This document shows, piece by piece, positions 1-64,000 of a stretch of DNA of 64,000 nucleotides. The translations under genes were made by a program, and so were the position numbers. How positions within the stretch are numbered: position 1 is the first letter of the stretch; each line of letters starts with the position of its first letter. The DNA is from Kangiella marina (lineage in GTDB: Bacteria > Pseudomonadota > Gammaproteobacteria > Enterobacterales > Kangiellaceae). The notes under the pieces are model-generated. The model worked only from the letters and a program-made list of their open reading frames with translations. It did no database searches and was not told where the DNA came from. The stretch lies in NCBI RefSeq assembly GCF_039541235.1, contig NZ_BAABFV010000002.1, positions 248,001 through 312,000 of the forward strand, given 5' to 3'.

Positions 1-2
1 CT

Positions 3-1544
3 GCAGATACTGAAGCCACCGAGCTTCATATGATCTACGGCTTGGAAGTTGTGGTTATTCCTACCAATAAGCCTATGCAGCGCTTAGACATGCCTGATTT
101 GATTTACTTAAGCAAGGAAGAAAAGTACGCCGCAATTATTGAAGAGATTAAAGACCTGCAGGCGAAAGGCCAACCTATTTTGGTGGGTACTGTTTCTATT
201 GAGTCTTCAGAGTTAATTTCTAAAGCGCTGAAAAAAGGCAAGATTAAGCACCAAGTCTTGAACGCGAAGTTCCATGCGAAAGAAGCCGATATTATTGCTC
301 AAGCTGGTCGAGCTGGGTCAGTGACCATCGCGACTAACATGGCAGGGCGTGGTACCGATATCGTGCTTGGCGGTAACTTGCAGGCGGATATTGCTGCTTT
401 GGGCGAAAACCCAAGTGACGATAAAATTGCTAAGGCTAAAGAAGAGTGGCAAAAACGCCATGATGAAGTGCTTAACGCGGGTGGTTTAGCGATTATTGGT
501 ACTGAGCGACACGAGTCTCGTCGTATTGATAACCAGCTACGTGGTCGTTCGGGTCGTCAGGGTGATCCGGGTTTAAGTCGCTTTTATCTATCACTTGAAG
601 ATGATCTGATGCGTATTTTCGCTTCAGAGCGTTTAGGCATGATGATGCAGCGTTTTGGGTGGGAAGAAGGCGAAGCGCTTGAACATAAAATGGTTTCTCG
701 TGCTATTGAAAACGCTCAACGTAAGGTGGAGCAGCGTAACTTTGATATGCGTAAAAACCTGCTTGAATATGACGATGTGGCTAATGATCAGCGCCGAGTC
801 ATTTACGAGCAACGTAATGAGTTGATGGAATCTGATGATATTCAGGAAACCGTTGAAGATATGCGCTATGACGTGGTGCAGGATATTATAAGCCAATATG
901 TGCCGCCACAGTCTATTGAGGAAATGTGGGACATCAAAGGATTAGAGCAGCGCGTTGACCAAGAGTTTGATATTGAGCTACCGATTCAGAAGTGGCTTGA
1001 TGAGGACGACAAGTTTGCTGAAGAAGAGTTACGCGAAAAGCTTTACCAAGAAATCCAGTCTGGCTACGAAGCTAAAGAAGCAGCGCTGCCAGATCCAAAA
1101 ATGATGCGTCAGCTGGAAAAGCAAGTCATGCTACAGCACCTTGATATGCACTGGAAAGAGCATCTTGGTAACATGGATCACTTGAGACAAAGTATCCACT
1201 TACGCAGTTACGCGCAAAAGAACCCAAAGCAAGAGTATAAGCGTGAAGCGTTTGAACTTTTCTCTGGCTTGCTAGATAACCTTAAACACGATGTTGTGAC
1301 GGTGCTGTCGAAAGTTAAGTTCCGTATGCCTGAAGAAGTTGAAGCCATGGAGCGTCAACAGCGTGATTCATCACAGATGAATGCACAACACGATTCAGCT
1401 TCAGCGATGCCAGCAGAGCAAGAGAGTGAGACGCAGCGTCAGGCGGAAACCTTTGTTCGTGAGCAACCCAAGGTCGGACGAAATGAGCCATGCCCTTGTG
1501 GATCTGGTAAAAAATTCAAACATTGCCACGGAAAAGCCTCGTAA
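3..1544 (+). CDS. secA: SecA preprotein translocase ATPase, C-terminal part (5' end outside window)
   Basis: Motor ATPase that drives unfolded preproteins through SecYEG at the inner membrane. The reading frame is open from base 3, so this is the C-terminal ~513 residues of a protein usually near 900. Visible are the second nucleotide-binding fold ([13 protein letters not shown], then [14 protein letters not shown]), the helical scaffold and wing region, and the C-terminal zinc-binding SEC-C motif [14 protein letters not shown] that contacts SecB and the ribosome. The first in-window ATG at base 30 is internal. The gene ends 5 bases before mutT, the classical secA-mutT neighbourhood. Truncation is only the window edge. 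Identification is very secure. Confidence 0.98.
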
Positions 1545-1549
1545 GAAAT

Positions 1550-1927
1550 ATGGCAGTCATTAAAGTCGCGGTCGCAGTCATTATTATTGCCGACCGCGTG
1601 CTTATTGCTAAAAGGGCAAAAAGCCAACATCAAGGCGGGCTTTGGGAGTTTCCCGGTGGAAAGTTCGAAAATGGCGAGTCGCTAGAGCAGGCTGCTCAAA
1701 GAGAGTGCTTTGAAGAGCTGGATATCATCCCAGCAAGCGTGGAACCTTTGACGGTGATCGAGCATGACTATGATGATAAGTCTGTGCGCTTGGAAGTTTG
1801 TGTAGTCAAAGATTATCTAGGTGTACCTAACGGAAAAGAAGGCCAGCCTCTTATATGGTGTCCGCGTCACCGATTAAGCGATTACCAGTTCCCTGAGGCA
1901 AATCAAGCCATCCTTAAGCTAATCTGA
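1550..1927 (+). CDS. mutT: MutT-type Nudix hydrolase (8-oxo-dGTP diphosphatase)
   Basis: Removes oxidised 8-oxo-dGTP from the nucleotide pool and so prevents A:T to C:G transversions. The Nudix box runs over residues 37-59 (G-x5-E-x7-RECFEEL), with Asp where the consensus has the last Gly. At 125 residues it is the size of E. coli MutT, without the C-terminal thiamine-synthase-like domain found in some pseudomonads. I chose the ATG at 1550 because the longer frame from 1523 lies inside secA and the family starts a few residues before the first beta strand. Its 3' end overlaps yacG on the other strand by 9 bases. Function follows from family and context. Confidence 0.9.
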
Positions 1928-2128
1928 ATTAGTATCCTCAGTTCTCGCCAATTCTTGTACTGTATTTGGGTCAAGTTGTTGTCCAGCAATTTTATGTCCT
2001 TCACTGGCCCATTCGCCCAGATCAATTAATTGACACCTTTTACTGCAAAAGGGTTTAAAGTCATTACTCCCAGTCCAGGCAACCGATTTTGTACAGGTCG
2101 GGCACTTTACAATCATTGTTTCAGACAT
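1919..2128 (-). CDS. yacG: YacG zinc-binding DNA gyrase inhibitor
   Basis: Small zinc protein; in E. coli YacG binds GyrB and inhibits DNA gyrase. The 69-residue product has the expected Cys9-x2-Cys12 and Cys28-x3-Cys32 zinc ligands followed by the family signature around [13 protein letters not shown]. In E. coli yacG sits between zapD and mutT; here it is convergent with mutT, their stop regions overlapping, and is separated from coaE-zapD by the pilus genes. The gene is transcribed away from the long pilA upstream region, so its promoter must lie within bases 2129-2655. Confidence 0.93.
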
Positions 2129-2373
2129 AAATTAAGGCTTATTTGCTATGATATTGGCGTAAGGATACGCACATGAGGATGAAAAATCGAGAGTGATTGT
2201 TAAACTTTTGAGACAATGTAAAACTTTTCTTGGCTTTCAGAAGAACAGGTGTTTTTCTTAAAAGCTGTTTAAAAACAAGGGCATATATGAAAATAATGGT
2301 GTTTTAACCCTTGTTTAGGGCTTAAGTCTAAAGGCTAGAAGTGACAAATATTGTCAATAACAGCTGTAAATGG

Positions 2374-2403
2374 TTGATATTTAATCAATGAACTCGCTAT
2401 AAA
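2374..2403 (+). promoter_or_regulatory. Candidate sigma-70 promoter upstream of pilA
   Basis: TTGATA at 2374-2379 and TATAAA at 2398-2403 are separated by 18 bases. If used, the pilA transcript would have a leader of about 245 bases that includes the nested hairpin at 2512-2608. The match is fair, but A+T-rich intergenic DNA gives such matches by chance. Confidence 0.35.
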
Positions 2404-2511
2404 TGATGCGACCTTGCATACAAATGTGACCTAAGTCATTGTTTTACTGGGTGTGTCGAGATATTTTACAATCGTTAGTTGCTATATTTGAATTGCACAG
2501 TTATATTTAGT

Positions 2512-2608
2512 TACAAGATTTGTTCAAACAGTTTCGTTCGTTTTGAGCGGCTTGTGCAAACTAAGTATGAGAACCTCTGAGGGATACTTAGAAACAGCAA
2601 ATCTTGTA
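2512..2608 (+). promoter_or_regulatory. Nested hairpin in the pilA leader
   Basis: An 11-base arm at 2512-2522 (TACAAGATTTG) is exactly complementary to 2598-2608. Inside it, CTAAGTAT (2561-2568) pairs perfectly with ATACTTAG (2584-2591), closing a small CCT/AGG apical stem. The structure ends about 47 bases before the pilA start, leaving the Shine-Dalgarno AGGAGAG free. It is not followed by a U-tract, so it does not look like a terminator. Confidence 0.55.
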
Positions 2609-2655
2609 TGAACAAATGAAATAACTTTTTTGTTAAATGTATAGGAGAGAGTCTC

Positions 2656-3099
2656 ATGCAAACTAAAAAACAAGCGGGTTTTACCCTTATTGAATTAATG
2701 ATCGTCGTAGCGATCGTCGGTATTTTGGCAGCAGTAGCAATTCCAGCTTACCAAGATTACATCAAGCGTTCTAAGGTATCTGAGTTGGCTGCAACTTTGG
2801 CTGCCTGTAAAACGTCTGTAGCTGAAACATACGCTTCAAATGGTAGCAATATTGCTTCGATTGATTCTGCAGATGCTGCTGGCTGCTCCACAACGGGTTC
2901 TCAGTATGTAACCCCTGCATCTCTAACAGTTACTGCAGGTGTTATTTCTGTGGAAGCACAGGCTATTGGTGCCGGTGTTGATGGTGAAACATTAACTCTT
3001 GCTCCTCAGTTTGCTGGTGGTGCAGGTACAGAAATGACTGGTTGGGTATGTGCTGGAACGATTGATTCTCGTTACAAGCCGGCTAACTGCCGTAACTAA
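2656..3099 (+). CDS. pilA: Type IV major pilin (PilA-like)
   Basis: Structural subunit of a type IV pilus used in twitching, adhesion or DNA uptake. The type III leader peptide is MQTKKQAG, cleaved before Phe9, with the essential Glu at mature position 5 (FTLIE) and the hydrophobic N-terminal helix that embeds in the membrane and later in the pilus core. Four cysteines (51, 77, 132, 145) suggest two disulphides, the last pair forming the C-terminal D-region loop. The 147-residue length is typical. A strong Shine-Dalgarno (AGGAGAG) precedes the ATG and an intrinsic terminator follows. The protein ends in Cys-Arg-Asn, not Ser, which bears on how it may be glycosylated by the next gene's product. 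Confidence 0.95.
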
Positions 3100-3111
3100 T
3101 TTAGTTTAGTT

Positions 3112-3142
3112 AAAAAAAGCGAGCTCCGGCTCGTTTTTTTTT
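3112..3142 (+). terminator. Intrinsic terminator of pilA
   Basis: CGAGC-TCCG-GCTCG hairpin preceded by A7 and followed by nine T residues, starting 12 bases after the pilA stop. The T-tract ends only about five bases before the ATG of the next gene. Confidence 0.9.
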
Positions 3143-3146
3143 GCCT

Positions 3147-4853
3147 ATGAAATTATTGAGAAATAAATCGTTCACTTTTCTGAGCATACTGACAGTGTTG
3201 TCCTTGTTACCTTGGACAGAACTGCAGTCAGCAGGTGGCTTAGCTTTTATTCGTAACAATTTTACTTGGGTTTTAATCTGCATAGTTGTGGTTACGTCAT
3301 TTATAAATGTATTAAATAAGAAAAAAGTAGTTTTTCCGAAGAGATCTTCCTTGTTGATTTTAGGGGTATTAATTGCAGTAGCACCTTTATACCTGAACCC
3401 AGCCGATACTTTTGATTACGGTAAATACTTACCTGTAGCGCTGATTCTATGTTTGCTGTTTTATTTGGCGTTATTTCAATATGAATTAAGTGATCATAGT
3501 TTAGAAACAATTTTATTAATATTTATTGGTATTGCTTTTAGTCAAGTGATTATTGCTTGCTGGCAATTATTCCATGACATAATGATGCAGTTGACAAGCA
3601 ATGCCACTGAGATGGAGTTACCTAGATTAAAAGGAACTTTCAATCAAAGGAATTTACTAGCTAGTTTTATCACCACTGCCCTTGTCGTCGTATACTACTT
3701 GAAAGCCTCAAAAGAGGGGAGTCGATTATCTCGATACGAAAACAGCTTACCGTGTTTCCGCTATTCGTTTGAGGTGTTAGTTTTTCTTTCTGCATTCATA
3801 CTTGTATTGACAAACTCAAGGGTTGGCTTGTATTCGTTGGTTGCGGCTCTTTTATTAATATTTGTTTCTTGTGGTCCGAAGTTTCCAAAAAAACATCTTA
3901 AGGTAATTGCTCCCATGCTGCTAGGAGGGCTAGCTTCATTGATATTTATGAGTACTTTTTTTAACAGTGAAGTAAAGGACTTTTCGAAAACACACAATCG
4001 AGAGCTAATTTACTCTACAGCTTTAAATGCAATAGAGGAAAAACCTTTGTTTGGGCATGGACTTGGAAGCTTTGAGAAAGTCTATTTGATAGGTTTAGAA
4101 AATAATTTGAACAATGAGGTAGTTAAAGCATCAACTCCTAGAGCTGAAAATCTTTCTCACCCACATAATGAGTTATTATATTGGGGAGTTCAGGGAGGAC
4201 TGATTTCAATACTGGGGTTGGTTATTATATTAGTAGGCCTGTTGTTACCTGCCTTTACTGGGAAGAAGAAAGCTTTTGCAGGAGTAGCTCTATTAACACC
4301 AATTGGCCTTCATACCTTGGTAGAACTTCCATTTTATATTTCAGGGGCGCACTTACTACTGGCGATATTGCTTTTTTTCTATATAACCTCTAGTGCTAAT
4401 GAGCTTAAAGTGTTTGAATTTAATGTAAGTCCCACTATTTCGAAATTTGGACGAGGTTTTGCTGGTGTTGTTGGTGCTGGTGTTGCGGTGGCATTGCTGC
4501 TAAATATCTACTCATTATATCAAGCTGTTGTGTTCGAAAAAGCGTTAAATAGAACTGAGCAACAGTTGAAAAAATCTATAGTGCATATAGGTTGGAGGCC
4601 AGAATATAATTCGTTGCTACTAAAGCATCGTGCCAATATTGCTGTTGAATCTGGAGAAAAGCAGCCAGTCATAGACTTTCTACAGTGGTTAGAAGAGCAG
4701 AATCAAATAAGTCCACGACTACAGTATTTTTTCAACCTTTATTACTCATACCAAATATTAGGCGAAAAAGAAAAAGCAGAAGATGTGAAGTTACAAATCG
4801 AGTGCTATTACACTGGAGTTAGGACAGCAGATGAGTGGCTTAAAAGTCATTAA
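3147..4853 (+). CDS. PglL/TfpW-type O-oligosaccharyltransferase (Wzy_C family), probably pilin-glycosylating
   Basis: Polytopic inner-membrane enzyme of the O-antigen ligase superfamily. Members beside pilin genes move a lipid-linked glycan onto pilin Ser or Thr in the periplasm. About eleven hydrophobic segments are visible. The large periplasmic loop carries the family signature near residues 335-350 (HPHNELLYWGVQGG), preceded by a HGLGSFE motif; a soluble tail of ~120 residues follows the last membrane span. I took the ATG at 3147; a TTG at 3141 is in frame. No Shine-Dalgarno is visible, because the pilA terminator occupies that position. The gene looks more A+T-rich than its neighbours. 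O-antigen ligase or polymerase is the alternative, but the pilin context favours PglL. Confidence 0.8.
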   Translation: MKLLRNKSFTFLSILTVLSLLPWTELQSAGGLAFIRNNFTWVLICIVVVTSFINVLNKKKVVFPKRSSLLILGVLIAVAPLYLNPADTFDYGKYLPVALILCLLFYLALFQYELSDHSLETILLIFIGIAFSQVIIACWQLFHDIMMQLTSNATEMELPRLKGTFNQRNLLASFITTALVVVYYLKASKEGSRLSRYENSLPCFRYSFEVLVFLSAFILVLTNSRVGLYSLVAALLLIFVSCGPKFPKKHLKVIAPMLLGGLASLIFMSTFFNSEVKDFSKTHNRELIYSTALNAIEEKPLFGHGLGSFEKVYLIGLENNLNNEVVKASTPRAENLSHPHNELLYWGVQGGLISILGLVIILVGLLLPAFTGKKKAFAGVALLTPIGLHTLVELPFYISGAHLLLAILLFFYITSSANELKVFEFNVSPTISKFGRGFAGVVGAGVAVALLLNIYSLYQAVVFEKALNRTEQQLKKSIVHIGWRPEYNSLLLKHRANIAVESGEKQPVIDFLQWLEEQNQISPRLQYFFNLYYSYQILGEKEKAEDVKLQIECYYTGVRTADEWLKSH

Positions 4854-4939
4854 ACTAACCTTCAGAATTGACTTTTGTCCCTTTTTATTCAAGGATATAG
4901 ACATTATTATTAAACTTAACTCTAAGCGGAGTTATTCTG

Positions 4940-6652
4940 ATGGCATTAGTTGAAACTGGGCTAACTGGTCTTGCACATATGTTGGTTGCAGAAGGCCTCA
5001 TAGAAAAAGAGAAAGTCAAAGAGGCTGTTGACAGAGCTAAAGAAGATAAAGTTGGTTTAATAGACTGGCTAGTTTCTTCAGGATGGGTAAAAGGAACGGA
5101 TGCTGTAAAAGCTCAGGGTGTAAACTTTGGCGCTCCTTATTTCGATGCTAGTTCAATCAATCCAGATAACTTACCGAAGGATATTATTGATCTCAATATG
5201 ATGCGGAAGCATCGTGTTCTCCCCCTATATAAAAGAGGCACTAGACTATTTGTTGGTGTCGCTGACGCTACGAACCTTAAGAGCTTAGAGGAAGTGAGGT
5301 TCCAGACTAACTGTTCAATAGAAGCTGTACTCGTAGAGCCATCCAAGCTTGATTCTTTAGTCAACAAGCTCATAGATGAGAAAGAGAGCGAGTCTTTATC
5401 GGACTTTGATGATGCTGATCTAGATAATATTGACCTAGATGCCGTAGATACTAATGATACAGAGGATGTGGGTGCTGGGGCTGAAAAAGATGACGCGCCC
5501 GTTGTTAAGTTTGTGAAGAAAATGCTAGTTGATGCCATCCGAAAAGGTGCGTCGGACCTGCATTTTGAGCCTTATGAAAAGAAGTATAGAGTTCGATTCC
5601 GTATCGACGGTATTTTACATGAAGTTGCAAGCCCTCCAATTCAACTTTCGGCACGTATTTCAGCACGCTTAAAAGTACTGTCAAACCTTGATATTTCTGA
5701 GCGAAGAGTTCCTCAGGATGGACGGGTTAAGTTAAAGCTATCGAAAACAAAAGCGATAGATTTTCGTGTCAATACGCTGCCTACTCTGTTTGGTGAAAAA
5801 ATTGTGATGCGTATATTAGATCCAACGAGCGCCATGCTGGGTGTGGATGCGCTGGGTTTTGAATCGCAACAAAAAAAGCACTTCATGGATGCCATCAATA
5901 AGCCGCAAGGAATGGTGTTGGTAACAGGTCCCACAGGTTCAGGTAAAACAGTGACGCTTTATACAGGGGTTAATATTCTGAATGATGAGCATAAGAATAT
6001 TTCCACCGCAGAAGACCCTGTTGAAATTAACCTAGCTGGGGTTAACCAGGTAAATGTTAACGTGAAAGCTGGATTAACGTTTGCTTCTGCTTTGAGAGCA
6101 TTCCTACGCCAGGATCCCGATATTGTATTAGTGGGTGAGATTCGGGATTTAGAGACAGCAGAAATAGCGATTAAAGCGTCACAAACAGGTCACTTGGTGC
6201 TATCTACGCTCCATACAAATTCAGCACCTGAAACCCTAACAAGGCTTGTTAATATGGGGGTTGCTCCTTTTAATATTGCGACGACAGTTAACTTGGTGGT
6301 TGCGCAACGTCTTGCTAGACGTTTGTGTGAACATTGTAAAAAGCCTTCTGAGTTGCCAGAGGAAGCTTTGCTTGAAGAGGGATTTACTAAAGAAGAGCTG
6401 AACGAACTCACAATTTATGAACCTGTGGGTTGCGATAAATGTACGTTAGGTTATAAAGGTCGAGTAGGTTTATTCCAGGTGATGCCTGTCTCTGAGGAGA
6501 CTGGAAGAATAATTATGGAAGGCGGTAATGCTATAGATATTTCCGATCAAGCAAAAAAAGAAGGCATTCCAGACTTGCGGAGAACTGGGTTAAACAAAGT
6601 GAAAATTGGGGCAACCAGTTTAGAAGAAATTAACCGAGTCACTCAGGAATAA
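4940..6652 (+). CDS. pilB: Type IV pilus assembly ATPase PilB
   Basis: Hexameric cytoplasmic ATPase that powers pilus extension. An N-terminal MshEN/T2SSE_N region (residues ~10-150) is followed by an acidic Asp-rich linker and the secretion-ATPase core. Walker A GPTGSGKT lies near residue 330, an Asp box just after it, and Walker B with the catalytic Glu (DPDIVLVGEIRD) near 392. Two CxxC pairs (CEHC and CDKC) in the C-terminal part form the usual zinc site. Length, 570, is normal for PilB. It begins 86 bases after the glycosylation gene and leads a pilB-pilC-pilD series. Confidence 0.97.
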   Translation: MALVETGLTGLAHMLVAEGLIEKEKVKEAVDRAKEDKVGLIDWLVSSGWVKGTDAVKAQGVNFGAPYFDASSINPDNLPKDIIDLNMMRKHRVLPLYKRGTRLFVGVADATNLKSLEEVRFQTNCSIEAVLVEPSKLDSLVNKLIDEKESESLSDFDDADLDNIDLDAVDTNDTEDVGAGAEKDDAPVVKFVKKMLVDAIRKGASDLHFEPYEKKYRVRFRIDGILHEVASPPIQLSARISARLKVLSNLDISERRVPQDGRVKLKLSKTKAIDFRVNTLPTLFGEKIVMRILDPTSAMLGVDALGFESQQKKHFMDAINKPQGMVLVTGPTGSGKTVTLYTGVNILNDEHKNISTAEDPVEINLAGVNQVNVNVKAGLTFASALRAFLRQDPDIVLVGEIRDLETAEIAIKASQTGHLVLSTLHTNSAPETLTRLVNMGVAPFNIATTVNLVVAQRLARRLCEHCKKPSELPEEALLEEGFTKEELNELTIYEPVGCDKCTLGYKGRVGLFQVMPVSEETGRIIMEGGNAIDISDQAKKEGIPDLRRTGLNKVKIGATSLEEINRVTQE

Positions 6653-6741
6653 TATTGAGTGGCTTGTAATAAATTGCTCATTGGGCAGAAACTCGTGTTT
6701 TCTGCTATATTGGTTTAACTGAATATCAAAGGTAGAGCATC

Positions 6742-7989
6742 ATGGCTACGGCAGTAAAGAAACGAAAAACATCGTCAAAGCAAAAAAAACAAAAGGTTTT
6801 TCAGTGGAAAGGTGTTAATAAGCAAGGTCAGAAAGTGAAGGGCTCAATGCCTGCTGTAAATGCCGATGAAGTTAAATCTTCTCTGCGTAAACAAGGGATT
6901 ACGCCTAAAACCGTGAATGCTGACTTATTTGCTTCTTTTGGCGGGGGAAAAAAGCCGATTAAGCCAGTCGATATCGCAGTATTTTTGCGCCAGCTAGCGA
7001 CCATGATGAAAGCCGGTGTTCCTTTGGTGCAGTCATTCGACATCATTGGTAAAGGGCATGAGAATGCAAGCGTGCAAGAACTGGTTTTAAAAATCAAAGA
7101 TGATGTTGAATCTGGTAACCCATTTGCGACTGCTTTACGTGCGCAACCTAAGTATTTTGATGAGCTGGTGTGTGATTTGATTCATGCCGGTGAGCAGTCG
7201 GGTACATTGGAGCAGATGCTTGACCGAATCGCGACTTATAAAGAAAAATCTGAAGCGTTAAAATCTAAAATTAAAAAAGCGATGATGTATCCAGCTGCGG
7301 TGATTGTGGTATCACTTGCTGTAACAGCTGTGTTGTTGATTTATGTTGTACCAATGTTTAAAGACTTGTTTTCAGGGGCCGGTGCTGACCTTCCTGCATT
7401 AACTGGAATGGTAGTTTCTGCTTCAGAAAGTATGCAAGAAAACTGGTATCTCTACCTTGGTGTGATAATTGCAATTGTAGTTGGTTATGTTCAAGCGAGT
7501 AAACACTCACCGCAATTTAGAGAAGCAAAAGACCGGTTTTTATTAAAAGTACCTATTTTTGGACCTTTGGTACAAAAAGCTGCGGTAGCCCGCTATGCGC
7601 GTACTCTAGCGACAACTTTTGCAGCAGGTGTGCCGCTAGTTGATGCGTTAGATTCAGCTGCTGGTGCCTCAGGTAATAGTGTATACAAAAAGGCCATCAT
7701 GAAAATTAAGGAAGACGTTACGAGTGGCCTGCAAATTAACATGGCTATGACGTCGACAGGTGTTTTTCCTAACATGGTCAACCAAATGGTTGCTATCGGT
7801 GAGGAAGCCGGTTCTGTAGATACGATGCTGTCGAAAGTTGCTGATATTTATGAGCAAGAGGTAGATGACGCGGTAGATGGCTTAAGTTCTTTGATTGAGC
7901 CCTTCGTCATTGTATTCATCGGTGGTTTAGTCGGTACAATTATTGTTGCGATGTACCTGCCGATCTTTAAACTTGGTGACGCCTTCTAA
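6742..7989 (+). CDS. pilC: Type IV pilus inner-membrane platform protein PilC
   Basis: Membrane platform of the pilus machine that couples PilB to pilin assembly. The 415-residue protein has a basic N-terminus and two T2SSF domains (about residues 80-205 and 285-405), each with the typical motif (LRQLATMMKAGVPLVQS and YARTLATTFAAGVPLVDA), plus three membrane spans near 175, 225 and 385. It starts 89 bases after pilB. The Shine-Dalgarno is AGGTAGAG. Nothing unusual. Confidence 0.97.
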   Translation: MATAVKKRKTSSKQKKQKVFQWKGVNKQGQKVKGSMPAVNADEVKSSLRKQGITPKTVNADLFASFGGGKKPIKPVDIAVFLRQLATMMKAGVPLVQSFDIIGKGHENASVQELVLKIKDDVESGNPFATALRAQPKYFDELVCDLIHAGEQSGTLEQMLDRIATYKEKSEALKSKIKKAMMYPAAVIVVSLAVTAVLLIYVVPMFKDLFSGAGADLPALTGMVVSASESMQENWYLYLGVIIAIVVGYVQASKHSPQFREAKDRFLLKVPIFGPLVQKAAVARYARTLATTFAAGVPLVDALDSAAGASGNSVYKKAIMKIKEDVTSGLQINMAMTSTGVFPNMVNQMVAIGEEAGSVDTMLSKVADIYEQEVDDAVDGLSSLIEPFVIVFIGGLVGTIIVAMYLPIFKLGDAF

Positions 7990-8011
7990 TTCAAAATAGA
8001 CAGACAATAAT

Positions 8012-8920
8012 ATGATTGAATTATTATCAAATAACCTGCCTTTGTTGGCAGGTTTTCTTTTTATACTGGGGCTTTTATTTGGCAGCTTTTATAACGTGGT
8101 CATTCATCGGCTACCGAAAATATTGAACCGCGAGTGGCGGGAAACCGCGACAGAGATATTAAAAGAAGCGGACTGTAAGGTAGACTGTCCGCAGGACTCT
8201 CTTCCTGAAAAGTATACTTTAGTAACCCCGCGTTCTGCTTGCCCTAAGTGTGGCCATCAAATAACTGCTCTGGAAAATATCCCAGTGCTGAGCTGGGCAG
8301 TACTGGGAGGTAAGTGTCGCTCGTGTAAAGCCTCTATATCAGTCCGTTATCCATTGGTTGAGTTATTAACAGCGACGACTTTTGCCCTGTGTGGATGGGC
8401 TTTTGGTTTTAGTTGGTTGCTTTTATTTGCAGTGATTTTTACTTCATACCTGATTATCAGCAGCTTCATTGACTATGATCATAAGATCTTACCCGATCAA
8501 CTGACCTTACCTTTGATTTGGGTTGGTTTGAGTACATTTCTATTCTTAGACCCCAGTGTCATTCAACCGAGTTTCGCACCTGATCTCTATTCTTCGGTGG
8601 TAGGGGCCTTATGTGGTTACTTAGTGTTATGGAGCATTTATTGGTTGTTTAAAATTGTTACTGGTAAAGAAGGCATGGGGCATGGTGACTTCAAGTTGTT
8701 GGCAGCGATCGGAGCTTTCGTGGGATTCAAAATGCTGCCGCTGGTGATTATTTTATCGACGGTCACCGGTGCGGTTTTGGGTATTATCGCAATGGTCATT
8801 AATAAAAAAGGCCGCGATTACACGATTCCTTTCGGACCGTTTCTAGCGATCTCAGGCTGGGTAACCCTACTATGGGGGGAGCCGCTGACTGGGTATTACC
8901 TTAACTTTTTGACTCCATAG
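8012..8920 (+). CDS. pilD: Prepilin leader peptidase / N-methyltransferase PilD
   Basis: Polytopic aspartic protease that cuts type III leader peptides such as that of the pilin in this window and N-methylates the new N-terminus. The cytoplasmic zinc loop has Cys77-x2-Cys80 and Cys102-x2-Cys105. The catalytic aspartates are in FIDYDHKILPD (about 154) and the GxGD motif GMGHGDFKLL (about 223). At 302 residues it is slightly longer than average. It follows pilC by 22 bases and precedes coaE by 5, so pilB-pilC-pilD-coaE-zapD look like one transcription unit. Confidence 0.97.
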   Translation: MIELLSNNLPLLAGFLFILGLLFGSFYNVVIHRLPKILNREWRETATEILKEADCKVDCPQDSLPEKYTLVTPRSACPKCGHQITALENIPVLSWAVLGGKCRSCKASISVRYPLVELLTATTFALCGWAFGFSWLLLFAVIFTSYLIISSFIDYDHKILPDQLTLPLIWVGLSTFLFLDPSVIQPSFAPDLYSSVVGALCGYLVLWSIYWLFKIVTGKEGMGHGDFKLLAAIGAFVGFKMLPLVIILSTVTGAVLGIIAMVINKKGRDYTIPFGPFLAISGWVTLLWGEPLTGYYLNFLTP

Positions 8921-8925
8921 AAACC

Positions 8926-9546
8926 ATGACGTATCACATTGTACTTACTGGTGGAGTGGCTAGTGGAAAAAGCGCAGTCAGTCAGTATTTTGAGCAACTA
9001 GGCGTGACAGTCATTGACGCAGACATCGTCGCTCGAGATGTAGTCACCGTAGGCTCTGAAGGATTGTCTAGAATTACCGAGAAATTTGGAGTAGCGGTTT
9101 TACATACTGACGGTACATTAAATCGACAGGCACTGCGTGACATTGTTTTTTCTAATGATGAGCATAGAAACTGGCTTAATCAGCTCTTGCATCCTATGAT
9201 CCGAGATAGAATGTCGACGTTACGACAGGACGCAGAGCAGCGCAGTGAAGACTATACCCTCAATGTAATACCGCTCTATTTAGAAACGATTCATGGCACC
9301 TCTGAGGCAAAGCATTACCAAAGAGTGCTGCTGGTGGATGTGGACGGGCCAACTCAACTCCACAGACTCATGCAACGCGATGAAAGCTCTGAAGAGCAAG
9401 CAAAGGCCATTATCAACAGTCAGGCATCCCGGGATAAAAGAGTAGCGGTAGCAGATGACATCATTACCAACAGCTCAGATTTGCAATCGTTAAAACAACA
9501 AGTTATAAACTTAGACAAGCAATATCGTGAATTAGCAAGGAGCTAA
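8926..9546 (+). CDS. coaE: Dephospho-CoA kinase
   Basis: Last step of coenzyme A synthesis: ATP-dependent phosphorylation of the ribose 3'-OH of dephospho-CoA. The P-loop GGVASGKSAVS is at residues 9-19, followed by the DADIVAR motif that binds substrate; the lid region contains MQRDESSEEQA. Length is 206, as in E. coli. It lies 5 bases after pilD and 4 bases before zapD, a conserved arrangement in Gammaproteobacteria. Confidence 0.95.
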   Translation: MTYHIVLTGGVASGKSAVSQYFEQLGVTVIDADIVARDVVTVGSEGLSRITEKFGVAVLHTDGTLNRQALRDIVFSNDEHRNWLNQLLHPMIRDRMSTLRQDAEQRSEDYTLNVIPLYLETIHGTSEAKHYQRVLLVDVDGPTQLHRLMQRDESSEEQAKAIINSQASRDKRVAVADDIITNSSDLQSLKQQVINLDKQYRELARS

Positions 9547-9550
9547 CTCA

Positions 9551-10318
9551 ATGAGTGACGTCTCAGAGCCAATCTTATATGAGCACCCTTTGTGTGAGCA
9601 GGTTAGAACATACCTGCGCTTAGAGCAGCTGTTTGCAATTCAACTTCACTTACGAGATCAAGACTCTAAAGCCTGTCATGTCGCTGCCTTGCGCAATTTG
9701 TGGGAGGTTCTCGATTGTTTAGACAGGGGTGATATTAAGGGCGAGCTGATCAAGGAGCTTGAGGCTCAGCGACTTTATTTTTCCCAGCTTGAAGAAAGCC
9801 CCTACATTGATGGTTTAAAGCTCAAACGATTTCTAGAGCAACTCAATCAATTACTTAGTTGGTTAGGAACCTATCAAGGCAAGTTTGGTACTAAATTACG
9901 TTCCGATCGCTTTATTGACATGCTAAAAAACCGTATCAGAATGCCCGGCGGGACTTGTAGTTTTGACTTGCCAGAGTTGTACTTGTTTCTAAACCAGCCC
10001 TTTGAGTATCGACTTGAAAGTTTGAGAGGATGGTTTTCCCATTTAGAAGGGCTGGCGCAGTGTATAAAGATTCTTCTCCGACTGTTCAGAGAAAATGGTG
10101 GCTTTGAGGCCGTAACATGCCAGCAAGGCGTCTTTCAAAGCAGTCTTTCTGACAAATCTAATCCGAAATTGCTACGGATTAACCTGCCCAATGATTCAAG
10201 CTACTTCCCGGAAGTTAGTGGTTCAAAGCATTACTTCAGTATACGTTTTATTGAAAAAAAGGAGGGGGAGCTTAAGCCGCTTTCACAAGACTTAAGCTTT
10301 GAACTCGCTATTTGTTAG
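9551..10318 (+). CDS. zapD: Cell division protein ZapD
   Basis: FtsZ-associated protein that bundles FtsZ filaments at midcell. The 255-residue product opens with the family pattern YEHPLCEQVRTYLRLEQLF and carries the central EYRLESLRGWF segment. The Shine-Dalgarno AAGGAG overlaps the coaE stop codon, indicating translational coupling. Its stop codon directly abuts the stop of nadC on the other strand with no base between, so there is no room for a separate terminator. Assigned by family resemblance and position after coaE. Confidence 0.93.
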   Translation: MSDVSEPILYEHPLCEQVRTYLRLEQLFAIQLHLRDQDSKACHVAALRNLWEVLDCLDRGDIKGELIKELEAQRLYFSQLEESPYIDGLKLKRFLEQLNQLLSWLGTYQGKFGTKLRSDRFIDMLKNRIRMPGGTCSFDLPELYLFLNQPFEYRLESLRGWFSHLEGLAQCIKILLRLFRENGGFEAVTCQQGVFQSSLSDKSNPKLLRINLPNDSSYFPEVSGSKHYFSIRFIEKKEGELKPLSQDLSFELAIC

Positions 10319-11188
10319 CTACATCTCCAAACGTAACGATAGATCGACCGCTTTAACGTGTTTGGTTAAGGCGCCAACAGAAATAAAGTCGACCCCAGTT
10401 TCTGCTATATCACGCAAAGTGTCGAGCGTGACGTTACCCGATGCTTCAATTTTTGCAGTATGAGAGTGCATGCGATTGATCGCAACTCCCGTTCGCATAT
10501 CGTCAATACTGAAGTTATCCAACATAACCACATCGGCTCCAGCATCTAAAGCCTGATCCAGCTGAGCAAAAGTTTCAACCTCTACTTCCACTAAAATGTC
10601 GGGATGATTTCGACGAGCGCTATTAACCGCATTTTCAATTGAGCCAGTTGAGACAATATGATTTTCTTTGATCAAAAAGGCGTCATACAGCCCCATACGA
10701 TGGTTTTTACCGCCGCCGCAATACACCGCATACTTTTGAGCCAAACGAAGCATAGGAATGGTTTTACGCGTGTCCAGCAGCTGGCAGTCGGTACCTTTCA
10801 ATTCGCGGACATAGCGAGCGGTCATGGTCGCTGTTGCTGAAAGGGTTTGCAAGAAGTTCATAGCGCTTCTTTCTGCCGTTAGAATATTTCGGGCATTACC
10901 GCTAATCTCGCACAAAGTATCGTTCGCCGACATCTTGTCACCATCGTGGCATTTCCATTCCAGCTTGATACTTGGGTCGAGTTGAGCGAAAACGGCATTG
11001 AACCAGTCGATACCACACACCACACAGTCTTCACGGGTGATTAGCCGGCCTTTTGCGATCTTGTCGGCGGCTATTAATTCGGCGGTAACATCAACCCCAT
11101 CAAGACCATCCAAGTCTTCTTCAAGCGCTTTTTTTATTTGATAATCAATGCTTTGCTGCAATTGGGCTTGATAAGGAATATCAATCAT
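10319..11188 (-). CDS. nadC: Quinolinate phosphoribosyltransferase (nicotinate-nucleotide pyrophosphorylase)
   Basis: Converts quinolinate and PRPP to nicotinate mononucleotide in de novo NAD synthesis. The 289-residue protein has the hallmark DTRKTIPMLR and NHRMGLYDAFLIKENH motifs that bind substrate, and the C-terminal barrel motifs VEVE and DNFS. The partner nadB is also in this window (60.8-62.4 kb); nadA was not seen. It is divergent from ampD, as in E. coli, with about 96 bases between the two starts. Confidence 0.97.
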   Translation of the reverse strand: MIDIPYQAQLQQSIDYQIKKALEEDLDGLDGVDVTAELIAADKIAKGRLITREDCVVCGIDWFNAVFAQLDPSIKLEWKCHDGDKMSANDTLCEISGNARNILTAERSAMNFLQTLSATATMTARYVRELKGTDCQLLDTRKTIPMLRLAQKYAVYCGGGKNHRMGLYDAFLIKENHIVSTGSIENAVNSARRNHPDILVEVEVETFAQLDQALDAGADVVMLDNFSIDDMRTGVAINRMHSHTAKIEASGNVTLDTLRDIAETGVDFISVGALTKHVKAVDLSLRLEM

Positions 11189-11284
11189 AATGGGTTCCGT
11201 GCTGAGTTACTAAAATGTATGTCTGGCATCATAATGCGCGTAATCTGTGGTATTGTAATCACAAAAAACGGGTTTAGGAATAGC

Positions 11285-11875
11285 ATGTCATTCGTGGAGC
11301 AGGAATATTGTATAAATTTACATAATGGCCTCATCGAGAATGTACGCCAAGCTGAGTGTCATCATCATGATGAGCGTGAGGGTGAGGGTGGAAGTAAGGC
11401 CGATATTAATTTGTTAGTCATTCATAACATCAGTTTGCCGCCAAGGCAGTTTGGTGGACCCTACATTGATCAGTTGTTTGGAGGGTGTCTCAGCCCTGGT
11501 GATGACCCTTTCTTCAAGGAAATTGCTGGCATCAAAGTATCCAGCCACTTGCTTATTCGGCGGGATGGTGAAGTGGTTCAGTATGTGCCTTTTCATCGCC
11601 GGGCATGGCATGCTGGTGTATCAAGCTTTGATGGTCGCGAGAAATGCAATGATTTCTCAATCGGTATCGAGCTTGAAGGCGCTGATGATATTGCCTATGA
11701 AAATGTGCAGTACCGGGTTCTTGCTAAAGTCAGTTATTTGCTGCTCAAAGCGTATCCTCAGATAACGCTAGACAGAATTGCCGGACATTCTGATATCGCA
11801 CCAGGTCGTAAGACCGATCCTGGACCTGCTTTTCAGTGGGATTATTATCGAGAATTGCTGGCTAACTTAACTTAG
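11285..11875 (+). CDS. ampD: 1,6-anhydro-N-acetylmuramyl-L-alanine amidase AmpD
   Basis: Cytoplasmic zinc amidase that cuts the peptide from anhydromuropeptides during wall recycling and so keeps AmpR-type beta-lactamase induction low. Amidase_2 fold: zinc ligands are His47 (LLVIHNISLPP), a His near residue 168 (IAGHSDIAPGRK) and an Asp about ten residues later (KTDPGPAF); the RRDGEVVQYVPFHRRAWHAG core is highly conserved. I started at the ATG at 11285 (196 residues); the longer frame from 11138 lies within nadC. An extra His/Asp/Glu-rich stretch near residues 24-37 makes it a little longer than E. coli AmpD. It is followed by ampE. Confidence 0.95.
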   Translation: MSFVEQEYCINLHNGLIENVRQAECHHHDEREGEGGSKADINLLVIHNISLPPRQFGGPYIDQLFGGCLSPGDDPFFKEIAGIKVSSHLLIRRDGEVVQYVPFHRRAWHAGVSSFDGREKCNDFSIGIELEGADDIAYENVQYRVLAKVSYLLLKAYPQITLDRIAGHSDIAPGRKTDPGPAFQWDYYRELLANLT

Positions 11876-11953
11876 GCGCTTACGAAGCGTTCTATGCTTG
11901 TGGTATAACAGTGGTCAAAAGCATCACATTATTAACATTATCAGGAAGGGGAT

Positions 11954-12811
11954 ATGGCGTTATTAGCATTAGTCATCGCGATTTTAATAGAGCGTTATTA
12001 TCACGGTAACCAGTCGGTCGCGAGAGACAAATTAAGCAGTGACAACTGGTACTTTTCTTATCTAAAGTTTCTTGATAAAAGCTTCGGCGATAAAAGCTGG
12101 TACCGTGCTTGGTTGAAAGAAGTTTTCGAAGTGATCCTTCCCGCGGTTCTAGTCTTTATCCTATTCAAGCTATTTGATGATGGCTTTGTTGCTTCGGTCA
12201 TTATGCTGGCGCTCATGGTACTGATTTTAGTTCACACCTTTGGGCCTCAACTACCGAGCAAACAACTCCAAGGGTACTTTGGCGCTATGGAGAATGATGA
12301 CTCTCAAGCAGCTTATGAGTATGCCAAGACCTATACTGGAAAAGAGTCGGATAGTGAAGACACGATGATTCAAGATGTCACGGACTCGATTTTTTATAAC
12401 ATTGAAAGTCAATATTTCAGCGTTGCCATTTGGTTTGTGCTACTCGGTCCCGCGGGAGCTTTGCTCTATCGCATGCTGCTATGGCAACAACAGGAAAATA
12501 AACTCGGTGAATTTGGTCAAAAGATTCATTACGGTATGGAGTGGTTGGCTTTCAGGTTATCAGCATTAACCTACTTGCTTGCTGGTGATATGGCGCAAGG
12601 TATAGAACACGGCAAAGGCAAGTTCTTTGATTTACAGGTTAGTGGTAAAGAGCTTCTGAACCTTGTTGCAAACGGCAGCATGGGAGGTTCTTACGAGGAT
12701 GACTCTGCCTGTGCCGCTAACCATTGCGCGATCAGTTTGTCTCAACGCGCTGGCGTGATTCTCTTTGCCATCATTGCGGTAGCGTCTTTCCTTGGCTGGA
12801 CTTTTGTGTAG
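11954..12811 (+). CDS. ampE: Regulatory/signalling membrane protein AmpE
   Basis: Inner-membrane protein encoded after ampD; its biochemical role is unsettled, though it was proposed as a sensor in beta-lactamase regulation. The 285-residue protein has about four hydrophobic segments (residues 1-12, ~57-90, ~152-175 and the C-terminal ~20) and the start MALLALVIAILIERYY typical of AmpE. A strong Shine-Dalgarno AGGAAGGGG precedes the ATG. The ampD-ampE pair directly before aceE is the same order as in E. coli, except that no pdhR gene lies between. Confidence 0.92.
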   Translation: MALLALVIAILIERYYHGNQSVARDKLSSDNWYFSYLKFLDKSFGDKSWYRAWLKEVFEVILPAVLVFILFKLFDDGFVASVIMLALMVLILVHTFGPQLPSKQLQGYFGAMENDDSQAAYEYAKTYTGKESDSEDTMIQDVTDSIFYNIESQYFSVAIWFVLLGPAGALLYRMLLWQQQENKLGEFGQKIHYGMEWLAFRLSALTYLLAGDMAQGIEHGKGKFFDLQVSGKELLNLVANGSMGGSYEDDSACAANHCAISLSQRAGVILFAIIAVASFLGWTFV

Positions 12812-12827
12812 TTGACGAACTTGATTG

Positions 12828-12845
12828 TTAACATGGGTTAAATAA
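12828..12845. promoter_or_regulatory. Candidate operator, upstream copy (aceE region)
   Basis: TTAACATGGGTTAAATAA is identical in 16 of 18 positions to 12966-12983. It is an imperfect palindrome (TTAAC ... GTTAA). The two copies are in direct orientation 138 bases apart. No known regulator is assigned. Confidence 0.5.
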
Positions 12846-12862
12846 TTGTATCGAATGACAGA

Positions 12863-12873
12863 AGGTCAGACCT
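12863..12873. promoter_or_regulatory. Palindrome with GGTCAGACC core, GntR-family-like operator
   Basis: AGGTCAGACCT is a perfect 11-base palindrome. Its GGT-N3-ACC core equals the core recognised by the GntR-family regulators PdhR and FadR of E. coli; the outer AAT/ATT bases of the PdhR box are not conserved. Location upstream of aceE fits a PdhR-like role, but pdhR is not in its usual place. Confidence 0.45.
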
Positions 12874-12884
12874 CTTGCTGTGAA

Positions 12885-12901
12885 TGGGCGTTTTTTGCCC
12901 A
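12885..12901 (+). other. Short hairpin with T-rich loop upstream of aceE
   Basis: TGGGC and GCCCA enclose the loop GTTTTTT. It is not followed by a clean U-tract, so it does not behave like a standard terminator for ampE on this strand. Confidence 0.35.
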
Positions 12902-12964
12902 CTACGGTATCTTTTTGCAGCTTTTTTGACTAAGATGACTGCTTTGTGAATTTTAATAATTCTG

Positions 12965-12983
12965 TTTAACACGTGTTAAATAA
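12965..12983. promoter_or_regulatory. Perfect 16-base palindrome before aceE, candidate operator
   Basis: TTTAACACGTGTTAAA (12965-12980) is a perfect palindrome, with ATAA continuing the similarity to the copy at 12828. It ends 36 bases before the aceE ATG, so a bound protein would block transcription initiation or early elongation. Confidence 0.55.
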
Positions 12984-13015
12984 ATGCATGTGGCTGTCAT
13001 AGGGCGATAAAAGAT

Positions 13016-15697
13016 ATGTCTGAGAACGATTTAAAGAGAACCGCAGCAGCGCAGGATGTTGATCCTATAGAAACACAAGAGTGGATTGATGCGTTAGATG
13101 CGGTGATGGCTGAAGAGGGCGTAGAACGTGCGCACTTCTTGTTAGAAAAGTTAGTGGCTAAAGCGCGTCGTGCTGGTGCTAACTTACCATTTGATTTAAC
13201 CACCGCCTACTTAAACACGATTCCACCTTCGCAAGAAGCGCACATGCCTGGCGATCAAGAAATGGAACGCCGGTTACGAGCAATCATTCGTTGGAATGCG
13301 ATTGCCATCGTGCTTCAAGCGTCTAACAAAGAACTTGAGCTGGGTGGCCACTTATCGAGCTTTGCCTCAAGTGCGACGCTTTATGATGTAGGCTTTAACC
13401 ACTTCTTCAAAGGTAATAACGAAGACAAAGGTGACTTGATTTATTACCAAGGTCACTCTTCGCCGGGTATTTACGCCCGCGCCTTCCTTGAGGGGCGTTT
13501 ATCAGAAGATCAGCTAAGTAACTTCCGCCAAGAAGTTGATGGTAAAGGTTTATCATCGTATCCACACCCATGGCTGATGCCTGACTTTTGGCAGTTCCCA
13601 ACAGTATCAATGGGCTTAGGACCAATTCAAGCCATCTACCAAGCACGCTTCCTTAAGTATTTGGAAAACCGCGGTTTAGCTGACACTAAGGGGCGTAAAG
13701 TATGGGCGTTTCTTGGTGATGGTGAGATGGATGAACCTGAGTCAATGGGGGCTATCAGTCTTGCGGGTCGGGAGAAGCTAGACAACTTAATTTTCGTCGT
13801 TAACTGTAACTTGCAGCGTCTGGATGGCCCGGTACGTGGTAACGGCAAAATTATCCAAGAGCTTGAAGGCGAATTCCGTGGCTCAGGTTGGAGCGTATTG
13901 AAAGTCATCTGGGGCAGATATTGGGATCCATTAATTGCGCGTGATACTGAAGGTCGTTTGCGCAAAGTGATGGAAGAAACCGTTGATGGCGAATACCAAA
14001 ACTGCAAAGCCAAGGGTGGTGCTTATACCCGTGAGCACTTCTTTGGTAAAGATCCTAAGTTACTGGAAATGGTTGCCAACATGTCGGATGAAGACATTTG
14101 GCGCTTAAATCGTGGTGGTCACGATCCACACAAAGTTTATGCCGCTTACCACAAAGCCGTAAATACTGAAGGTCAGCCTACAGTCATCTTAGCTAAAACC
14201 GTTAAAGGTTACGGTATGGGCTCTTCAGGTGAGGGTAAAAACGCGGCTCACCAGATGAAGAAGATGAACTTAGAAGCACTTAAGCACTTCCGTGACCGCT
14301 TCAATGTTCCGATCCCTGATGACAAATTAGAGGACGTACCGTTTTATCACCCTGGTGAAGACAGTGAAGAGATTAAGTACCTTCACGAACGTCGTGAAAA
14401 GCTTGGTGGTCATTTGCCAGCGCGTCGCCCTGATTCGCAGAGCCTGGATATTCCTTCGCTGGATGCATTTGAGGCCCTACTAAAATCGAGTGGTGACCGT
14501 GAAATCTCGACCACGATGGCCTTTGTTCGTGGCTTGAACGTGCTATTAAAAGATAAAAGTCTTAAAGAACGCATCGTTCCGATTATTCCTGATGAAGCGC
14601 GTACTTTCGGTATGGAAGGCATGTTCCGTCAGATTGGGATCTACTCGTCAGTAGGTCAACTGTATGATCCGGTTGATTCGGATCAAATCATGTATTACCG
14701 CGAAGACAAGAAAGGTCAGATCCTTGAAGAAGGCATCAACGAAGCGGGCGCTATGTCATCGTGGATGGCTGCGGCTACCAGTTATTCGAGCAATAACTTG
14801 CCGATGATTCCTTTCTACATTTTCTATTCGATGTTTGGTTTCCAGCGTATTGGTGATTTGGCCTGGGCGGCTGGTGACATGCAAGCACGAGGCTTCTTGA
14901 TTGGCGCAACCTCAGGCCGTACAACGTTGAATGGCGAAGGCTTACAGCATCAAGACGGTCACAACCACTTGATTGCGGCGACGGTTCCTAACTGTATCAG
15001 TTACGATCCGACTTATGCCTACGAAGTGGCCGTGATTGTGCGCGAAGGGATGCGCCGTATGTATAAGGTCCAAGAAAATGTGTTCTATTACATTTCGACG
15101 CTGAATGAAAATTACGTCCACCCTGAAATGCCGGACGATGTTGAAGAAGGCATTATCAAAGGTATGTACCAGCTGAAAGCGAACAAGTCGCGTAAGAAAG
15201 CACCTCGCGTCCAGCTGATGGGGTCGGGTTCAATTTTACGTGAAGTTGAGCATGCCGCTGAGTTGTTGGAAGAAGACTTTGGGGTTCTAGCAGATATTTG
15301 GTCAGTTCCAAGCTTTACAGAACTGCGCCGTGAAGGTTTGGCGGTTGAGCGTGAAAACATGCTACATCCTGATAAGAAGCCTAAGAAATCATACGTTGAG
15401 AAGTGTCTTGAGAAACAAAAAGGCCCTGCGATTGCAGCAACGGATTACATGAAGTCTTACGCGGATCAAATCCGTGCTTTCGTACCAATGGATTACACGG
15501 TGTTGGGTACCGATGGTTTTGGTCGCTCAGACAGCCGTGAAAATTTACGCCGCTTCTTTGAGGTTGACCGCTATTATGTTGTCGTGGCAGCGCTTAAAGC
15601 GTTGGCCGATGAAGGCGAAATCGATGTTAAAGAAGTGACTAAAGCGATAAAGCGTTACAACATTGACGCTGATAAAGCTGATCCAGCAACCCTATAA
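13016..15697 (+). CDS. aceE: Pyruvate dehydrogenase E1 component (homodimeric type)
   Basis: Thiamine-diphosphate enzyme that decarboxylates pyruvate and reductively acetylates the lipoyl groups of AceF, feeding acetyl-CoA to the TCA cycle. At 893 residues it is the single-chain gammaproteobacterial type. The ThDP motif GDGEMDEPES starts near residue 233 and ends at NCNLQRLD; the HNHLIAATVPN region near 665 belongs to the pyrimidine domain. The aceF start follows 16 bases after the stop. The upstream 204 bases hold several palindromes. The start has only a weak Shine-Dalgarno, yet the N-terminus (DPIETQEWIDALDAVM) matches the family. Confidence 0.98.
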   Translation: MSENDLKRTAAAQDVDPIETQEWIDALDAVMAEEGVERAHFLLEKLVAKARRAGANLPFDLTTAYLNTIPPSQEAHMPGDQEMERRLRAIIRWNAIAIVLQASNKELELGGHLSSFASSATLYDVGFNHFFKGNNEDKGDLIYYQGHSSPGIYARAFLEGRLSEDQLSNFRQEVDGKGLSSYPHPWLMPDFWQFPTVSMGLGPIQAIYQARFLKYLENRGLADTKGRKVWAFLGDGEMDEPESMGAISLAGREKLDNLIFVVNCNLQRLDGPVRGNGKIIQELEGEFRGSGWSVLKVIWGRYWDPLIARDTEGRLRKVMEETVDGEYQNCKAKGGAYTREHFFGKDPKLLEMVANMSDEDIWRLNRGGHDPHKVYAAYHKAVNTEGQPTVILAKTVKGYGMGSSGEGKNAAHQMKKMNLEALKHFRDRFNVPIPDDKLEDVPFYHPGEDSEEIKYLHERREKLGGHLPARRPDSQSLDIPSLDAFEALLKSSGDREISTTMAFVRGLNVLLKDKSLKERIVPIIPDEARTFGMEGMFRQIGIYSSVGQLYDPVDSDQIMYYREDKKGQILEEGINEAGAMSSWMAAATSYSSNNLPMIPFYIFYSMFGFQRIGDLAWAAGDMQARGFLIGATSGRTTLNGEGLQHQDGHNHLIAATVPNCISYDPTYAYEVAVIVREGMRRMYKVQENVFYYISTLNENYVHPEMPDDVEEGIIKGMYQLKANKSRKKAPRVQLMGSGSILREVEHAAELLEEDFGVLADIWSVPSFTELRREGLAVERENMLHPDKKPKKSYVEKCLEKQKGPAIAATDYMKSYADQIRAFVPMDYTVLGTDGFGRSDSRENLRRFFEVDRYYVVVAALKALADEGEIDVKEVTKAIKRYNIDADKADPATL

Positions 15698-15712
15698 TTG
15701 GAGGAGGTTCCC

Positions 15713-17407
15713 TTGGCAAATTTAACTGAGGTAAAAGTCCCCGATATTGGCGATGCCAGTGGGGTTGATGTGATTGAAGTCTTGGTCAACGTTGGTGATG
15801 AGATCAGCGTTGATGATGGCTTAATCGTCTTAGAAACCGATAAAGCGACGATGGAAGTGCCATCGAGCGATGCCGGTGTGGTGAAATCTATTGAAATCAA
15901 GGTCGGCGATAAGGTTTCTGAAGGCGACTTGATCTTGAAGATTGAAGCCAGCGAGTCATCAAGCGATGATTCGTCTGATTCAGACTCAGGCTCGGAATCA
16001 ACGGAAGACAACTCTTCAGATAATTCTACTGAGAGTGATGACTCACAACCCGGTAGTGCTGAAAATAAAGGTGAGCAAAAAGCAAGTAAGCCTAAGTCTT
16101 CCGGCGGCTCACGCTCTGAGCCTATTACGATCCCAGATATCGGCGACTCAGAAGGCGTTGACGTTATTGAGGTCAGCGTGAAAGAAGGCGATGACGTTGA
16201 AAAAGACGATAGCTTAATCGTGCTGGAAACCGAAAAAGCGACGATGGAAGTGCCTTCTCCGTTTGCTGGTACGATCGAGTCGATGTCGGTTAAAGTCGGC
16301 GACAAAGTCAGTCATGGCGATCAAATTGGCACCATGAAAGTGACTGATGATACCGGTGATGAGAGTTCAGAAGAAGACTCAAGTGCGCAAGCTTCTGAGC
16401 CAAAAGCTGAGAAAGAAACCAGCGTTAAAGATGAGCCAATGCCGAAGTCTGAATATAAGCCAGCTCCGGTCACGGTTGAGCCATTTGAGCGCAGCGAAGG
16501 CGATGTCATTCATGCTAGCCCAGCCGTACGTCGCTTGGCTCGTGAGTTCGGTGCAGACCTATCAAAAATAAAAGGTTCAGGTCGCAAGAACCGCATCATG
16601 AAAGAAGATGTGCAATCGTACATTAAGTTTGAGTTATCGCGTCCAAAAGCTACTGCTAATACCGGTGCTGGCGCTCCTGCGGACTTACCTGATATTGATT
16701 TCTCAAAGTTTGGTGAGGTTGAAGAAAAGTCGCTTTCTCGAATCCAGAAAATTAGTAGTGTCACGCTACAACGTAACTGGAATCTGATTCCTCACGTTAC
16801 TCAGCATGACGAGGCTGATATTACTGAGTTGGATAAATTCCGTAAATCAATGAAGGAAGAGGCTGCCAAAGAAGGCGTTCGTTTAACACCTTTGGCCTTT
16901 ATCATGAAGGCACTGGTGGCAAGCTTGAAAGCGTTCCCAACCTTTAATTCATCATTGGCGGCAGACGGCGAAACCTTGATCTTGAAGAAGTACTTCAATA
17001 TTGGTGTCGCCGTGGATACTCCAGATGGTTTGGTGGTTCCCGTTATCCGTGAAGTGGATAAAAAGTCGGTTTATCAGTTGGCAGAAGAGCTGGCTGAGAT
17101 GTCCGAAAAAGCACGCGATAAGAAGCTTACTGCAAAAGACATGCAGGGTAGTTCAATGACGATTTCATCGTTAGGCGGTATTGGTGGGACTTCGTTTACG
17201 CCAATTGTTAATTGGCCTGATGTGGCTATTCTTGGCTTATCACGCAATCAAATGAAACCTGTGTGGAATGGTAAAGACTTTGAGCCACGCATGATGTTGC
17301 CGATGTCTTTGTCGTATGACCACCGTGTGATTGATGGTGCTGTGGCTGCACGCTTTACGGTTCATTTGTCGAAAATGTTAGCGGATATACGTCGAACAAT
17401 TTTGTAA
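15713..17407 (+). CDS. aceF: Dihydrolipoamide acetyltransferase (pyruvate dehydrogenase E2)
   Basis: Core of the pyruvate dehydrogenase complex, passing acetyl groups from lipoyl arms to CoA. Two lipoyl domains carry swinging-arm lysines at about 44 (ETDKATME) and 175 (ETEKATME); a peripheral-subunit-binding domain (SPAVRRLAREFG) follows near residue 268, then the catalytic domain ending with DHRVIDG. The start is a TTG at 15713, six bases after a strong GGAGGAGG; a longer frame from TTG 15698 would run through the ribosome-binding site. The linkers are unusual: residues ~77-136 and ~214-255 are Ser/Asp/Glu-rich rather than Ala/Pro-rich. The length is 564 residues. Confidence 0.96.
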   Translation: MANLTEVKVPDIGDASGVDVIEVLVNVGDEISVDDGLIVLETDKATMEVPSSDAGVVKSIEIKVGDKVSEGDLILKIEASESSSDDSSDSDSGSESTEDNSSDNSTESDDSQPGSAENKGEQKASKPKSSGGSRSEPITIPDIGDSEGVDVIEVSVKEGDDVEKDDSLIVLETEKATMEVPSPFAGTIESMSVKVGDKVSHGDQIGTMKVTDDTGDESSEEDSSAQASEPKAEKETSVKDEPMPKSEYKPAPVTVEPFERSEGDVIHASPAVRRLAREFGADLSKIKGSGRKNRIMKEDVQSYIKFELSRPKATANTGAGAPADLPDIDFSKFGEVEEKSLSRIQKISSVTLQRNWNLIPHVTQHDEADITELDKFRKSMKEEAAKEGVRLTPLAFIMKALVASLKAFPTFNSSLAADGETLILKKYFNIGVAVDTPDGLVVPVIREVDKKSVYQLAEELAEMSEKARDKKLTAKDMQGSSMTISSLGGIGGTSFTPIVNWPDVAILGLSRNQMKPVWNGKDFEPRMMLPMSLSYDHRVIDGAVAARFTVHLSKMLADIRRTIL

Positions 17408-17471
17408 CGCATAGCGTTATATCGAATTGTTTGATGATTTTTCGGCCAAATTAGGTAAAATACGCGCCACA

Positions 17472-17507
17472 TAAGCGCTTAAAATTTAAGAGTTAAAACT
17501 CTAAATT
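17472..17507 (+). promoter_or_regulatory. Palindrome and hairpin in the lpdA leader
   Basis: TAAGCGCTTA (17472-17481) is a perfect 10-base palindrome. Directly after it, AATTTAAGAGTT (17483-17494) pairs with AACTCTAAATT (17497-17507), with one bulged base. The hairpin ends about 20 bases before the lpdA ATG. The 120-base aceF-lpdA gap also has a possible -10 TAAAAT near 17455, consistent with a separate lpdA promoter, but spacing to a -35 is poor. Confidence 0.4.
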
Positions 17508-17527
17508 CAGATAGAAAAGAGGAACTC

Positions 17528-18946
17528 ATGAGTAATTTACACGCTCAAGTCGTAGTTTTAGGTAGTGGCCCTGGCGGCTACAACGCAGCATTCCGTGCCG
17601 CTGATTTAGGCATGGATGTGATCTTGATTGAAAAATACGCCACATTAGGCGGTGTTTGCTTGAACGTAGGGTGTATCCCATCAAAAGCGTTGCTGCACAC
17701 AGCAAAAGTCATTGATGAAGCAGAAGAAGTATCTGCTCATGGTGTTAACTTTGGTAAGCCAAAACTAGACATCGATAAAATCCGTGATTACAAAGATGGC
17801 GTCATCAAGCAATTGACGGGCGGTTTGGCTGGTATGGCAAAAGGTCGTAAAGTAAAAACGGTTCAAGGTTACGGTAAATTTACTGGTGCTAATGAAATTG
17901 AAGTTGAGCACGATGGTAAAAAACAAAAAGTAACGTTTGATAACGCTATTATCGCAGCAGGTTCGCGTGTTGTTGATCTACCGTTTCTACCAGAGGACGA
18001 CCGTATTGTAGACTCTACGGGTGCTCTTGAGCTTCGCGATATTCCAAAGCATATGTTGGTGATCGGTGGCGGTATCATCGGTCTTGAAATGGCCACTGTT
18101 TACCGTGCACTAGGCGCAAAGATTACTGTAGTTGAGATGGCTGATCAGCTAATCCCAGCGGCAGACAAAGACGTGGTTAAGGTGCTAGAGAAGTTCATCA
18201 AAGGTAAGTACGAAAATATCTTGATGGAAACCAGCGTAACTAAAGTTGAAGCTAAGAAAGACGGTTTATACGTTACTTTCGAAGGCAAGAACGCACCAGA
18301 AAAACCGCAAAAATTTGACATGATTCTTTCAGCAGTCGGTCGTCGTCCAAACGGTGACTTGATTGATGCTGATAAAGCGGGTGTTGAAGTAACTGAGCGC
18401 GGCTTTATCAATACGGATAAACAAATGCGCACAAACGTGCCTCACATCTATGCAATCGGCGATATCGTTGGCCAGCCAATGCTAGCACATAAAGCAACAG
18501 CTGAGTCACACGTTGCAGCTGAAGTTATTGCTGGCAAGAAGCATTACTTCGACCCATTAACGATTCCATCTGTAGCCTATACAGACCCAGAAGTTTCTTG
18601 GGTTGGTTTAACGGAAAAAGAAGCCAAAGAACAAGGTATTGATTACGGCGTGGGCAAATTCCCATGGGCTGCATCAGGCCGCGCGATTGGCGTAGACCGT
18701 AAAGAAGGCTTCACTAAGTTGTTGTTTGATAAGAAAAACAACCGCGTCATCGGTGGTGCTATCGTTGGTGTTAATGCAGGTGAGTTGATTGCAGAAGTTG
18801 GTTTAGCGATTGAAATGGGCTGTGATGCTGAAGATATCGGCTTAACCATTCACGCGCACCCAACTTTATCTGAGTCAGTGAGCTTTGCGGCAGAGGTGTA
18901 CGAAGGTGTTTGTACTGATTTACCTCCTCAGCGCAAAAAGAAATAA
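17528..18946 (+). CDS. lpdA: Dihydrolipoamide dehydrogenase (E3)
   Basis: FAD enzyme that reoxidises the dihydrolipoyl groups of the pyruvate and 2-oxoglutarate dehydrogenase complexes and makes NADH. The N-terminal FAD-binding motif GSGPGGYNAAFRA is followed by the redox disulphide GGVCLNVGCIPSK near residues 41-53; the NAD-binding GGGIIGLEMA starts near 181; the active-site His-Glu pair is in HAHPTLSES. Length, 472, is normal. The Shine-Dalgarno is GAGGAA. The gene lies 120 bases after aceF and is followed by a long hairpin and then a standard terminator. Confidence 0.98.
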   Translation: MSNLHAQVVVLGSGPGGYNAAFRAADLGMDVILIEKYATLGGVCLNVGCIPSKALLHTAKVIDEAEEVSAHGVNFGKPKLDIDKIRDYKDGVIKQLTGGLAGMAKGRKVKTVQGYGKFTGANEIEVEHDGKKQKVTFDNAIIAAGSRVVDLPFLPEDDRIVDSTGALELRDIPKHMLVIGGGIIGLEMATVYRALGAKITVVEMADQLIPAADKDVVKVLEKFIKGKYENILMETSVTKVEAKKDGLYVTFEGKNAPEKPQKFDMILSAVGRRPNGDLIDADKAGVEVTERGFINTDKQMRTNVPHIYAIGDIVGQPMLAHKATAESHVAAEVIAGKKHYFDPLTIPSVAYTDPEVSWVGLTEKEAKEQGIDYGVGKFPWAASGRAIGVDRKEGFTKLLFDKKNNRVIGGAIVGVNAGELIAEVGLAIEMGCDAEDIGLTIHAHPTLSESVSFAAEVYEGVCTDLPPQRKKK

Positions 18947-19067
18947 GAAATTATCTTTTTGCTCCTGAGCCTTGTTATAAAGCTTTTCAGCGGCAGTCGT
19001 TTACTAACAGTAAACTCCTTTCTCGAAAAGCTTTATGCCGCGCTCAGAAACAAAAATCTTAATTTCT
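18946..19067 (+). repeat. Long 3'-end hairpin element, copy 1 (after lpdA)
   Basis: Imperfect dyad starting at the lpdA stop. Outer arms AGAAATTA (18946) and TAATTTCT (19060-19067), inner arms ATAAAGCTTTTC (18977-18988) and GAAAAGCTTTAT (19025-19036), perfectly complementary. The core holds GTTTAC-TAACA-GTAAAC (18999-19015) followed by TCCTTTCTC. It shares this core with four other copies at 50.4, 51.9, 53.7 and 53.8 kb. A normal terminator lies further downstream, so termination is not its only possible role. Confidence 0.75.
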
Positions 19068-19097
19068 AGTTTGGTTTAAAACCAAAGTAAAGTTTTG

Positions 19098-19123
19098 AAG
19101 CCTCCTTTTGGAGGCTTTTCTTT
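19098..19123 (+). terminator. Intrinsic terminator downstream of lpdA
   Basis: AAGCCTCC-TTTT-GGAGGCTT hairpin followed by TTCTTT. Confidence 0.88.
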
Positions 19124-19151
19124 AGCAGTGAAATAACGATAAAGGGAAAAT

Positions 19152-19541
19152 ATGATGAGAGTTATTATTTTATCGATACTTTTAGTTGGATTTTTAAGTG
19201 CTTGTAATACGAGTCGCCCACTCACTAATTTAAACAATTATAGTATCGAATATTTAGTTGACGAGGATGAAACGGTTGAAGACATCAAGTTAAGTATTCT
19301 CCGAGCTGGACAGGTTTTAGGTTGGAAAATGGATGCTGTTAAGCCAGGTTTGATTCGTGGTACTTTACATCTAAGAGCGCATACTGCTGTAGTGGACATA
19401 CCGTATACGTTAAACGACTATAGTATCCTGTATGTGGATAGTAAAAACTTGGATTACAATGGAAGTACCATTCATCGTAGTTATCCACGCTGGGTCAATA
19501 ACCTAAAAGCTAAGATTGACGAGTACATTGCTTCTCGTTAA
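19152..19541 (+). CDS. Small predicted lipoprotein of unknown function
   Basis: I do not recognise a family. The 129-residue product has a lipoprotein signal peptide with lipobox LSAC near residue 18 (cleavage before Cys), so it should be lipid-anchored. The mature part is short and mixed alpha/beta, with a C-terminal YPRWVNNLKAKIDEYI. ATG codons at 19152 and 19155 are both possible; the Shine-Dalgarno is AAAGGGA. It has its own terminator and is isolated between lpdA and a convergent exporter gene, so the context gives no functional hint. Confidence 0.75.
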   Translation: MMRVIILSILLVGFLSACNTSRPLTNLNNYSIEYLVDEDETVEDIKLSILRAGQVLGWKMDAVKPGLIRGTLHLRAHTAVVDIPYTLNDYSILYVDSKNLDYNGSTIHRSYPRWVNNLKAKIDEYIASR

Positions 19542-19552
19542 TTTTGAACGCT

Positions 19553-19582
19553 AAAAAAGGCTTCCTAGAGGAAGACTTTTTT
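19553..19582. terminator. Bidirectional terminator between convergent genes
   Basis: A-tract, G, CTTCC-TAGA-GGAAG, A, C, T-tract: an imperfect hairpin flanked by A6 on the left and T6 on the right, so it can serve the lipoprotein gene and the EamA gene on the other strand. Confidence 0.8.
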
Positions 19583-19603
19583 GTGCCTGAAACTGTTAAC
19601 TTT

Positions 19604-20557
19604 TTATGGTGAAGGCGCCTTTTTAAGTATTTTAGACTTTTTCTTGCCGGCTATGGCTGTGGTGGCTGAACCTAATACCACCATAATAGAGCCGACAATA
19701 CTAAGTGCATTCATGGGCTCATCGGGCAGGTAGTCAGGGAAGAAGTAAGCGACCACTTTCATCGACATGATAGTGACCAAAGGGGTTAGCGCTAATATCG
19801 CGCTAACTCGTGAAGCTTCCCAGTGAGCCAAAGCTTCGGCAAATGCGCCGTATGCGACGATGGTATTGAGGCAACAGAATATCAGTAGCGCCCAGCCTAA
19901 AGCGTTCAGCGACATGACCTGATCAGGTTCACTCATTGGCGCCAAGATAATGGTGCTGGTGATGTAAATGATGAACATGATTTGGTTTGAGGTAAAGGTG
20001 TTGAGTAATTGCTTTTGCGCTAAAGCGTAGGCGGCCCAAGTTACTGCTGCTAAAAGCATCCAAAACAGTCCAACCGTATAAGCGCCATCTAAATTATTCA
20101 GAATCTCAGCGAAGCGCATATTGAAGAATAACACCAGTCCGATGACAAAAGAGGCAAAGCCTAGCCACTGCCACTTGTTAAAGCTTTCTTTGAAGACGAG
20201 CAAACCGCCCAGCAGCATGAACATGGGGGCGGTCTGAATCATTACCTGCGCACTACTGGGGGTGATATTATCGACCCCAAACAAATAGAATACGTAATTT
20301 GCACAAAGTCCAAAGATCGCAATCAGCATTAAAATAGCGATAAGGCCTTTGATTGCTCTAAAGTTGGGGATTCGTTTACGTAGCGCCATATAGAAAAAGA
20401 CGAAAACTGCCGCCACGGCGAAGCGATACCAAGTCACGGTTACAGCGTCCATCTGCAACAAAACGCCTTTCAGCGCGATTGGAAGTAACCCCCACAGGAA
20501 TACCGTGGTAAGCGATAACATAAGGCCCAATTGCCAGCGACCGGATACAGTATGCAT
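19604..20557 (-). CDS. EamA/DMT-family membrane transporter
   Basis: Ten-span inner-membrane protein of the drug/metabolite transporter superfamily; members export amino acids, nucleobases or other metabolites, and the substrate cannot be read from sequence. The 317-residue protein shows two EamA repeats: WGLLPIALKGVL starts the first and AAVTWAAYALAQKQLL the second, each with five hydrophobic helices. A basic tail KKKSKILKK ends it. It stands alone, divergent from the dipeptidyl peptidase gene across 164 bases. Confidence 0.88.
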   Translation of the reverse strand: MHTVSGRWQLGLMLSLTTVFLWGLLPIALKGVLLQMDAVTVTWYRFAVAAVFVFFYMALRKRIPNFRAIKGLIAILMLIAIFGLCANYVFYLFGVDNITPSSAQVMIQTAPMFMLLGGLLVFKESFNKWQWLGFASFVIGLVLFFNMRFAEILNNLDGAYTVGLFWMLLAAVTWAAYALAQKQLLNTFTSNQIMFIIYITSTIILAPMSEPDQVMSLNALGWALLIFCCLNTIVAYGAFAEALAHWEASRVSAILALTPLVTIMSMKVVAYFFPDYLPDEPMNALSIVGSIMVVLGSATTAIAGKKKSKILKKAPSP

Positions 20558-20721
20558 AATGACTCTCGAACTGACATAAAGTCCGCATTATGTAATAAAT
20601 AATAGGCTGAGACTAGCCATTACCGGCACTAAAGTAGAAAAATGTAGCGGGTGTTAGCGTTGATTGTTACGGCTGTAAATTCTATGATGCGGTATCTAAA
20701 AATCACGGGGAATATAAGGTT

Positions 20722-22992
20722 ATGAGTTATGTTAAGTCCTTATTGGGTTGCGCAGTATTGGCTATGGCAGGTGCTGGAGTTATGAGTAACGCCAAGGCTG
20801 ATGAGAATAAAACAGTACCGTTAACGGTTGAGCGAATTTATGCTGATCCTTCATTAACCGGTCCAGCACCGCGATCGGTAAAGTTATCACCAGACGGTAA
20901 GCGTGTGACCTTCCTTAAAGGTAAAGAGGACGAGCAAGAGCGCTTAGACTTGTGGGAGTACAACCTTGCCGATAAGCAGTCTCGGATGTTAGTTGACTCC
21001 GCTGACTTAATGCCGGGCGAAGAAAATCTTTCAGCCGAAGAAAAAGCTCGTCGTGAGCGCATGCGGTTATTTGCTAAAGGTATCATTAGCTATTACTGGG
21101 GAGACGATGGTGAAACCCTTTTGTTCCCGCTCGGAGGGGATATTTTTGTCTATGACTTAAGCAAGTCGGGCAGCGAAGCTACCAAGCAACTAACGCAAAC
21201 GGATGCTTACGAAACGGATGTAAAGCTTTCTCCGGATGGTAAGAGCGTCTCGTTTATTCGCGACCAAGACATCTTTATGGTGGATATCGAGACGGGCAAA
21301 GAGCGCCAGCTGACCACTGATGGTGAGGGGCCAATCAAAAACGGTATGGCTGAATTTGTGGCGCAAGAGGAAATGGGCCGCTTAACGGGGTACTGGTGGT
21401 CTCCTAACAGTAAAAAAGTGGCTTACCTTAAGGTGGATGAGTCGCCTGTTAATATCGAAAAGCGTTATGAAATTAATGCTGAAGATTTTGAGGTATTTGA
21501 GCAGCGCTACCCCAGCACCGGCACGGATAATGTCCTGATCAAGCTGGGTGTGTTGGATTTAGAGAGTGGCGAGACAACCTGGGTGAATACTTCTCCACAA
21601 GAGATGGGTAAAAATAACGATATCTATATCCCACGAGTAAAATGGTTGCGCGATTCTAAGCGTGTGTCATTCCAGTGGCAAAGTCGTGATCAGCAGACGC
21701 TAAAGTTGATGTTTGCTAATGCAGAAACTGGAAAATCCCATGAAGTCTTAACAGAAACCTCTAAAACTTGGATTAACCTGACCAAGGATCTCTATTTCTT
21801 GAAGCGCCATAATGCCTTTGTCTGGAGTTCTGAGCGCAGCGGTTTCCGCCACCTCTATTTGTATGACTTGAAAGGTAATCTGATTAATCAACTCACCGAT
21901 GGCGAGTGGGTTGTCGATAGTCTATATGGCGTTGATGAAGAGAAGGGCTTGGTTTATTTTGACGCCAACAAAGCAAGTCCACTTGAGCAGCATCTCTACT
22001 CTGTACCGATGAATGGTAAAGGTGATATTAAGAAAGTTACCGGTAAAGCGGGTGTACACAGTGTCAGCTTCTCAAAAGATATGTCTTTATTCGTTGATTA
22101 TTTCTCGTCGGTCGAGCAGCCTCCCCAAGTCAGTTTAAGAAAGGCTGATGGTGAGTTAGTGACCTGGCTGGAGCAGAACCAACTGGATAGTAGTCACCCT
22201 TACTTTACCTATTATCAACAAGCCCCGAAACCTGAGTTTGGTACGATTGAAGCTGAAGATGGCCAGAGCATGTATTACCGCTTGTATAAACCAACCAATA
22301 TGGAGCCGGGTAAAAAATATCCAGTGGTGGTTGATGTTTATGGCGGCCCACACGCGCAACGTGTGACCAATACTTGGGGAGCGCGTAATACTTATTGGCA
22401 CCACATGATGGCTGATAGGGGATTCGTGATTTTCTCACTGGACAACCGTGGCTCGTGGAACCGTGGTAAAAAGTTTGAAGACCCGATTTACCGTAAATTA
22501 GGTGATGTCGAGGTTATCGATCAGGTAAAAGGTGTTGAGTTCCTTAAAACGTTACCGTTTGTTGATCCTGAGCGGATCGGTATGTTTGGTTGGTCTTATG
22601 GTGGTTATATGACCATTATGAGCATGTTCAAAGAGCCTGATGTATTCAAGGCTGGTGTCTCCGTTGCTCCCGTTACGGACTGGTATTTGTACGACACTCA
22701 CTACACAGAGCGTTACTTGGACCATCCTGAAAATAATAAAGAAGGCTATGAGCAAAGCAATGTTTTTCCCTACCTTTCAGGCTTAAAGGGTGACTTAATG
22801 ATCATTCATGGCATGGCAGACGATAACGTGTTGTTTACCAATAGTACCAAGCTGTTCAAGGCACTTCAGGACGCGAACAAGCCGTTCGACATGATGAATT
22901 ACCCGGGCAGTAAGCATTCGATTTGGGGGCAAAAAACACGGACGCATGTGTTCAATACGATCACCGATTACTTTGAAGAACACCTGAAGTAG
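20722..22992 (+). CDS. Dipeptidyl peptidase IV-like S9 serine peptidase, exported
   Basis: Periplasmic or secreted serine peptidase releasing N-terminal dipeptides, usually X-Pro or X-Ala. A signal peptide with a small-residue cleavage site (SNAKA before DE) covers residues 1-26. The N-terminal DPPIV beta-propeller spans roughly 60-480 and includes the EE motif (FVAQEEMGR) that anchors the substrate amino group. The alpha/beta-hydrolase triad is Ser in GWSYGGYM (~624), Asp in GMADDNV (~697) and His in GSKHSIWG (~733). At 756 residues it is of normal length. With the M13 and DUF885 peptidases and the POT transporter it points to peptide-based nutrition. Confidence 0.95.
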   Translation: MSYVKSLLGCAVLAMAGAGVMSNAKADENKTVPLTVERIYADPSLTGPAPRSVKLSPDGKRVTFLKGKEDEQERLDLWEYNLADKQSRMLVDSADLMPGEENLSAEEKARRERMRLFAKGIISYYWGDDGETLLFPLGGDIFVYDLSKSGSEATKQLTQTDAYETDVKLSPDGKSVSFIRDQDIFMVDIETGKERQLTTDGEGPIKNGMAEFVAQEEMGRLTGYWWSPNSKKVAYLKVDESPVNIEKRYEINAEDFEVFEQRYPSTGTDNVLIKLGVLDLESGETTWVNTSPQEMGKNNDIYIPRVKWLRDSKRVSFQWQSRDQQTLKLMFANAETGKSHEVLTETSKTWINLTKDLYFLKRHNAFVWSSERSGFRHLYLYDLKGNLINQLTDGEWVVDSLYGVDEEKGLVYFDANKASPLEQHLYSVPMNGKGDIKKVTGKAGVHSVSFSKDMSLFVDYFSSVEQPPQVSLRKADGELVTWLEQNQLDSSHPYFTYYQQAPKPEFGTIEAEDGQSMYYRLYKPTNMEPGKKYPVVVDVYGGPHAQRVTNTWGARNTYWHHMMADRGFVIFSLDNRGSWNRGKKFEDPIYRKLGDVEVIDQVKGVEFLKTLPFVDPERIGMFGWSYGGYMTIMSMFKEPDVFKAGVSVAPVTDWYLYDTHYTERYLDHPENNKEGYEQSNVFPYLSGLKGDLMIIHGMADDNVLFTNSTKLFKALQDANKPFDMMNYPGSKHSIWGQKTRTHVFNTITDYFEEHLK

Positions 22993-23007
22993 TCAGTACC
23001 CTTTAAG

Positions 23008-23032
23008 AAGCGACCTTTGGGTCGCTTTTTTT
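23008..23032 (+). terminator. Intrinsic terminator after the dipeptidyl peptidase gene
   Basis: AAGCGACC-TTTG-GGTCGCTT hairpin followed by a run of T residues. Confidence 0.92.
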
Positions 23033-23108
23033 TGACTCAACGGAACGTGCTTGCCTATTGATATCATCAGTATTAGTCTGTTATTAAACCTATAACTGGG
23101 AAGTTTTT

Positions 23109-24188
23109 ATGTTGAAGATTTTTTATAGTTGCAGCTTAGCTTTATTATCACTCGGTCTACAGGCCGCTGAAGTTCCAGAGAACTTTAGTATTGAACTCTT
23201 TGCGCCTGAAGTTGAGGGGGCAAGACAGATGGCCCTATCAGACTCGGGAGTGCTTTACGTCGGTACTCGTAAAGCGGGTAAAGTTTATGCGGTTGAAGAC
23301 ACCGATGGAGATTTTAAAGCTGACAAGGTTTATACCATTATCGAAGACCTATACATGCCAAGTGGTATTGCTTATAAAGATGGCGATTTGTATGTTGCTG
23401 AAGTGGATAAAATCTTAAAATTTAACGACATCGATAATCAGTATAAAGATCCAAAAAAGCCGGAAGTGGTGTATGACAACTTGCCCGATGATAGTCATCA
23501 TGGTTGGAAGTACATCAAGTTTGGCCCAGACGGTAAGTTGTATATCCCTATCGGCGTGCCTTGTAATGTCTGTGATGATGAAGGTTATGGCTTAATCATC
23601 CGTATTGACCTTGATGCTGACACCATAGAGCGAGAGGTCGTGGCGACCGGTGTGCGTAATAGTGTTGGCTTTGACTGGCACCCTAAAACCAAAGAGTTGT
23701 GGTTTACCGACAATGGACGCGACTGGTTGGGGGACGATGAGCCCGCTTGTGAGTTGAATCATGTCACTGAGCTCGGCGAATTCTTTGGTTTTCCTTATGT
23801 TCATGGTGACGACTTCATGGATCCCGCTTTTGGTAAAAAACTGGGCGATCGCATGTTCACCAAGCCCGCTTGGGAGTTCCAAGCGCATGTCGCACCATTA
23901 GGTATGATGTACTACACCGGTGATATGTTTCCTGAGAAGTACAAAAATACGATGTTTGTGACCCAGCATGGTTCTTGGAATCGTAGTACAAAGGTTGGTT
24001 ACAAAGTGGTGCACTTAACTTTAGACGGGCAGAAAGTAGTCTCCCAAACTGATTTCGTCACCGGTTGGCTGGTAGATGGTGAAGTCAAAGGCCGACCTAA
24101 CGATGTGATTCAGATGCCGGATGGATCATTGCTCATTTCTGATGATGGTTTTGGGAAGATCTACCGAGTGACCTATTCTGAGCAGTGA
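23109..24188 (+). CDS. Exported PQQ-type sugar (glucose/sorbosone) dehydrogenase-like protein
   Basis: Six-bladed beta-propeller protein of the soluble glucose/sorbosone dehydrogenase family, predicted periplasmic. A signal peptide is visible (residues 1-20, cleavage after LQAA). Family marks include the PSGIAY segment, GWKYIKFGPDGKLYIPIGVPCNVC with two cysteines, FDWHPKTKELWFTDNGRDWLGDD and the terminal RPNDVIQMPDGSLLISDD. The 359-residue length fits. The true substrate is unknown, as many members have never been tested. It is a single gene followed by the metE control region. Confidence 0.85.
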   Translation: MLKIFYSCSLALLSLGLQAAEVPENFSIELFAPEVEGARQMALSDSGVLYVGTRKAGKVYAVEDTDGDFKADKVYTIIEDLYMPSGIAYKDGDLYVAEVDKILKFNDIDNQYKDPKKPEVVYDNLPDDSHHGWKYIKFGPDGKLYIPIGVPCNVCDDEGYGLIIRIDLDADTIEREVVATGVRNSVGFDWHPKTKELWFTDNGRDWLGDDEPACELNHVTELGEFFGFPYVHGDDFMDPAFGKKLGDRMFTKPAWEFQAHVAPLGMMYYTGDMFPEKYKNTMFVTQHGSWNRSTKVGYKVVHLTLDGQKVVSQTDFVTGWLVDGEVKGRPNDVIQMPDGSLLISDDGFGKIYRVTYSEQ

Positions 24189-24236
24189 GCGCTCGGATAC
24201 ATCCTTGTATTGATAATTTGAACGATTTGGAGTGAA

Positions 24237-24277
24237 TTGATTAATAGGGTTGCTTTTATACGATAAATGATGATAAT
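24237..24277 (+). promoter_or_regulatory. Candidate metE promoter
   Basis: Two overlapping possibilities: TTGATT (24237-24242) with TACGAT (24259-24264), 16 bases apart; or TTGCTT (24250-24255) with GATAAT (24272-24277), also 16 bases apart. The second places the MetJ-type boxes across the start of transcription. Confidence 0.4.
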
Positions 24278-24285
24278 GGCCATTT

Positions 24286-24301
24286 AGACGTCTAAACATC
24301 T
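24286..24301. promoter_or_regulatory. Tandem MetJ-type operator (two met boxes)
   Basis: AGACGTCT (24286-24293) is identical to the E. coli MetJ met-box consensus and is followed without gap by AAACATCT (24294-24301), which matches five of eight positions. MetJ binds tandem 8-base boxes as a repressor with S-adenosylmethionine, and metE is a classical target. The metJ gene is not in this window. Confidence 0.7.
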
Positions 24302-24324
24302 TTGTGATGTTTGATACTGATATG

Positions 24325-24348
24325 AAAAGAGCCTGCGGGCTCTTTTTG
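24325..24348 (+). terminator. Intrinsic terminator inside the metE leader
   Basis: AAAAGAGCC-TGCG-GGCTCTTTT hairpin with a T-tract. It lies between the MetJ-type boxes and the metE ATG at 24375. It can end transcripts of the upstream sugar-dehydrogenase gene, but any metE transcript starting at the operator has to read through it. Confidence 0.85.
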
Positions 24349-24374
24349 TTCTAAATAGAGTTGAGGATGGAAGA

Positions 24375-26669
24375 ATGGCACAATCACATGTATTAGGATT
24401 ACCCAGAGTTGGTGCAAAAAGAGAGTTGAAATTTGCACTGGAGCAATACTGGCGTAAAGAGATTTCACAGGAACAGTTGCAACAGGTCGCCACAACAGTA
24501 CGTGAAAATAATTGGCAGTCGGCTCAAGACAAGGGAATCGATTGGTTAACCGTCGGTGACTTTTCATTTTATGATCAGGTCTTAGATACGTCTGTCTTGT
24601 TAGGCGTTGTACCTGAGCGTTTTGAAGCAGGCAAAGCCGATAACTTATTGGATAATTACTTCCGCATTGCTCGCGGCTCTGCTCCTGAGGGAAAGCAGGT
24701 ACAGCCGAGCGAGATGACGAAATGGTTTAATACCAATTATCATTACATTGTTCCAGAGTTTACAGAGGAGCAGAGTTTTTCGCTTAACTTTGATCTTTTG
24801 GCTCCGCAAATCGAGCAAGCAAAACAATATTCAGCAAAATTAAAGTTGCAGCTAATTGGGCCAGTCAGTTATTTGTGGTTGGGTAAAGCGCGCGCTAGCA
24901 ATGAGTTTGATAAGTTAGGCCTGCTACCCAAATTAGTGAAAACTTATCAAGAATTATTGACTCACTTGAAAACGGAAGGTGTTGAGTGGGTACAAATCGA
25001 GGAGCCGATATTGGCCCTAGATCTTGATGATAAGTGGTTGAATGCGATTACTCAGGCTTATACTGAGCTTGGTTCAGAGTCAGAAGTAAAATTATTGTTA
25101 ACCACTTATTTTGGCCATATTGCTGATAAGTTTGATCGCGTAGCGGAGTTGCCTGTTGATGGCTTGCACCTTGACGTGGTTAGCGGAGGGATTGATCAGT
25201 TGTCGGAGGTTGTTGATTACTGGCCAAAATCTAAAGTACTCTCGGTTGGTATTGTCAACGGACGTAATGTTTGGCGAAACGACTTACGACAAAGTTTAAA
25301 GGCGCTGGGGGCTATTAAGTCGCGTTATGGCGATAACTTATGGCTGTCGTCGTCTTGCTCGTTGCTTCACAGTCCTGTGGATCTCAGAAGTGAGCAGCAA
25401 CTTGATGCCGAGCTGACGTCCTGGCTGGCATTTGCCGAGCAGAAAGTGCAGGAGATAGCTGATCTGACCGCGGCATTAGTAAAAGGCGAAGAGGCGGTGA
25501 GAATTGCGCTGGAAGCGAGTGATGCATCGGTTGCATCGAAAAAAACATCATCACGTGTTCATGATCTGAACGTTCAAGAGCGAACAACCAATATCACGGA
25601 CATCTTGCGCCAACGTCAATCAGAGTTCTCTCAACGAAAATTGGCACAACGAGCGCACTTCAACTTCCCTGTTCTGGCAACCACAACCATCGGCTCGTTT
25701 CCACAAACGGATTCCATTCGACAGGCGCGTCGTGCTTTTAAAGCTGCGGATATCAGTGAACAAGAATACACATTGGCGATACAGAAGGAAATTCAACAAG
25801 CGATTCATGAGCAGGAGGCTGTTGGTCTGGATGTGTTGGTTCACGGGGAAGCCGAGCGAAATGACATGGTTGAGTATTTTGGTGAGCAATTAAACGGCTT
25901 TGCGTTTACGCAGTTTGGTTGGGTCCAGAGTTACGGTAGTCGCTGTGTGAAACCGCCGATTATTTATGGTGATGTGTCGCGAAAACAAGCGATAACAGTA
26001 GAGTGGTCGAAATACGCTCAGTCACTTTCTCATAAAAAAGTGAAAGGAATGTTAACTGGCCCAACAACCATTCTGGCGTGGTCCTTTGAGCGAGAAGATT
26101 TACCCGCGCCACAGATCGCGGATCAAATTGCCTTGGCCCTACGTGATGAAGTGTTGGATTTAGAAAAGCACGGTATTGATGTTATTCAGATCGATGAACC
26201 TGCGTTCCGTGAATTATTGCCGCTACGAAAGAGTGAACAGCCAGAATATTTAGAGTGGTCGGTGAATGCCTTTAGGTTGTCAGCATCCGGCGTTGCGGAC
26301 ACGACACAAATTCATACCCACATGTGTTATTCGGAATTTAATGAAATCATAGACTCCATTGCACGACTGGATGCGGATGTGATAACGATTGAGTCATCAC
26401 GCTCGGACATGGAGTTGTTGCAGATTTTTAATGACTTCAAGTATCCGAATGAGATTGGTCCCGGAGTTTATGATATTCACTCACCCCGTATTCCTACTAA
26501 AGAAGAAGTCAGTGAACTGATCGAGTTGGCGGCGAAGCATGTTCCTGTGGATCAGTTGTGGGTTAATCCCGATTGTGGATTGAAAACCCGTAATTGGGAT
26601 CAGGTTAGGCCTGCATTGAAGAATCTAGTTGAAGCTGCGGTTGAGGCGCGCCAGAAATTATCGGCTTAA
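24375..26669 (+). CDS. metE: Cobalamin-independent methionine synthase
   Basis: Transfers the methyl group of 5-methyltetrahydropteroyl-triglutamate to homocysteine, giving methionine without B12. The 764-residue protein has two barrel domains. The N-terminal part starts LGLPRVGAKRELKFALEQYW. The catalytic zinc ligands are visible in HTHMCYSEF (His and Cys, ~647-651), a Glu in ESSRSDMELL and a Cys in NPDCGLKTR (~731). The Shine-Dalgarno is GAGGATGGA. Upstream lie tandem MetJ-type boxes and a terminator hairpin, suggesting control by methionine supply. Confidence 0.98.
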   Translation: MAQSHVLGLPRVGAKRELKFALEQYWRKEISQEQLQQVATTVRENNWQSAQDKGIDWLTVGDFSFYDQVLDTSVLLGVVPERFEAGKADNLLDNYFRIARGSAPEGKQVQPSEMTKWFNTNYHYIVPEFTEEQSFSLNFDLLAPQIEQAKQYSAKLKLQLIGPVSYLWLGKARASNEFDKLGLLPKLVKTYQELLTHLKTEGVEWVQIEEPILALDLDDKWLNAITQAYTELGSESEVKLLLTTYFGHIADKFDRVAELPVDGLHLDVVSGGIDQLSEVVDYWPKSKVLSVGIVNGRNVWRNDLRQSLKALGAIKSRYGDNLWLSSSCSLLHSPVDLRSEQQLDAELTSWLAFAEQKVQEIADLTAALVKGEEAVRIALEASDASVASKKTSSRVHDLNVQERTTNITDILRQRQSEFSQRKLAQRAHFNFPVLATTTIGSFPQTDSIRQARRAFKAADISEQEYTLAIQKEIQQAIHEQEAVGLDVLVHGEAERNDMVEYFGEQLNGFAFTQFGWVQSYGSRCVKPPIIYGDVSRKQAITVEWSKYAQSLSHKKVKGMLTGPTTILAWSFEREDLPAPQIADQIALALRDEVLDLEKHGIDVIQIDEPAFRELLPLRKSEQPEYLEWSVNAFRLSASGVADTTQIHTHMCYSEFNEIIDSIARLDADVITIESSRSDMELLQIFNDFKYPNEIGPGVYDIHSPRIPTKEEVSELIELAAKHVPVDQLWVNPDCGLKTRNWDQVRPALKNLVEAAVEARQKLSA

Positions 26670-26697
26670 CTTCGGGGAATATTTATTGGCAGAAACA

Positions 26698-26730
26698 AAA
26701 AAAGCCAGAGCGTTTGCTCTGGCTTTTTTA
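26698..26730. terminator. Bidirectional terminator between metE and the M13 peptidase gene
   Basis: AAAAAAGCCAGAGC-GTTT-GCTCTGGCTTTTTT, a 14-base perfect stem with A-tract and T-tract, between two convergent genes. Confidence 0.95.
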
Positions 26731-26756
26731 CTGTTCTGTTCTAAACGAGGTTAGAA

Positions 26757-28856
26757 CTACCAGATTTTAACGCGTTTTTCAGGCGCTAAGTACATCTCAT
26801 CCGTCGGTTCTACGTTAAACGCTTCGTAGAATTCAGGCATGTTACGTACGGTACCGTTTGCACGGAATTCGCTTGGCGAATGCGGGTCCGTGTCAATACG
26901 CTTACGAAGTTCTTCATCACGGTATTTACGACGCCATACTTGAGCCCAGCCGTAGAAAACACGCTGATCACCAGACATGCCATCAATAACCGGTGCTTTG
27001 TCACCGTCTTTAGAGATTTGGTAAGCTTTATAAGCAATCGTTAGACCACCTAAGTCACCAATGTTCTCACCTTGAGTGAATTCACCGTTAACGTGAACAC
27101 CATCAAGAACCGTAAAGTTATTGTACTGTGCTACGAGTTTATCAGTACGCTTCTCGAACTCTGTTAAGTCTTCCTCAGTCCACCAATTGCGAAGTTTGCC
27201 GTCACCGTCGTACTGTGCGCCTGAGTCATCAAACCCGTGGCCCATTTCGTGACCAATAACCGCGCCGATACCGCCGTAGTTCACCGCATCGTCAGCTTCC
27301 ATGTTAAAGAATGGTGGCTGTAGAATGGCTGCTGGGAAGACGATTTCGTTCATCACAGGATTGTAGTAAGCGTTAACCGTTTGTGGGGTCATGAACCACT
27401 CTGTACGATCAATCGGTTGACCAAGCTTTTCACGGTTTTTCTTAACCTGCATTAATGCTGAACGCTTCATGTTGCCATAAAGATCGTCATCTTTAATTAC
27501 TAAGTCAGAGTAATCTTTCCACTTATCAGGGTAGCCGATTTTTGGCGTGAACTTGCTGAGTTTATCCAACGCTTGCTTTTTCGTGTCTTCACTCATCCAC
27601 TCAAGTTCTTTAATCCCTTGAGCGTATGCGCGACGTAGGTTTTCAACTAACTCAACCATGCGCTCTTTCGCTTCTGGCTTGAAGTGTTTTTTGACGTAGA
27701 TTTTGCCAACCACTTCGCCTAACGTACCGTTGATAACGTTAACACCACGCTTCCAACGCGGTTCTTGTTCTTCAACACCACTCAATACGCCTTGATAGAA
27801 GCGGAAGTTTTCTTTGTCCATTGCTTCGTTAAGAAAGCTCGCACTATTCGTAATCGCGTGCCACTGGAAATACGTCTTCCAGTCTTCCAGCGGGACTTCC
27901 TTAAACATATCATTAAGGGCCGCGAAGTAGTCTGGTTGGCCGATGATTACATTGTCGATATCACCCAACATGGCGTTATCGTGCCAGCGATCCCAGTCGA
28001 GGTTAGACAAAGTGTTTTGTAAATCAGCGAAGCTCATTTTGTTGTAACGAGCAACAGGGTTACGCAATTTTTCTTTTGGCCAATGTTTTTGTGCAATCGC
28101 CGTTTCTAAGCCCATGACTTTAGCGGCTTTATCTTCGCCACCTTCAACGCCAGCCAGCTCAAACATCTTTGCGATGTGTTCAACATATTGGTCGCGTACT
28201 TTCTGGCTCTTCTCATCTTCTTTTAAGTAAGAGTCACGGCTTGGAAGGCCAAGGCCACTTTGATTCATTTGGGTAATATAGTTATCAGGCTCTTTCGCAT
28301 CGACATAAACGTATGTGCTGAATGGCGACGTTGAAACCATTTGCGCATAAGCGAGGTATTCTGACAAATCCGATAGGTTTTCGATAGAAGCAATACGGTC
28401 TAGCTCGGGTTGTATCGGCGTTGTGCCTAATTCTTCAAGTTTGTCCGTATTCATGTAGCTTTCGAACAAGTCACCCACTTGCTGCTCTTCAGTACCGTCA
28501 GCAGCTTTTGTTTGTGCCGCTTCTTCAATGATAGCGCGAACGTCTTTTTTAGCTTGCTCGGCTAATTTAGTAAATGAGCCGTAGTTTGATTTATCCGCTG
28601 GGATTTCAAACTCTTTTAACCATTTACCATTAACGTGGCGGAACAGATCGTCTTGAGCGCGAACCGAACGATCGATGTACTTAGTCTCGATACCTGACAC
28701 AAGTTGCTGCTTGGCTTCCTGTTTCTCTGAAGCTGTAACTTTTTGTTCGCTAGCCTGTACTTCAGTCTTAGTGGCAGCTGTTTCTTTCTGAGGTTGTTCA
28801 GAATTACACGCCGCTAAAACGGCTAAGCATACTGAGCTTATAACCAGTTTTTTCAT
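26757..28856 (-). CDS. M13-family zinc metallopeptidase, lipoprotein
   Basis: Neprilysin/PepO-type endopeptidase expected to cut oligopeptides in the periplasm or at the cell surface. The N-terminus is a lipoprotein signal with lipobox LAAC (Cys17), followed by a Lys/Glu/Gln-rich linker. The M13 N-terminal domain covers ~60-440. The zinc site is HEMGH near residue 535 with the third ligand Glu in GENIGDLGG near 600; NAYYNPVMNEIVFPAAILQPPFF is the typical preceding segment. Length, 699, is complete. It is convergent with metE. Confidence 0.95.
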   Translation of the reverse strand: MKKLVISSVCLAVLAACNSEQPQKETAATKTEVQASEQKVTASEKQEAKQQLVSGIETKYIDRSVRAQDDLFRHVNGKWLKEFEIPADKSNYGSFTKLAEQAKKDVRAIIEEAAQTKAADGTEEQQVGDLFESYMNTDKLEELGTTPIQPELDRIASIENLSDLSEYLAYAQMVSTSPFSTYVYVDAKEPDNYITQMNQSGLGLPSRDSYLKEDEKSQKVRDQYVEHIAKMFELAGVEGGEDKAAKVMGLETAIAQKHWPKEKLRNPVARYNKMSFADLQNTLSNLDWDRWHDNAMLGDIDNVIIGQPDYFAALNDMFKEVPLEDWKTYFQWHAITNSASFLNEAMDKENFRFYQGVLSGVEEQEPRWKRGVNVINGTLGEVVGKIYVKKHFKPEAKERMVELVENLRRAYAQGIKELEWMSEDTKKQALDKLSKFTPKIGYPDKWKDYSDLVIKDDDLYGNMKRSALMQVKKNREKLGQPIDRTEWFMTPQTVNAYYNPVMNEIVFPAAILQPPFFNMEADDAVNYGGIGAVIGHEMGHGFDDSGAQYDGDGKLRNWWTEEDLTEFEKRTDKLVAQYNNFTVLDGVHVNGEFTQGENIGDLGGLTIAYKAYQISKDGDKAPVIDGMSGDQRVFYGWAQVWRRKYRDEELRKRIDTDPHSPSEFRANGTVRNMPEFYEAFNVEPTDEMYLAPEKRVKIW

Positions 28857-29016
28857 AGTGACACCTGTTTTATTTGTGAAGTTAGAATTTTGTTAGCACA
28901 ACATACTACCAGAATTGTAGGGCAGTGGAAGTGCTGCAAGTCTGCTAATCGTTACAGAATATGTCTAGAGAGTCTTTTTAGTAAGGCTATGTGGAGGGAC
29001 GGTCTGGGGAGAAGTG

Positions 29017-29042
29017 GCGATCCCCGCAGCAGCGGGAATCTG
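29017..29042. repeat. REP-like CCCGC/GCGGG palindrome, copy A
   Basis: GATCCCCGC-AGCA-GCGGGAATC (29019-29040), an imperfect hairpin 16 bases from the end of the thioesterase gene. With the flanking CTGGAT it resembles the second copy at 54183-54212 and the widespread class of intergenic repeats written GGATTCCCGC...GCGGGAATGAC. Confidence 0.6.
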
Positions 29043-29058
29043 GATTATAAGGGCGTGA

Positions 29059-29523
29059 CTATTTCAGTTCAGGTTGTAGCTTTAGGATTTTTTCCAACAT
29101 GTCACCTTCGACCGCTACTTTTTGGTTACTGCGATAATCGATCATCACGATTTTGCAGTGTCCTAACGTGGTCACCGTCTGTTGCTTTTCGCTAAAAGCT
29201 TGATACTCCATGACAAAACCGAACTCATTCAACTCACTAATCTTAGTGCCGATGTGTAAGGTGTCTGGATAAACCACTGGGCGACGGTAGCGGCAATAGA
29301 TATCGCCAAGAATTGGGCCAACCGGTGAGGTTTTGATGTTGGCTTCCATCTTCATCGTTTCCATATAGGCAATACGGGCGCTCTCAAAGTAACGGATATA
29401 GCTAACATTGTTGACGTGCTGAAAAGCGTCCATTTCTCCCCATGCTACGCGAATAGGAAGTACAACAGGAAAGTCTTGGGTAAATTGTTCAAGGGTGTCA
29501 GCTGAATGTGCTTTCATAATCAT
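29059..29523 (-). CDS. Acyl-CoA thioesterase, 4HBT hotdog family (YbgC/FcbC-like)
   Basis: Single hotdog-domain thioesterase, probably acting on acyl-CoA. The signature WGEMDAFQHVNNVSYIRYFESARI near residues 28-51 contains the catalytic Asp of the 4HBT family (MDAFQHVNN). Length is 154. ATG codons at 29523 and 29517 are both possible; neither has a clear Shine-Dalgarno, and a perfect 13-base stem includes the first base of the upstream ATG. It lies 85 bases after ttcA on the same strand. The natural substrate is unknown. Confidence 0.88.
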   Translation of the reverse strand: MIMKAHSADTLEQFTQDFPVVLPIRVAWGEMDAFQHVNNVSYIRYFESARIAYMETMKMEANIKTSPVGPILGDIYCRYRRPVVYPDTLHIGTKISELNEFGFVMEYQAFSEKQQTVTTLGHCKIVMIDYRSNQKVAVEGDMLEKILKLQPELK

Positions 29524-29563
29524 TGTTAAGATGGTTGTTTAACTCATCCGACCATCTTAACAA
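29523..29563 (-). promoter_or_regulatory. Perfect 13-base hairpin at the thioesterase start
   Basis: TTGTTAAGATGGT (29523-29535) pairs exactly with ACCATCTTAACAA (29551-29563) around a 15-base loop. On the minus strand the stem ends on the A of the ATG at 29523. There is no U-tract on either side, so it does not look like a terminator for ttcA. Confidence 0.6.
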
Positions 29564-29608
29564 GGATTAGAACTGAGGCGAATAGATTTCTTCAATCAAA
29601 CTCAGTTG

Positions 29609-30541
29609 CTAGCCGATGTTTACAAATTGGATTGGCTGCTCTTGTGTCTCTGCGTCATCATCATTGTCGTCAATCGGCAGACTTGAGAAATCAGGCGCGT
29701 CGAACAAGGTATCGCCACCCGATTTTTGGCTAAGGACGTCTTGTGTCAGGCCTTGAAAATCATACAGCTCGGTATCAGCCAAGTGTGAGGGAGCTACGTT
29801 GCTCATGGCTTTGAAAATAGTTTCGATCCGGCCAGGGTATTTACGATCCCAGTCTTGTAGCATCATTTTGATATTTTGGCGCTGTAAATTTTCCTGTGAG
29901 CCACAAAGGTTGCACGGAATGATTGGGAACTGCTTTTCCTGCGCGAATTTGGCGATATCCTTTTCCTTACAGTAAGCAAGGGGGCGTATAACGATATGTT
30001 TACCGTCGTCGCTTTTTAGCTTTGGTGGCATGGATTTCATCGAGCCACCAAAGAACATGTTGAGAAATAGCGTCTCAATCATGTCATCGCGATGATGGCC
30101 CAGGGCAATTTTGGTAATGCCGTTACGCTCTGCCCAGCCATAAATCACGCCGCGTCGTAGCCTTGAACAAAGGCCGCAGGTGGTTTTGCCTTCTGGAATC
30201 ACTCGTTTGACAACGCTATAGGTGTCTTCCTCAATGATTTCATAAGGAATATCGAGTGTCGATAAATAGTTCGGTAATACTTCCTCAGGGAATCCGGGTT
30301 GCTTTTGATCGAGGTTAACAGCGATCAAGTCGAACTTTACTGGAGCGCTCTTTTGTAGATTCATTAAGATATCAAGCAGAGTGTAAGAGTCCTTACCGCC
30401 GGATAAACAAACCATGATTTTGTCGCCTTCCTCAATCATAGAAAAGTCCATGATGGCTTTTCCAACATTGCGACGAAGGCGTTTTTGGAGCTTATTAAAC
30501 TCTAGTTTTGAGCGTCGTTCGGTCATTTTTAGAAGTAGCAT
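29609..30541 (-). CDS. ttcA: tRNA 2-thiocytidine(32) synthetase TtcA
   Basis: Thiolates cytidine 32 in certain tRNAs, using ATP and an iron-sulphur cluster. The PP-loop SGGKDS is at residues 47-52; cluster cysteines are in Cys122-x2-Cys125 ([11 protein letters not shown]) and Cys210-x2-Cys213 (CNLCGSQ), with [19 protein letters not shown] between them. The 310-residue protein has an acidic tail typical of the family. The start may be 30541 or the internal Met6 at 30526. It stands alone before the thioesterase gene. Confidence 0.96.
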
Positions 30542-30815
30542 TACAAGCAGTTCTTAACAAGGACGTGAATTATAGCTAAAAAAGTGGGCTGAGACTAAGG
30601 AAAACCGTACCAAAATCTACATCAAATGCCTTAGGAGCTCTGTGAAATGCAGCCTTTTTCACCAAACTTTGATGCCTTATAATGTTAAATTATAATAAAT
30701 TATTGTGGCAGACTGTCGCAAAAGGCCGGTGTGTGGTATTTATAGCCACTGTGAAGGTTTACTCGACTGGGTATGAAAGATATCTGTGAATATTTGGGGT
30801 GGTTATTAGTAAGTT

Positions 30816-32696
30816 ATGAAAAGCTTAAAATGTAAGTTAACAGCAGTCATGGTTGCAATCGGAGGGTTTTTGGCATCAGGTGCCAAAGCTGCGACGGTTG
30901 AATTTCAGGTGGATTGGCCGCAATGGTCACAAGAAAACCGTATTGAGTTTTATAATACTGCAGTGGATGCTGTTGATCGCGATAACGATGGTAATACTAC
31001 TGAAATCATTAATAGTAACTTGGTGACCACGCGCTATGGCGGGGAAAATGCCATGTGTGTGCCTGGCTTTTGCTCTAATGCGGCGACCGCTAACACTCCT
31101 TTTACTCAAACATATACTTTTAATAATGTTCCTGCGGGTAACTACAGCATTGTCATGTATGACAGCTTTGGTGATGGTTGGGACGGCGGTGGTGATGTAA
31201 CCGTTTTTATCAATGGTGTGAATATTGGTAGTGCTTCGGTTCCAACTACAGGTACATCAACATCAGTTGCGACAGCGACTTTTGCTGTAAGTGATACGGC
31301 TACTGGAACCACCACTCAGACGTGTTCTAACACCAGCTTAACCAGTGCTTGGTCGAATTTAGCTTCAAGTCCCCAAGCCACCTCTGGCTCGATTCCTGTG
31401 GCAATCACGACCTCGACGACCTCTCCAGCATCATGGGTATTTAGCGCTGACACCATGAATACGATTAATGCCTGGAGCTCAACAGCGGTTCAAGGGCGTC
31501 AATCCTTAGGAACATTATTTGAGTGGGACCCAACGCCCGGAGCCAACGGTTTTGAGCCTGTTTATCAGGCCGTTAATACCGATGGTGCGGTTAATGATAA
31601 TGATCCCGGTGGTCTTGGTACCCTGCAAATCAGTTTTGGTGGCAGAACCGTAAATAATGCGATTGTTCACCTAGATCGTGTGGGTGGTGTCGGTGGAGGC
31701 GTTGCTAACTCTGCTCGTTGGTCGACCAATACAGCTGGTGTCACTTTAGGCCGTTTAGCTGGGGTAGGGCACTTTCGAACCTTTACTAACAACACCTTGT
31801 TTAGAACCATGCTTGTGCAGTCAGCAAACACAGAGTCATCCACAAACGGAGCAAACGGAACCGCCGCGGGCTCTGTTGTCTACCGAGGTCAATATTCTTC
31901 TTTGAGTCTTGGCCTAGACGGTATAGGGCTGGAAGGAGCTGGTGGTGACGGCATGGAGATGGTGGTTTGTGTTCCGCAGTCGGATTTATCGTTAACTCAA
32001 ACGGTTAGCAACAACGCTCCTAATGTCGGCGAAAATATCACTTTTACATTAACCCTGGTCAACAACGGTCCAGACGGCGCTAACAATATTCAGGTGAGGG
32101 ATATTTTGCCGGCCGAGTTAGATTTTGTATCTTCAACGGCAAGTCAAGGCAGTTACAGCTCGGCGTCGGGTGTTTGGACCGTGGGTACGGTTGCTAACGG
32201 TAACTCTGTGACGTTGAACATCGTCGCTAGCCCCAATACTGCCACAGTCATCACTAACCAGGCTGAAATTATTAATGCTGATCGTGTCGATCCAGACTCT
32301 GAGTTTAGAAGTGGCTTTGCGACGGATGATTTGTCTGACGGTATTGCGGATGACGATGAGTCTTCTGTTGACGTGAGTGCGGGCGTGGTCGACATTGCGG
32401 TCAGCAAAACATCGGTCAATGACTTTGTGCCGGGCGGAACCGATACTTATACCATAGTGGTCAGCAACTCTGGGCCAAGTGAAGCAAACGGTGTTGCCAT
32501 TTCAGATAACTTACCGTCGGGTGTGACCTTAAGTGGTAGCTGGAGCTGCGTATCTTCTGGTGGGGCCTCGTGTAGTGCTGCGTCAGGTGGTGCAGCTGGC
32601 GGTACTAGCGTCAGTTTAACTGCTGATATCCCCGCTGGCGGCCAAGTTACTGTGACGATGCCAGTCAACTACAGCGATAACCCATCAGATTTCTAA
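30816..32696 (+). CDS. Secreted protein with two DUF11 (surface Ig-like) repeats
   Basis: Predicted exported surface or secreted protein of unknown role. A signal peptide covers residues 1-25 (cleavage after SGAKA). The N-terminal half has a DSFGDGWDGGGDVTVFINGV segment, a motif seen in secreted beta-sandwich proteins. Two DUF11-type repeats follow, near residues 390-500 (SDLSLTQTVSNNAPNVGENITFTLTLVNNGPDG) and 525-626 (VDIAVSKTSVNDFVPGGTDTYTIVVSNSGPSE). The protein ends right at the end of the second repeat, with no visible sorting signal or membrane anchor. It is followed 13 bases later by a small exported protein gene, probably cotranscribed. Confidence 0.75.
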   Translation: MKSLKCKLTAVMVAIGGFLASGAKAATVEFQVDWPQWSQENRIEFYNTAVDAVDRDNDGNTTEIINSNLVTTRYGGENAMCVPGFCSNAATANTPFTQTYTFNNVPAGNYSIVMYDSFGDGWDGGGDVTVFINGVNIGSASVPTTGTSTSVATATFAVSDTATGTTTQTCSNTSLTSAWSNLASSPQATSGSIPVAITTSTTSPASWVFSADTMNTINAWSSTAVQGRQSLGTLFEWDPTPGANGFEPVYQAVNTDGAVNDNDPGGLGTLQISFGGRTVNNAIVHLDRVGGVGGGVANSARWSTNTAGVTLGRLAGVGHFRTFTNNTLFRTMLVQSANTESSTNGANGTAAGSVVYRGQYSSLSLGLDGIGLEGAGGDGMEMVVCVPQSDLSLTQTVSNNAPNVGENITFTLTLVNNGPDGANNIQVRDILPAELDFVSSTASQGSYSSASGVWTVGTVANGNSVTLNIVASPNTATVITNQAEIINADRVDPDSEFRSGFATDDLSDGIADDDESSVDVSAGVVDIAVSKTSVNDFVPGGTDTYTIVVSNSGPSEANGVAISDNLPSGVTLSGSWSCVSSGGASCSAASGGAAGGTSVSLTADIPAGGQVTVTMPVNYSDNPSDF

Positions 32697-32709
32697 GTTA
32701 GGTTTTATT

Positions 32710-33105
32710 ATGAAAAAAGCAGTGTATTTAATTGTTATCAGTCTGTTTGTGATGCCCTTGTTTGGAGCTCAGTTGCAAATGGTTCAGCCGGAAGCGACTG
32801 CGACAAACGTTATTATCATAAAAAGCTCTAACACCGTTGGTGCTGGGGATATCTTAAAAGCGAAAAATCGTGTGCAGAAGCTGTTGGGTGTTAAGTTAAG
32901 CATTGATTCAAAGTTTAACTATAAAAACAGAAAACGCTATGTTGCTGATAGAGATATTACGCCGCAAGAACAAGAAAGGTTGATGGCTGAGCTAGAGGCC
33001 GGAGCCAACGTAGGTGTGTTTTTTGCTGCAAAAGATGTGTCGAAGCGGTTTGAGATGAAAAACAGTAAGAGTAAAAAATCGCGCTCATCTCAAGTATCGA
33101 AGTAG
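32710..33105 (+). CDS. Small exported protein of unknown function, partner of the DUF11 gene
   Basis: Not recognised. The 131-residue product starts with a signal peptide (MKKAVYLIVISLFVMPLFGA). The mature part has a short beta-like segment, a basic middle (KNRVQKLLG, YKNRKRY) and a very basic Ser/Lys-rich tail (KNSKSKKSRSSQVSK). It starts 13 bases after the DUF11 gene and ends before a terminator, so the two probably form an operon. No catalytic motif or cysteine is visible. Confidence 0.65.
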   Translation: MKKAVYLIVISLFVMPLFGAQLQMVQPEATATNVIIIKSSNTVGAGDILKAKNRVQKLLGVKLSIDSKFNYKNRKRYVADRDITPQEQERLMAELEAGANVGVFFAAKDVSKRFEMKNSKSKKSRSSQVSK

Positions 33106-33140
33106 TCCGGCAAGCCATATTTAAAACAGGATATAGAAAG

Positions 33141-33170
33141 AGCACTTAGAGTCATCGAGGTGCTTTTTTT
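33141..33170 (+). terminator. Intrinsic terminator of the DUF11 operon
   Basis: AGCACTT (33141-33147) pairs with AGGTGCT (33158-33164) with one G-T pair; the loop has ten bases and a T-tract follows. Confidence 0.8.
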
Positions 33171-33321
33171 ATGGCTAGCTGATGAGCCTCTGCCTTAGTA
33201 CTAATGCTACTAGGGTTTAGCGTTTGCTCTGTCTGCCCAGTTTAGCCGTATTTTAAAACAAAATTTACACTACCAATGATTTTGGGTAAGTTTGACTCAG
33301 GAATAACAACATAAGCTACCT

Positions 33322-34551
33322 ATGCTGAATATCATCTGGCTATTTTTCTTTGTCATTGCTTTTGCGTTAGCGCTCTTTGATTGGGTTTTTGGGGGCAATC
33401 AAGCGGCTTTCCCTGAGCTGGTTAAATCACTGTTTGATATGGCAAAGCTCAGCGTGACGATCGCCATTGGCTTGATCGGAGTCTTGGCCTTTTGGTTGGG
33501 ATTGCTAAAAATTGCCGAACAAAGTGGGTTAGTCAGTAAGCTCGCCAAATTATTAGCGCCGCTGTTTCGAAAGTTGATGCCCGAAGTCCCCGATGGTCAT
33601 CCAGCACTGGGCAGTATTAGCATGAATATGGCCGCCAATATGTTAGGTCTTGATAACGCTGCTACGCCAATGGGTATTCGAGCTATGGAGCAGTTACAGG
33701 AGTTAAATCCGGTTAAAAATACCGCTTCAAACGCACAAATTTTATTTCTGGTGTTAAACACCTCAGCCGTGACGATTATCCCCATTACTATTATGCTGTA
33801 TCGAGCCCAATTAGGTGCGTCCGATCCGGCTGCTATTTTCTTACCCATCTTATTGGCTACCAGCGCTTCAACCTTCGTTGGGTTATTGGCTGTGTCGATG
33901 GTTCAACGTCTCTCCATCTTTAATCGTGTTATCGGCCTCTATTTTTTGGTGTTCGCTGGCATTATCGGGAGTTTGGTGTGGGCTTTAATGGCTCTACCGC
34001 CAGATGAAATGTCAGCGATGAGTTCAGCCTTAGGTAACTTTTTGCTGATGGCGGCAATCGTATTGATTTTACTTCATGGCTGGAGAGCCAAGGTCGCTGT
34101 TTACGAAGAGTTTGTAGAAGGGGCTAAAGAGGGCTTCAAAGTAGCGGTCACTATTATTCCATACCTTGTTGCCATGTTGACTGCGATTGGCGCACTACGC
34201 GCATCAGGGGCGCTTGATGCGTTTGCTAAAGGGTTGAGCTGGCTCTTTGGTTCGCTGGGTCTGGATACTCAGTTCGTTGAAGCCATTCCGACAGCATTGA
34301 TGAAGCCTTTTAGCGGCAGTGGAGCACGAGCAATGATGTTAGAAACCATGGAGTCGCAAGGCGTGGATTCTCTCGCCGGTTACATGGTTTCAACGATACA
34401 AGGGAGTACGGAAACCACATTCTACGTCTTAACTGTCTACTTTGGTGCTGTTGGCATTAAACGAATACGTCACGCCTTGTCCTGTGGATTGCTTGCGGAT
34501 TTGGCTGGAATTATTGCAGCGATCAGTCTCAGCTATTGGTTTTTCTCGTAA
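33322..34551 (+). CDS. Fused SpmA-SpmB-like membrane protein (nucleoside recognition/Gate domains)
   Basis: Polytopic inner-membrane protein of the nucleoside-recognition (Gate) family. In Bacillus the homologous halves are the separate spore maturation proteins SpmA and SpmB; in non-sporulating Proteobacteria they are fused and the role is unknown. The first half (about 1-215) has the SpmA pattern SISMNMAANMLGLDNAATPMGIRAM, the second half (about 245-409) the SpmB pattern PTALMKPFSGSGARAMM and TIQGSTETTFYVLTVYFGAVGI. Length is 409. No strong Shine-Dalgarno is visible before the ATG at 33322. Confidence 0.85.
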   Translation: MLNIIWLFFFVIAFALALFDWVFGGNQAAFPELVKSLFDMAKLSVTIAIGLIGVLAFWLGLLKIAEQSGLVSKLAKLLAPLFRKLMPEVPDGHPALGSISMNMAANMLGLDNAATPMGIRAMEQLQELNPVKNTASNAQILFLVLNTSAVTIIPITIMLYRAQLGASDPAAIFLPILLATSASTFVGLLAVSMVQRLSIFNRVIGLYFLVFAGIIGSLVWALMALPPDEMSAMSSALGNFLLMAAIVLILLHGWRAKVAVYEEFVEGAKEGFKVAVTIIPYLVAMLTAIGALRASGALDAFAKGLSWLFGSLGLDTQFVEAIPTALMKPFSGSGARAMMLETMESQGVDSLAGYMVSTIQGSTETTFYVLTVYFGAVGIKRIRHALSCGLLADLAGIIAAISLSYWFFS

Positions 34552-34942
34552 CATAAACCCTTAGCAGTAAGTAAACGCTTACCTGTGAAAAAACTACAAA
34601 AATGACTTGATTTTTTGACAGATTGTATTCGGTAACATGACACTGAGACCGTAAGAAATCCACAATTGTCAAAGAAGCCTTATTTTATAAGGGGTTGAGC
34701 CGCTACGATGAATAAATAGAGCTATCCTAGACTATGAACAAGGTACTAACCTTTTGATATATATAGGAAAAGCATGAGGTTGTACAAAAAATGAACGATT
34801 TGTTAAGGTGCACCTTATTTTATGGGCTATGAGCATGTTTCGGCAATTTTTCCCCAAAGTTATCCACAGGAAATGTGTAAACTTTTTGACGATAAGATGA
34901 CAATATGACGGCTGTACAGAAAATAGACTTTCTTTATGACAG
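34552..34942. other. 391-base intergenic region with palindromes and one DnaA-box sequence
   Basis: No convincing gene. It holds a GTAAG/CTTAC hairpin right after the SpmAB-like gene (about 34570-34584), CCTTAT-TTT-ATAAGG (34678-34692), the perfect 14-base palindrome TAAGGTGCACCTTA (34804-34817), and TTATCCACA (34860-34868), identical to a strong E. coli DnaA box. Both flanking genes point into the region, so it is long for a gap without promoters of annotated genes. Confidence 0.5.
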
Positions 34943-35539
34943 TTAGCCTTCTTTTGTCGCACTAGCGACGGTATAAGCCGGCCCTTGTTTATGCTTTTTA
35001 TAATTGCCAAAGACTTCCTTAAAAGCGCGTTTCATAAAATCACGAAGGCCAGTAATGGTGACCACATACAAACGACCGCCAGGGGCTAGACGTTGATAGG
35101 CGTCGTTAAGGAAAATATAGAGCAGCTCATTACCGACCTTGGCTGGAATGTTCGAAACGATGACATTGAACTCTTTTTCAGGGACATCGCTAAAGCCATT
35201 GCTTAGTCGAGCGCTGGCATGAGGAGTATTGTTCTTTTTGGCATTTTTGTTGGCGTAGTTGACCGCAACAAAGTCTTTATCGACCATGATGACTTCGCCT
35301 TGCGGAGCCATCTTTGCCATGGTCAACCCAAGCACCCCGTAACCACAACCTAAGTCGAGGCACTTATCATCCGGCTCAACTTCTAAATATTTGAGAAGCA
35401 TGATTGACCCATCGTCGATCGCACGAGGTGAGAAAATTCCCCACGTGGTGGCAAAAGACATCGGATAACCGGTCACTGTATCTTCGATGGAGAGATCTTT
35501 TTTGAGTTCCGCGATTTGCGATTTGGTGTAATGAGCCAT
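34943..35539 (-). CDS. Class I SAM-dependent methyltransferase, MTS/RsmC-like
   Basis: Predicted N-methyltransferase resembling the catalytic half of the rRNA guanine-N2 methyltransferase RsmC. The SAM motif I is CLDLGCGYGVLG near residue 60, motif II VDKDFVAVNYA near 86, and the catalytic-type loop is NIPAK where RsmC-like enzymes have NPPFH. TTWGIFSPRAIDDGSIMLL is the typical upstream segment. At 198 residues it lacks the N-terminal duplicate domain of RsmC. The substrate is not predictable. It is divergent from rlmM. Confidence 0.8.
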   Translation of the reverse strand: MAHYTKSQIAELKKDLSIEDTVTGYPMSFATTWGIFSPRAIDDGSIMLLKYLEVEPDDKCLDLGCGYGVLGLTMAKMAPQGEVIMVDKDFVAVNYANKNAKKNNTPHASARLSNGFSDVPEKEFNVIVSNIPAKVGNELLYIFLNDAYQRLAPGGRLYVVTITGLRDFMKRAFKEVFGNYKKHKQGPAYTVASATKEG

Positions 35540-35670
35540 ATTTGCTGGGTAACTGAGCTAAATTCATGGAAAGTGGCGCTATTTTAGCACTAGCGCCTTT
35601 AAAACCCTAATCAAAGCTGGCGTCACTATGTTAGAATTTGCGCAACTTATATTCTTAATCGTGTCTATCT

Positions 35671-36747
35671 ATGCAACAAGCTCCATTTATCTTTTTCTGC
35701 CGACCGGGCTTTGAGTCTGACTGTGCAGCAGAAGTACAGGCCATCGCGACAGCTCATAACTTTGCGGGGTACGCTAACGCACAGCCAGATACAGGGTATG
35801 TTCGTTTTCATATGTTCGATGAATCGAGTGCCGAACAATTTTTTGAGCTACTGGATTTGGATGACATTATTTTTGCCCGGCAATGGTTTTGGGCGAAGGC
35901 TGAACTTGAACAGTTACCGCTGGACGATCGCATTTCACCCATCCAAGAGGTGTGTGCTGAAGTCGCTATGGCAAAAACACTGTTGGTGGAACATTTAGAC
36001 GATGATGATGGCCGTGAGCTGTCGAAGTTTTGTAAGAAGTTTTCGACGCCATTGACTATTGCTATGGAAAAGCAAGGCTTGATCCATGAGGACAGCGACT
36101 TTAGGTTGCATATACTTTTCCTGGCTACCGACCACTGCATCATTGGCTATTCGCCTATCGAGTGTTCGAGTCCACACAAGGGCGGCATTCTCCGCTTAAA
36201 AGCCCCTAAAAATGCACCAAGCCGTTCGACCTTAAAGTTGGATGAAGCAATTCAAGTGCTGATTTCTCGTAAGCAGCAAAAAGATGCTTTCCGTCTAGGT
36301 AATACTGGAGTTGACTTAGGCGCTGCGCCAGGGGGCTGGACCTATCAGTTGGTGGAGCGTGGGCTCCAAGTCTCAGCGATCGATAACGGCCCTATGGACA
36401 AAAAGCTGATGGCGACAGAGCACGTCGAGCATTTCAAGGAAAACGCCTTCACATGGCTGCCGGAAAAGCCAGTCAACGTATTGGTTTGCGATATGGTGGA
36501 GAAGCCTTCATTGGTGGCAGACTTGATGGCTCAGTGGCTTGAAGGCGGCCACACGCAGCACGCGGTGTTTAACTTAAAGTTACCGATGAAGAAGCGCTTT
36601 CAAGAAGTCGCAGACTGTATTGGTTTAATTTGTGATCGTTTAGACGATGCTGGGCTGGCTTACTTCTGGCAGGCAAAACACCTCTATCATGATCGCGAAG
36701 AAGTCACCGTCTATTTCAGGTTAAAGGCCAGAGTCGCGCCGAATTAG
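35671..36747 (+). CDS. rlmM: 23S rRNA 2'-O-ribose C2498 methyltransferase RlmM
   Basis: Methylates the ribose of C2498 in the peptidyl-transferase loop of 23S rRNA. The 358-residue protein has the N-terminal THUMP-like part ([16 protein letters not shown]) and a Rossmann domain with [16 protein letters not shown] near residue 215, then a [10 protein letters not shown] segment and [10 protein letters not shown], giving the K-D-K catalytic residues of 2'-O-methyltransferases. It is followed 16 bases later by queF. Confidence 0.95.
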
Positions 36748-36763
36748 GGCTGAGGAACTTACA

Positions 36764-37591
36764 ATGAACCATAATGATATTCCTTTAGGCAAAGACGTCA
36801 GCTACCCCGATCAGTACGACTCCAGCTTGCTCTTTCCGGTACCACGACAATTAAAGCGTGACGAGCTAGGCCTTACCCAAGCGCTACCGTTCCAGGGCAG
36901 TGACTTCTGGAATGCCTACGAGCTGTCTTGGTTAAATAGTCAGGGAAAACCTCAAGTGGCGCTAGGCGTTTTTGAGTTTGCTCACGATACGACCAATATC
37001 GTTGAGTCTAAATCCTTTAAGCTGTACCTCAACTCTTATAACCAAACACGTTTTGAGAGCTGGGAGCAGGTGCAATCAAGATTGACTGAGGATTTAGCCG
37101 AGGCTGCTGATGGAGTGGTTAGAGTTCAGTTGTATCATCCTGATGAGTATGACCTTGAATACCCTGTGACGCGGTTCGAAGGGCAGCTACTGGATGATTT
37201 GGATATTGATATTGAACAATACTCCTATCAGCCTGAATTACTGCAACTTGACCCCAGTCATGAAGTGGTTGAGGAAAGTCTTTATAGTCATTTACTGAAA
37301 AGTAACTGCCTGATTACGAACCAACCTGACTGGGCAAGTGTCTTCATCGAATATCAAGGCAAAGCCATCGATCACGAGTCGTTACTGAAGTACCTGATTT
37401 CATTCCGAACCCACAATGAGTTTCACGAGCAATGCGTCGAACGCATTTTTAGCGACATCATGCGGATCTGCCAACCTCATATACTCACCGTTTACGCTCG
37501 TTACACACGACGTGGCGGATTGGATATCAATCCTTTCAGAACGAATAGTGCTGGACATAAAGCTCGAAACATCAGATTAAGCCGCCAATAA
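36764..37591 (+). CDS. queF: NADPH-dependent 7-cyano-7-deazaguanine reductase QueF
   Basis: Reduces preQ0 to preQ1 in queuosine synthesis, the modified base at tRNA wobble position 34. At 275 residues it is the bimodular (E. coli-like) type. The QueF motif [17 protein letters not shown] is near residue 85; the catalytic Cys is in [12 protein letters not shown] near 183, with Asp of the same motif and [16 protein letters not shown] near 222. It lies 16 bases after rlmM with Shine-Dalgarno GAGGA. Confidence 0.97.
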
Positions 37592-37627
37592 ATTTAGACT
37601 CGCGTTTGCAAAGAAATCTTCAGTTAT

Positions 37628-37641
37628 GCTCAATATTGAGC
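37628..37641. other. Perfect 14-base palindrome after queF
   Basis: GCTCAATATTGAGC begins 36 bases after the queF stop, within a 276-base gap before the peptide transporter gene. No T-tract follows; it may be an operator or a processing site. Confidence 0.35.
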
Positions 37642-37867
37642 TAGAAAAAGGACTGGACGAATCAAAGTCATTATATAACAATGTGGTGTCTTATTTTGGG
37701 CCAAATGTGTTACTAAAATATAAATTATTAAGATAATCAGCAGCTTATCAGGTTATTATTTCGACAAAAGATCGAAAGTCACAGTCGGGTAAGCGCAATA
37801 AATCACTAGGATCTATCACTCTACTTCAGGGTAAGTATAAGATTTTGAGTAATTAAAGGGTATATCA

Positions 37868-39388
37868 ATGACAGATCAAACAAAAGACAAGTCCTTTTTT
37901 GGACATCCTAAGGGGCTTCAGACCTTATTTATGACCGAAATGTGGGAACGCATGAGTTATTACGGCATGCGCGGTATTTTGGTTTTATTTATGACGGCTT
38001 TGTTGCAAGAAGGTGGCTTAGGGCTGACAACGATTACTGCAACGGCTATTTATGGCTTGTATACCAGTTCGGTATATTTCATGGGGCTACCTGGTGGCTG
38101 GATTGCGGATCGATTGATCGGCGGTAAAAAAGCCATTTGGTACGGCGGTATCGTCATTATGTGTGTTCACATAGTGCTCGCGATTCCCAATGAAAGCTCA
38201 TTTTTTGTAGGCTTGATTTTAGTCGCTTTAGGTACAGGTCTGTTAAAGCCTAATATTACTGCGGTTGTTGGCCAACTCTATGGCAGTGAAGATGAGCGTC
38301 GTGATGCGGGTTACGCGATTTACTATATGGGTATCAACATCGGCTCATTAATCGGTTACTTTGTGTGCGGATACTTGATGGAAAGCGCAGGCTGGCACTA
38401 TGCATTCGGTGCTGCTGCCGTAGGTATGGGATTAGGCTTAATTCAATTCTATATCACTCATAGAAGCTTACCAGAGGTTAGTGACAAACCATCGGTTGCC
38501 ATCTCAGACAGTGCTCGTAAGAAAAGCTGGTCAATCATTGGTATGTTCTTAGTGGCTTTAGCGGTTGTTACGGCCTTAACCTTAGCCGGTACCATTTCGA
38601 TCGACGCAGTAAGCCTAGCTGAGAAAACAGCTATCACTCTCAGCGCCTTGTTTATTATTTATTTTGCATTTATTTATTTCTTCGGAAACTTAGACGCAAC
38701 TGAAAAGAAGGGAATGTGGGCATTGTTGCTCATCTGTATTGCTTCTGCATGTTTCTGGTCAGGTTTTGAGCAAGCGGGTTCATCTTTAAACCTATTTGCT
38801 AGAGATTACACGGATAGATTCATCAGCACTTTTGAGATCCCAACGGCTTGGTTCCAAAGTGTGAACTCTTTCTTCATCATCGTACTTACGCCATTCTTTG
38901 CTGCTTTTTGGGTAAAGCTAGGTAAGCGCATGGTAACGCCAGGCTACGGTCTTAAAACTGCTTTTGGTTTGATTATCATGGGTAGTGGTTTCATCGTTAT
39001 GGTCTTTGCTGCGCACATTGCAGCTGGCGGCGGTAAATCTGCAGCATTCTTTTTAATCCTGACTTACTTCTTACATACGGTGGGTGAGCTTTGCTTAAGC
39101 CCTATCGCGTTAAGTGCTGTCAGTAAATTATCACCACGTCGCTACATGGGTCAGATGATGGGTCTATTCATCTTTACCTACTCTATCGGTAGTATTATTG
39201 CTGGCTTACTGGCTGGCGGCTTCGATCCTGACAATGTGTCAGAAATGCCTAGCTTGTTCCAGTTCATTGCGACCTTCAGCATCGGTGTTGGTGCCATTGT
39301 TCTACTTATTGGTATGTTTAGTAGAAAGTGGGAGCAAGAAGTTGTTGAAAGAAAAGAAGTGCTAGAAGAAGTACGAGATGAGAAGTAA
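37868..39388 (+). CDS. Proton-dependent oligopeptide transporter (POT/PTR2 family)
   Basis: Proton-coupled importer of di- and tripeptides in the inner membrane. The 506-residue protein has about 14 hydrophobic spans. POT signatures are near the N-terminus (FMTEMWERMSYYGMRGILVLFM) and further on (GTGLLKPNITAVVGQLYG with FYMGINIGS-like YYMGINIGSLIG). A charged cytosolic tail ends it. The Shine-Dalgarno is AAAGGG. With the window's several peptidases this suggests uptake of the peptides they release. Similar to E. coli DtpA/DtpB; the exact substrate preference is not readable. Confidence 0.93.
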   Translation: MTDQTKDKSFFGHPKGLQTLFMTEMWERMSYYGMRGILVLFMTALLQEGGLGLTTITATAIYGLYTSSVYFMGLPGGWIADRLIGGKKAIWYGGIVIMCVHIVLAIPNESSFFVGLILVALGTGLLKPNITAVVGQLYGSEDERRDAGYAIYYMGINIGSLIGYFVCGYLMESAGWHYAFGAAAVGMGLGLIQFYITHRSLPEVSDKPSVAISDSARKKSWSIIGMFLVALAVVTALTLAGTISIDAVSLAEKTAITLSALFIIYFAFIYFFGNLDATEKKGMWALLLICIASACFWSGFEQAGSSLNLFARDYTDRFISTFEIPTAWFQSVNSFFIIVLTPFFAAFWVKLGKRMVTPGYGLKTAFGLIIMGSGFIVMVFAAHIAAGGGKSAAFFLILTYFLHTVGELCLSPIALSAVSKLSPRRYMGQMMGLFIFTYSIGSIIAGLLAGGFDPDNVSEMPSLFQFIATFSIGVGAIVLLIGMFSRKWEQEVVERKEVLEEVRDEK

Positions 39389-39427
39389 TTAACTACTGAT
39401 TGTCTGTTACTTTTAACAGCACTGACA

Positions 39428-39458
39428 AAGGCCAGCCATGAAAATGGGTGGCCTTTTT
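39428..39458 (+). terminator. Intrinsic terminator of the peptide transporter gene
   Basis: AAGGCCAGCCAT-GAAA-ATGGGTGGCCTT, one mismatch in a 12-base stem, followed by a T-tract. Confidence 0.88.
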
Positions 39459-39581
39459 TATGCTCATAATAATGTCAATTCAAGAATGTCAATTTAACCC
39501 ACAAAGCGGTGCCATATCTGATACTCTATGTCTAGTCATTACTTTCCCGCTAGGGATTAACCCTATACGTATAAGATTGAT

Positions 39582-40220
39582 ATGCAGCAGTTTGGTTTAG
39601 GCTTCGGCCAAGAGATTGAGACTTTAGCATTGGGCGCTCATCAGTCTGATGAACAGTCTAATGACGCGGTACAATTTCAGCCTAACTTTATTGAAGACGA
39701 TGACGCTATTGCTGTCTTTAAGGCACTATCGCAACAGATTGAGTGGCGACAAGAGTCGCTGTGGATTGCGGGAAAAGAGCGACAAGTTCCTCGGTTAGTG
39801 GCTTGGTATGGTGATACGGAAGCTGAGTATCGTTATTCAGGCAAACTGCATACCCCGATACCGTGGATTAGGCCATTAGCAATGTTAAAAGAACGTATTG
39901 AGGCCGAAGTTGGCAGTGACTTTAATAGCGTCCTGTGCAATCTATATCGTGACGGAAAGGACAGTATGGGGTGGCATGCGGATGACGAAAAAGAGTTGGG
40001 AAAGGATCCTGTCATAGCGTCCTTAAGTTTGGGTCAGGAGCGCTCTTTTCACCTAAAGCATAAAACAGTGCCAAAATTGAAGCACAAAATGACGCTCACT
40101 TCTGGTAGTCTATTGGTCATGAAAGGAACCACTCAGCAAAATTGGTTGCATCAGGTTCCAAAAGAAACCCATATTACACAGCCCAGAATCAACCTAACAT
40201 TTAGAAAAATTATGACTTGA
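39582..40220 (+). CDS. AlkB-like 2-oxoglutarate/Fe(II) dioxygenase
   Basis: Probably repairs alkylated bases (1-methyladenine, 3-methylcytosine) by oxidative demethylation, like ALKBH2/3-type bacterial proteins. The iron ligands are His132 and Asp134 (WHADDE) and His190 (NWLHQV); 2-oxoglutarate would be bound by Arg202 in PRINLTFR. NLYRDGKDSMGWH is the usual preceding segment. Length, 212, fits this subfamily. The start ATG at 39582 lacks a strong Shine-Dalgarno. It is followed 35 bases later by the oxidoreductase gene. Confidence 0.9.
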   Translation: MQQFGLGFGQEIETLALGAHQSDEQSNDAVQFQPNFIEDDDAIAVFKALSQQIEWRQESLWIAGKERQVPRLVAWYGDTEAEYRYSGKLHTPIPWIRPLAMLKERIEAEVGSDFNSVLCNLYRDGKDSMGWHADDEKELGKDPVIASLSLGQERSFHLKHKTVPKLKHKMTLTSGSLLVMKGTTQQNWLHQVPKETHITQPRINLTFRKIMT

Positions 40221-40255
40221 ATGTCGGTCTGGGCCTATAAACATAAGGAGTCCCT

Positions 40256-41242
40256 GTGTCTTTCTTAGCCTGCCGTGTCTTTAAAGATCCTGATATTCGC
40301 CATGAGTTGGTTCAGATGGAAACTGATGAGCTGACTGAGGCGAATACTCTAATAAAAGTCGACTATTCGAGCATCAACTACAAAGATGCGTTAGCTGCCA
40401 GTGGCCGCGGCGCTATTATGAAGTCTTTCCCATTAAATGCTGGAGTTGACCTGTCTGGAACCGTAGTTGAATCCACTGACGCGGCGCTCACCGCTGGCGA
40501 TAAGGTTGTCGTCAATGGCTGTGGCTTAGGCGAGAGTTTTGATGGCGGCTTAGCTGAATACGCGCGTGTCGATAGTCAGTTTGTGATGAAGCAACCTCAA
40601 GGTTACTCTGGTCGAGAGTCTATGATTATTGGAACGGCTGGTTTCACTGCTGCCTTGGCGATTCACCGCATGGAGAACAATGGGCAAACACCGGATAAAG
40701 GTCCAATTGTAGTGACAGGGGCCAGCGGTGGTGTGGGCAGTTTTGCCATTAACTTGTTAAGTAAAAAAGGTTATGAAACTGTCGCTGTGACAAGTCAGGC
40801 GTCCATGCACGATTATTTACAAGATTTGGGCGCGACGGAGGTTAAAACCCTAAGCGAACTGGAGCTGAGCGATAAACCGCTGGCGAAGGCTGCTTATGGC
40901 GGCTTGATTGACAACATAGGCGGTGAAACTTTAAGTCGGCTCATGGCCAGTATCGATTTATGGGGCAACATCGCTTGTATCGGCTTGGCGCAAAGCCCAA
41001 AGTTACAAGCGACCGTTATTCCACTGATTTTAAGAGGGGTCAGCTTGTTAGGTGTTAGTTCTACCAACTGTCCTATGGGTTTGCGTTCGGAGCTGTGGAA
41101 CCAATTTGGACAAGACATGCCACTACCCGACTTTGACAAGATTTTAAGTCAGGAAATTGCGCTTAAAGATGTCTCACCTTATTTCGACGAATTAATTGAT
41201 AATAAGCATCGTGGTCGTTTGATTGTGAACTGTCAGTCGTAA
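40256..41242 (+). CDS. YhdH/AcuI-type acryloyl-CoA reductase-like quinone oxidoreductase
   Basis: NADPH-dependent medium-chain reductase of the YhdH/YhfP group; characterised members (AcuI, YhdH) reduce acryloyl-CoA to propionyl-CoA. The 328-residue protein has the substrate-domain pattern SSINYKDALAASGRG and the nucleotide-binding ASGGVGSFAINLL near residue 156. The start codon is GTG at 40256, placed five bases after AAGGAG. It is followed 9 bases later by the AddB-like gene. The actual substrate here is inferred from family only. Confidence 0.88.
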   Translation: MSFLACRVFKDPDIRHELVQMETDELTEANTLIKVDYSSINYKDALAASGRGAIMKSFPLNAGVDLSGTVVESTDAALTAGDKVVVNGCGLGESFDGGLAEYARVDSQFVMKQPQGYSGRESMIIGTAGFTAALAIHRMENNGQTPDKGPIVVTGASGGVGSFAINLLSKKGYETVAVTSQASMHDYLQDLGATEVKTLSELELSDKPLAKAAYGGLIDNIGGETLSRLMASIDLWGNIACIGLAQSPKLQATVIPLILRGVSLLGVSSTNCPMGLRSELWNQFGQDMPLPDFDKILSQEIALKDVSPYFDELIDNKHRGRLIVNCQS

Positions 41243-41251
41243 GGAAACGCC

Positions 41252-43924
41252 ATGGATTTTTCAATGCTGGATGCGGAGCAAACGCTTATTATCACAGCCA
41301 GTAGACGGCAGTCTCGATTCCTAAGAGAGCAATATGCTCATTATCAATTAGAGCAGGAAAAGGACGTATGGCACAGTTTAAAGGCGATGCCTTGGTCGGC
41401 TTTTATTAATCATTGCTGGGAGATGGCGCTTGATGCTGGAAAGCCGTTGCCGATTCGACTGAGCCAGACCCAGAGCCAACATATTTGGCAGACTATGGTC
41501 GCCAAGTCAGATATCACTCAGACTTTATTAAATGCCAAACAGACACAAAAATTATCACACGATGCTTGGCGTCTGTGTCAGCAGTGGCAAATTGAAACCT
41601 TGGATTATTTACCGGGCGATCAAGACCAGGTCGCTTTCGAAACTTGGTTTAAGGAATATCAGAAGCTGTTGAGTCAAAAGGATTGGGTGGATAGTTACCA
41701 ACAGCCTAATCATTTGCTCGATGTTTTTAGTGCCATTGTGGATCAACTTCCAGATACGATTATTACTTACGGCTTTCAGCAACCAACGCCACAACAGTCT
41801 TCATTGTTTGAACGATTACAGCAGCACAAAAATGTAACCTCATGGCAGCTGCTTGAAGCGCAAGCGCCAAGGCAGCTAAACATACATGCTCTGCCTGATC
41901 CGAAAACTGAAATATTAGCGGCAGTGCGCTGGGCGAAGGATAAGCTTAAGCAGAATGAACAGACAGATATCGCCATAGTGGTGCCTGAACTGGATAAGTG
42001 GCGGCCCTATATCGAGCGTGTCATTCAACGAGAATTTTATGCCAAAAGTCTGGCTGATGGTGAAGACAGTCACCAGCAACTGCATGACTTTTCGATTGAT
42101 GAAAGTTTGTCGCAGCAGCCTTTAGTTGCGGTGGTTATTGATTGGTTAAGGCTCACTTGCGGCAGTCTCAGTAAACAACAATTGCAACATCTTTTGTTGT
42201 CCCCCTACCTCTACAGTGAGCGTGAAGATCACTGGCAAGCGACTCAACTTGAGCTGTACGTCAGGCAGTCGACTAAATCGTACTATACTTTAGATGAACT
42301 TCTGAAAATGAGTCGACGGTTAAAGATTCAGTTATCTTGGCTTGGTGCGGCTGAACAATGGCAACAAGTCGAGCATAAGCGACAGGATCTTAAGTCACAT
42401 ATCAGTGATGTGTTGAGGTTACTTGAAGAACTCCATTGGACTGGCTATCGCAGTTTATCGAGCCGTGAGTATCAGGTGCAACAAACGTTCGTTGAAGCCA
42501 TAAAATCTGCGCAAAGTTTACAGCGGGTACTTGCTGAAAGCATGACCTATCCCTTTGCCTGCAACATCCTGTTTGAGTGTTTAGATCAACAAAGCTTTCA
42601 TCAACAAAGACCTCGTGCACCGCTACAAATTGTTGGCATGTTAGAAGCGATTGGTTTGCGTTTTAGTGCTGTCTGGTTGGTTGGTGCAACGGATCAGGTG
42701 TTACCGCAAAAGGCTGTTCCTAATCCGTTTTTATCAAAAGCGTTGCATGCCCAATATGATTTACCCGGATCATCACATTTGCGTGAGGTTGAGTATGCAA
42801 AGTCGGTACTGGATTCACTGCTACCCAATAAAGATGTTGTGGTGAGTTATGCCGAGTTTGATGGTGAGCAAGAACAAATGATCAGTCCTTTGCTGCAGTC
42901 ACTCACCGAGCGTCATCCTATTGAAAAGCTAGACCTCGAGTCTGATTTACCGCAGTGGTTGGCAGGATGGAGCGATATTAAGCACTTAGAGTATTATGAA
43001 GATAGTAGAGGTCTACCAATTGCTCAAAATTTCGAAGTGCGAGGAGGTACCGGCTTATTGCGAATGCAAGCCGCTTCGCCTTTTGATGCTTATTTGAAAT
43101 ACCGTTTGCAACTCGAGCCCTTTGAAGTAGATGGTTTGGGTGTCTCTTTTATGGATCGAGGAAACATGTTCCATAAAGCGATGCAGTTGATTTGGCAGCG
43201 ACTAGAGAACCAAGCAAACTTATTGGCGTTAAGTGCAGATGCACAAGAAGAGCTCATCTGTAAAACGCTAGATTTTGTGTTATCAGAGGCGAGTCGGGAA
43301 GTTTACTTATTGAATAACGCTTCATTTCGTGAGATTGAAAAGCATCGGTTAAAGGCACTCGTTGTAGAGTCTTTAGAGCTAGATAAGCAAAGAGACTCTT
43401 TCAAAGTGATCGCAACTGAGGCTGCTAAAACACTTGAGTTAGCAGGTTTACAATTCAGTATGATCATCGACCGAATTGATCAACTTGATGATGGAAGTTT
43501 ACTTATCATCGATTATAAAACTGGACAGCCATCATTGATGTCTTTATTCCGAGAGCCGATAGCCGAACCCCAACTACTGCTTTACGCCATAGCTGAGCAT
43601 AAGCTTGAGCAGCCGGTGGCTGGTATTGTATTCATGCAAGCTCATCTTAAAGCCAGTAAATATATTGGTGTCACCGATGAGCCTGAGGTATTGGAAGGCG
43701 TCAAAGCGCTAAGAGACATTAAGTACAATCCGTATGCCGATAATTTTGAACACGCTATTCAGCAGTGGAAGCAGATGCTTGAAAAGATTGCTCAAGATTT
43801 TAAAAGCGGCAAAGCCAACCTTTCGGAGTACAGTGGTGACTTTGTGGACTACACATCCATTAGCCGTTGGTCGCAAAGAGATCTCAATGTACAGGCACTG
43901 ATAGAAGGAGAGGAGCATGAGTAA
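41252..43924 (+). CDS. AddB-like nuclease subunit (PD-(D/E)XK family DNA repair protein)
   Basis: Large 890-residue partner of the following UvrD-type helicase, similar to the 'probable DNA repair protein' group related to AddB. The N-terminal two thirds is a helicase-like scaffold (ITASRRQSRFLREQY at the start, GLRFSAVWLVGATDQVLP near 470). A RecB-type nuclease domain follows: RGNMFHKAM near 640, IDRIDQ near 738, IIDYKTGQ near 752 and QLLLYA. The iron-sulphur cysteines expected around the nuclease domain are absent (Ser at QAASPFDAYL near 609, no Cys in the tail). It overlaps the next gene by 8 bases, implying a complex with translational coupling. Confidence 0.82.
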   Translation: MDFSMLDAEQTLIITASRRQSRFLREQYAHYQLEQEKDVWHSLKAMPWSAFINHCWEMALDAGKPLPIRLSQTQSQHIWQTMVAKSDITQTLLNAKQTQKLSHDAWRLCQQWQIETLDYLPGDQDQVAFETWFKEYQKLLSQKDWVDSYQQPNHLLDVFSAIVDQLPDTIITYGFQQPTPQQSSLFERLQQHKNVTSWQLLEAQAPRQLNIHALPDPKTEILAAVRWAKDKLKQNEQTDIAIVVPELDKWRPYIERVIQREFYAKSLADGEDSHQQLHDFSIDESLSQQPLVAVVIDWLRLTCGSLSKQQLQHLLLSPYLYSEREDHWQATQLELYVRQSTKSYYTLDELLKMSRRLKIQLSWLGAAEQWQQVEHKRQDLKSHISDVLRLLEELHWTGYRSLSSREYQVQQTFVEAIKSAQSLQRVLAESMTYPFACNILFECLDQQSFHQQRPRAPLQIVGMLEAIGLRFSAVWLVGATDQVLPQKAVPNPFLSKALHAQYDLPGSSHLREVEYAKSVLDSLLPNKDVVVSYAEFDGEQEQMISPLLQSLTERHPIEKLDLESDLPQWLAGWSDIKHLEYYEDSRGLPIAQNFEVRGGTGLLRMQAASPFDAYLKYRLQLEPFEVDGLGVSFMDRGNMFHKAMQLIWQRLENQANLLALSADAQEELICKTLDFVLSEASREVYLLNNASFREIEKHRLKALVVESLELDKQRDSFKVIATEAAKTLELAGLQFSMIIDRIDQLDDGSLLIIDYKTGQPSLMSLFREPIAEPQLLLYAIAEHKLEQPVAGIVFMQAHLKASKYIGVTDEPEVLEGVKALRDIKYNPYADNFEHAIQQWKQMLEKIAQDFKSGKANLSEYSGDFVDYTSISRWSQRDLNVQALIEGEEHE

Positions 43925-46900
43925 TGTCTTAATACCTCCTGATCAGGACGTTCGCGAACAAGCTATTGATGCCAGCCATTCTTACATCGTTCAAGCACCA
44001 GCCGGTGCGGGGAAAACGAGTCTCTTAACACAGCGCATTTTGAATCTGCTAGCTGTTGTTGATAATCCTGAAGAGATAGTGGCAATTACTTTTACTCGAA
44101 AAGCTGCGGCAGAAATGCGACATCGCTTAATTGAAGCACTATTATCCGCGAAATCTCCTGAGCCAACCGAACCTCATAATAAAACGACTTGGCGTTTAGC
44201 CCGCGCGGTTCTAGAAAAAGACCAAGTGCATCAGTGGAATTTGTTGAGCAATAGTCATCGGTTGCGGGTCATGACCATTGACTCTTTATCCAGCATGATT
44301 GCAAATCAAATGCCGGTTTTAAGTAGCTTGGGCGGTTCGATGAGTATCACCAGCTTTGCAAAAGAATCGTATCAACGAGCTGCTGAATCGATTCTGAGTT
44401 ATTTGGATGATGACGACTATGGACCGCATATTTTAAGACTTCTGGCGCACCTTGATAATCAGGTCGAAAAATTGATTGGCTTGCTGGCGAAAATGTTAGG
44501 TAAAAGAGATCAGTGGTTGCGTTTACTGGGGGCTGGTGAGCTCGATATTGATGTGTTGCAAGATGGTATTCATCAGATTGCTCAACTTCGACTGCAAAGG
44601 TTGGCTCCTTACCGTGCAAAACTGGAACACGGAACGTTACTCCAAGCGATTCACTTTGCATCCGGTTTTTTAGAGTCTGGGCATGAGCTGAGTGCATTAA
44701 AAAATGTTACCGAATTACCCAGCTTTAATGTTGACAATCTTGCTGAATGGAAAGCCATCGCAGAGTTTTGTTTAGTTAAAGCGGGAACCTTTAAAAAACA
44801 GCTGAATAAAAAGATTGGTTTATTAGCTGATGGTGACTTGCAGGGAGACGATAAACAAACTGGGAAACAACTTAAAGCCGATCTGAAAGCGTTATTCAGT
44901 GATTGGTCCGAAGTTCCTGATTTTGCCGACACTCTTAATGATATACGAAACCTTCCTTTGGCAGTCTATAGTGAGGACCAGCAACAAATACTGTATTCCC
45001 TGCTGCATCTTCTAAGGTTGGTGACGGGTTCATTAACTGTTGATTTTCAATCAAACGCTGAAGCTGATTTTATTGAGATTGCGTTAGCGGCCGATCGAGC
45101 TCTCGGACACTTTGAAGAACCTTCTGAGTTAGCTTTAAAGCTGGATTATAAAATCCAACATTTATTAGTAGACGAATTTCAAGATACCTCTTTTACGCAG
45201 TACCAGTTATTAAGCAAATTAATAGCAGGGTGGCAAGAAGGCGATGGCAAGACATTATTTTTAGTGGGCGACCCGATGCAATCGATATATCGATTCAGAG
45301 AAGCGAATGTTGGGTTATTTATCCGAACCCAACAGGAAGGCATTAACGGCTTTGCAGTTAAACCGTTACAGTTGACTGCTAACTTCCGCTCATCCCCTGC
45401 AGTTATCGACTGGGTCAATCGACGCTTTAATACAATATTCCCGAGTCATGACGATGTATTGCTTGGGGCCGTTAGTTACAGTCCCGCTGAAGCTATGAAG
45501 TCTTCCTCGGAAAGTCATGGCGTTGAGTTCTTGGTAAACTTTGATCGCCCTGACTTAACCGAATCTGAGGCAATCGCGAAGCGTATATCGTCGATCATAA
45601 GCGAGCACCCCGAGGGCTCCATCGCGGTTTTGGTGCGGGGACGTAGCCATGCTCAAGATTTAATGGAATCGCTCCGATTTAAAGGCATCAGCTACTATGC
45701 AAAAGACATGGAGTTTTTAGCCCACAGAAGTTGTGTCAGTGATCTCATGGCTCTGTGTCGGTTGGTGTTACAGCCGCAGGATGCGATTGCATGGACAGCG
45801 TTACTAAAGTCACCGCTGGTCGGTTTGGGGTTAACGGATTTAACCTATCTTTATCAAACTTTCGGTCACAACTATTGGACAATGTTAGATGAATATCAAC
45901 AGTTAGCCACGCTTTCTAACGGTGGGGCAGTACGCCTTAAAAAGCTTCGCCAAGCGATGATGCCAATGATGGACTGTGCTGGGCGAAAACCACTCAGTCA
46001 GCTTCTGGAAACTGTTTGGCTCTCACTGGGTGGTCCGAGTGTGCTTTTAAATGCGGATGAGTTGTCAGAAGTCTACTCAATGTTTGATCTCTTGATTGAG
46101 CTTGAGCAGCGTGAAACAAACTTAAGCATAGATCGAATAACCACAGCATTGGCGGAGTTATTTGCCAATCAGCAAGCGGAAGGTGCACAAGTCGAAATTA
46201 TGACTATGCACAAGTCAAAAGGTCTTGAGTTTGATACGGTTATTTTGCCATCGTTGCAGCGTAAAAAGCGAGCGGATGATCACCAGTTACTGTTGTGGGA
46301 AGAGTTTACCGCTAATGATGAGCAAGGGTATTTGTTGGCACCCATTCAGGCGGCTGAACAACAGGAACCGATTTACCAATTAGCGCGTGATATCCAAAAT
46401 AAAAAAGCTGCATTTGAAGATGCGCGAGTGTTGTATGTCGCCGCCACCCGTGCGAAAAAACGGTTAATTCTGAGCTCAGAATTAAAGCTGAAATTTGATG
46501 AGGAAAAATCCGAATGGTCCTATAGCTCGATCGATAAACGTTCTTTGCTCTATTACTTGTTACCACATTATGAAAACGTCATTGAGCGTGAGTTTCAGCA
46601 GTGTGTGGATAATGGGGAGAGCTTGGACGAGGGGAATGAGGGGCCGGTATTTTATGATGGCTGGTATCGATTAAAGGATAGTTACACGACACCGGTGGTC
46701 GAGAATCAAGTAACTACAATGGATAAACCATCGGTTGAACAGGACGAATTGGATTTTGACTGGGCCAGTGATATTGCACGTATCGTTGGTGTGGTTGTGC
46801 ATAAACAATTGGAGCTCATAGGGCTGGGTAGGCAAAGCTTTGAGGCTTTAAAACGTGACGATTATCAAGTAATTCGACGACAGCTAGCTGAGTCACTGCA

Positions 46901-47291
46901 AACAGAACAAGATATTGCAATGGCTTTTAGTAAATCGAAAACGGCGCTGACCAATGTTGAAAGCGATGATAAAGGCTGTTGGATTTTGTCACCGCATGAG
47001 GATGATCGCTGTGAGTGGGAATTGACTGGCAAGGCGGTTGATGCCTTGGGTAACGCCATAGTCAGAAACTATGTGATTGACAGGAGTTTTGTTGATGATG
47101 GGGTTCGTTGGATCATCGATTACAAAACCGGTGACCATCAGAGCTCTGATACTGAAAACTTTATTCAGAATGAAGTAGAGCGTTATGGCCCACAATTAGA
47201 GCAGTATAAAAGCATGGTAAGCCGCGTTGAAACACGCCCTATTAAAACGGCGCTGTATTTCCCGATGTTAAAACGCTTCGTGGAAGTATAA
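43917..47291 (+). CDS. AddA-like UvrD-family helicase/nuclease
   Basis: Superfamily 1A DNA helicase with a C-terminal nuclease domain, expected to process double-strand ends together with the AddB-like protein. Walker A APAGAGKTSLL is near residue 28; AITFTRKAAAEMR follows; Walker B is DEFQDTS near 419; VGDPMQSIYRFREA, TANFRSS, MTMHKSKGLEFD and VAATRAKKRL are the remaining motifs. The nuclease end has GVVVHKQLEL near 960 and WIIDYKTGDH near 1066. Length, 1124, is typical. It starts within the last codons of the preceding gene (ATGAGTAA overlap). Whether RecBCD also exists cannot be told here. Confidence 0.88.
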   Translation: MSNVLIPPDQDVREQAIDASHSYIVQAPAGAGKTSLLTQRILNLLAVVDNPEEIVAITFTRKAAAEMRHRLIEALLSAKSPEPTEPHNKTTWRLARAVLEKDQVHQWNLLSNSHRLRVMTIDSLSSMIANQMPVLSSLGGSMSITSFAKESYQRAAESILSYLDDDDYGPHILRLLAHLDNQVEKLIGLLAKMLGKRDQWLRLLGAGELDIDVLQDGIHQIAQLRLQRLAPYRAKLEHGTLLQAIHFASGFLESGHELSALKNVTELPSFNVDNLAEWKAIAEFCLVKAGTFKKQLNKKIGLLADGDLQGDDKQTGKQLKADLKALFSDWSEVPDFADTLNDIRNLPLAVYSEDQQQILYSLLHLLRLVTGSLTVDFQSNAEADFIEIALAADRALGHFEEPSELALKLDYKIQHLLVDEFQDTSFTQYQLLSKLIAGWQEGDGKTLFLVGDPMQSIYRFREANVGLFIRTQQEGINGFAVKPLQLTANFRSSPAVIDWVNRRFNTIFPSHDDVLLGAVSYSPAEAMKSSSESHGVEFLVNFDRPDLTESEAIAKRISSIISEHPEGSIAVLVRGRSHAQDLMESLRFKGISYYAKDMEFLAHRSCVSDLMALCRLVLQPQDAIAWTALLKSPLVGLGLTDLTYLYQTFGHNYWTMLDEYQQLATLSNGGAVRLKKLRQAMMPMMDCAGRKPLSQLLETVWLSLGGPSVLLNADELSEVYSMFDLLIELEQRETNLSIDRITTALAELFANQQAEGAQVEIMTMHKSKGLEFDTVILPSLQRKKRADDHQLLLWEEFTANDEQGYLLAPIQAAEQQEPIYQLARDIQNKKAAFEDARVLYVAATRAKKRLILSSELKLKFDEEKSEWSYSSIDKRSLLYYLLPHYENVIEREFQQCVDNGESLDEGNEGPVFYDGWYRLKDSYTTPVVENQVTTMDKPSVEQDELDFDWASDIARIVGVVVHKQLELIGLGRQSFEALKRDDYQVIRRQLAESLQTEQDIAMAFSKSKTALTNVESDDKGCWILSPHEDDRCEWELTGKAVDALGNAIVRNYVIDRSFVDDGVRWIIDYKTGDHQSSDTENFIQNEVERYGPQLEQYKSMVSRVETRPIKTALYFPMLKRFVEV

Positions 47292-47329
47292 CAAGGTAAG
47301 GTATCAACCGAAGAGCAAGGTAAAGTGGA

Positions 47330-47869
47330 ATGAAGGAAAGTATTGATACTGGTCGTCTCCTCATGCGACCGCTAAAAGAGTCTGATTTCGAGGATTATTG
47401 CGAATATGCCATGGATCCTGAAGTGATGAAGTACATCATGCCAGTCTCAAATAAAAGAGAAGCTCATGACATTTTTTTGCGCCACTTTGGGGAGTGGACG
47501 GGCGAAGAAGGGCGCTGGATGGGTGCAGCTGTTATCTTGAAATCTGACGATAAGCTTATCGGCGATATCGGCTTTCGTTATGCTAGCAAGTATCACCAGC
47601 AGATAGAGATCGGTTACAAGTTCAATCGGAACTATCATGGTCATGGTTACGGTACTGAAGCTGTTAGGGAGATGCTTAAAATTATTCTCAGGGACTGGCC
47701 ATGCCATAAAATTATTGCTTACTGTGAGCCAAGGAACATTGCCTCATGGAAGCTCATGGAGCATTTTGGCATGAAACGGGAAGGGTACTTTAAGGAACAC
47801 TTTAATTTTGATGGTCGCTGGCAGGATGAAGTGGCTTATGGTTGTCTCATAAAGAATATCAAGCTTTAG
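47330..47869 (+). CDS. GNAT acetyltransferase of the RimJ/RimL type
   Basis: Acetyl-CoA-dependent N-acetyltransferase; relatives acetylate ribosomal-protein N-termini or small molecules, and the substrate here is unknown. The 179-residue protein begins with the usual TGRLLMRPLKESDFEDY, and the acetyl-CoA loop is NYHGHGYGTEA near 107; ENIASWKLMEHFGM-like NIASWKLMEHFGMKREG near 145 is the family's closing motif. It is 38 bases after the helicase gene and ends at a strong terminator. Confidence 0.88.
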   Translation: MKESIDTGRLLMRPLKESDFEDYCEYAMDPEVMKYIMPVSNKREAHDIFLRHFGEWTGEEGRWMGAAVILKSDDKLIGDIGFRYASKYHQQIEIGYKFNRNYHGHGYGTEAVREMLKIILRDWPCHKIIAYCEPRNIASWKLMEHFGMKREGYFKEHFNFDGRWQDEVAYGCLIKNIKL

Positions 47870-47871
47870 AA

Positions 47872-47897
47872 AAAAGGAGCCGTCAGGCTCCTTTTGT
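47872..47897. terminator. Terminator between convergent GNAT and DUF885 genes
   Basis: AAAAGGAGCC-GTCA-GGCTCCTTTT, a 10-base perfect stem with A-tract before and T residues after; usable from both sides. Confidence 0.92.
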
Positions 47898-47913
47898 ATT
47901 TATACTCTTAATT

Positions 47914-49776
47914 TTAGCTTTGTTCCTTAGTCTTTATCCACTCACGAATTTTTGTTTTAAGAACTGGCATTGGAAGTGCGCCGTCAATTAATACTTGAGT
48001 GTGGAACTCGCGTATATCAAATTGATCACCCAGTGCCTTCTCAGCTTCAGCTCGTAAACGACTGATTTCGCGTTGTCCTACTTTGTAAGAAACGGCTTGC
48101 CCAGGCCATGCAATATAACGCTCAACTTCAGAAATAACATCAGTATCAGCCATCGATGAGTTTTCCATCATGTAGTCAATCGCTTGTTGACGTGACCAGC
48201 CTTTAGCATGAAGACCGGTATCCACCACTAAGCGCATAGCACGAAGCATTTCATCACTTAAGCGACCATAATATTGCATTGGATCAGTGAACATGCCCAT
48301 CTCTTTACCAATTGACTCTGCATACAAAGCCCAACCTTCAGAGAATACACTTAAGCCACCAAAGCGTCTAAACATCGGCAATCCTTCAACTTCCTGCTGT
48401 AGTGAGATTTGGAAGTGATGGCCCGGTGCAGCTTCGTGAATGGACAAAGTTTCCATGCCGTATTTTGGCTGTCCCTTTAGGTTGAAAGTATTGACGTAGA
48501 ATACGCCTGGGCGCGAACCGTCTGGGCTTCCAGGCATATACGAGGCGCCAGCAGATGACTCAGCACGATAGGCTTCAACAGCGCGAACCTCGTAGTCTGA
48601 TTTAGGCTCAATATCAAACATGGTAGGTAACAACTTGTTAACTTTGGTTTGAAGATCACGATATCCTTGAAGCAGATCTTCTTCATTGTCGTAGTAGAAT
48701 TCAGGATTGCTTTGAACGTAGGCAAACCATTCCGCTAAGGTTTCTCCTTCAAAGTCGACTTCCTTCATGACTTGTTTCATTTCAGCACGAATACGAGCCA
48801 CTTCGTCTAAGCCAAACTGATGAATGTCGTCAGCCGTTAGTCCCGTGGTGGTGTAGGTTTTTAACTGGTAGTTATACCAAGCTTCACCGTTTGGTTGCTC
48901 GCTTAAACCAAAAGTATCGCGCGCATGCTCAAGGTAATCATCTTTGATAAAATCATGAAGTCTTTGATAAGCGGGCACAATCTGCTGATTGATCGACGCT
49001 TTGTACTCAGCGGTTAATCGCTCTTTATCTTCAGCAGAGAAAGACTCCGGGAGATTTGCGATTGGTTGATAGAATACACTGTCTTCTGGTGACTCTACGA
49101 CATGGGCTTTAAGTTGTGGGATAACCTTTTCCATCAAAGCTTTGGGTTGTACCACATTCTGCTCAATCCCTTGGTTCATATTGATGATAATTTGATCCAT
49201 CACCGCAATACCATCATTAACCCGCTTCAACCAGTTTTCGTAGTCTTCGACCGTTTCAAAAGGTTGCAGACTTTTGCCTGACCCCAGTTGCGCAAAAAAG
49301 CTGGCGATGTTGTTGGATTGATTGATCGGGATCAAGTGTCCCGGGAATTGTTCGCCTTCGAGCTGCATTTCGGATTGATAAACAAAAACATCATAGCTCA
49401 ATCGATCTTGACCAGAAAGCAAGCCTCTATCAATCGACTTGATTTTGTCTAACCACTTAACAGTAAAGTCATGAGACTTTTTTTGAAACTCAGGAGACAG
49501 GAAGTTAGGTAGTTGATCATTGTAGCGCTTATCGCCGATTGCGGTTGCTTGGATGGGGTTTAATGCAAGGCCCTCTTCAAAATTTTCAGCAAACAGCTGG
49601 TTCAGTTTCTCAGACGCCTGTTCAGCGGTCATCGTCACTTCTGGCTTATCATTACTAGCAGCGACTGTGGTGTCGCCCTGAGTTTGAGTTGTCATTTGAT
49701 TGTCGTCAGAGCACGCGCTTAAAGCTAAAGCGATGCTTAGACTTAGTGCGGTTATTTTTGTCATTGTATTCCTCAA
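47914..49776 (-). CDS. DUF885-family peptidase-like lipoprotein (paralogue 1)
   Basis: Exported lipoprotein of the DUF885 family, which is regarded as a group of HExxH-type zinc hydrolases, likely peptidases. The lipobox is LSAC, with the ATG at 49776 or 49764. The motif LSIHEAAPGHHFQIS near residue 440 gives the predicted zinc site (HEAAPGHH); GVFYVNTFNLK precedes it and GWALYAESIGKEMG follows. Length, 620, is normal. A second copy at 56365-58224 is clearly paralogous across its whole length. Substrate unknown; peptide or carboxypeptidase-type activity is the best guess. Confidence 0.88.
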   Translation of the reverse strand: MRNTMTKITALSLSIALALSACSDDNQMTTQTQGDTTVAASNDKPEVTMTAEQASEKLNQLFAENFEEGLALNPIQATAIGDKRYNDQLPNFLSPEFQKKSHDFTVKWLDKIKSIDRGLLSGQDRLSYDVFVYQSEMQLEGEQFPGHLIPINQSNNIASFFAQLGSGKSLQPFETVEDYENWLKRVNDGIAVMDQIIINMNQGIEQNVVQPKALMEKVIPQLKAHVVESPEDSVFYQPIANLPESFSAEDKERLTAEYKASINQQIVPAYQRLHDFIKDDYLEHARDTFGLSEQPNGEAWYNYQLKTYTTTGLTADDIHQFGLDEVARIRAEMKQVMKEVDFEGETLAEWFAYVQSNPEFYYDNEEDLLQGYRDLQTKVNKLLPTMFDIEPKSDYEVRAVEAYRAESSAGASYMPGSPDGSRPGVFYVNTFNLKGQPKYGMETLSIHEAAPGHHFQISLQQEVEGLPMFRRFGGLSVFSEGWALYAESIGKEMGMFTDPMQYYGRLSDEMLRAMRLVVDTGLHAKGWSRQQAIDYMMENSSMADTDVISEVERYIAWPGQAVSYKVGQREISRLRAEAEKALGDQFDIREFHTQVLIDGALPMPVLKTKIREWIKTKEQS

Positions 49777-49940
49777 GGATGAATCGAGAGTATTCTGTGA
49801 AAATAAACATTACCACAAAATTATTGCCTTAAATCACTTTGAAATATCTTTTTACACATAATCTTGGTTGTGTCATTATTATCTGGTCAGTCCAGATGTT
49901 TGTAAATCAACGCGTGTTACAGTGAGATTAGGGGAGTGCT

Positions 49941-50432
49941 ATGAGTCGAGATAACCGTTTAGCGAGATTAGTAAAGAAAATCGAAGGCTACCCTTCATTT
50001 TTGAGAAAGCCATTGCTGAATATGGCGCTGCGTAAAACGGTGAAGCTGGTTGGAACCGCAAAGGTTGAAGTTTTGCAGCTGACTAAAGAACACTCCCAGT
50101 TTAGATTACAAAATCGTAAGAAAGTCCAAAACCATATTGGTACCATTCATGCGGCAGGCATGGCGCTTATCGCTGAAACAGCAACCGGAATGGTTGTAGG
50201 TATGAATGTTCCTGATGATAAAGTCCCGGTGATCAAAACTCTCAAAGTTAACTTTCTAAAGCGAGCCAAAGGTGACTTAGTGGCCAAGGCTCACCTGAGT
50301 GACGAACAAATACAGGATATCCTGACTTTAGAAAAGGGTGAGGTTGAAGTTGCTGTTTCGGTGACCGATGAAGAGGGGAAGGAGCCGATAGAGTGTCAAA
50401 TGGTGTGGGCCTGGACTCCGAAGCGCCACTAA
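49941..50432 (+). CDS. DUF4442 hotdog-fold protein, putative thioesterase
   Basis: Member of the DUF4442 group, which has the hotdog fold of acyl-CoA thioesterases; activity is unproven. In this 163-residue protein the segment NHIGTIHAAGMALIAETATGM near residue 70 resembles the hotdog active-site helix, and KVNFLKRAKGDLVAKAHLS is the typical following strand pair. It is divergent from the DUF885 gene (165 bases) and its stop is followed at once by a long hairpin of the repeated family. Confidence 0.82.
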   Translation: MSRDNRLARLVKKIEGYPSFLRKPLLNMALRKTVKLVGTAKVEVLQLTKEHSQFRLQNRKKVQNHIGTIHAAGMALIAETATGMVVGMNVPDDKVPVIKTLKVNFLKRAKGDLVAKAHLSDEQIQDILTLEKGEVEVAVSVTDEEGKEPIECQMVWAWTPKRH

Positions 50433-50820
50433 AATCCATACTCGTCGCTTAGGCGGTGTTAAATCAAAAATTCTTTCTAGTCATTTACTAAAGTAAACTC
50501 CTTTTAAGAATTTTTGATTTGCCTAGCCTAAGTCTAGCCTATGAATTTTAAGTACAGTTTACATTCATATCGCAAAAACTAGATTGAGCTGTAACCCCAA
50601 TAACTGTCAACCAGAAGGCTGCTCGCTTGCGTTGGCTCAGTATCTCAGCTTAGGACTTATCCTTAGAATCTACTATTTTCACCTTATCTCTAACATTTCT
50701 TGCGATTTTGGCTATAAGGCTAGGTTTATGGCTATGCAGCTGTCCTTCTATTGGTTAAAATATGCTCCTTTTGCATAGAAATAGCGTGGAAATGCCACGG
50801 AATAGTGCTTTTGGGGATGT
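50433..50820. other. 388-base gap before prfB
   Basis: The first ~100 bases hold hairpin copy 2 of the repeated family. The rest shows no convincing gene; a 64-codon frame at 50584 has a poor start and no recognisable sequence. Two short hairpins, TATGC/GCATA (50761-50777) and CGTGG/CCACG (50785-50799), lie just before the prfB ribosome-binding site. Confidence 0.5.
50448..50532 (+). repeat. Long 3'-end hairpin element, copy 2 (after the DUF4442 gene)
   Basis: CTTAGGC (50448-50454) pairs with GCCTAAG (50526-50532), and AAATCAAAAATTCTT (50461-50475) pairs perfectly with 50506-50520. The enclosed core has TTTAC-TAAA-GTAAA followed by CTCCTTTT. It starts 16 bases after the stop codon, in the same orientation as the gene. 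Confidence 0.8.
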
Positions 50821-51919
50821 ATGTTAGAAGTTAATCCATTAAGAGAACAATTAAAAGGTATGTCTGAGCGTGTTGAGACGCTTAGGGGGTATCTTTGACT
50901 TTGATACCAAGCAAGAACGTTTAGAAGAAGTCACCAAAGAATTAGAGCAACCTGATGTGTGGAATGATCAGGAGCGAGCCCAAGCGCTGGGTCAAGAGCG
51001 TGCAAAATTAGAAGGCGTGGTTAATACCATTCTAGAATTGGAGCAGGGCGTTACCGATCACTCGGATTTGCTCGAAATAGCGGTAGAAGAAAACGATGCC
51101 GACAGTGCCGAGATGATCGAGACTGAAGTCCAAGGCTTAGAAAAAATGTTAGCCAAACTTGAGTTTAGACGCATGTTCTCCGGCGAGATGGATGAAAATA
51201 ACGCTTACTTGGATATCCAAGCAGGTTCGGGCGGAACCGAGGCTCAAGATTGGGCCAGTATGTTGCTTCGTATGTACTTACGCTGGGCAGAAAGCCGAGG
51301 CTTTAAAGTTGAAGTGACGGAAGAATCAGATGGCGATGTCGCGGGCATTAAAAGCGCGACTATCAAAGTTGATGGCGAGTATGCTTACGGTTGGTTAAGA
51401 ACCGAAACAGGCGTTCATCGTTTAGTGCGTAAATCGCCTTTCGACTCTGGCAACCGACGTCATACCTCGTTCGCATCAGTGTTTGTTTATCCAGAAGTTG
51501 ATGATGATATTGATATCGAGGTTAATCCAGCAGATTTGCGAGTTGATACCTATCGAGCGAGCGGAGCTGGTGGTCAGCACGTCAATAAAACTGACTCGGC
51601 GATACGACTGACGCATATTCCAACAGGAATTGTGGTGCAGTGTCAGAATGATCGCTCTCAGCATAAAAACCGTGCTGAAGCGATGAAGATGATGAAAGCC
51701 AAGCTCTATGAGCTCGAAATGCAAAAGCAGCGAGAAGAGCAGCAAGCATTAGAAGACTCCAAGTCAGATATTGGCTGGGGCAGCCAAATTCGATCGTATG
51801 TCCTGGATCAGTCTCGGATCAAAGATTTAAGAACCGGTCATGAGTCGAGCAGTACTCAGGCGGTGTTGGATGGGGATTTGGATAGTTTTATCGAGGCATC
51901 CTTAAAGGCTGGCGTATAA
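50821..51919 (+). CDS. prfB: Peptide chain release factor 2, with programmed +1 frameshift
   Basis: Recognises UGA and UAA stop codons and releases the peptide. The first 25 codons from ATG 50821 end in an in-frame TGA at 50896-50898, and the rest of the protein is in the +1 frame (GAC at 50897). The frameshift site is the classical one: an internal Shine-Dalgarno AGGGGG, spacer TAT, then CTT-TGA-C, so low RF2 favours the shift and autoregulates synthesis. The full product is 365 residues with the SPF tripeptide (RKSPFDSGN) that reads the stop codon and the GGQ motif ([13 protein letters not shown]). It precedes lysS, as in many Gammaproteobacteria. It is not a pseudogene. Confidence 0.98.
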
Positions 51920-51926
51920 CCTACTG

Positions 51927-52024
51927 CGCTTGCAAATACTGCGTTATATTGTAGCTGCAAATGCTCACTTACCTGCATGGTAAGCTCCGCTTTTCGCTTA
52001 CAATATGCCTTGTCTTTGCTTCGC
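51927..52024 (+). repeat. Long 3'-end hairpin element, copy 3 (after prfB)
   Basis: GCAAA (51932) and ATATTGTA (51946-51953) on the left pair with TACAATAT (51999-52006) and TTTGC (52015-52019) on the right, with internal loops. The core has CTTACC-TGCAT-GGTAAG (51968-51984) followed by CTCCGCTTTT. It starts within about ten bases of the prfB stop. Copy 3 varies in the core stem (CTTAC/GTAAG in place of TTTAC/GTAAA), keeping the pairing. Confidence 0.7.
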
Positions 52025-52146
52025 TCGTGACGGTTATATTGAGTCAATGAATTAATGTATTCACAGAAAAATGATGTGTTATTTCGTACCGTAGGTCGGT
52101 ACTTGTTTTAATAAAGAAAGTAATTAACTTGAGGTGAAGAGAAAAA

Positions 52147-53646
52147 ATGAGCAATCAAGAAACCCCAGTCGTCGACGTCAACGAACAAATTACCTTGCGT
52201 AAAGAGAAGTTGGCTGAGAAACGAAAACAGGGGATTGCCTTTCCGAACGACTTCCGTCGTGATTCCCTAGCTGCAGATATCGCTGAAGAATTTGGCGATA
52301 AAGAAAAGCCTGAGCTTGAGGAAATCGGTAAGAAGGTGAAGGTTGCTGGTCGCATCATGTTATTCCGTAACATGGGTAAAGCGAGCTTTATCACCATTCA
52401 AGATATGTCTGGCCGTATTCAGTCTTACGTGCGCAAAGATCAAGTTGGCGATGAAGTTTATGATGACTTCAAAACTTGGGATATCGGCGACATCGTTGGT
52501 ATCGAAGGTACGGTCTTTAAAACCAATAAAGGTGAGCTTTCAGTTAAAGCGTCTGATATTAAGTTGCTGACCAAGTCACTCCGCCCGCTACCTGACAAGT
52601 GGGGCGGTTTATCGGATCAAGAAACCCGTTACCGTCAACGTTATGTAGATTTAATCGTGAATGAAGACTCGCGCGCGACATTTATTGCTCGCTCAAAAGT
52701 GGTTAAAGCGATTCGTGATTTCTTAGAAGCTCGTGAGTTTTTGGAAGTTGAAACACCAATGATGCACGTGATTCCTGGCGGTGCTACAGCAAAGCCATTT
52801 GAAACGCATCACAATGCTTTGGACATGCCACTATTCCTACGAGTTGCGCCTGAATTGTACTTGAAGCGTTTAGTCGTTGGTGGCCTAGAAAAAGTTTTCG
52901 AGATTAACCGTAATTTCCGTAACGAAGGATTATCGACGCGCCACAATCCTGAGTTCACGATGCTTGAGTTCTACTGGGGTTATGCGGATTACAATGATCT
53001 GATGGATTTAACCGAAGAAATGTTACGTTACACCGTTGAGTCAGTATTAGGTAAAACCGTGTTTGACAGCAGTGGTGCGACTTACGATTTCGGTAAGCCA
53101 TTTGAGCGTATGACGGTACTTGAAGCAATTGTTAAGTATTTACCTGAAGTCTCTATCGAACAGCTGAATGATTTAGAATCGGCTAAAAAGATTGCTAAAG
53201 CTAGCAACGTGAAGATTGAAGACTCTTGGGGCTTAGGCAAAATTCAAATTGAAATCTTCGAAGAAGTGGCTGAACATAAGCTGATTCAACCAACGTTTAT
53301 TACGGCTTACCCAGCGGAAGTCTCGCCTCTAGCACGCCGTAACGATGACAATCCTTTTGTGACGGATCGCTTTGAATTCTTTGCAGGTGGCCGTGAGTTG
53401 GCGAATGGCTTCTCGGAGTTGAATGATGCCGAAGATCAAGCCGAGCGTTTTAAAGCGCAAGTTGAAGCCAAAGACGCAGGCGATGATGAAGCGATGCACT
53501 ATGACGCAGATTATATTCGTGCGCTAGAGTATGGCTTACCGCCAACAGCGGGTGAGGGCATTGGTATCGATCGTTTGGTGATGCTGTTGACTGACAGCCC
53601 TTCGATTCGTGACGTACTGTTATTCCCGCATATGCGTCCCGAATAA
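52147..53646 (+). CDS. lysS: Lysyl-tRNA synthetase, class II
   Basis: Charges tRNA-Lys. The 499-residue class II enzyme has an N-terminal anticodon-binding OB fold (residues ~60-160, [21 protein letters not shown]), motif 1 near 200 ([25 protein letters not shown]), motif 2 near 260 ([11 protein letters not shown] with the [10 protein letters not shown] continuation) and motif 3 near 480 ([12 protein letters not shown]). The Shine-Dalgarno lies in GAGGTGAAGAG. The gene is followed by two tandem hairpin elements and a terminator. Confidence 0.98.
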
Positions 53647-53653
53647 ACTGGTC

Positions 53654-53754
53654 TTTTTCACTTCTAACTTTGTTGCAGGACGTTTCTGCGGGATTCATTA
53701 ACTATTTGTTAACTCTATTCCTCGAAACGTCCGCGCCTCGTTAGAAGCGAAAAA
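53654..53754 (+). repeat. Long 3'-end hairpin element, copy 4 (after lysS)
   Basis: TTTTTC (53654-53659), CTTCTAAC (53661-53668) and GGACGTTTC (53678-53686) pair with GAAACGTCC (53724-53732), GTTAGAAG (53740-53747) and GAAAAA (53749-53754). The core is TTAAC-TATTT-GTTAA followed by CTCTATTCCTC. It starts 8 bases after the lysS stop. Confidence 0.75.
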
Positions 53755-53761
53755 TTCTGCG

Positions 53762-53831
53762 TTTAAGGTACATAAAACCTTCGCATATGATCAATTTACA
53801 AGAGTAAATTCCGCGATGCAAATTCCTTAAA
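53762..53831 (+). repeat. Degenerate hairpin element, copy 5 (tandem with copy 4)
   Basis: TTTAAGG (53762-53768) pairs with CCTTAAA (53825-53831), and GCAT with ATGC inside it. The core is TTTAC-AAGA-GTAAA (53795-53808) followed by TTCCGC. The outer arm runs into the lysS terminator at 53829. Confidence 0.55.
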
Positions 53832-53857
53832 GCCCGCGTTTCTAGCGGGCTTTTTTG
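53829..53857 (+). terminator. Intrinsic terminator of lysS
   Basis: AAAGCCCGC-GTTTCTA-GCGGGCTTT followed by a T-tract. Confidence 0.9.
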
Positions 53858-53913
53858 TATCTATCGTAGTCACTTTTCGTTAGGATATTAGCAAATAATT
53901 TGAAGGAGCTAAC

Positions 53914-54177
53914 ATGTCTTCTGACATTGATATTCGTATGGCGTTGCGCGCTTACCAAAAGATTGTAGAGCTGGGTGAAAAGCGTGGTAATAAGCATTAT
54001 TACAAAGGTATTAGTGCTTATTCAGACTTGGATGGTTACAACGTGGATTTAACCGATGATAAAGTGACTTTAAGTATTAACTTCCATAGTAAGTATAACT
54101 TGGACTATAAAAGTGCTTTAGACAAGGATGAGTTTATGGAGAAACTACAGAAGATTGATAATATTAAGGCTAAATAA
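53914..54177 (+). CDS. Small protein resembling DUF3081
   Basis: An 87-residue cytosolic protein of unknown function that I match, from memory of the family pattern, to DUF3081: an N-terminal helix (VLRVFEKI-like ALRAYQKIVELGEKRG) followed by YSDLDGYNVDLTDDKVTLSINFHSKYNLDY and a C-terminal helix. The Shine-Dalgarno GAAGGAGC is strong and the codon use resembles the neighbours, so it is probably real. It is monocistronic and convergent with fabB, the two separated by a REP-like palindrome. Confidence 0.7.
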   Translation: MSSDIDIRMALRAYQKIVELGEKRGNKHYYKGISAYSDLDGYNVDLTDDKVTLSINFHSKYNLDYKSALDKDEFMEKLQKIDNIKAK

Positions 54178-54182
54178 AGACA

Positions 54183-54212
54183 CTGGATCCCGCGGTCTAA
54201 CCGCGGGATGAC
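54183..54212. repeat. REP-like CCCGC/GCGGG palindrome, copy B
   Basis: CTGGATCCCGCGG-TCTAA-CCGCGGGATGAC: a perfect 9-base stem ATCCCGCGG (54187-54195) with CCGCGGGAT (54201-54209). It fills the 48-base gap between convergent genes and may also act as a terminator. Related to copy A at 29017. Confidence 0.7.
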
Positions 54213-54225
54213 TGTATTGTTAATA

Positions 54226-55440
54226 TTATTCAGCTTTTTCAAATAACAGTGAACAGTTAGTACCACCAAAACCAAAACTATTTGATAAGAAGCTTTTAAT
54301 TTCAGTATCATCCATGCGCTTCTGAACGATCGGTAGACCTTGGGCTTTCTCATCTAACTCAGTGATGTTGGCTGAAGCAGCGATAAAGTTATTCTGCATC
54401 ATGATCAATGAATAAATCGCCTCATGAACACCTGTTGCCCCGAGTGAGTGACCGGCAAGAGATTTGGTTGAAGCAATGTAAGGCACCTTGTCACCAAACA
54501 CTTCTTTGATTGCGCCCAGTTCTGCGGTATCACCAACCGGTGTACTGGTGCCGTGAGTATTCACGTAATCGACAGGCTGTTTAGCATTCGCAAGTGCTTG
54601 TTGCATGCAGCGTACTGCACCTTCGCCTGAAGGAGCTACCATGTCGTAGCCATCTGATGTCGCGCCATAACCTGTGATTTCAGCATAAATTTTCGCACCA
54701 CGGGCTTTTGCGTGCTCGTACTCTTCTAGAACCAAGCAACCGCCACCCGAAGAAATCACAAAACCGTCACGGTTTGCGTCATAAGGGCGTGATGCTGTTT
54801 CTGGAGTGTCATTATATTTGCTGGATAATGCGCCCATGGCATCGAACAGCACCGTTAAGCGCCAATCTTCTTCTTCGCCACCGCCTGCAAACATGATGTC
54901 TTGTTTGCCTAACTGGATTTGCTCCAAGGCATTGCCGATACAGTGCGCGCTGGTGGCGCAAGCTGATGAGATCGTGTAGTTAACCCCTTTAATCTTAAAT
55001 GGGGTAGCCAAACAAGCAGAGGTTGTACTGCCCATGGTTTTTGGAACCGCGTATGGGCCAATACGTTTTGGGCCGCGGTCTTTGGCGATATCGATTGACT
55101 CAACCTGTGCTTTTTGAGAAGCGCCACCGGATCCCATGATAATACCAGTACGATGATTCGACACCAGCTCTTCGGGAAGATTGGCGTCAGCAATTGCTTG
55201 TTCCATCGCGATATAAGAATAGGCTGCTGCATCACCCATAAAACGTAACTTTTTACGATCTATGTGCTCGCTTACGTCGATATCCGGTTTTCCAGCAAGG
55301 TGACTGCGAAGCCCATGTTCTTCATAGGCGTCTACTTTTTTAATACCAGATTTGCCATCAAACAATGACTGCTTTACATCATCAACATTGTTGCCGAGGC
55401 AGGATACGATTCCCATGCCTGTAACTACTACTCTTTTCAC
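54226..55440 (-). CDS. fabB: 3-oxoacyl-ACP synthase I (beta-ketoacyl-ACP synthase)
   Basis: Condensing enzyme that elongates acyl-ACP, including the cis-3-decenoyl-ACP made by FabA, so it is needed for unsaturated fatty acids. The triad is Cys161 ([10 protein letters not shown]), His296 ([12 protein letters not shown]) and His331 ([11 protein letters not shown]). Length, 404, matches E. coli FabB. It lies 57 bases after fabA on the same strand, the standard fabA-fabB operon of bacteria using the anaerobic unsaturated pathway. Confidence 0.97.
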
Positions 55441-55497
55441 AATAAAACTCGCTTAATTCACTAATGTATCTATTTTTCGGTATTGTATCGCTTTTTA

Positions 55498-56010
55498 CTA
55501 GAAATTGTCTGTGGATTCGAACAAGCCCACGCGCAAATCTTTAGTGGTGTAGATTTCTTTACCATCGACCAGCATTTTTCCATCAGCGATGATGAGTTTC
55601 AACTTTCTTGTGATCACACGTTTAATATCAATGATATATGTGACCAGTTTGGCAGTCGGTAATACTTGGCCTGTGAACTTGATTTCACCGGAACCTAAGG
55701 CTCGTCCTTTGCCTGGCAAGCCTTTCCACGGTAGGAAAAAGCCCGTCAATTGCCATAGCGCATCAACGCCTAGGCAGCCTGGCATAACAGGATCAGATTC
55801 AAAGTGGCAGTCGAAAAACCAGAGGTCTGGCTTGATATCCAGCTCTGCCACTATCTGGCCTTTGCCATAAGCACCGCCAGTTTCTTCAATTTTTGTGATT
55901 CGATCCATCATTAACATGTTGGGTAAAGGTAATCGCGCGTTTCCTTCGCCAAATAATTTTCCGTGACCGCAATCCAGCAGCTCTTGCTTGCTGTATGAAG
56001 ATTTTTGCAT
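55498..56010 (-). CDS. fabA: 3-hydroxydecanoyl-ACP dehydratase/isomerase
   Basis: Dehydrates 3-hydroxyacyl-ACP and isomerises trans-2- to cis-3-decenoyl-ACP, the branch point to unsaturated fatty acids. The 170-residue hotdog protein has catalytic His69 ([16 protein letters not shown]) and Asp83 ([11 protein letters not shown]), and PNMLMMDRI near residue 30. First gene of the fabA-fabB operon. No strong Shine-Dalgarno is visible upstream; a dyad GTGTTA-GAGT-TAACAC (56026-56041) lies 16 bases before its ATG and could be an operator. Confidence 0.97.
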
Positions 56011-56364
56011 AAGGAGAAACTCAAAGTGTTAGAGTTAACACATTCCGAAATTGAACCCCTATTATGCCTTATTTTATCGGTCCATCTGGTTCGAACAGTT
56101 GGCTTTATCAAGGTTTTATCATTGATTCTGGCTATCAGCCGAATACCGCGGTTAGCTGATATCCATGCCTATTCCCAATGGTCGCCTTTCATCGCAGAAA
56201 TATTCGCTTTTTCTGTTGCAATACTTTGTTACCACTTCCTTTTGTTTTGAATTTTGTCAGTCGGTATAGTTGTTGACTAGGTTACGACAATAACAACCAC
56301 ATATATAGCTATAACCTATTGATAATTATAGCTTATAAGCCAATATATTGATGAGGAGTCCTCG
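56011..56364. other. 354-base divergent region between fabA and the second DUF885 gene
   Basis: Should contain both promoters. Visible are the dyad GTGTTA-GAGT-TAACAC (56026-56041), a GTTCGAAC palindrome near 56091 and an A+T-rich stretch near 56290-56350 next to the DUF885 ribosome-binding site (GAGGAG). An 81-codon hydrophobic frame (56005-56250) overlaps the fabA start and has only a TTG start; I do not accept it as a gene. I see no clear FabR or FadR site. Confidence 0.5.
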
Positions 56365-58224
56365 ATGAAATCACTCAAATTTCAAGTATCAGCTATCGCC
56401 ATGGCCGTGATGTTAACAGCGTGCGGCAATGATGATACTTCTAAAGATACTGCTGCCGCTCCCATGACTGCTGAAACTCAGCAAGTCAAAAGCGAGCAAA
56501 CGGCCGAAAATAAAGCTGAGCAATCAGAAGCTGAAAAGGCTAAAGCCATTTATGAAGCCTATTGGGAAGAAAACTTAAAGATGAACCCACTAAATGCAAC
56601 ATTTATGGGGGATGATCGCTACAACGACACATTGGGGGATTTCGGCTCGGAAAAAGGTCGTGCAGAAGCTTTGGCTTTCAGCAAAAAATACCTGAAAAAA
56701 ATACAAAGCATTGATGAATCCAAGCTTGAAGGACAAGCCCTTCTGAGCTACCAAATTTTTAAGAACGAGCGTCAGGCTGAGATTGAAGGTGTTGAATATC
56801 CTGATTACATGCAACCGATCCAGCAGTTCTATAATCCGTTTAACTTTTTCGCGATGCTGGGCTCAGGCCAAAGTGCGCAACCGTTCAATACGGTTAAAGA
56901 TTATGAGAATTGGTTGAGCCGACTGAATGAAGCCTATGAGGGCGTTGACGTTCTGATCAATAACATGAAGACGGGTATGGATAATGGGGTTGTTCAACCG
57001 AAGGCGTTGATGGTTAAAGTATTGCCTCAGCTTAAAGCTCATATGGTCGATGATGTTGAACAAAGCCTGTTTTATAAGCCGATCGAGAATATGCCTGAAA
57101 GCTTCTCGCCAGAAGATAAGCAGCGTTTAACCAAAGAATACGTGAACACCATTAAAACCATGGTGGTTCCGATGTATACCCGCATGCACAACTTCATTCA
57201 AGACGAGTATATTCCAGCAGCTCGTGATACTGCTGGCATGGTGGAGTTACCGAATGGTAAAGCGTGGTACGCTTATAAAGTTAAGCAAACGACTAGCACT
57301 GACTTAACCCCTGATGAAATCCATCAGATCGGTTTAGATGAAGTGGCTCGAATTCATAATGAAATGAAGGGCGTCATGAAAGAGGTTGGTTTTGAAGGAT
57401 CGTTGCAAGAGTTTTTTGATTTCACAAAGAATGATCCCCAGTTTATTTTCGACTCAAAAGAAGACATGCTTCAAGCGTATGAAGACTTAAGGGAGAAGTT
57501 GGATGAAACCGCGCCTGATTTGTTTAAGGTGATTCCAAAGGCACAGTTTGAAATTCGTGCAGTCGAAGCATTCCGTGAGCAGTCATCATCGTCAGCATCG
57601 TATCAACGACCAGCTCCAGATGGTTCGCGCCCAGGTATTTTTTATGTCAATACTTATGACTTAAGTGCGCGTCCAACGTGGACAGTAGAGTCGCTTTATT
57701 TGCATGAGGCGGTACCAGGACATCACTTCCAAATTTCCACTCAGCAAGAATTAAAAGATATCCCTGCATTCCGTCGCTTTGGTGGTACAACCGCCTTTAT
57801 CGAAGGGTGGGGCTTGTATTCAGAGTCTCTAGGTAAAGAAATGGGGGTTTATACCGATCCTTACCAGTACTATGGTGCCTTGGGTGCTGAGTTATGGCGT
57901 GCTATTCGTTTAGTGGTGGATACTGGTATCCATGCCAAAGGTTGGACTCGTCAGGAAGTTTTAGACTATATGGAGCAGAACTCTGCGGCTGCTAAGGCTC
58001 GTCGTGTATCTGAGGCTGAGCGCTTTATGGCAATACCGAGTCAGGCGTTGGCGTATAAAATTGGGCAGTTAAAAATACGTGAATTGAGAACGCTGGCTGA
58101 AAAAGAGCTTGGCGACCAATTCGATATTCGTGAGTTTCACTATCAAGTCCTGAAAGATGGTGCTTTACCGTTGAATATTTTGGAAAGCAAGATTAAGAAG
58201 TGGATTAAGTCTCAACAGGCTTAA
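56365..58224 (+). CDS. DUF885-family peptidase-like lipoprotein (paralogue 2)
   Basis: Second DUF885 protein of the window, 619 residues. The lipobox is LTAC (Cys20). The zinc-type motif LYLHEAVPGHHFQIS is near residue 455, followed by GWGLYSESLGKEMGVYTDPYQYYG. The two paralogues align nearly end to end (same EYKLNPIQAT/NLKMNPLNAT opening, same DQFDIREFH ending), so they come from a duplication, though on opposite strands 6.6 kb apart. This copy has a longer charged linker after the lipid anchor. Activity is inferred only. Confidence 0.88.
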   Translation: MKSLKFQVSAIAMAVMLTACGNDDTSKDTAAAPMTAETQQVKSEQTAENKAEQSEAEKAKAIYEAYWEENLKMNPLNATFMGDDRYNDTLGDFGSEKGRAEALAFSKKYLKKIQSIDESKLEGQALLSYQIFKNERQAEIEGVEYPDYMQPIQQFYNPFNFFAMLGSGQSAQPFNTVKDYENWLSRLNEAYEGVDVLINNMKTGMDNGVVQPKALMVKVLPQLKAHMVDDVEQSLFYKPIENMPESFSPEDKQRLTKEYVNTIKTMVVPMYTRMHNFIQDEYIPAARDTAGMVELPNGKAWYAYKVKQTTSTDLTPDEIHQIGLDEVARIHNEMKGVMKEVGFEGSLQEFFDFTKNDPQFIFDSKEDMLQAYEDLREKLDETAPDLFKVIPKAQFEIRAVEAFREQSSSSASYQRPAPDGSRPGIFYVNTYDLSARPTWTVESLYLHEAVPGHHFQISTQQELKDIPAFRRFGGTTAFIEGWGLYSESLGKEMGVYTDPYQYYGALGAELWRAIRLVVDTGIHAKGWTRQEVLDYMEQNSAAAKARRVSEAERFMAIPSQALAYKIGQLKIRELRTLAEKELGDQFDIREFHYQVLKDGALPLNILESKIKKWIKSQQA

Positions 58225-58240
58225 TCGCGTTACTCTAGAG

Positions 58241-58267
58241 AAAAGCGGCCCTAGGGTCGCTTTTTTT
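58241..58267 (+). terminator. Intrinsic terminator of the second DUF885 gene
   Basis: AAGCGGCCC and GGGTCGCTT form a stem with one G-T pair around a short loop, followed by seven T residues. Confidence 0.82.
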
Positions 58268-58307
58268 ATGCTTGCCTGTAACAAATGACGGCCGTGTGTC
58301 TCTAATG

Positions 58308-58323
58308 TGGTGTGTATACACCA
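58308..58323. promoter_or_regulatory. Dyad before the peroxiredoxin-like gene
   Basis: TGGTGT-GTAT-ACACCA lies 20 bases before the ATG at 58344. Its position fits an operator or a leader hairpin; no regulator can be named. Confidence 0.4.
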
Positions 58324-58343
58324 AAACGATTAAGAAGGTATCT

Positions 58344-58982
58344 ATGAAACGATTATTACAACTTACCGTGTTTTCCTTGCTGGTTAGCGCGACAATGGCT
58401 TTACCTGCGCTCGATCGGACCAAAGTGGCGGAAGACGCGAATGACGTTGCACCGCTAATGATAGGACAGAGTGCCCCGGACATTATTCTATTTTCAAGTG
58501 ACGGTACGCCGTTTAAGCTGCGTGAAAAAATAGCTCAAAAGCCGACGGTGTTGCTGTTTTACCGAGGTGGCTGGTGTCCCTTTTGTAATGCTCAGTTGAG
58601 CCAAATTCAGGACGTTGAAGACGAATTAACCGACATGGGGTATCAACTCTTAGCGATTAGCCCAGATACGCCCACGGCCTTGCAAAAAACAAGCAAAGAT
58701 AAAGAATTGAGCTATGAACTGATTTCTGATTATCAGTTAAAGGCCACGACTCAGTTTGGTTTGGCTTTCCATATCTCCGAAGACTATAACAGTAAAGTGA
58801 AGTCCATCGGTGGTAAAACGGCGCGTTTGGCTGGTGATGATAAGAGTACTTTGCCAGTACCGGCAGTCTATATTTTTGATACGGAGGGCATGATTCAATT
58901 TCAATATGCTAACCCAAATTATAAGGTAAGAATTAAGCCTGAACTATTGTTGACGGCAGCTCGACTGGCTTTGGAAGAGTAA
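58344..58982 (+). CDS. Exported peroxiredoxin-like (AhpC/TSA, redoxin) protein
   Basis: Thioredoxin-fold protein of the AhpC/TSA group, predicted periplasmic; likely reduces peroxides or acts as a thiol oxidoreductase. A signal peptide covers residues 1-20 (cleavage near MALPA). The active site is FYRGGWCPFCNAQL, with a CxxC pair where typical peroxiredoxins have T-x-x-C. I chose the ATG at 58344 (212 residues, Shine-Dalgarno AGAAGG) over the longer frame from 58272, which would lack a signal peptide at its start. Terminator and convergent ygfZ follow. Confidence 0.83.
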   Translation: MKRLLQLTVFSLLVSATMALPALDRTKVAEDANDVAPLMIGQSAPDIILFSSDGTPFKLREKIAQKPTVLLFYRGGWCPFCNAQLSQIQDVEDELTDMGYQLLAISPDTPTALQKTSKDKELSYELISDYQLKATTQFGLAFHISEDYNSKVKSIGGKTARLAGDDKSTLPVPAVYIFDTEGMIQFQYANPNYKVRIKPELLLTAARLALEE

Positions 58983-59018
58983 GTCTAATTAGGATTTAAA
59001 AGGTTCGGCATTCAAAAT

Positions 59019-59048
59019 AAAAAAGGCGCTATTGAAGCGCCTTTTTTT
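59019..59048. terminator. Bidirectional terminator between the peroxiredoxin-like gene and ygfZ
   Basis: AAAAAAGGCGCT-ATTGA-AGCGCCTTTTTT: a 12-base perfect stem between convergent genes. Confidence 0.94.
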
Positions 59049-59074
59049 AGTAACGGTTTTGGGTTTATGAGCGA

Positions 59075-59995
59075 TTACTGTAAAAGCTTTGCCCCAACTT
59101 TGTTATCGCCAATTGAAAGCTCTTCTTCCAATGCTGAATCATTCAGACTGATCAGCGCATAGCTCTTTTGATCAAAATGTGTGGTTCGGATAAGTTCTCC
59201 AACTTTCTTATCGTCTTGGTTATAGACTTTATCCAGTTCATTCAACTCTGCTTCCGACTCAACTGAGCAAAGCACCGAATGAGTCTTTAGTTTGCCTCGG
59301 TAGTGCATGCGGGCCACAATTTCTTGCCCCGTGTAGCAACCTTTATCAAAACTTACACCGCCTACTTGATGAAGTCCGATACTGTGCGGTAGGTGTTTTT
59401 CAATGGACTCTTGTTTAAACATAGGAATGTGGGCTTGCAGTTCAATGTAGTCCCAAGCATTCTTATCAGCCAAAGTCGTTCCAGCCAACATATTCACTAG
59501 CTCACTCGCACGTTCTTTACGGCTAATCAGGATTGATGCGTTAAAGAGGCTGTTCAGGTGAAGATCATAAATACCACCATGATTAGTGATAGATAAGACC
59601 TCTAGCTCCGCTGAGTGATTGCCTGGTGCTTTTTGAGTGTGTCCCCACAGCTCATAGTCTTTGCTCGCATCGACTAATTCGGTTTGAAAAAATGCTGCGT
59701 ATTTGGATAAGGTTTCAATAACGTGAGACAGGTTTTCCTTGGGCAAAATCAGTAGGTAATTTTGCTCGAATTTCATGACATAGAACACACTGTGTAAGCG
59801 CCCCTTAACATTGCACAAGCCGCCAAGGCTGGCTTGATCATCTTTGATCAAGTTCATGTCACAAGTCAGCTGGCCTTGTAGCAATTTAAGAGTGTCTTCT
59901 CCTGACGCTTCGATGACGCCAAAACCTCCAAGTTCGCAGGCGATGTTTTGTAACTGTGGAATATGCTGAATCGCATCTTGATTGGTAAAGTTCAT
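59075..59995 (-). CDS. ygfZ: Folate-binding protein YgfZ (iron-sulphur cluster repair/assembly)
   Basis: GcvT-like tetrahydrofolate-binding protein needed for the activity of some Fe-S enzymes, for example MiaB in E. coli. The hallmark K-G-C-Y-T-G-Q-E sequence is at residues 218-225, with Cys220. I chose the ATG at 59995 (306 residues), which fits the family N-terminus; the longer frame to 60097 adds 34 residues with no family resemblance and would reduce the gap to sdhE. It is divergent from sdhE, with which it is linked in many Gammaproteobacteria. Confidence 0.9.
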   Translation of the reverse strand: MNFTNQDAIQHIPQLQNIACELGGFGVIEASGEDTLKLLQGQLTCDMNLIKDDQASLGGLCNVKGRLHSVFYVMKFEQNYLLILPKENLSHVIETLSKYAAFFQTELVDASKDYELWGHTQKAPGNHSAELEVLSITNHGGIYDLHLNSLFNASILISRKERASELVNMLAGTTLADKNAWDYIELQAHIPMFKQESIEKHLPHSIGLHQVGGVSFDKGCYTGQEIVARMHYRGKLKTHSVLCSVESEAELNELDKVYNQDDKKVGELIRTTHFDQKSYALISLNDSALEEELSIGDNKVGAKLLQ

Positions 59996-60156
59996 AATAC
60001 CCTTATTGTCTAACCGTGTGCTCAGAGGCACGTGGGCTGAATGTCTATCTGTGGTGATTTTACTCTTAATCAATGACTTTTGCAGTGGAATTTCCAAATT
60101 GATGAGTTATAACGGTATAATTAACAAAAATTTCTATTAGCTTAAAGGGTCGTATC

Positions 60157-60411
60157 GTGACCGAGCAAGAATTAAAAAAATTACAGTGGGCGAGTCGCCG
60201 AGGCATGCTTGAACTCGATGTGGTGTTATTACCTTACTTACAGCAACACGGTAGCGACTTCACGCCGCCCGAGGTCATTCACTATCAGCAATTTCTGGAG
60301 GAAACGGATCCTGATTTATACGCTTGGATTATGGGCTTCGAAACGCCAAAAGAGGAATACGCTGAATTGGTGGCCTCGATAAAGCAGTTTGTTGAGCAAC
60401 AAATCCGATAG
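60157..60411 (+). CDS. sdhE: FAD assembly factor SdhE
   Basis: Small protein that promotes covalent flavinylation of SdhA (succinate dehydrogenase) and FrdA. The 84-residue product has the invariant RRGMLELD motif near residues 14-21 and the ending EYAELVASIKQFV typical of the family. The start is GTG at 60157, preceded by AAAGGG. It is followed after one base by ygfX, the usual pair (called cptB-cptA in the older toxin-antitoxin proposal). Confidence 0.95.
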   Translation: MTEQELKKLQWASRRGMLELDVVLLPYLQQHGSDFTPPEVIHYQQFLEETDPDLYAWIMGFETPKEEYAELVASIKQFVEQQIR

Positions 60412-60412
60412 T

Positions 60413-60844
60413 ATGAACTTCCGCATAGAGCTGAAAACACCCAAAACCAGCCGCCAAGTGTTTGCCTTGATTTGGGTAGGGTTTCTGGTGTTATTTGTCG
60501 TGGCAGCCTTAATACAAGAGCATTGGACCTTTGCATTCATTGGTATGCCTGTCACTCTGCTCTTGGGTGCATGGCAGTTAAAAATGTTAAATGCTCTTTA
60601 CGACGATATTACCGAAGTTATTTTTTATGAAGGTCAGTGGTTTATTCTTGAAGAAGGTTTAAAGGTTGCGATTGAAGTCAAGCAAGATAGCGTTAACTGG
60701 CCGCTTTGGATTACCTTAAAGTACCGACCGCTGGATCCTTCCAAACCGAAAGCTTTGAGGCAGTTAATCCTTTTTCGGGATGCGATGAAAGATGCAGACT
60801 TTAGGCATCTGTCGCGAACTTTAAAGTTCTATAAAGCCAAATAA
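60413..60844 (+). CDS. ygfX: YgfX-type small membrane protein
   Basis: Membrane protein of the YgfX/CptA family; in E. coli it was reported to affect FtsZ and MreB, though that role is debated. Two hydrophobic spans lie close together near residues 18-36 and 40-57, followed by a cytosolic domain. I start at the ATG at 60413, one base after the sdhE stop (143 residues), not at the upstream frame inside sdhE. Sequence conservation in this family is low, so the call rests mainly on topology, size and the tight link to sdhE. Confidence 0.8.
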   Translation: MNFRIELKTPKTSRQVFALIWVGFLVLFVVAALIQEHWTFAFIGMPVTLLLGAWQLKMLNALYDDITEVIFYEGQWFILEEGLKVAIEVKQDSVNWPLWITLKYRPLDPSKPKALRQLILFRDAMKDADFRHLSRTLKFYKAK

Positions 60845-60852
60845 CACTCTGC

Positions 60853-62448
60853 TTAGTTTGGTGTTAATACAGAGTCTTTGGCATGCTCTAATCGCTCTGG
60901 ATAATCCAAAGTGAAGTGCAGCCCCCGGCTTTCTTTGCGCTGCATGGCACATTTCACAATTAGTTCGGCGATTAACACCAAGTTTCTCAATTCAATTAAG
61001 TCGTTGCTGACTTTAAAGTTGGAATAGTACTCGTGGATTTCCTGCTGCAAAAGCTCAATGCGACGCATCGCTCTTTGTAAGCGTTTGTCGGTTCTGACAA
61101 TTCCAACGTAATCCCACATCAGTTGTCTCAACTCGTGCCAGTTATGGCTTAACACAATTTCTTCATCGGAGTCAGTAACTTGGCTTTCATCCCATGGCGG
61201 TAAGATTGCTGGAATCGTAATCTCGTCCCACGACTGCTCTATGTGCTGTGCAGCCGATTGTGCATAAACTAAGCATTCCAGTAGCGAGTTGCTGGCCATT
61301 CGGTTTGCACCATGCAACCCAGTGAACGCGACTTCTCCAACGGCATAAAGACCGTCGATATCGGTTTTGCTATCGGTATCAACGCGGACGCCGCCACATG
61401 TGTAGTGAGCGGCGGGGACGACTGGAATGGCGTCTTTGGTAATATCGATGCCGAACTCTAAGCACTGCTTATAGATCGTGGGGAAGTGGCTTTTAATGAA
61501 CTCTGGCTCTTTGTGAGAGATATCGAGATAGACACAGTCAAAACCGTACTTTTTGACTTCATGGTCAATGGTGCGTGCGACAATATCTCGCGGCGCTAAC
61601 TCAGCTCTCTCGTCATATTCAGGCATAAAGCGCTCGCCATTAGGGCGACGCAATAGTGCGCCTTCGCCTCGCAGGGCTTCGGTAATCAAGAAGCTTCTTG
61701 CTTCTGGATGAAACAAGCAGGTTGGGTGGAACTGGTTAAACTCTAAATTGGCCACACTACAACCAGCACGCCACGCCATGGCAATACCGTCACCACTGGC
61801 AACATCGGGATTGGAGGTGTAAAGATAGACTTTACTGGCGCCACCCGTGGCTAACACCACAAAACGGGCGCGAATGGTTTCTACGCGATCTTTTGCTAGA
61901 TTGAGGACATATGCGCCTTGGCAACGGTTGTGGTCTAAGCCGAGCTTATCGCCGGTAATTAAATCAACCGCAATATAGTTTTCAAGGATGTTGATGGTCT
62001 TCTCAGCTTGAACCGCTGCGACTAAGGTTGTGGAAACGGCTTTTCCGGTAGCGTCGTCGGAATGAATAATGCGTCTCTGGCTGTGACCACCTTCACGCGT
62101 CAGGTGATAGTGTTCATCTTCTTTGCTGAACGCGACACCACGCTCGATCAGCCATTCGATGGCTTCACGCGAATGTTCAACGGTGTAACGAACCGCATCT
62201 TCATGACATAATCCCGCCCCAGCAATCAAGGTATCTTCGACATGAGAGTCAACCGTGTCGTTTTCGTCCAAAACCGCGGCAATACCACCTTGGGCATAAA
62301 ATGTAGAGCCTTCGGTAACTTCAGCTTTGCTGAGGACGGTGATGTTACCTTTATGAGCTAAACGTAAAGCCACGGATAGACCGGCAGCGCCGCTACCGAT
62401 GACCAAAACATCAGTGGAGTGGATAAGATCCTGATTAGCGTGAGACAT
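60853..62448 (-). CDS. nadB: L-aspartate oxidase
   Basis: Flavoenzyme that oxidises L-aspartate to iminoaspartate, first step of NAD synthesis; NadC is encoded elsewhere in this window. The FAD motif [14 protein letters not shown] is near residue 18; [10 protein letters not shown] (~46) and HRHxR-type [20 protein letters not shown] (~115) belong to the fumarate-reductase/NadB family; [23 protein letters not shown] is near 350. Length, 531. It is convergent with ygfX with 8 bases between stops and divergent from rpoE, a neighbourhood known from E. coli. Confidence 0.97.
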
Positions 62449-62465
62449 TGAATTTTTACCGTGAT

Positions 62466-62493
62466 GGAACTTTTCTTGTGTTAACTAGGTCTG
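62466..62493 (+). promoter_or_regulatory. Sigma-E-type promoter upstream of rpoE
   Basis: GGAACTT (62466-62472) and GTCTG (62489-62493) are separated by 16 bases, matching the E. coli sigma-E consensus (GGAACTT, N15-16, GTCnAA). rpoE of E. coli is autoregulated through such a promoter. Here it would give a leader of about 215 bases. Confidence 0.55.
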
Positions 62494-62712
62494 TGTTCTT
62501 TACGAACCAGTGGAAACGAAACAGTTTTCCTAGCAAAATAAGCAATAAGTTAATGCGGACTTTACCACAGTCACTTGTTTTCAGTTAGTTTTTTCTATAA
62601 AACTGGAGATAACAACAAGGCATTAAAACACCACATAAATATGATATTTGCCCTGCAAATATAACAAGAACGGGGACAATGATGAGAAGTGTACTATTAA
62701 GTAGAGGACGAT

Positions 62713-63303
62713 ATGTCTGAGGCTGACGTCGACTCAGAGCTCGTAAAGCGCGTCCAAAATGGCGACAAGAAAGCCTTTGATATGTTGGTTACCAAGTACC
62801 AGCAGCGCATTATGAATTTAATTTCTCGCTTTGTGCGTGACCAAGACGAAGTGATGGATATTTCACAAGAAGCTTTTATCAAGGCTTATCGTGCGCTGCC
62901 CAATTTCCGAGGCGACAGTGCTTTTTATACTTGGCTGTACCGTATCGCGATTAATACAGCGAAGAATTTTTTAGTGTCACAGGGGCGTCGTCCGCCGGGC
63001 AGCGATATAGATTCGTCCGATGCTGAGCAATACGACGGTGGGGATGCCTTGAGAGATTCAGGCAGTCCAGAGCGTTTGATGTTTCGTGATGAAATCAAAA
63101 AATTAATTTTCAAAACTATCGACGAACTTCCTGAGGACTTGCGCACCGCGATTATGCTGCGTGAGATTGATGGCATGAGCTATGAAGATATTGCTGAATC
63201 GATGGATTGTCCGGTGGGGACCGTGCGCTCCCGAATCTTCAGAGCGCGTGATGCGATTGACCAGAAGATAGCGCCTTTGTTAGAACAGGGCTGGCGTTCA
63301 TAG
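62713..63303 (+). CDS. rpoE: RNA polymerase sigma factor RpoE (AlgU-type)
   Basis: Extracytoplasmic-function sigma factor of envelope stress. The 196-residue protein has region 2 (FDMLVTKYQQRIMNLISRFV, then DISQEAFIKAYRALPNFRGDSAFYTWLYRIAINTAKN) and region 4 (LPEDLRTAIMLREIDGMSYEDIAESMDCPVGTVRSRIFRAR). It is very close to E. coli RpoE and Pseudomonas AlgU in pattern. Divergent from nadB. Its gene is followed by a 233-base gap before rseA, which is long for this pair. Confidence 0.97.
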   Translation: MSEADVDSELVKRVQNGDKKAFDMLVTKYQQRIMNLISRFVRDQDEVMDISQEAFIKAYRALPNFRGDSAFYTWLYRIAINTAKNFLVSQGRRPPGSDIDSSDAEQYDGGDALRDSGSPERLMFRDEIKKLIFKTIDELPEDLRTAIMLREIDGMSYEDIAESMDCPVGTVRSRIFRARDAIDQKIAPLLEQGWRS

Positions 63304-63364
63304 TTTGAACGAAATCCGTTGACTGAAAATAAGCTGAATACACAAACTTTTTTACAAAAAGTGT

Positions 63365-63390
63365 GAACTTTTTACACTAGGCCCAGTCAA
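63365..63390 (+). promoter_or_regulatory. Sigma-E-type promoter between rpoE and rseA
   Basis: GAACTT (63365-63370) and GTCAA (63386-63390) are 15 bases apart, a very good match to the sigma-E consensus. It lies about 147 bases before rseA. The -35 element sits in the loop of a small AGTGT/ACACT hairpin. Confidence 0.6.
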
Positions 63391-63481
63391 TTGGTATGAG
63401 AAGTAAAAAGCAATTTTGTAGTGTTGACGTATAAATAGTTAATAATTCAATGGTTTGCGATGCTTTTTCGGATAGTTTAAG

Positions 63482-63498
63482 ACGAGTGGTTTACTCGT
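63482..63498 (+). other. Hairpin in the rseA leader
   Basis: ACGAGT-GGTTT-ACTCGT is a perfect 6-base stem. It is followed by GGTCTAAAAAAGCG and lies about 40 bases before the rseA ribosome-binding site. Confidence 0.4.
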
Positions 63499-63536
63499 GG
63501 TCTAAAAAAGCGTGATAAAAGTTAAAGGTAAAGGTA

Positions 63537-64000
63537 ATGAGCAAGACAAAGCATTTTGATAAAGAGATTTTATCTGCCTGGGTTGATGGCAAGGCTGACC
63601 AAGATGGTCAAGAGCCAAGCCTAGAGCAGGGCAGTGAGTCTATGGCTACTTGGTCTCGTTACCATGTCATTGGACAGGTGATGCGTGATGAGGCGCAGCA
63701 TTTGGACTTGGACATTTCGGCTAAAGTCAGTCAAGCGGTCGCTCAAGAAGAGACCCACAGCGTTGCTGAAGTGACTGATGAGGTCGCTGATAATGTGATT
63801 CCATTCCCTTCTCGAGTGTGGAAACAAGCGGGCGGCCTCGCCATTGCGGCCTCTGTCGCTATAGTGGCACTGTTTAGCGTTTCTAACACTCAACCAACAG
63901 CTCCATCGACGCTGAGTACGTTCGCAGCGACAGATACGCAAACTTCCGGATCAACACTTAACGATCCAGTTTCAGTGGCATCAACCGCCGAAGCAGATCG
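63537..64000 (+). CDS. rseA: Anti-sigma-E factor RseA, N-terminal part (3' end outside window)
   Basis: Single-span membrane protein that holds RpoE inactive until cleaved under envelope stress. The frame is open from ATG 63537 to the window end (154 codons). The cytosolic domain begins KEILSAWVDGKAD, typical of RseA/MucA, and includes WSRYHVIGQVMRDE; a membrane span (GGLAIAASVAIVALFSV) is near residues 100-116; a Ser/Thr/Ala-rich periplasmic part follows. The Shine-Dalgarno is AAAGGTAAAGG. Position after rpoE supports the call. Truncation is the window edge. Confidence 0.92.
   Translation, partial: MSKTKHFDKEILSAWVDGKADQDGQEPSLEQGSESMATWSRYHVIGQVMRDEAQHLDLDISAKVSQAVAQEETHSVAEVTDEVADNVIPFPSRVWKQAGGLAIAASVAIVALFSVSNTQPTAPSTLSTFAATDTQTSGSTLNDPVSVASTAEAD

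Follow-up and report, generated by a model that had tools for sequence, protein, structure and literature searches.

ERIC-like palindromic repeats at stop codons in Kangiella marina, with arms whose complementarity may be maintained chiefly at the DNA level

The window analyzed here, a stretch of 64,000 nt from Kangiella marina (assembly GCF_039541235.1, contig NZ_BAABFV010000002.1, positions 248,001-312,000, forward strand), contains long hairpins at the 3' ends of lpdA, a DUF4442 gene, prfB, and lysS. A strict self-complementary core pattern, scanned over both strands of the window, finds exactly five copies, all on the plus strand, and has no match on the minus strand. These are the five hairpins with a conserved asymmetric core that were named in the original prediction, the fifth of which is better described as a relic. 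Copy 1 (18944-19068) is a full element after lpdA and scores 88.3 bits over 18962-19056 with model R1, which was seeded with five own-genome copies having equal 3' arms. By eye, it consists of the TAA stop, nested arms with asymmetric loops, and a closing 3' arm (TAATTTC-TA), and its core (19000-19018) reads TTTAC, loop, GTAAACTCC. Three further full elements begin at the TAA of their genes: copy 2 (50430-50550; 56.1 bits over 50446-50540; core 50484-50501) at the DUF4442 gene; copy 3 (51917-52036; 77.7 bits over 51931-52026; core TCACTTAC/GTAAGCTCC at 51968-51988) at prfB, ahead of lysS; and copy 4 (53644-53765; 84.2 bits over 53660-53754; core TTAAC/GTTAA, CTCT at 53698-53716) at lysS. The ends of all these elements were set by eye, as were their lengths, counted from the stop codon through the closing 3' arm and amounting to 125, 121, 120, and 122 bp for copies 1-4. 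Homologs of copy 3 are seen by eye in congeners, and the arms of copy 4, which are of type B, recur in the congener G002. Copy 5 (53766-53831, by eye; core 53795-53812), also at the lysS end, is absent from the nine R1 matches listed down to 10 bits and looks, by eye, like the type A element that is intact in four congeners (G007, G006, G004, and G010); judged from its sequence, it is a relic, the decayed 3' portion of a second element of this other type. Compared with shuffled sequences, copies 1, 2, and 4 fold far better (z -6.1, -7.4, and -6.8); the advantage is moderate for copy 3 (z -2.5) and weak for copy 5 (z -1.8). Terminator-like hairpins are also visible by eye 3' of copies 1 and 5.

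Beyond the window, a covariance model finds at least 34 copies in the K. marina genome at E<1e-4, with a gap in the scores from 33.5 to 19 bits, and model R2, whose rows come from this genome alone, finds at least 42 at E<=0.01. These and the copy numbers given below for the genus, the class, and the Bacteroidota are lower bounds, part of the first-look candidates having been scored. One own-genome run took 32 of the 34 loci as input, the remaining two copies lying inside supplied loci, and recovered 34 of 34; the genus run took 99 of 108 loci, and a further run took 79 of 109, leaving out contig-edge, low-scoring, and some other loci.

Members of the family share one plan, a single long hairpin whose helices are interrupted at fixed asymmetric loops. 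The mini-stem, most commonly TCATTTAC/GTAAACTCC, is flanked by a TCA/CTCC loop. The asymmetric loops were built into the models used to find the copies, so their conservation is partly a matter of ascertainment. The arms are about equal in length (5', 18-21 nt; 3', 18-20 nt) and unrelated in sequence among the 34 own copies, and 86.4% of the cells are paired, with double changes at 30 of 30 pairs, none of 500 shuffles as good, and a covariation of 0.788 vs. at most 0.12 when slid. Three features had been overlooked earlier: a second conserved asymmetric loop (TTTGTT/GCCTC or GCCGC); a third in some copies (TCTTTTT/AAAAATCT, by eye); and, in about a quarter of the copies, an outermost arm that begins at the stop codon, with at least 8/9 complementarity in 27 of 118 copies vs. 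1.9% when shuffled. A control started 6 nt earlier gives 2 of 118 vs. 1.4%. No curated RNA family (Rfam) matches the window at its gathering threshold.

The placement and orientation of the elements relative to stop codons are far from random. In the own genome, 31 of 34 copies share the strand of the upstream gene, and 30 of these 31 lie within 28 nt of its stop, where 7.0 would be expected if they were spread uniformly in the same gaps; the model starts 5-28 nt after the stop in 29, at -2 in one, and at 71 in one, which agrees with the earlier observation that the copies point in the direction of the gene close behind its stop codon. The 112 further copies in the genus behave alike (94 on the same strand as the gene, 8 opposite, 10 with none). 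Neighbors were named with NCBIfam for 33 of the 34 proteins adjoining own copies and for a fumarase neighbor (L038 left out); the DUF4442 protein and an 86-aa protein have no NCBIfam match, and some names fall below the curated cut-off because the reading frame is cut at the locus end or the protein is merely related. Many copies stand at housekeeping genes (efp, lysS, prfB, frr, pheS, groEL, dnaK, grpE, and lpdA), and some lie between genes (efp-epmA, prfB-lysS, guaA-tadA, gcvH-gcvP, and lgt-thyA).

The ends of the elements recall those of TA-inserting repeats. In one subfamily of genome G396, with elements of 140-141 bp, TA is present at 10 of 10 5' ends and 9 of 10 3' ends, although TA at both ends does not by itself prove a target duplication, since TA is self-complementary; another subfamily of this genome has TGA/TTA in place of TA (by eye). 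TA after the 3' repeat is weakly enriched among own and genus copies (8/37, p=0.014) and in other lineages (2/6, p=0.033). Simple TA targeting does not explain the placement at stop codons with strict orientation: mere insertion at TA predicts the same peak in the opposite orientation, and that peak is missing. In a sample of 70, a same-strand stop is found in 35, 14 of these at 56-57 nt, and an opposite-strand stop in 25, spread out.

The search of this genome and its relatives with a covariance model, proposed in the original prediction, thus returned many further copies placed by gene end and strand. Across 20 genomes of the genus, the own genome included, at least 13-55 copies per genome are present (665 matches in all), and several gene ends bear elements in more than one genome. 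Within the class, 154 of 369 genomes contain one copy or more, and multi-copy sets occur in at least eight genomes labeled Bacteroidota. Named records with matches, from a search that gave at least 119 stretches (80 of them listed) and from the other searches, include Pseudomonas, Halomonas, Bacteroidota, and others. Some of these other genomes carry near-identical multi-copy sets, with copies of identical score. Turnover is apparent at the lysS end, where the element is missing from 11 of the 20 genomes, so no single copy is essential.

That the arms are complementary, and are kept so at orthologous gene ends, is confirmed: among disjoint orthologous pairs (identity 0.6 to below 1), 105 of 123 double changes remain paired. 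The original prediction had taken the complementarity of the arms to imply selection on structure, and at the RNA level that part is not supported as stated. One could suppose a vertically inherited 3'-end mRNA element, with selection on RNA pairing preserving its helices and a protein that controls decay or processing binding its loops; such a reading would account for the strict orientation, the placement at stop codons of many housekeeping genes, the recurrence at gene ends in several genomes, the conserved loops, and the paired double changes at orthologous loci. Pairing in RNA should, however, favor G.U wobbles as intermediates over A.C mismatches, as it does in the stems of these genomes' terminators (40:13 and 26:7; weaker in shorter stems, 52:34 at 8 bp, p=0.066), whereas the main arm gives 30:26, or 19:23 without alignment. 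Over four helices pooled in the genus the ratio is 139:140, with helix 1 falling below 1:1 (7:57) and helix 3 rising above it (100:47); the G.U excess of helix 3, the inner helix, speaks for the RNA reading within the genus, and in other lineages this helix gives 20:21. Single transitions yield 18 G.U and 30 A.C, and the double changes, 53 of transversion type and 51 of transition type, track the spectrum of single mutations. They cluster in closer orthologs, and this clustering is gone in more distant ones (15 vs. 14.1). With wobble not favored, transversions as common as transitions, and double changes clustered in closer orthologs, these wobble-free paired changes point to upkeep of the arms by DNA-level copying through template switching rather than by selection for pairing in RNA. 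The patchiness at lysS and the near-identical sets in other genomes also weigh against a vertically inherited structured RNA, which we regard as unlikely. That these are merely intrinsic terminators of the usual kind, or hairpins that arose by chance behind genes, is exceedingly improbable: long hairpins do follow stops, with terminator-like hairpins after copies 1 and 5, and a T run lies close to the 3' end in 10 of the 34 own copies, but 24 lack one, several copies lie between gene pairs that are often co-transcribed, and the genome search refutes the idea by returning the conserved asymmetric core 34 times.

The same symmetry of mismatches could be expected if folded single-stranded DNA were the functional form and the asymmetric loops the site of a structure-specific mobility enzyme, as in attC, IS200/IS605, and REP hairpins. 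Free arms with fixed loops and the copies of identical score in some genomes are in keeping with this proposal. So is the main arm in other lineages, which on the gene strand leans toward A.C (18:34), as folding of the bottom strand would predict. On the other side, no cognate enzyme was found, the sole own-genome Y1_Tnp match being flanked by another hairpin and its locus having no R2 match, and the TA ends look like those of ordinary cut-and-paste elements; we hold this explanation to be improbable. Integron attC sites, likewise, are read by their folded shape, have variable arms, and stand just 3' of stop codons, but they carry AAC/GTT boxes at their ends around a variable center, whereas the center is fixed in the present family. 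REP/REPIN sequences with RAYT are also short intergenic palindromes; the family's elements, on the other hand, are 120-141 bp long with several loops, and REPs measure 20-40 bp and carry a GTAG or CGTC tag (PMC3733652). A REP/RAYT system was rejected for the own genome, where the hairpin beside the Y1_Tnp gene is a different one (by eye). When the reading frames of 109 loci were clustered, without annotating each singly, no recurrent partner gene was identified; one representative each of the four largest clusters (8, 5, 4, and 3 loci) is an ABC ATPase, a GGDEF/Cache protein, a response regulator, and an M23 peptidase, which are common families; none of these four is a transposase.

The closest likeness is to ERIC. 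A 63-nt sequence, which we take to be the ERIC core, served as query; with a cover of at least 80%, it is present in 5372 of the 5426 E. coli genomes searched. Both R2 and R3, the latter with rows from genomes of the window's class and possibly enterobacterial rows among them, rank the ERIC site of yeiL-psuT first, at 22.3 and 22.7 bits over the full length, with both loops aligned at this single tested locus (three strains for R2, one for R3). Like the family (120-125 bp, or 140-141 bp in G396), ERIC/IRU/RU-1 is one long imperfect hairpin, of ~127 bp, with the core TCACTTAC-loop-GTAAGCTCC and an outer loop CTGCGTT/GCCTT. The original prediction had recognized no named element, but the core is that of ERIC, and its alternative of a small mobile repeat proved apt, in the form of an ERIC-type palindrome. 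Correia/NEMIS elements have conserved arms; they resemble the family as MITEs with TA ends and similar length, and differ in sequence. PMC2229807 describes these Neisseria MITEs as 107-155 bp long with TA ends, and as forming a transcript hairpin proposed to affect neighboring mRNA; their processing by RNase III, also described there, is a further difference. The same paper places TA at the termini of ERIC and, together with PMC10969869, reports that ERIC lies at 3' ends of genes, that its orientation matters, and that in Yersinia it acts through RNase E on the upstream mRNA in a manner set by its orientation (PMC2229807, PMC10969869). The host range given in PMC10969869 is Enterobacteriaceae or Vibrionaceae; that of the present family is wider. 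The family also differs in its nearly equal arms (the ERIC arm is shorter and uneven), in its strict placement at stop codons in the host genus, and in that own-genome copies are too unlike in their arms to be amplified with common primers, copies being alike only in some other genomes. From these comparisons we class the family with MITEs of the ERIC kind, among which it would form a divergent branch of wider reach. We infer common descent; the score of ~22 bits at one locus and the shorter, uneven ERIC arms would also fit convergence.

Taken as a whole, the account that we consider probable is that of an ERIC-type, MITE-like repeat at stop codons whose arms owe their complementarity mainly to DNA-level upkeep. 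A proteinless miniature palindrome would enter at TA, most often the TA of a TAA or TAG stop, in the orientation of the gene, and would persist there as the opening stretch of the 3' UTR. The conserved loops would presumably be what is recognized, and template switching at the palindrome may, as the DNA replicates, carry a mutation over from one arm to the other, so that the arms would stay complementary yet unconserved in sequence. By analogy with the effect reported for ERIC in Yersinia, a 3'-end mRNA role at housekeeping genes is likely. More tentatively, and with some doubt, ERIC may be the enterobacterial tip of a cross-phylum superfamily in which the loops, and not the stem sequence, would be the heritable identity, the arms turning over fully and being recopied by template switching, with elements becoming standing 3' ends of housekeeping genes in some genera; the A.C lean would then mean that a folded bottom DNA strand is recognized.

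ERIC repeats have been used in typing for decades and, to our knowledge, their origin, mobility enzyme, and function are still open. A family of the same plan supplies natural variants by the hundred for probing the loops: one genus alone, sampled in 20 genomes, yields 665 matches. It also carries a warning, in that compensatory changes in bacterial hairpins can have a DNA-level origin although they are commonly taken to prove that the RNA is functional, and the count of G.U against A.C offers a simple test for other candidate structured RNAs. Finally, because these elements stand at stop codons of genes for translation, chaperones, and central metabolism, a 3'-end role can be put to a direct test.

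The hairpins of the window are best read as palindromic elements of the ERIC type (enterobacterial repetitive intergenic consensus), inserted at TA and with arms recopied by template switching. The five sites named in the original prediction are real, as a strict core pattern (a self-complementary YTWAC/GTWAR mini-stem plus TCY) returns exactly these five on the plus strand and none on the other. Four are full elements of 120–125 bp (by eye) after lpdA, the DUF4442 gene, prfB and lysS (copies 1–4), and copy 5 is a relic behind copy 4. Relative to shuffled sequences, copies 1, 2 and 4 fold strongly (z = −6.1, −7.4 and −6.8), copy 3 moderately (−2.5) and copy 5 weakly (−1.8); Rfam gave no match across the window at the gathering threshold. 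A covariance model built from five copies with equal 3' arms (R1; 88% of cells paired, double changes in 23 of 30 pairs) finds at least 34 copies in the organism's own genome at E<1e-4, scoring from 91.5 down to 33.5 bits with the next match at 19, so the further copies for which such a search had been suggested do exist. Over these 34, 86.4% of cells are paired, double changes occur in 30 of 30 pairs, and the covariation score is 0.788; shuffles score 0.190 and slid partners no more than 0.12.

Placed side by side, the copies display a second fixed asymmetric loop outside the reported core, in which C-TTTGTT (5' side) faces GCCTC-G or GCCGC-G (3' side). The arms between both loops measure 18–21 nt and 18–20 nt in eleven copies, and their sequences are unrelated. 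A third loop (TCTTTTT/AAAAATCT) lies further out in some copies, as does an outer arm (by eye). The outer arm begins at the stop codon. This is clear in about one quarter of copies: in 27 of 118 elements, the nine bases counted from the stop can pair with the downstream side at 8 or 9 positions (1.9% in shuffles); for a control 9-mer 6 nt before the stop, the count is 2 of 118 (1.4% in shuffles). Two loci (L115 and L137) have the same core with other outer loops (CAGATTT.../...AAATCTTA) and are possibly a third subfamily. Behind the class I fumarase gene (NCBIfam; locus L002, ~1459–1578) lies a copy that is absent from the R1 genome list and has ~20 nt extra within its 5' arm.

Placement at gene ends, on the strand of the gene, had been proposed for the window and holds genome-wide. 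A same-strand ORF precedes 31 of the 34 copies (p = 7.7e-7), and 30 of these 31 lie at most 28 nt from the stop, vs. 7.0 expected under uniform placement in the same gaps, with 0 of 200,000 simulations reaching 30. The exceptions are L029, L038 and L051, where the closest gene upstream (a thiolase-family gene, yebC and radA) runs on the other strand. Of 112 further copies in the genus (probably Kangiella), 94 have a neighbor on the same strand and 8 have one on the opposite strand; the remaining 10 lack a neighbor within 160 nt. Upstream genes, by NCBIfam, include efp, lpdA, lysS, grpE, prfB, iscA, ftsK, dnaK, rlmD, purL, a peroxiredoxin gene, groEL, rplI, ndk, queE, an acyl-CoA dehydrogenase gene, yebC, ybaB, guaA, fur, gcvH, lgt, djlA, fabH, trmB, a GAPDH-family gene, pheS, and frr; the downstream neighbors checked are classical partners in 5 of 5 cases (epmA, lysS, tadA, gcvP, and thyA). 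In other genera, the stop-to-core distance peaks at 56–57 nt (14 of 35 same-strand neighbors) with no peak on the opposite side, indicating that the element's direction relative to the gene is important outside the genus as well.

At the lysS end, 9 of the 20 genus genomes (own included) have the element, which is decayed in one of them (G011, 34.8 bits), and 11 have none. Two types occur there, A and B, and all of their arms differ. Three genomes (G019, G017, and G018) retain a 3' scar alone (by eye), which deletion between TAAAAA repeats would be expected to leave, and copy 5 of the window resembles the 3' part of type A (by eye). The prfB end has turned over in a similar way and shows remnants in tandem (by eye), and several other gene ends have the element in more than one genome, with arms the same or changed. 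In two congeners (L244 and L245), the gap after the prfB-side ORF, occupied by the ERIC-like element in others, holds another palindromic repeat (TCATTGCGAGC...GCAATGACGA). Within prfB, positions 50881–50899 look like the classical site of programmed +1 frameshifting (CTTAGGGGGTATCTTTGAC; TGA at 50896–50898); the gene is split by the in-frame stop, which is the sole reason for the listed ORF start at 50870.

Complementary arms had originally been taken to imply selection on structure. The complementarity itself stands: in 38 disjoint orthologous pairs, some of which, at low identity, may be replacements rather than descent, 105 of 123 paired positions altered on both sides pair in both, vs. 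4–9 of 24–56 with partners shifted by 1–3 positions. Selection at the RNA level is not supported, as it should raise G.U wobbles far above A.C mismatches, but the four helices of 146 distinct elements pool to 139 G.U vs. 140 A.C. The main arm has 30 vs. 26, the mini-stem 2 vs. 10, the outer helix 7 vs. 57 (taken to include a conserved mismatch) and the inner helix 100 vs. 47; an alignment-free count gives 19 vs. 23. Terminator-like stems in the same genomes have 26:7 (10 bp), 40:13 (9 bp) and 52:34 (8 bp, p = 0.066), with shuffled backgrounds even (Fisher p = 0.027 for 30:26 vs. 40:13; p = 0.004 for 19:23 vs. 26:7). The main arm in other lineages has 18 G.U vs. 34 A.C, and single transitions between orthologs 18 vs. 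30. The inner-helix G.U excess of the genus runs against template switching, and may reflect two alternative registers beside the core. Double changes are 53 transversion-type and 51 transition-type, matching the proportions among single changes (47 and 48). In closer orthologs, adjacent double changes number 11 vs. 4.8 by chance (1/2000); more distant orthologs have no such clustering (15 vs. 14.1). A pattern of changes like this would be predicted if one palindrome arm served as template for the other through template switching, and patterns consistent with that process are reported for RNA genes (Monttinen and Loytynoja, PMC8794818).

The ERIC core is present in 5372 of 5426 complete E. coli genomes at 80% cover. 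In one E. coli locus (yeiL-psuT, three strains), the top match of R2, a model trained solely on the organism's own genome, is the ERIC site (22.3 bits, whole model). R3, a model of 79 copies taken from other genomes (28 rows from class genomes, possibly including enterobacterial rows), gives this site 22.7 bits (E 1.5e-5 in 3 kb, ~0.02 per whole genome when scaled by length). ERICs are described as having TA termini and a target duplication (PMC2229807), with Enterobacteriaceae and Vibrionaceae as their hosts (PMC10969869). Citing De Gregorio 2005, both papers also describe an effect on upstream mRNA that works via an RNase E site and depends on orientation (PMC2229807; PMC10969869). Among titles, abstract openings and a few passages, no description of the family outside these two host families was found. 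A 2011 paper by Zo may be relevant here.

R2 detects the family in 20 of 20 genus genomes and, with the organism's own counted, in at least 154 of 369 from the class (probably Gammaproteobacteria). Among the records listed, the exact 22-base core pattern occurs in Pseudomonas, Stutzerimonas, Halomonas, Salinicola, Chromohalobacter, Methylophaga, Marinospirillum, Vibrio, Nitrosomonadales, Mariprofundales and several Bacteroidota (mostly MAGs), and R2 has at least 83 matches at E≤0.01 on the 80 loci listed. Eight genomes reached from Bacteroidota-labeled loci each hold at least 9–61 copies by R3, which makes chance or a stray contig unlikely; MAG mixing is a possible source. Element ends are readable where copies are nearly identical, as in Gammaproteobacteria bacterium MFB021 (G396, the genome of locus L148), where all ten copies of one 140–141 bp subfamily have TA on the 5' side and 9 of the ten have it on the 3' side too. 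A second subfamily there (GAGGGTGTTTACAAA...; L333, L345, L370, L371, and L373) has TGA...TGA flanks in three copies and TTA...TTA in one, not TA (by eye). In the organism's own genome, a Y1_Tnp (RAYT-like) gene (L252; G000:C1, ~583515) has a different hairpin repeat on its flanks (TAGGATGGGTTAGC...GTAACCCATC), which appears to belong to a REP-like family of its own.

An ERIC-type palindrome would enter at TA, often that of a stop codon, which the element's own first base (G or A) would restore, and would stay on as the first ~120 bp of the 3' UTR. Its loops would be kept constant while the arms are recopied, and copies would be lost through slippage between short repeats. In a Yersinia model, as summarized in PMC2229807, the ribosome controls RNase E access. 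A terminating ribosome would open a hairpin that begins at the stop codon, and the present elements would fit such ribosome-controlled access of RNase E.
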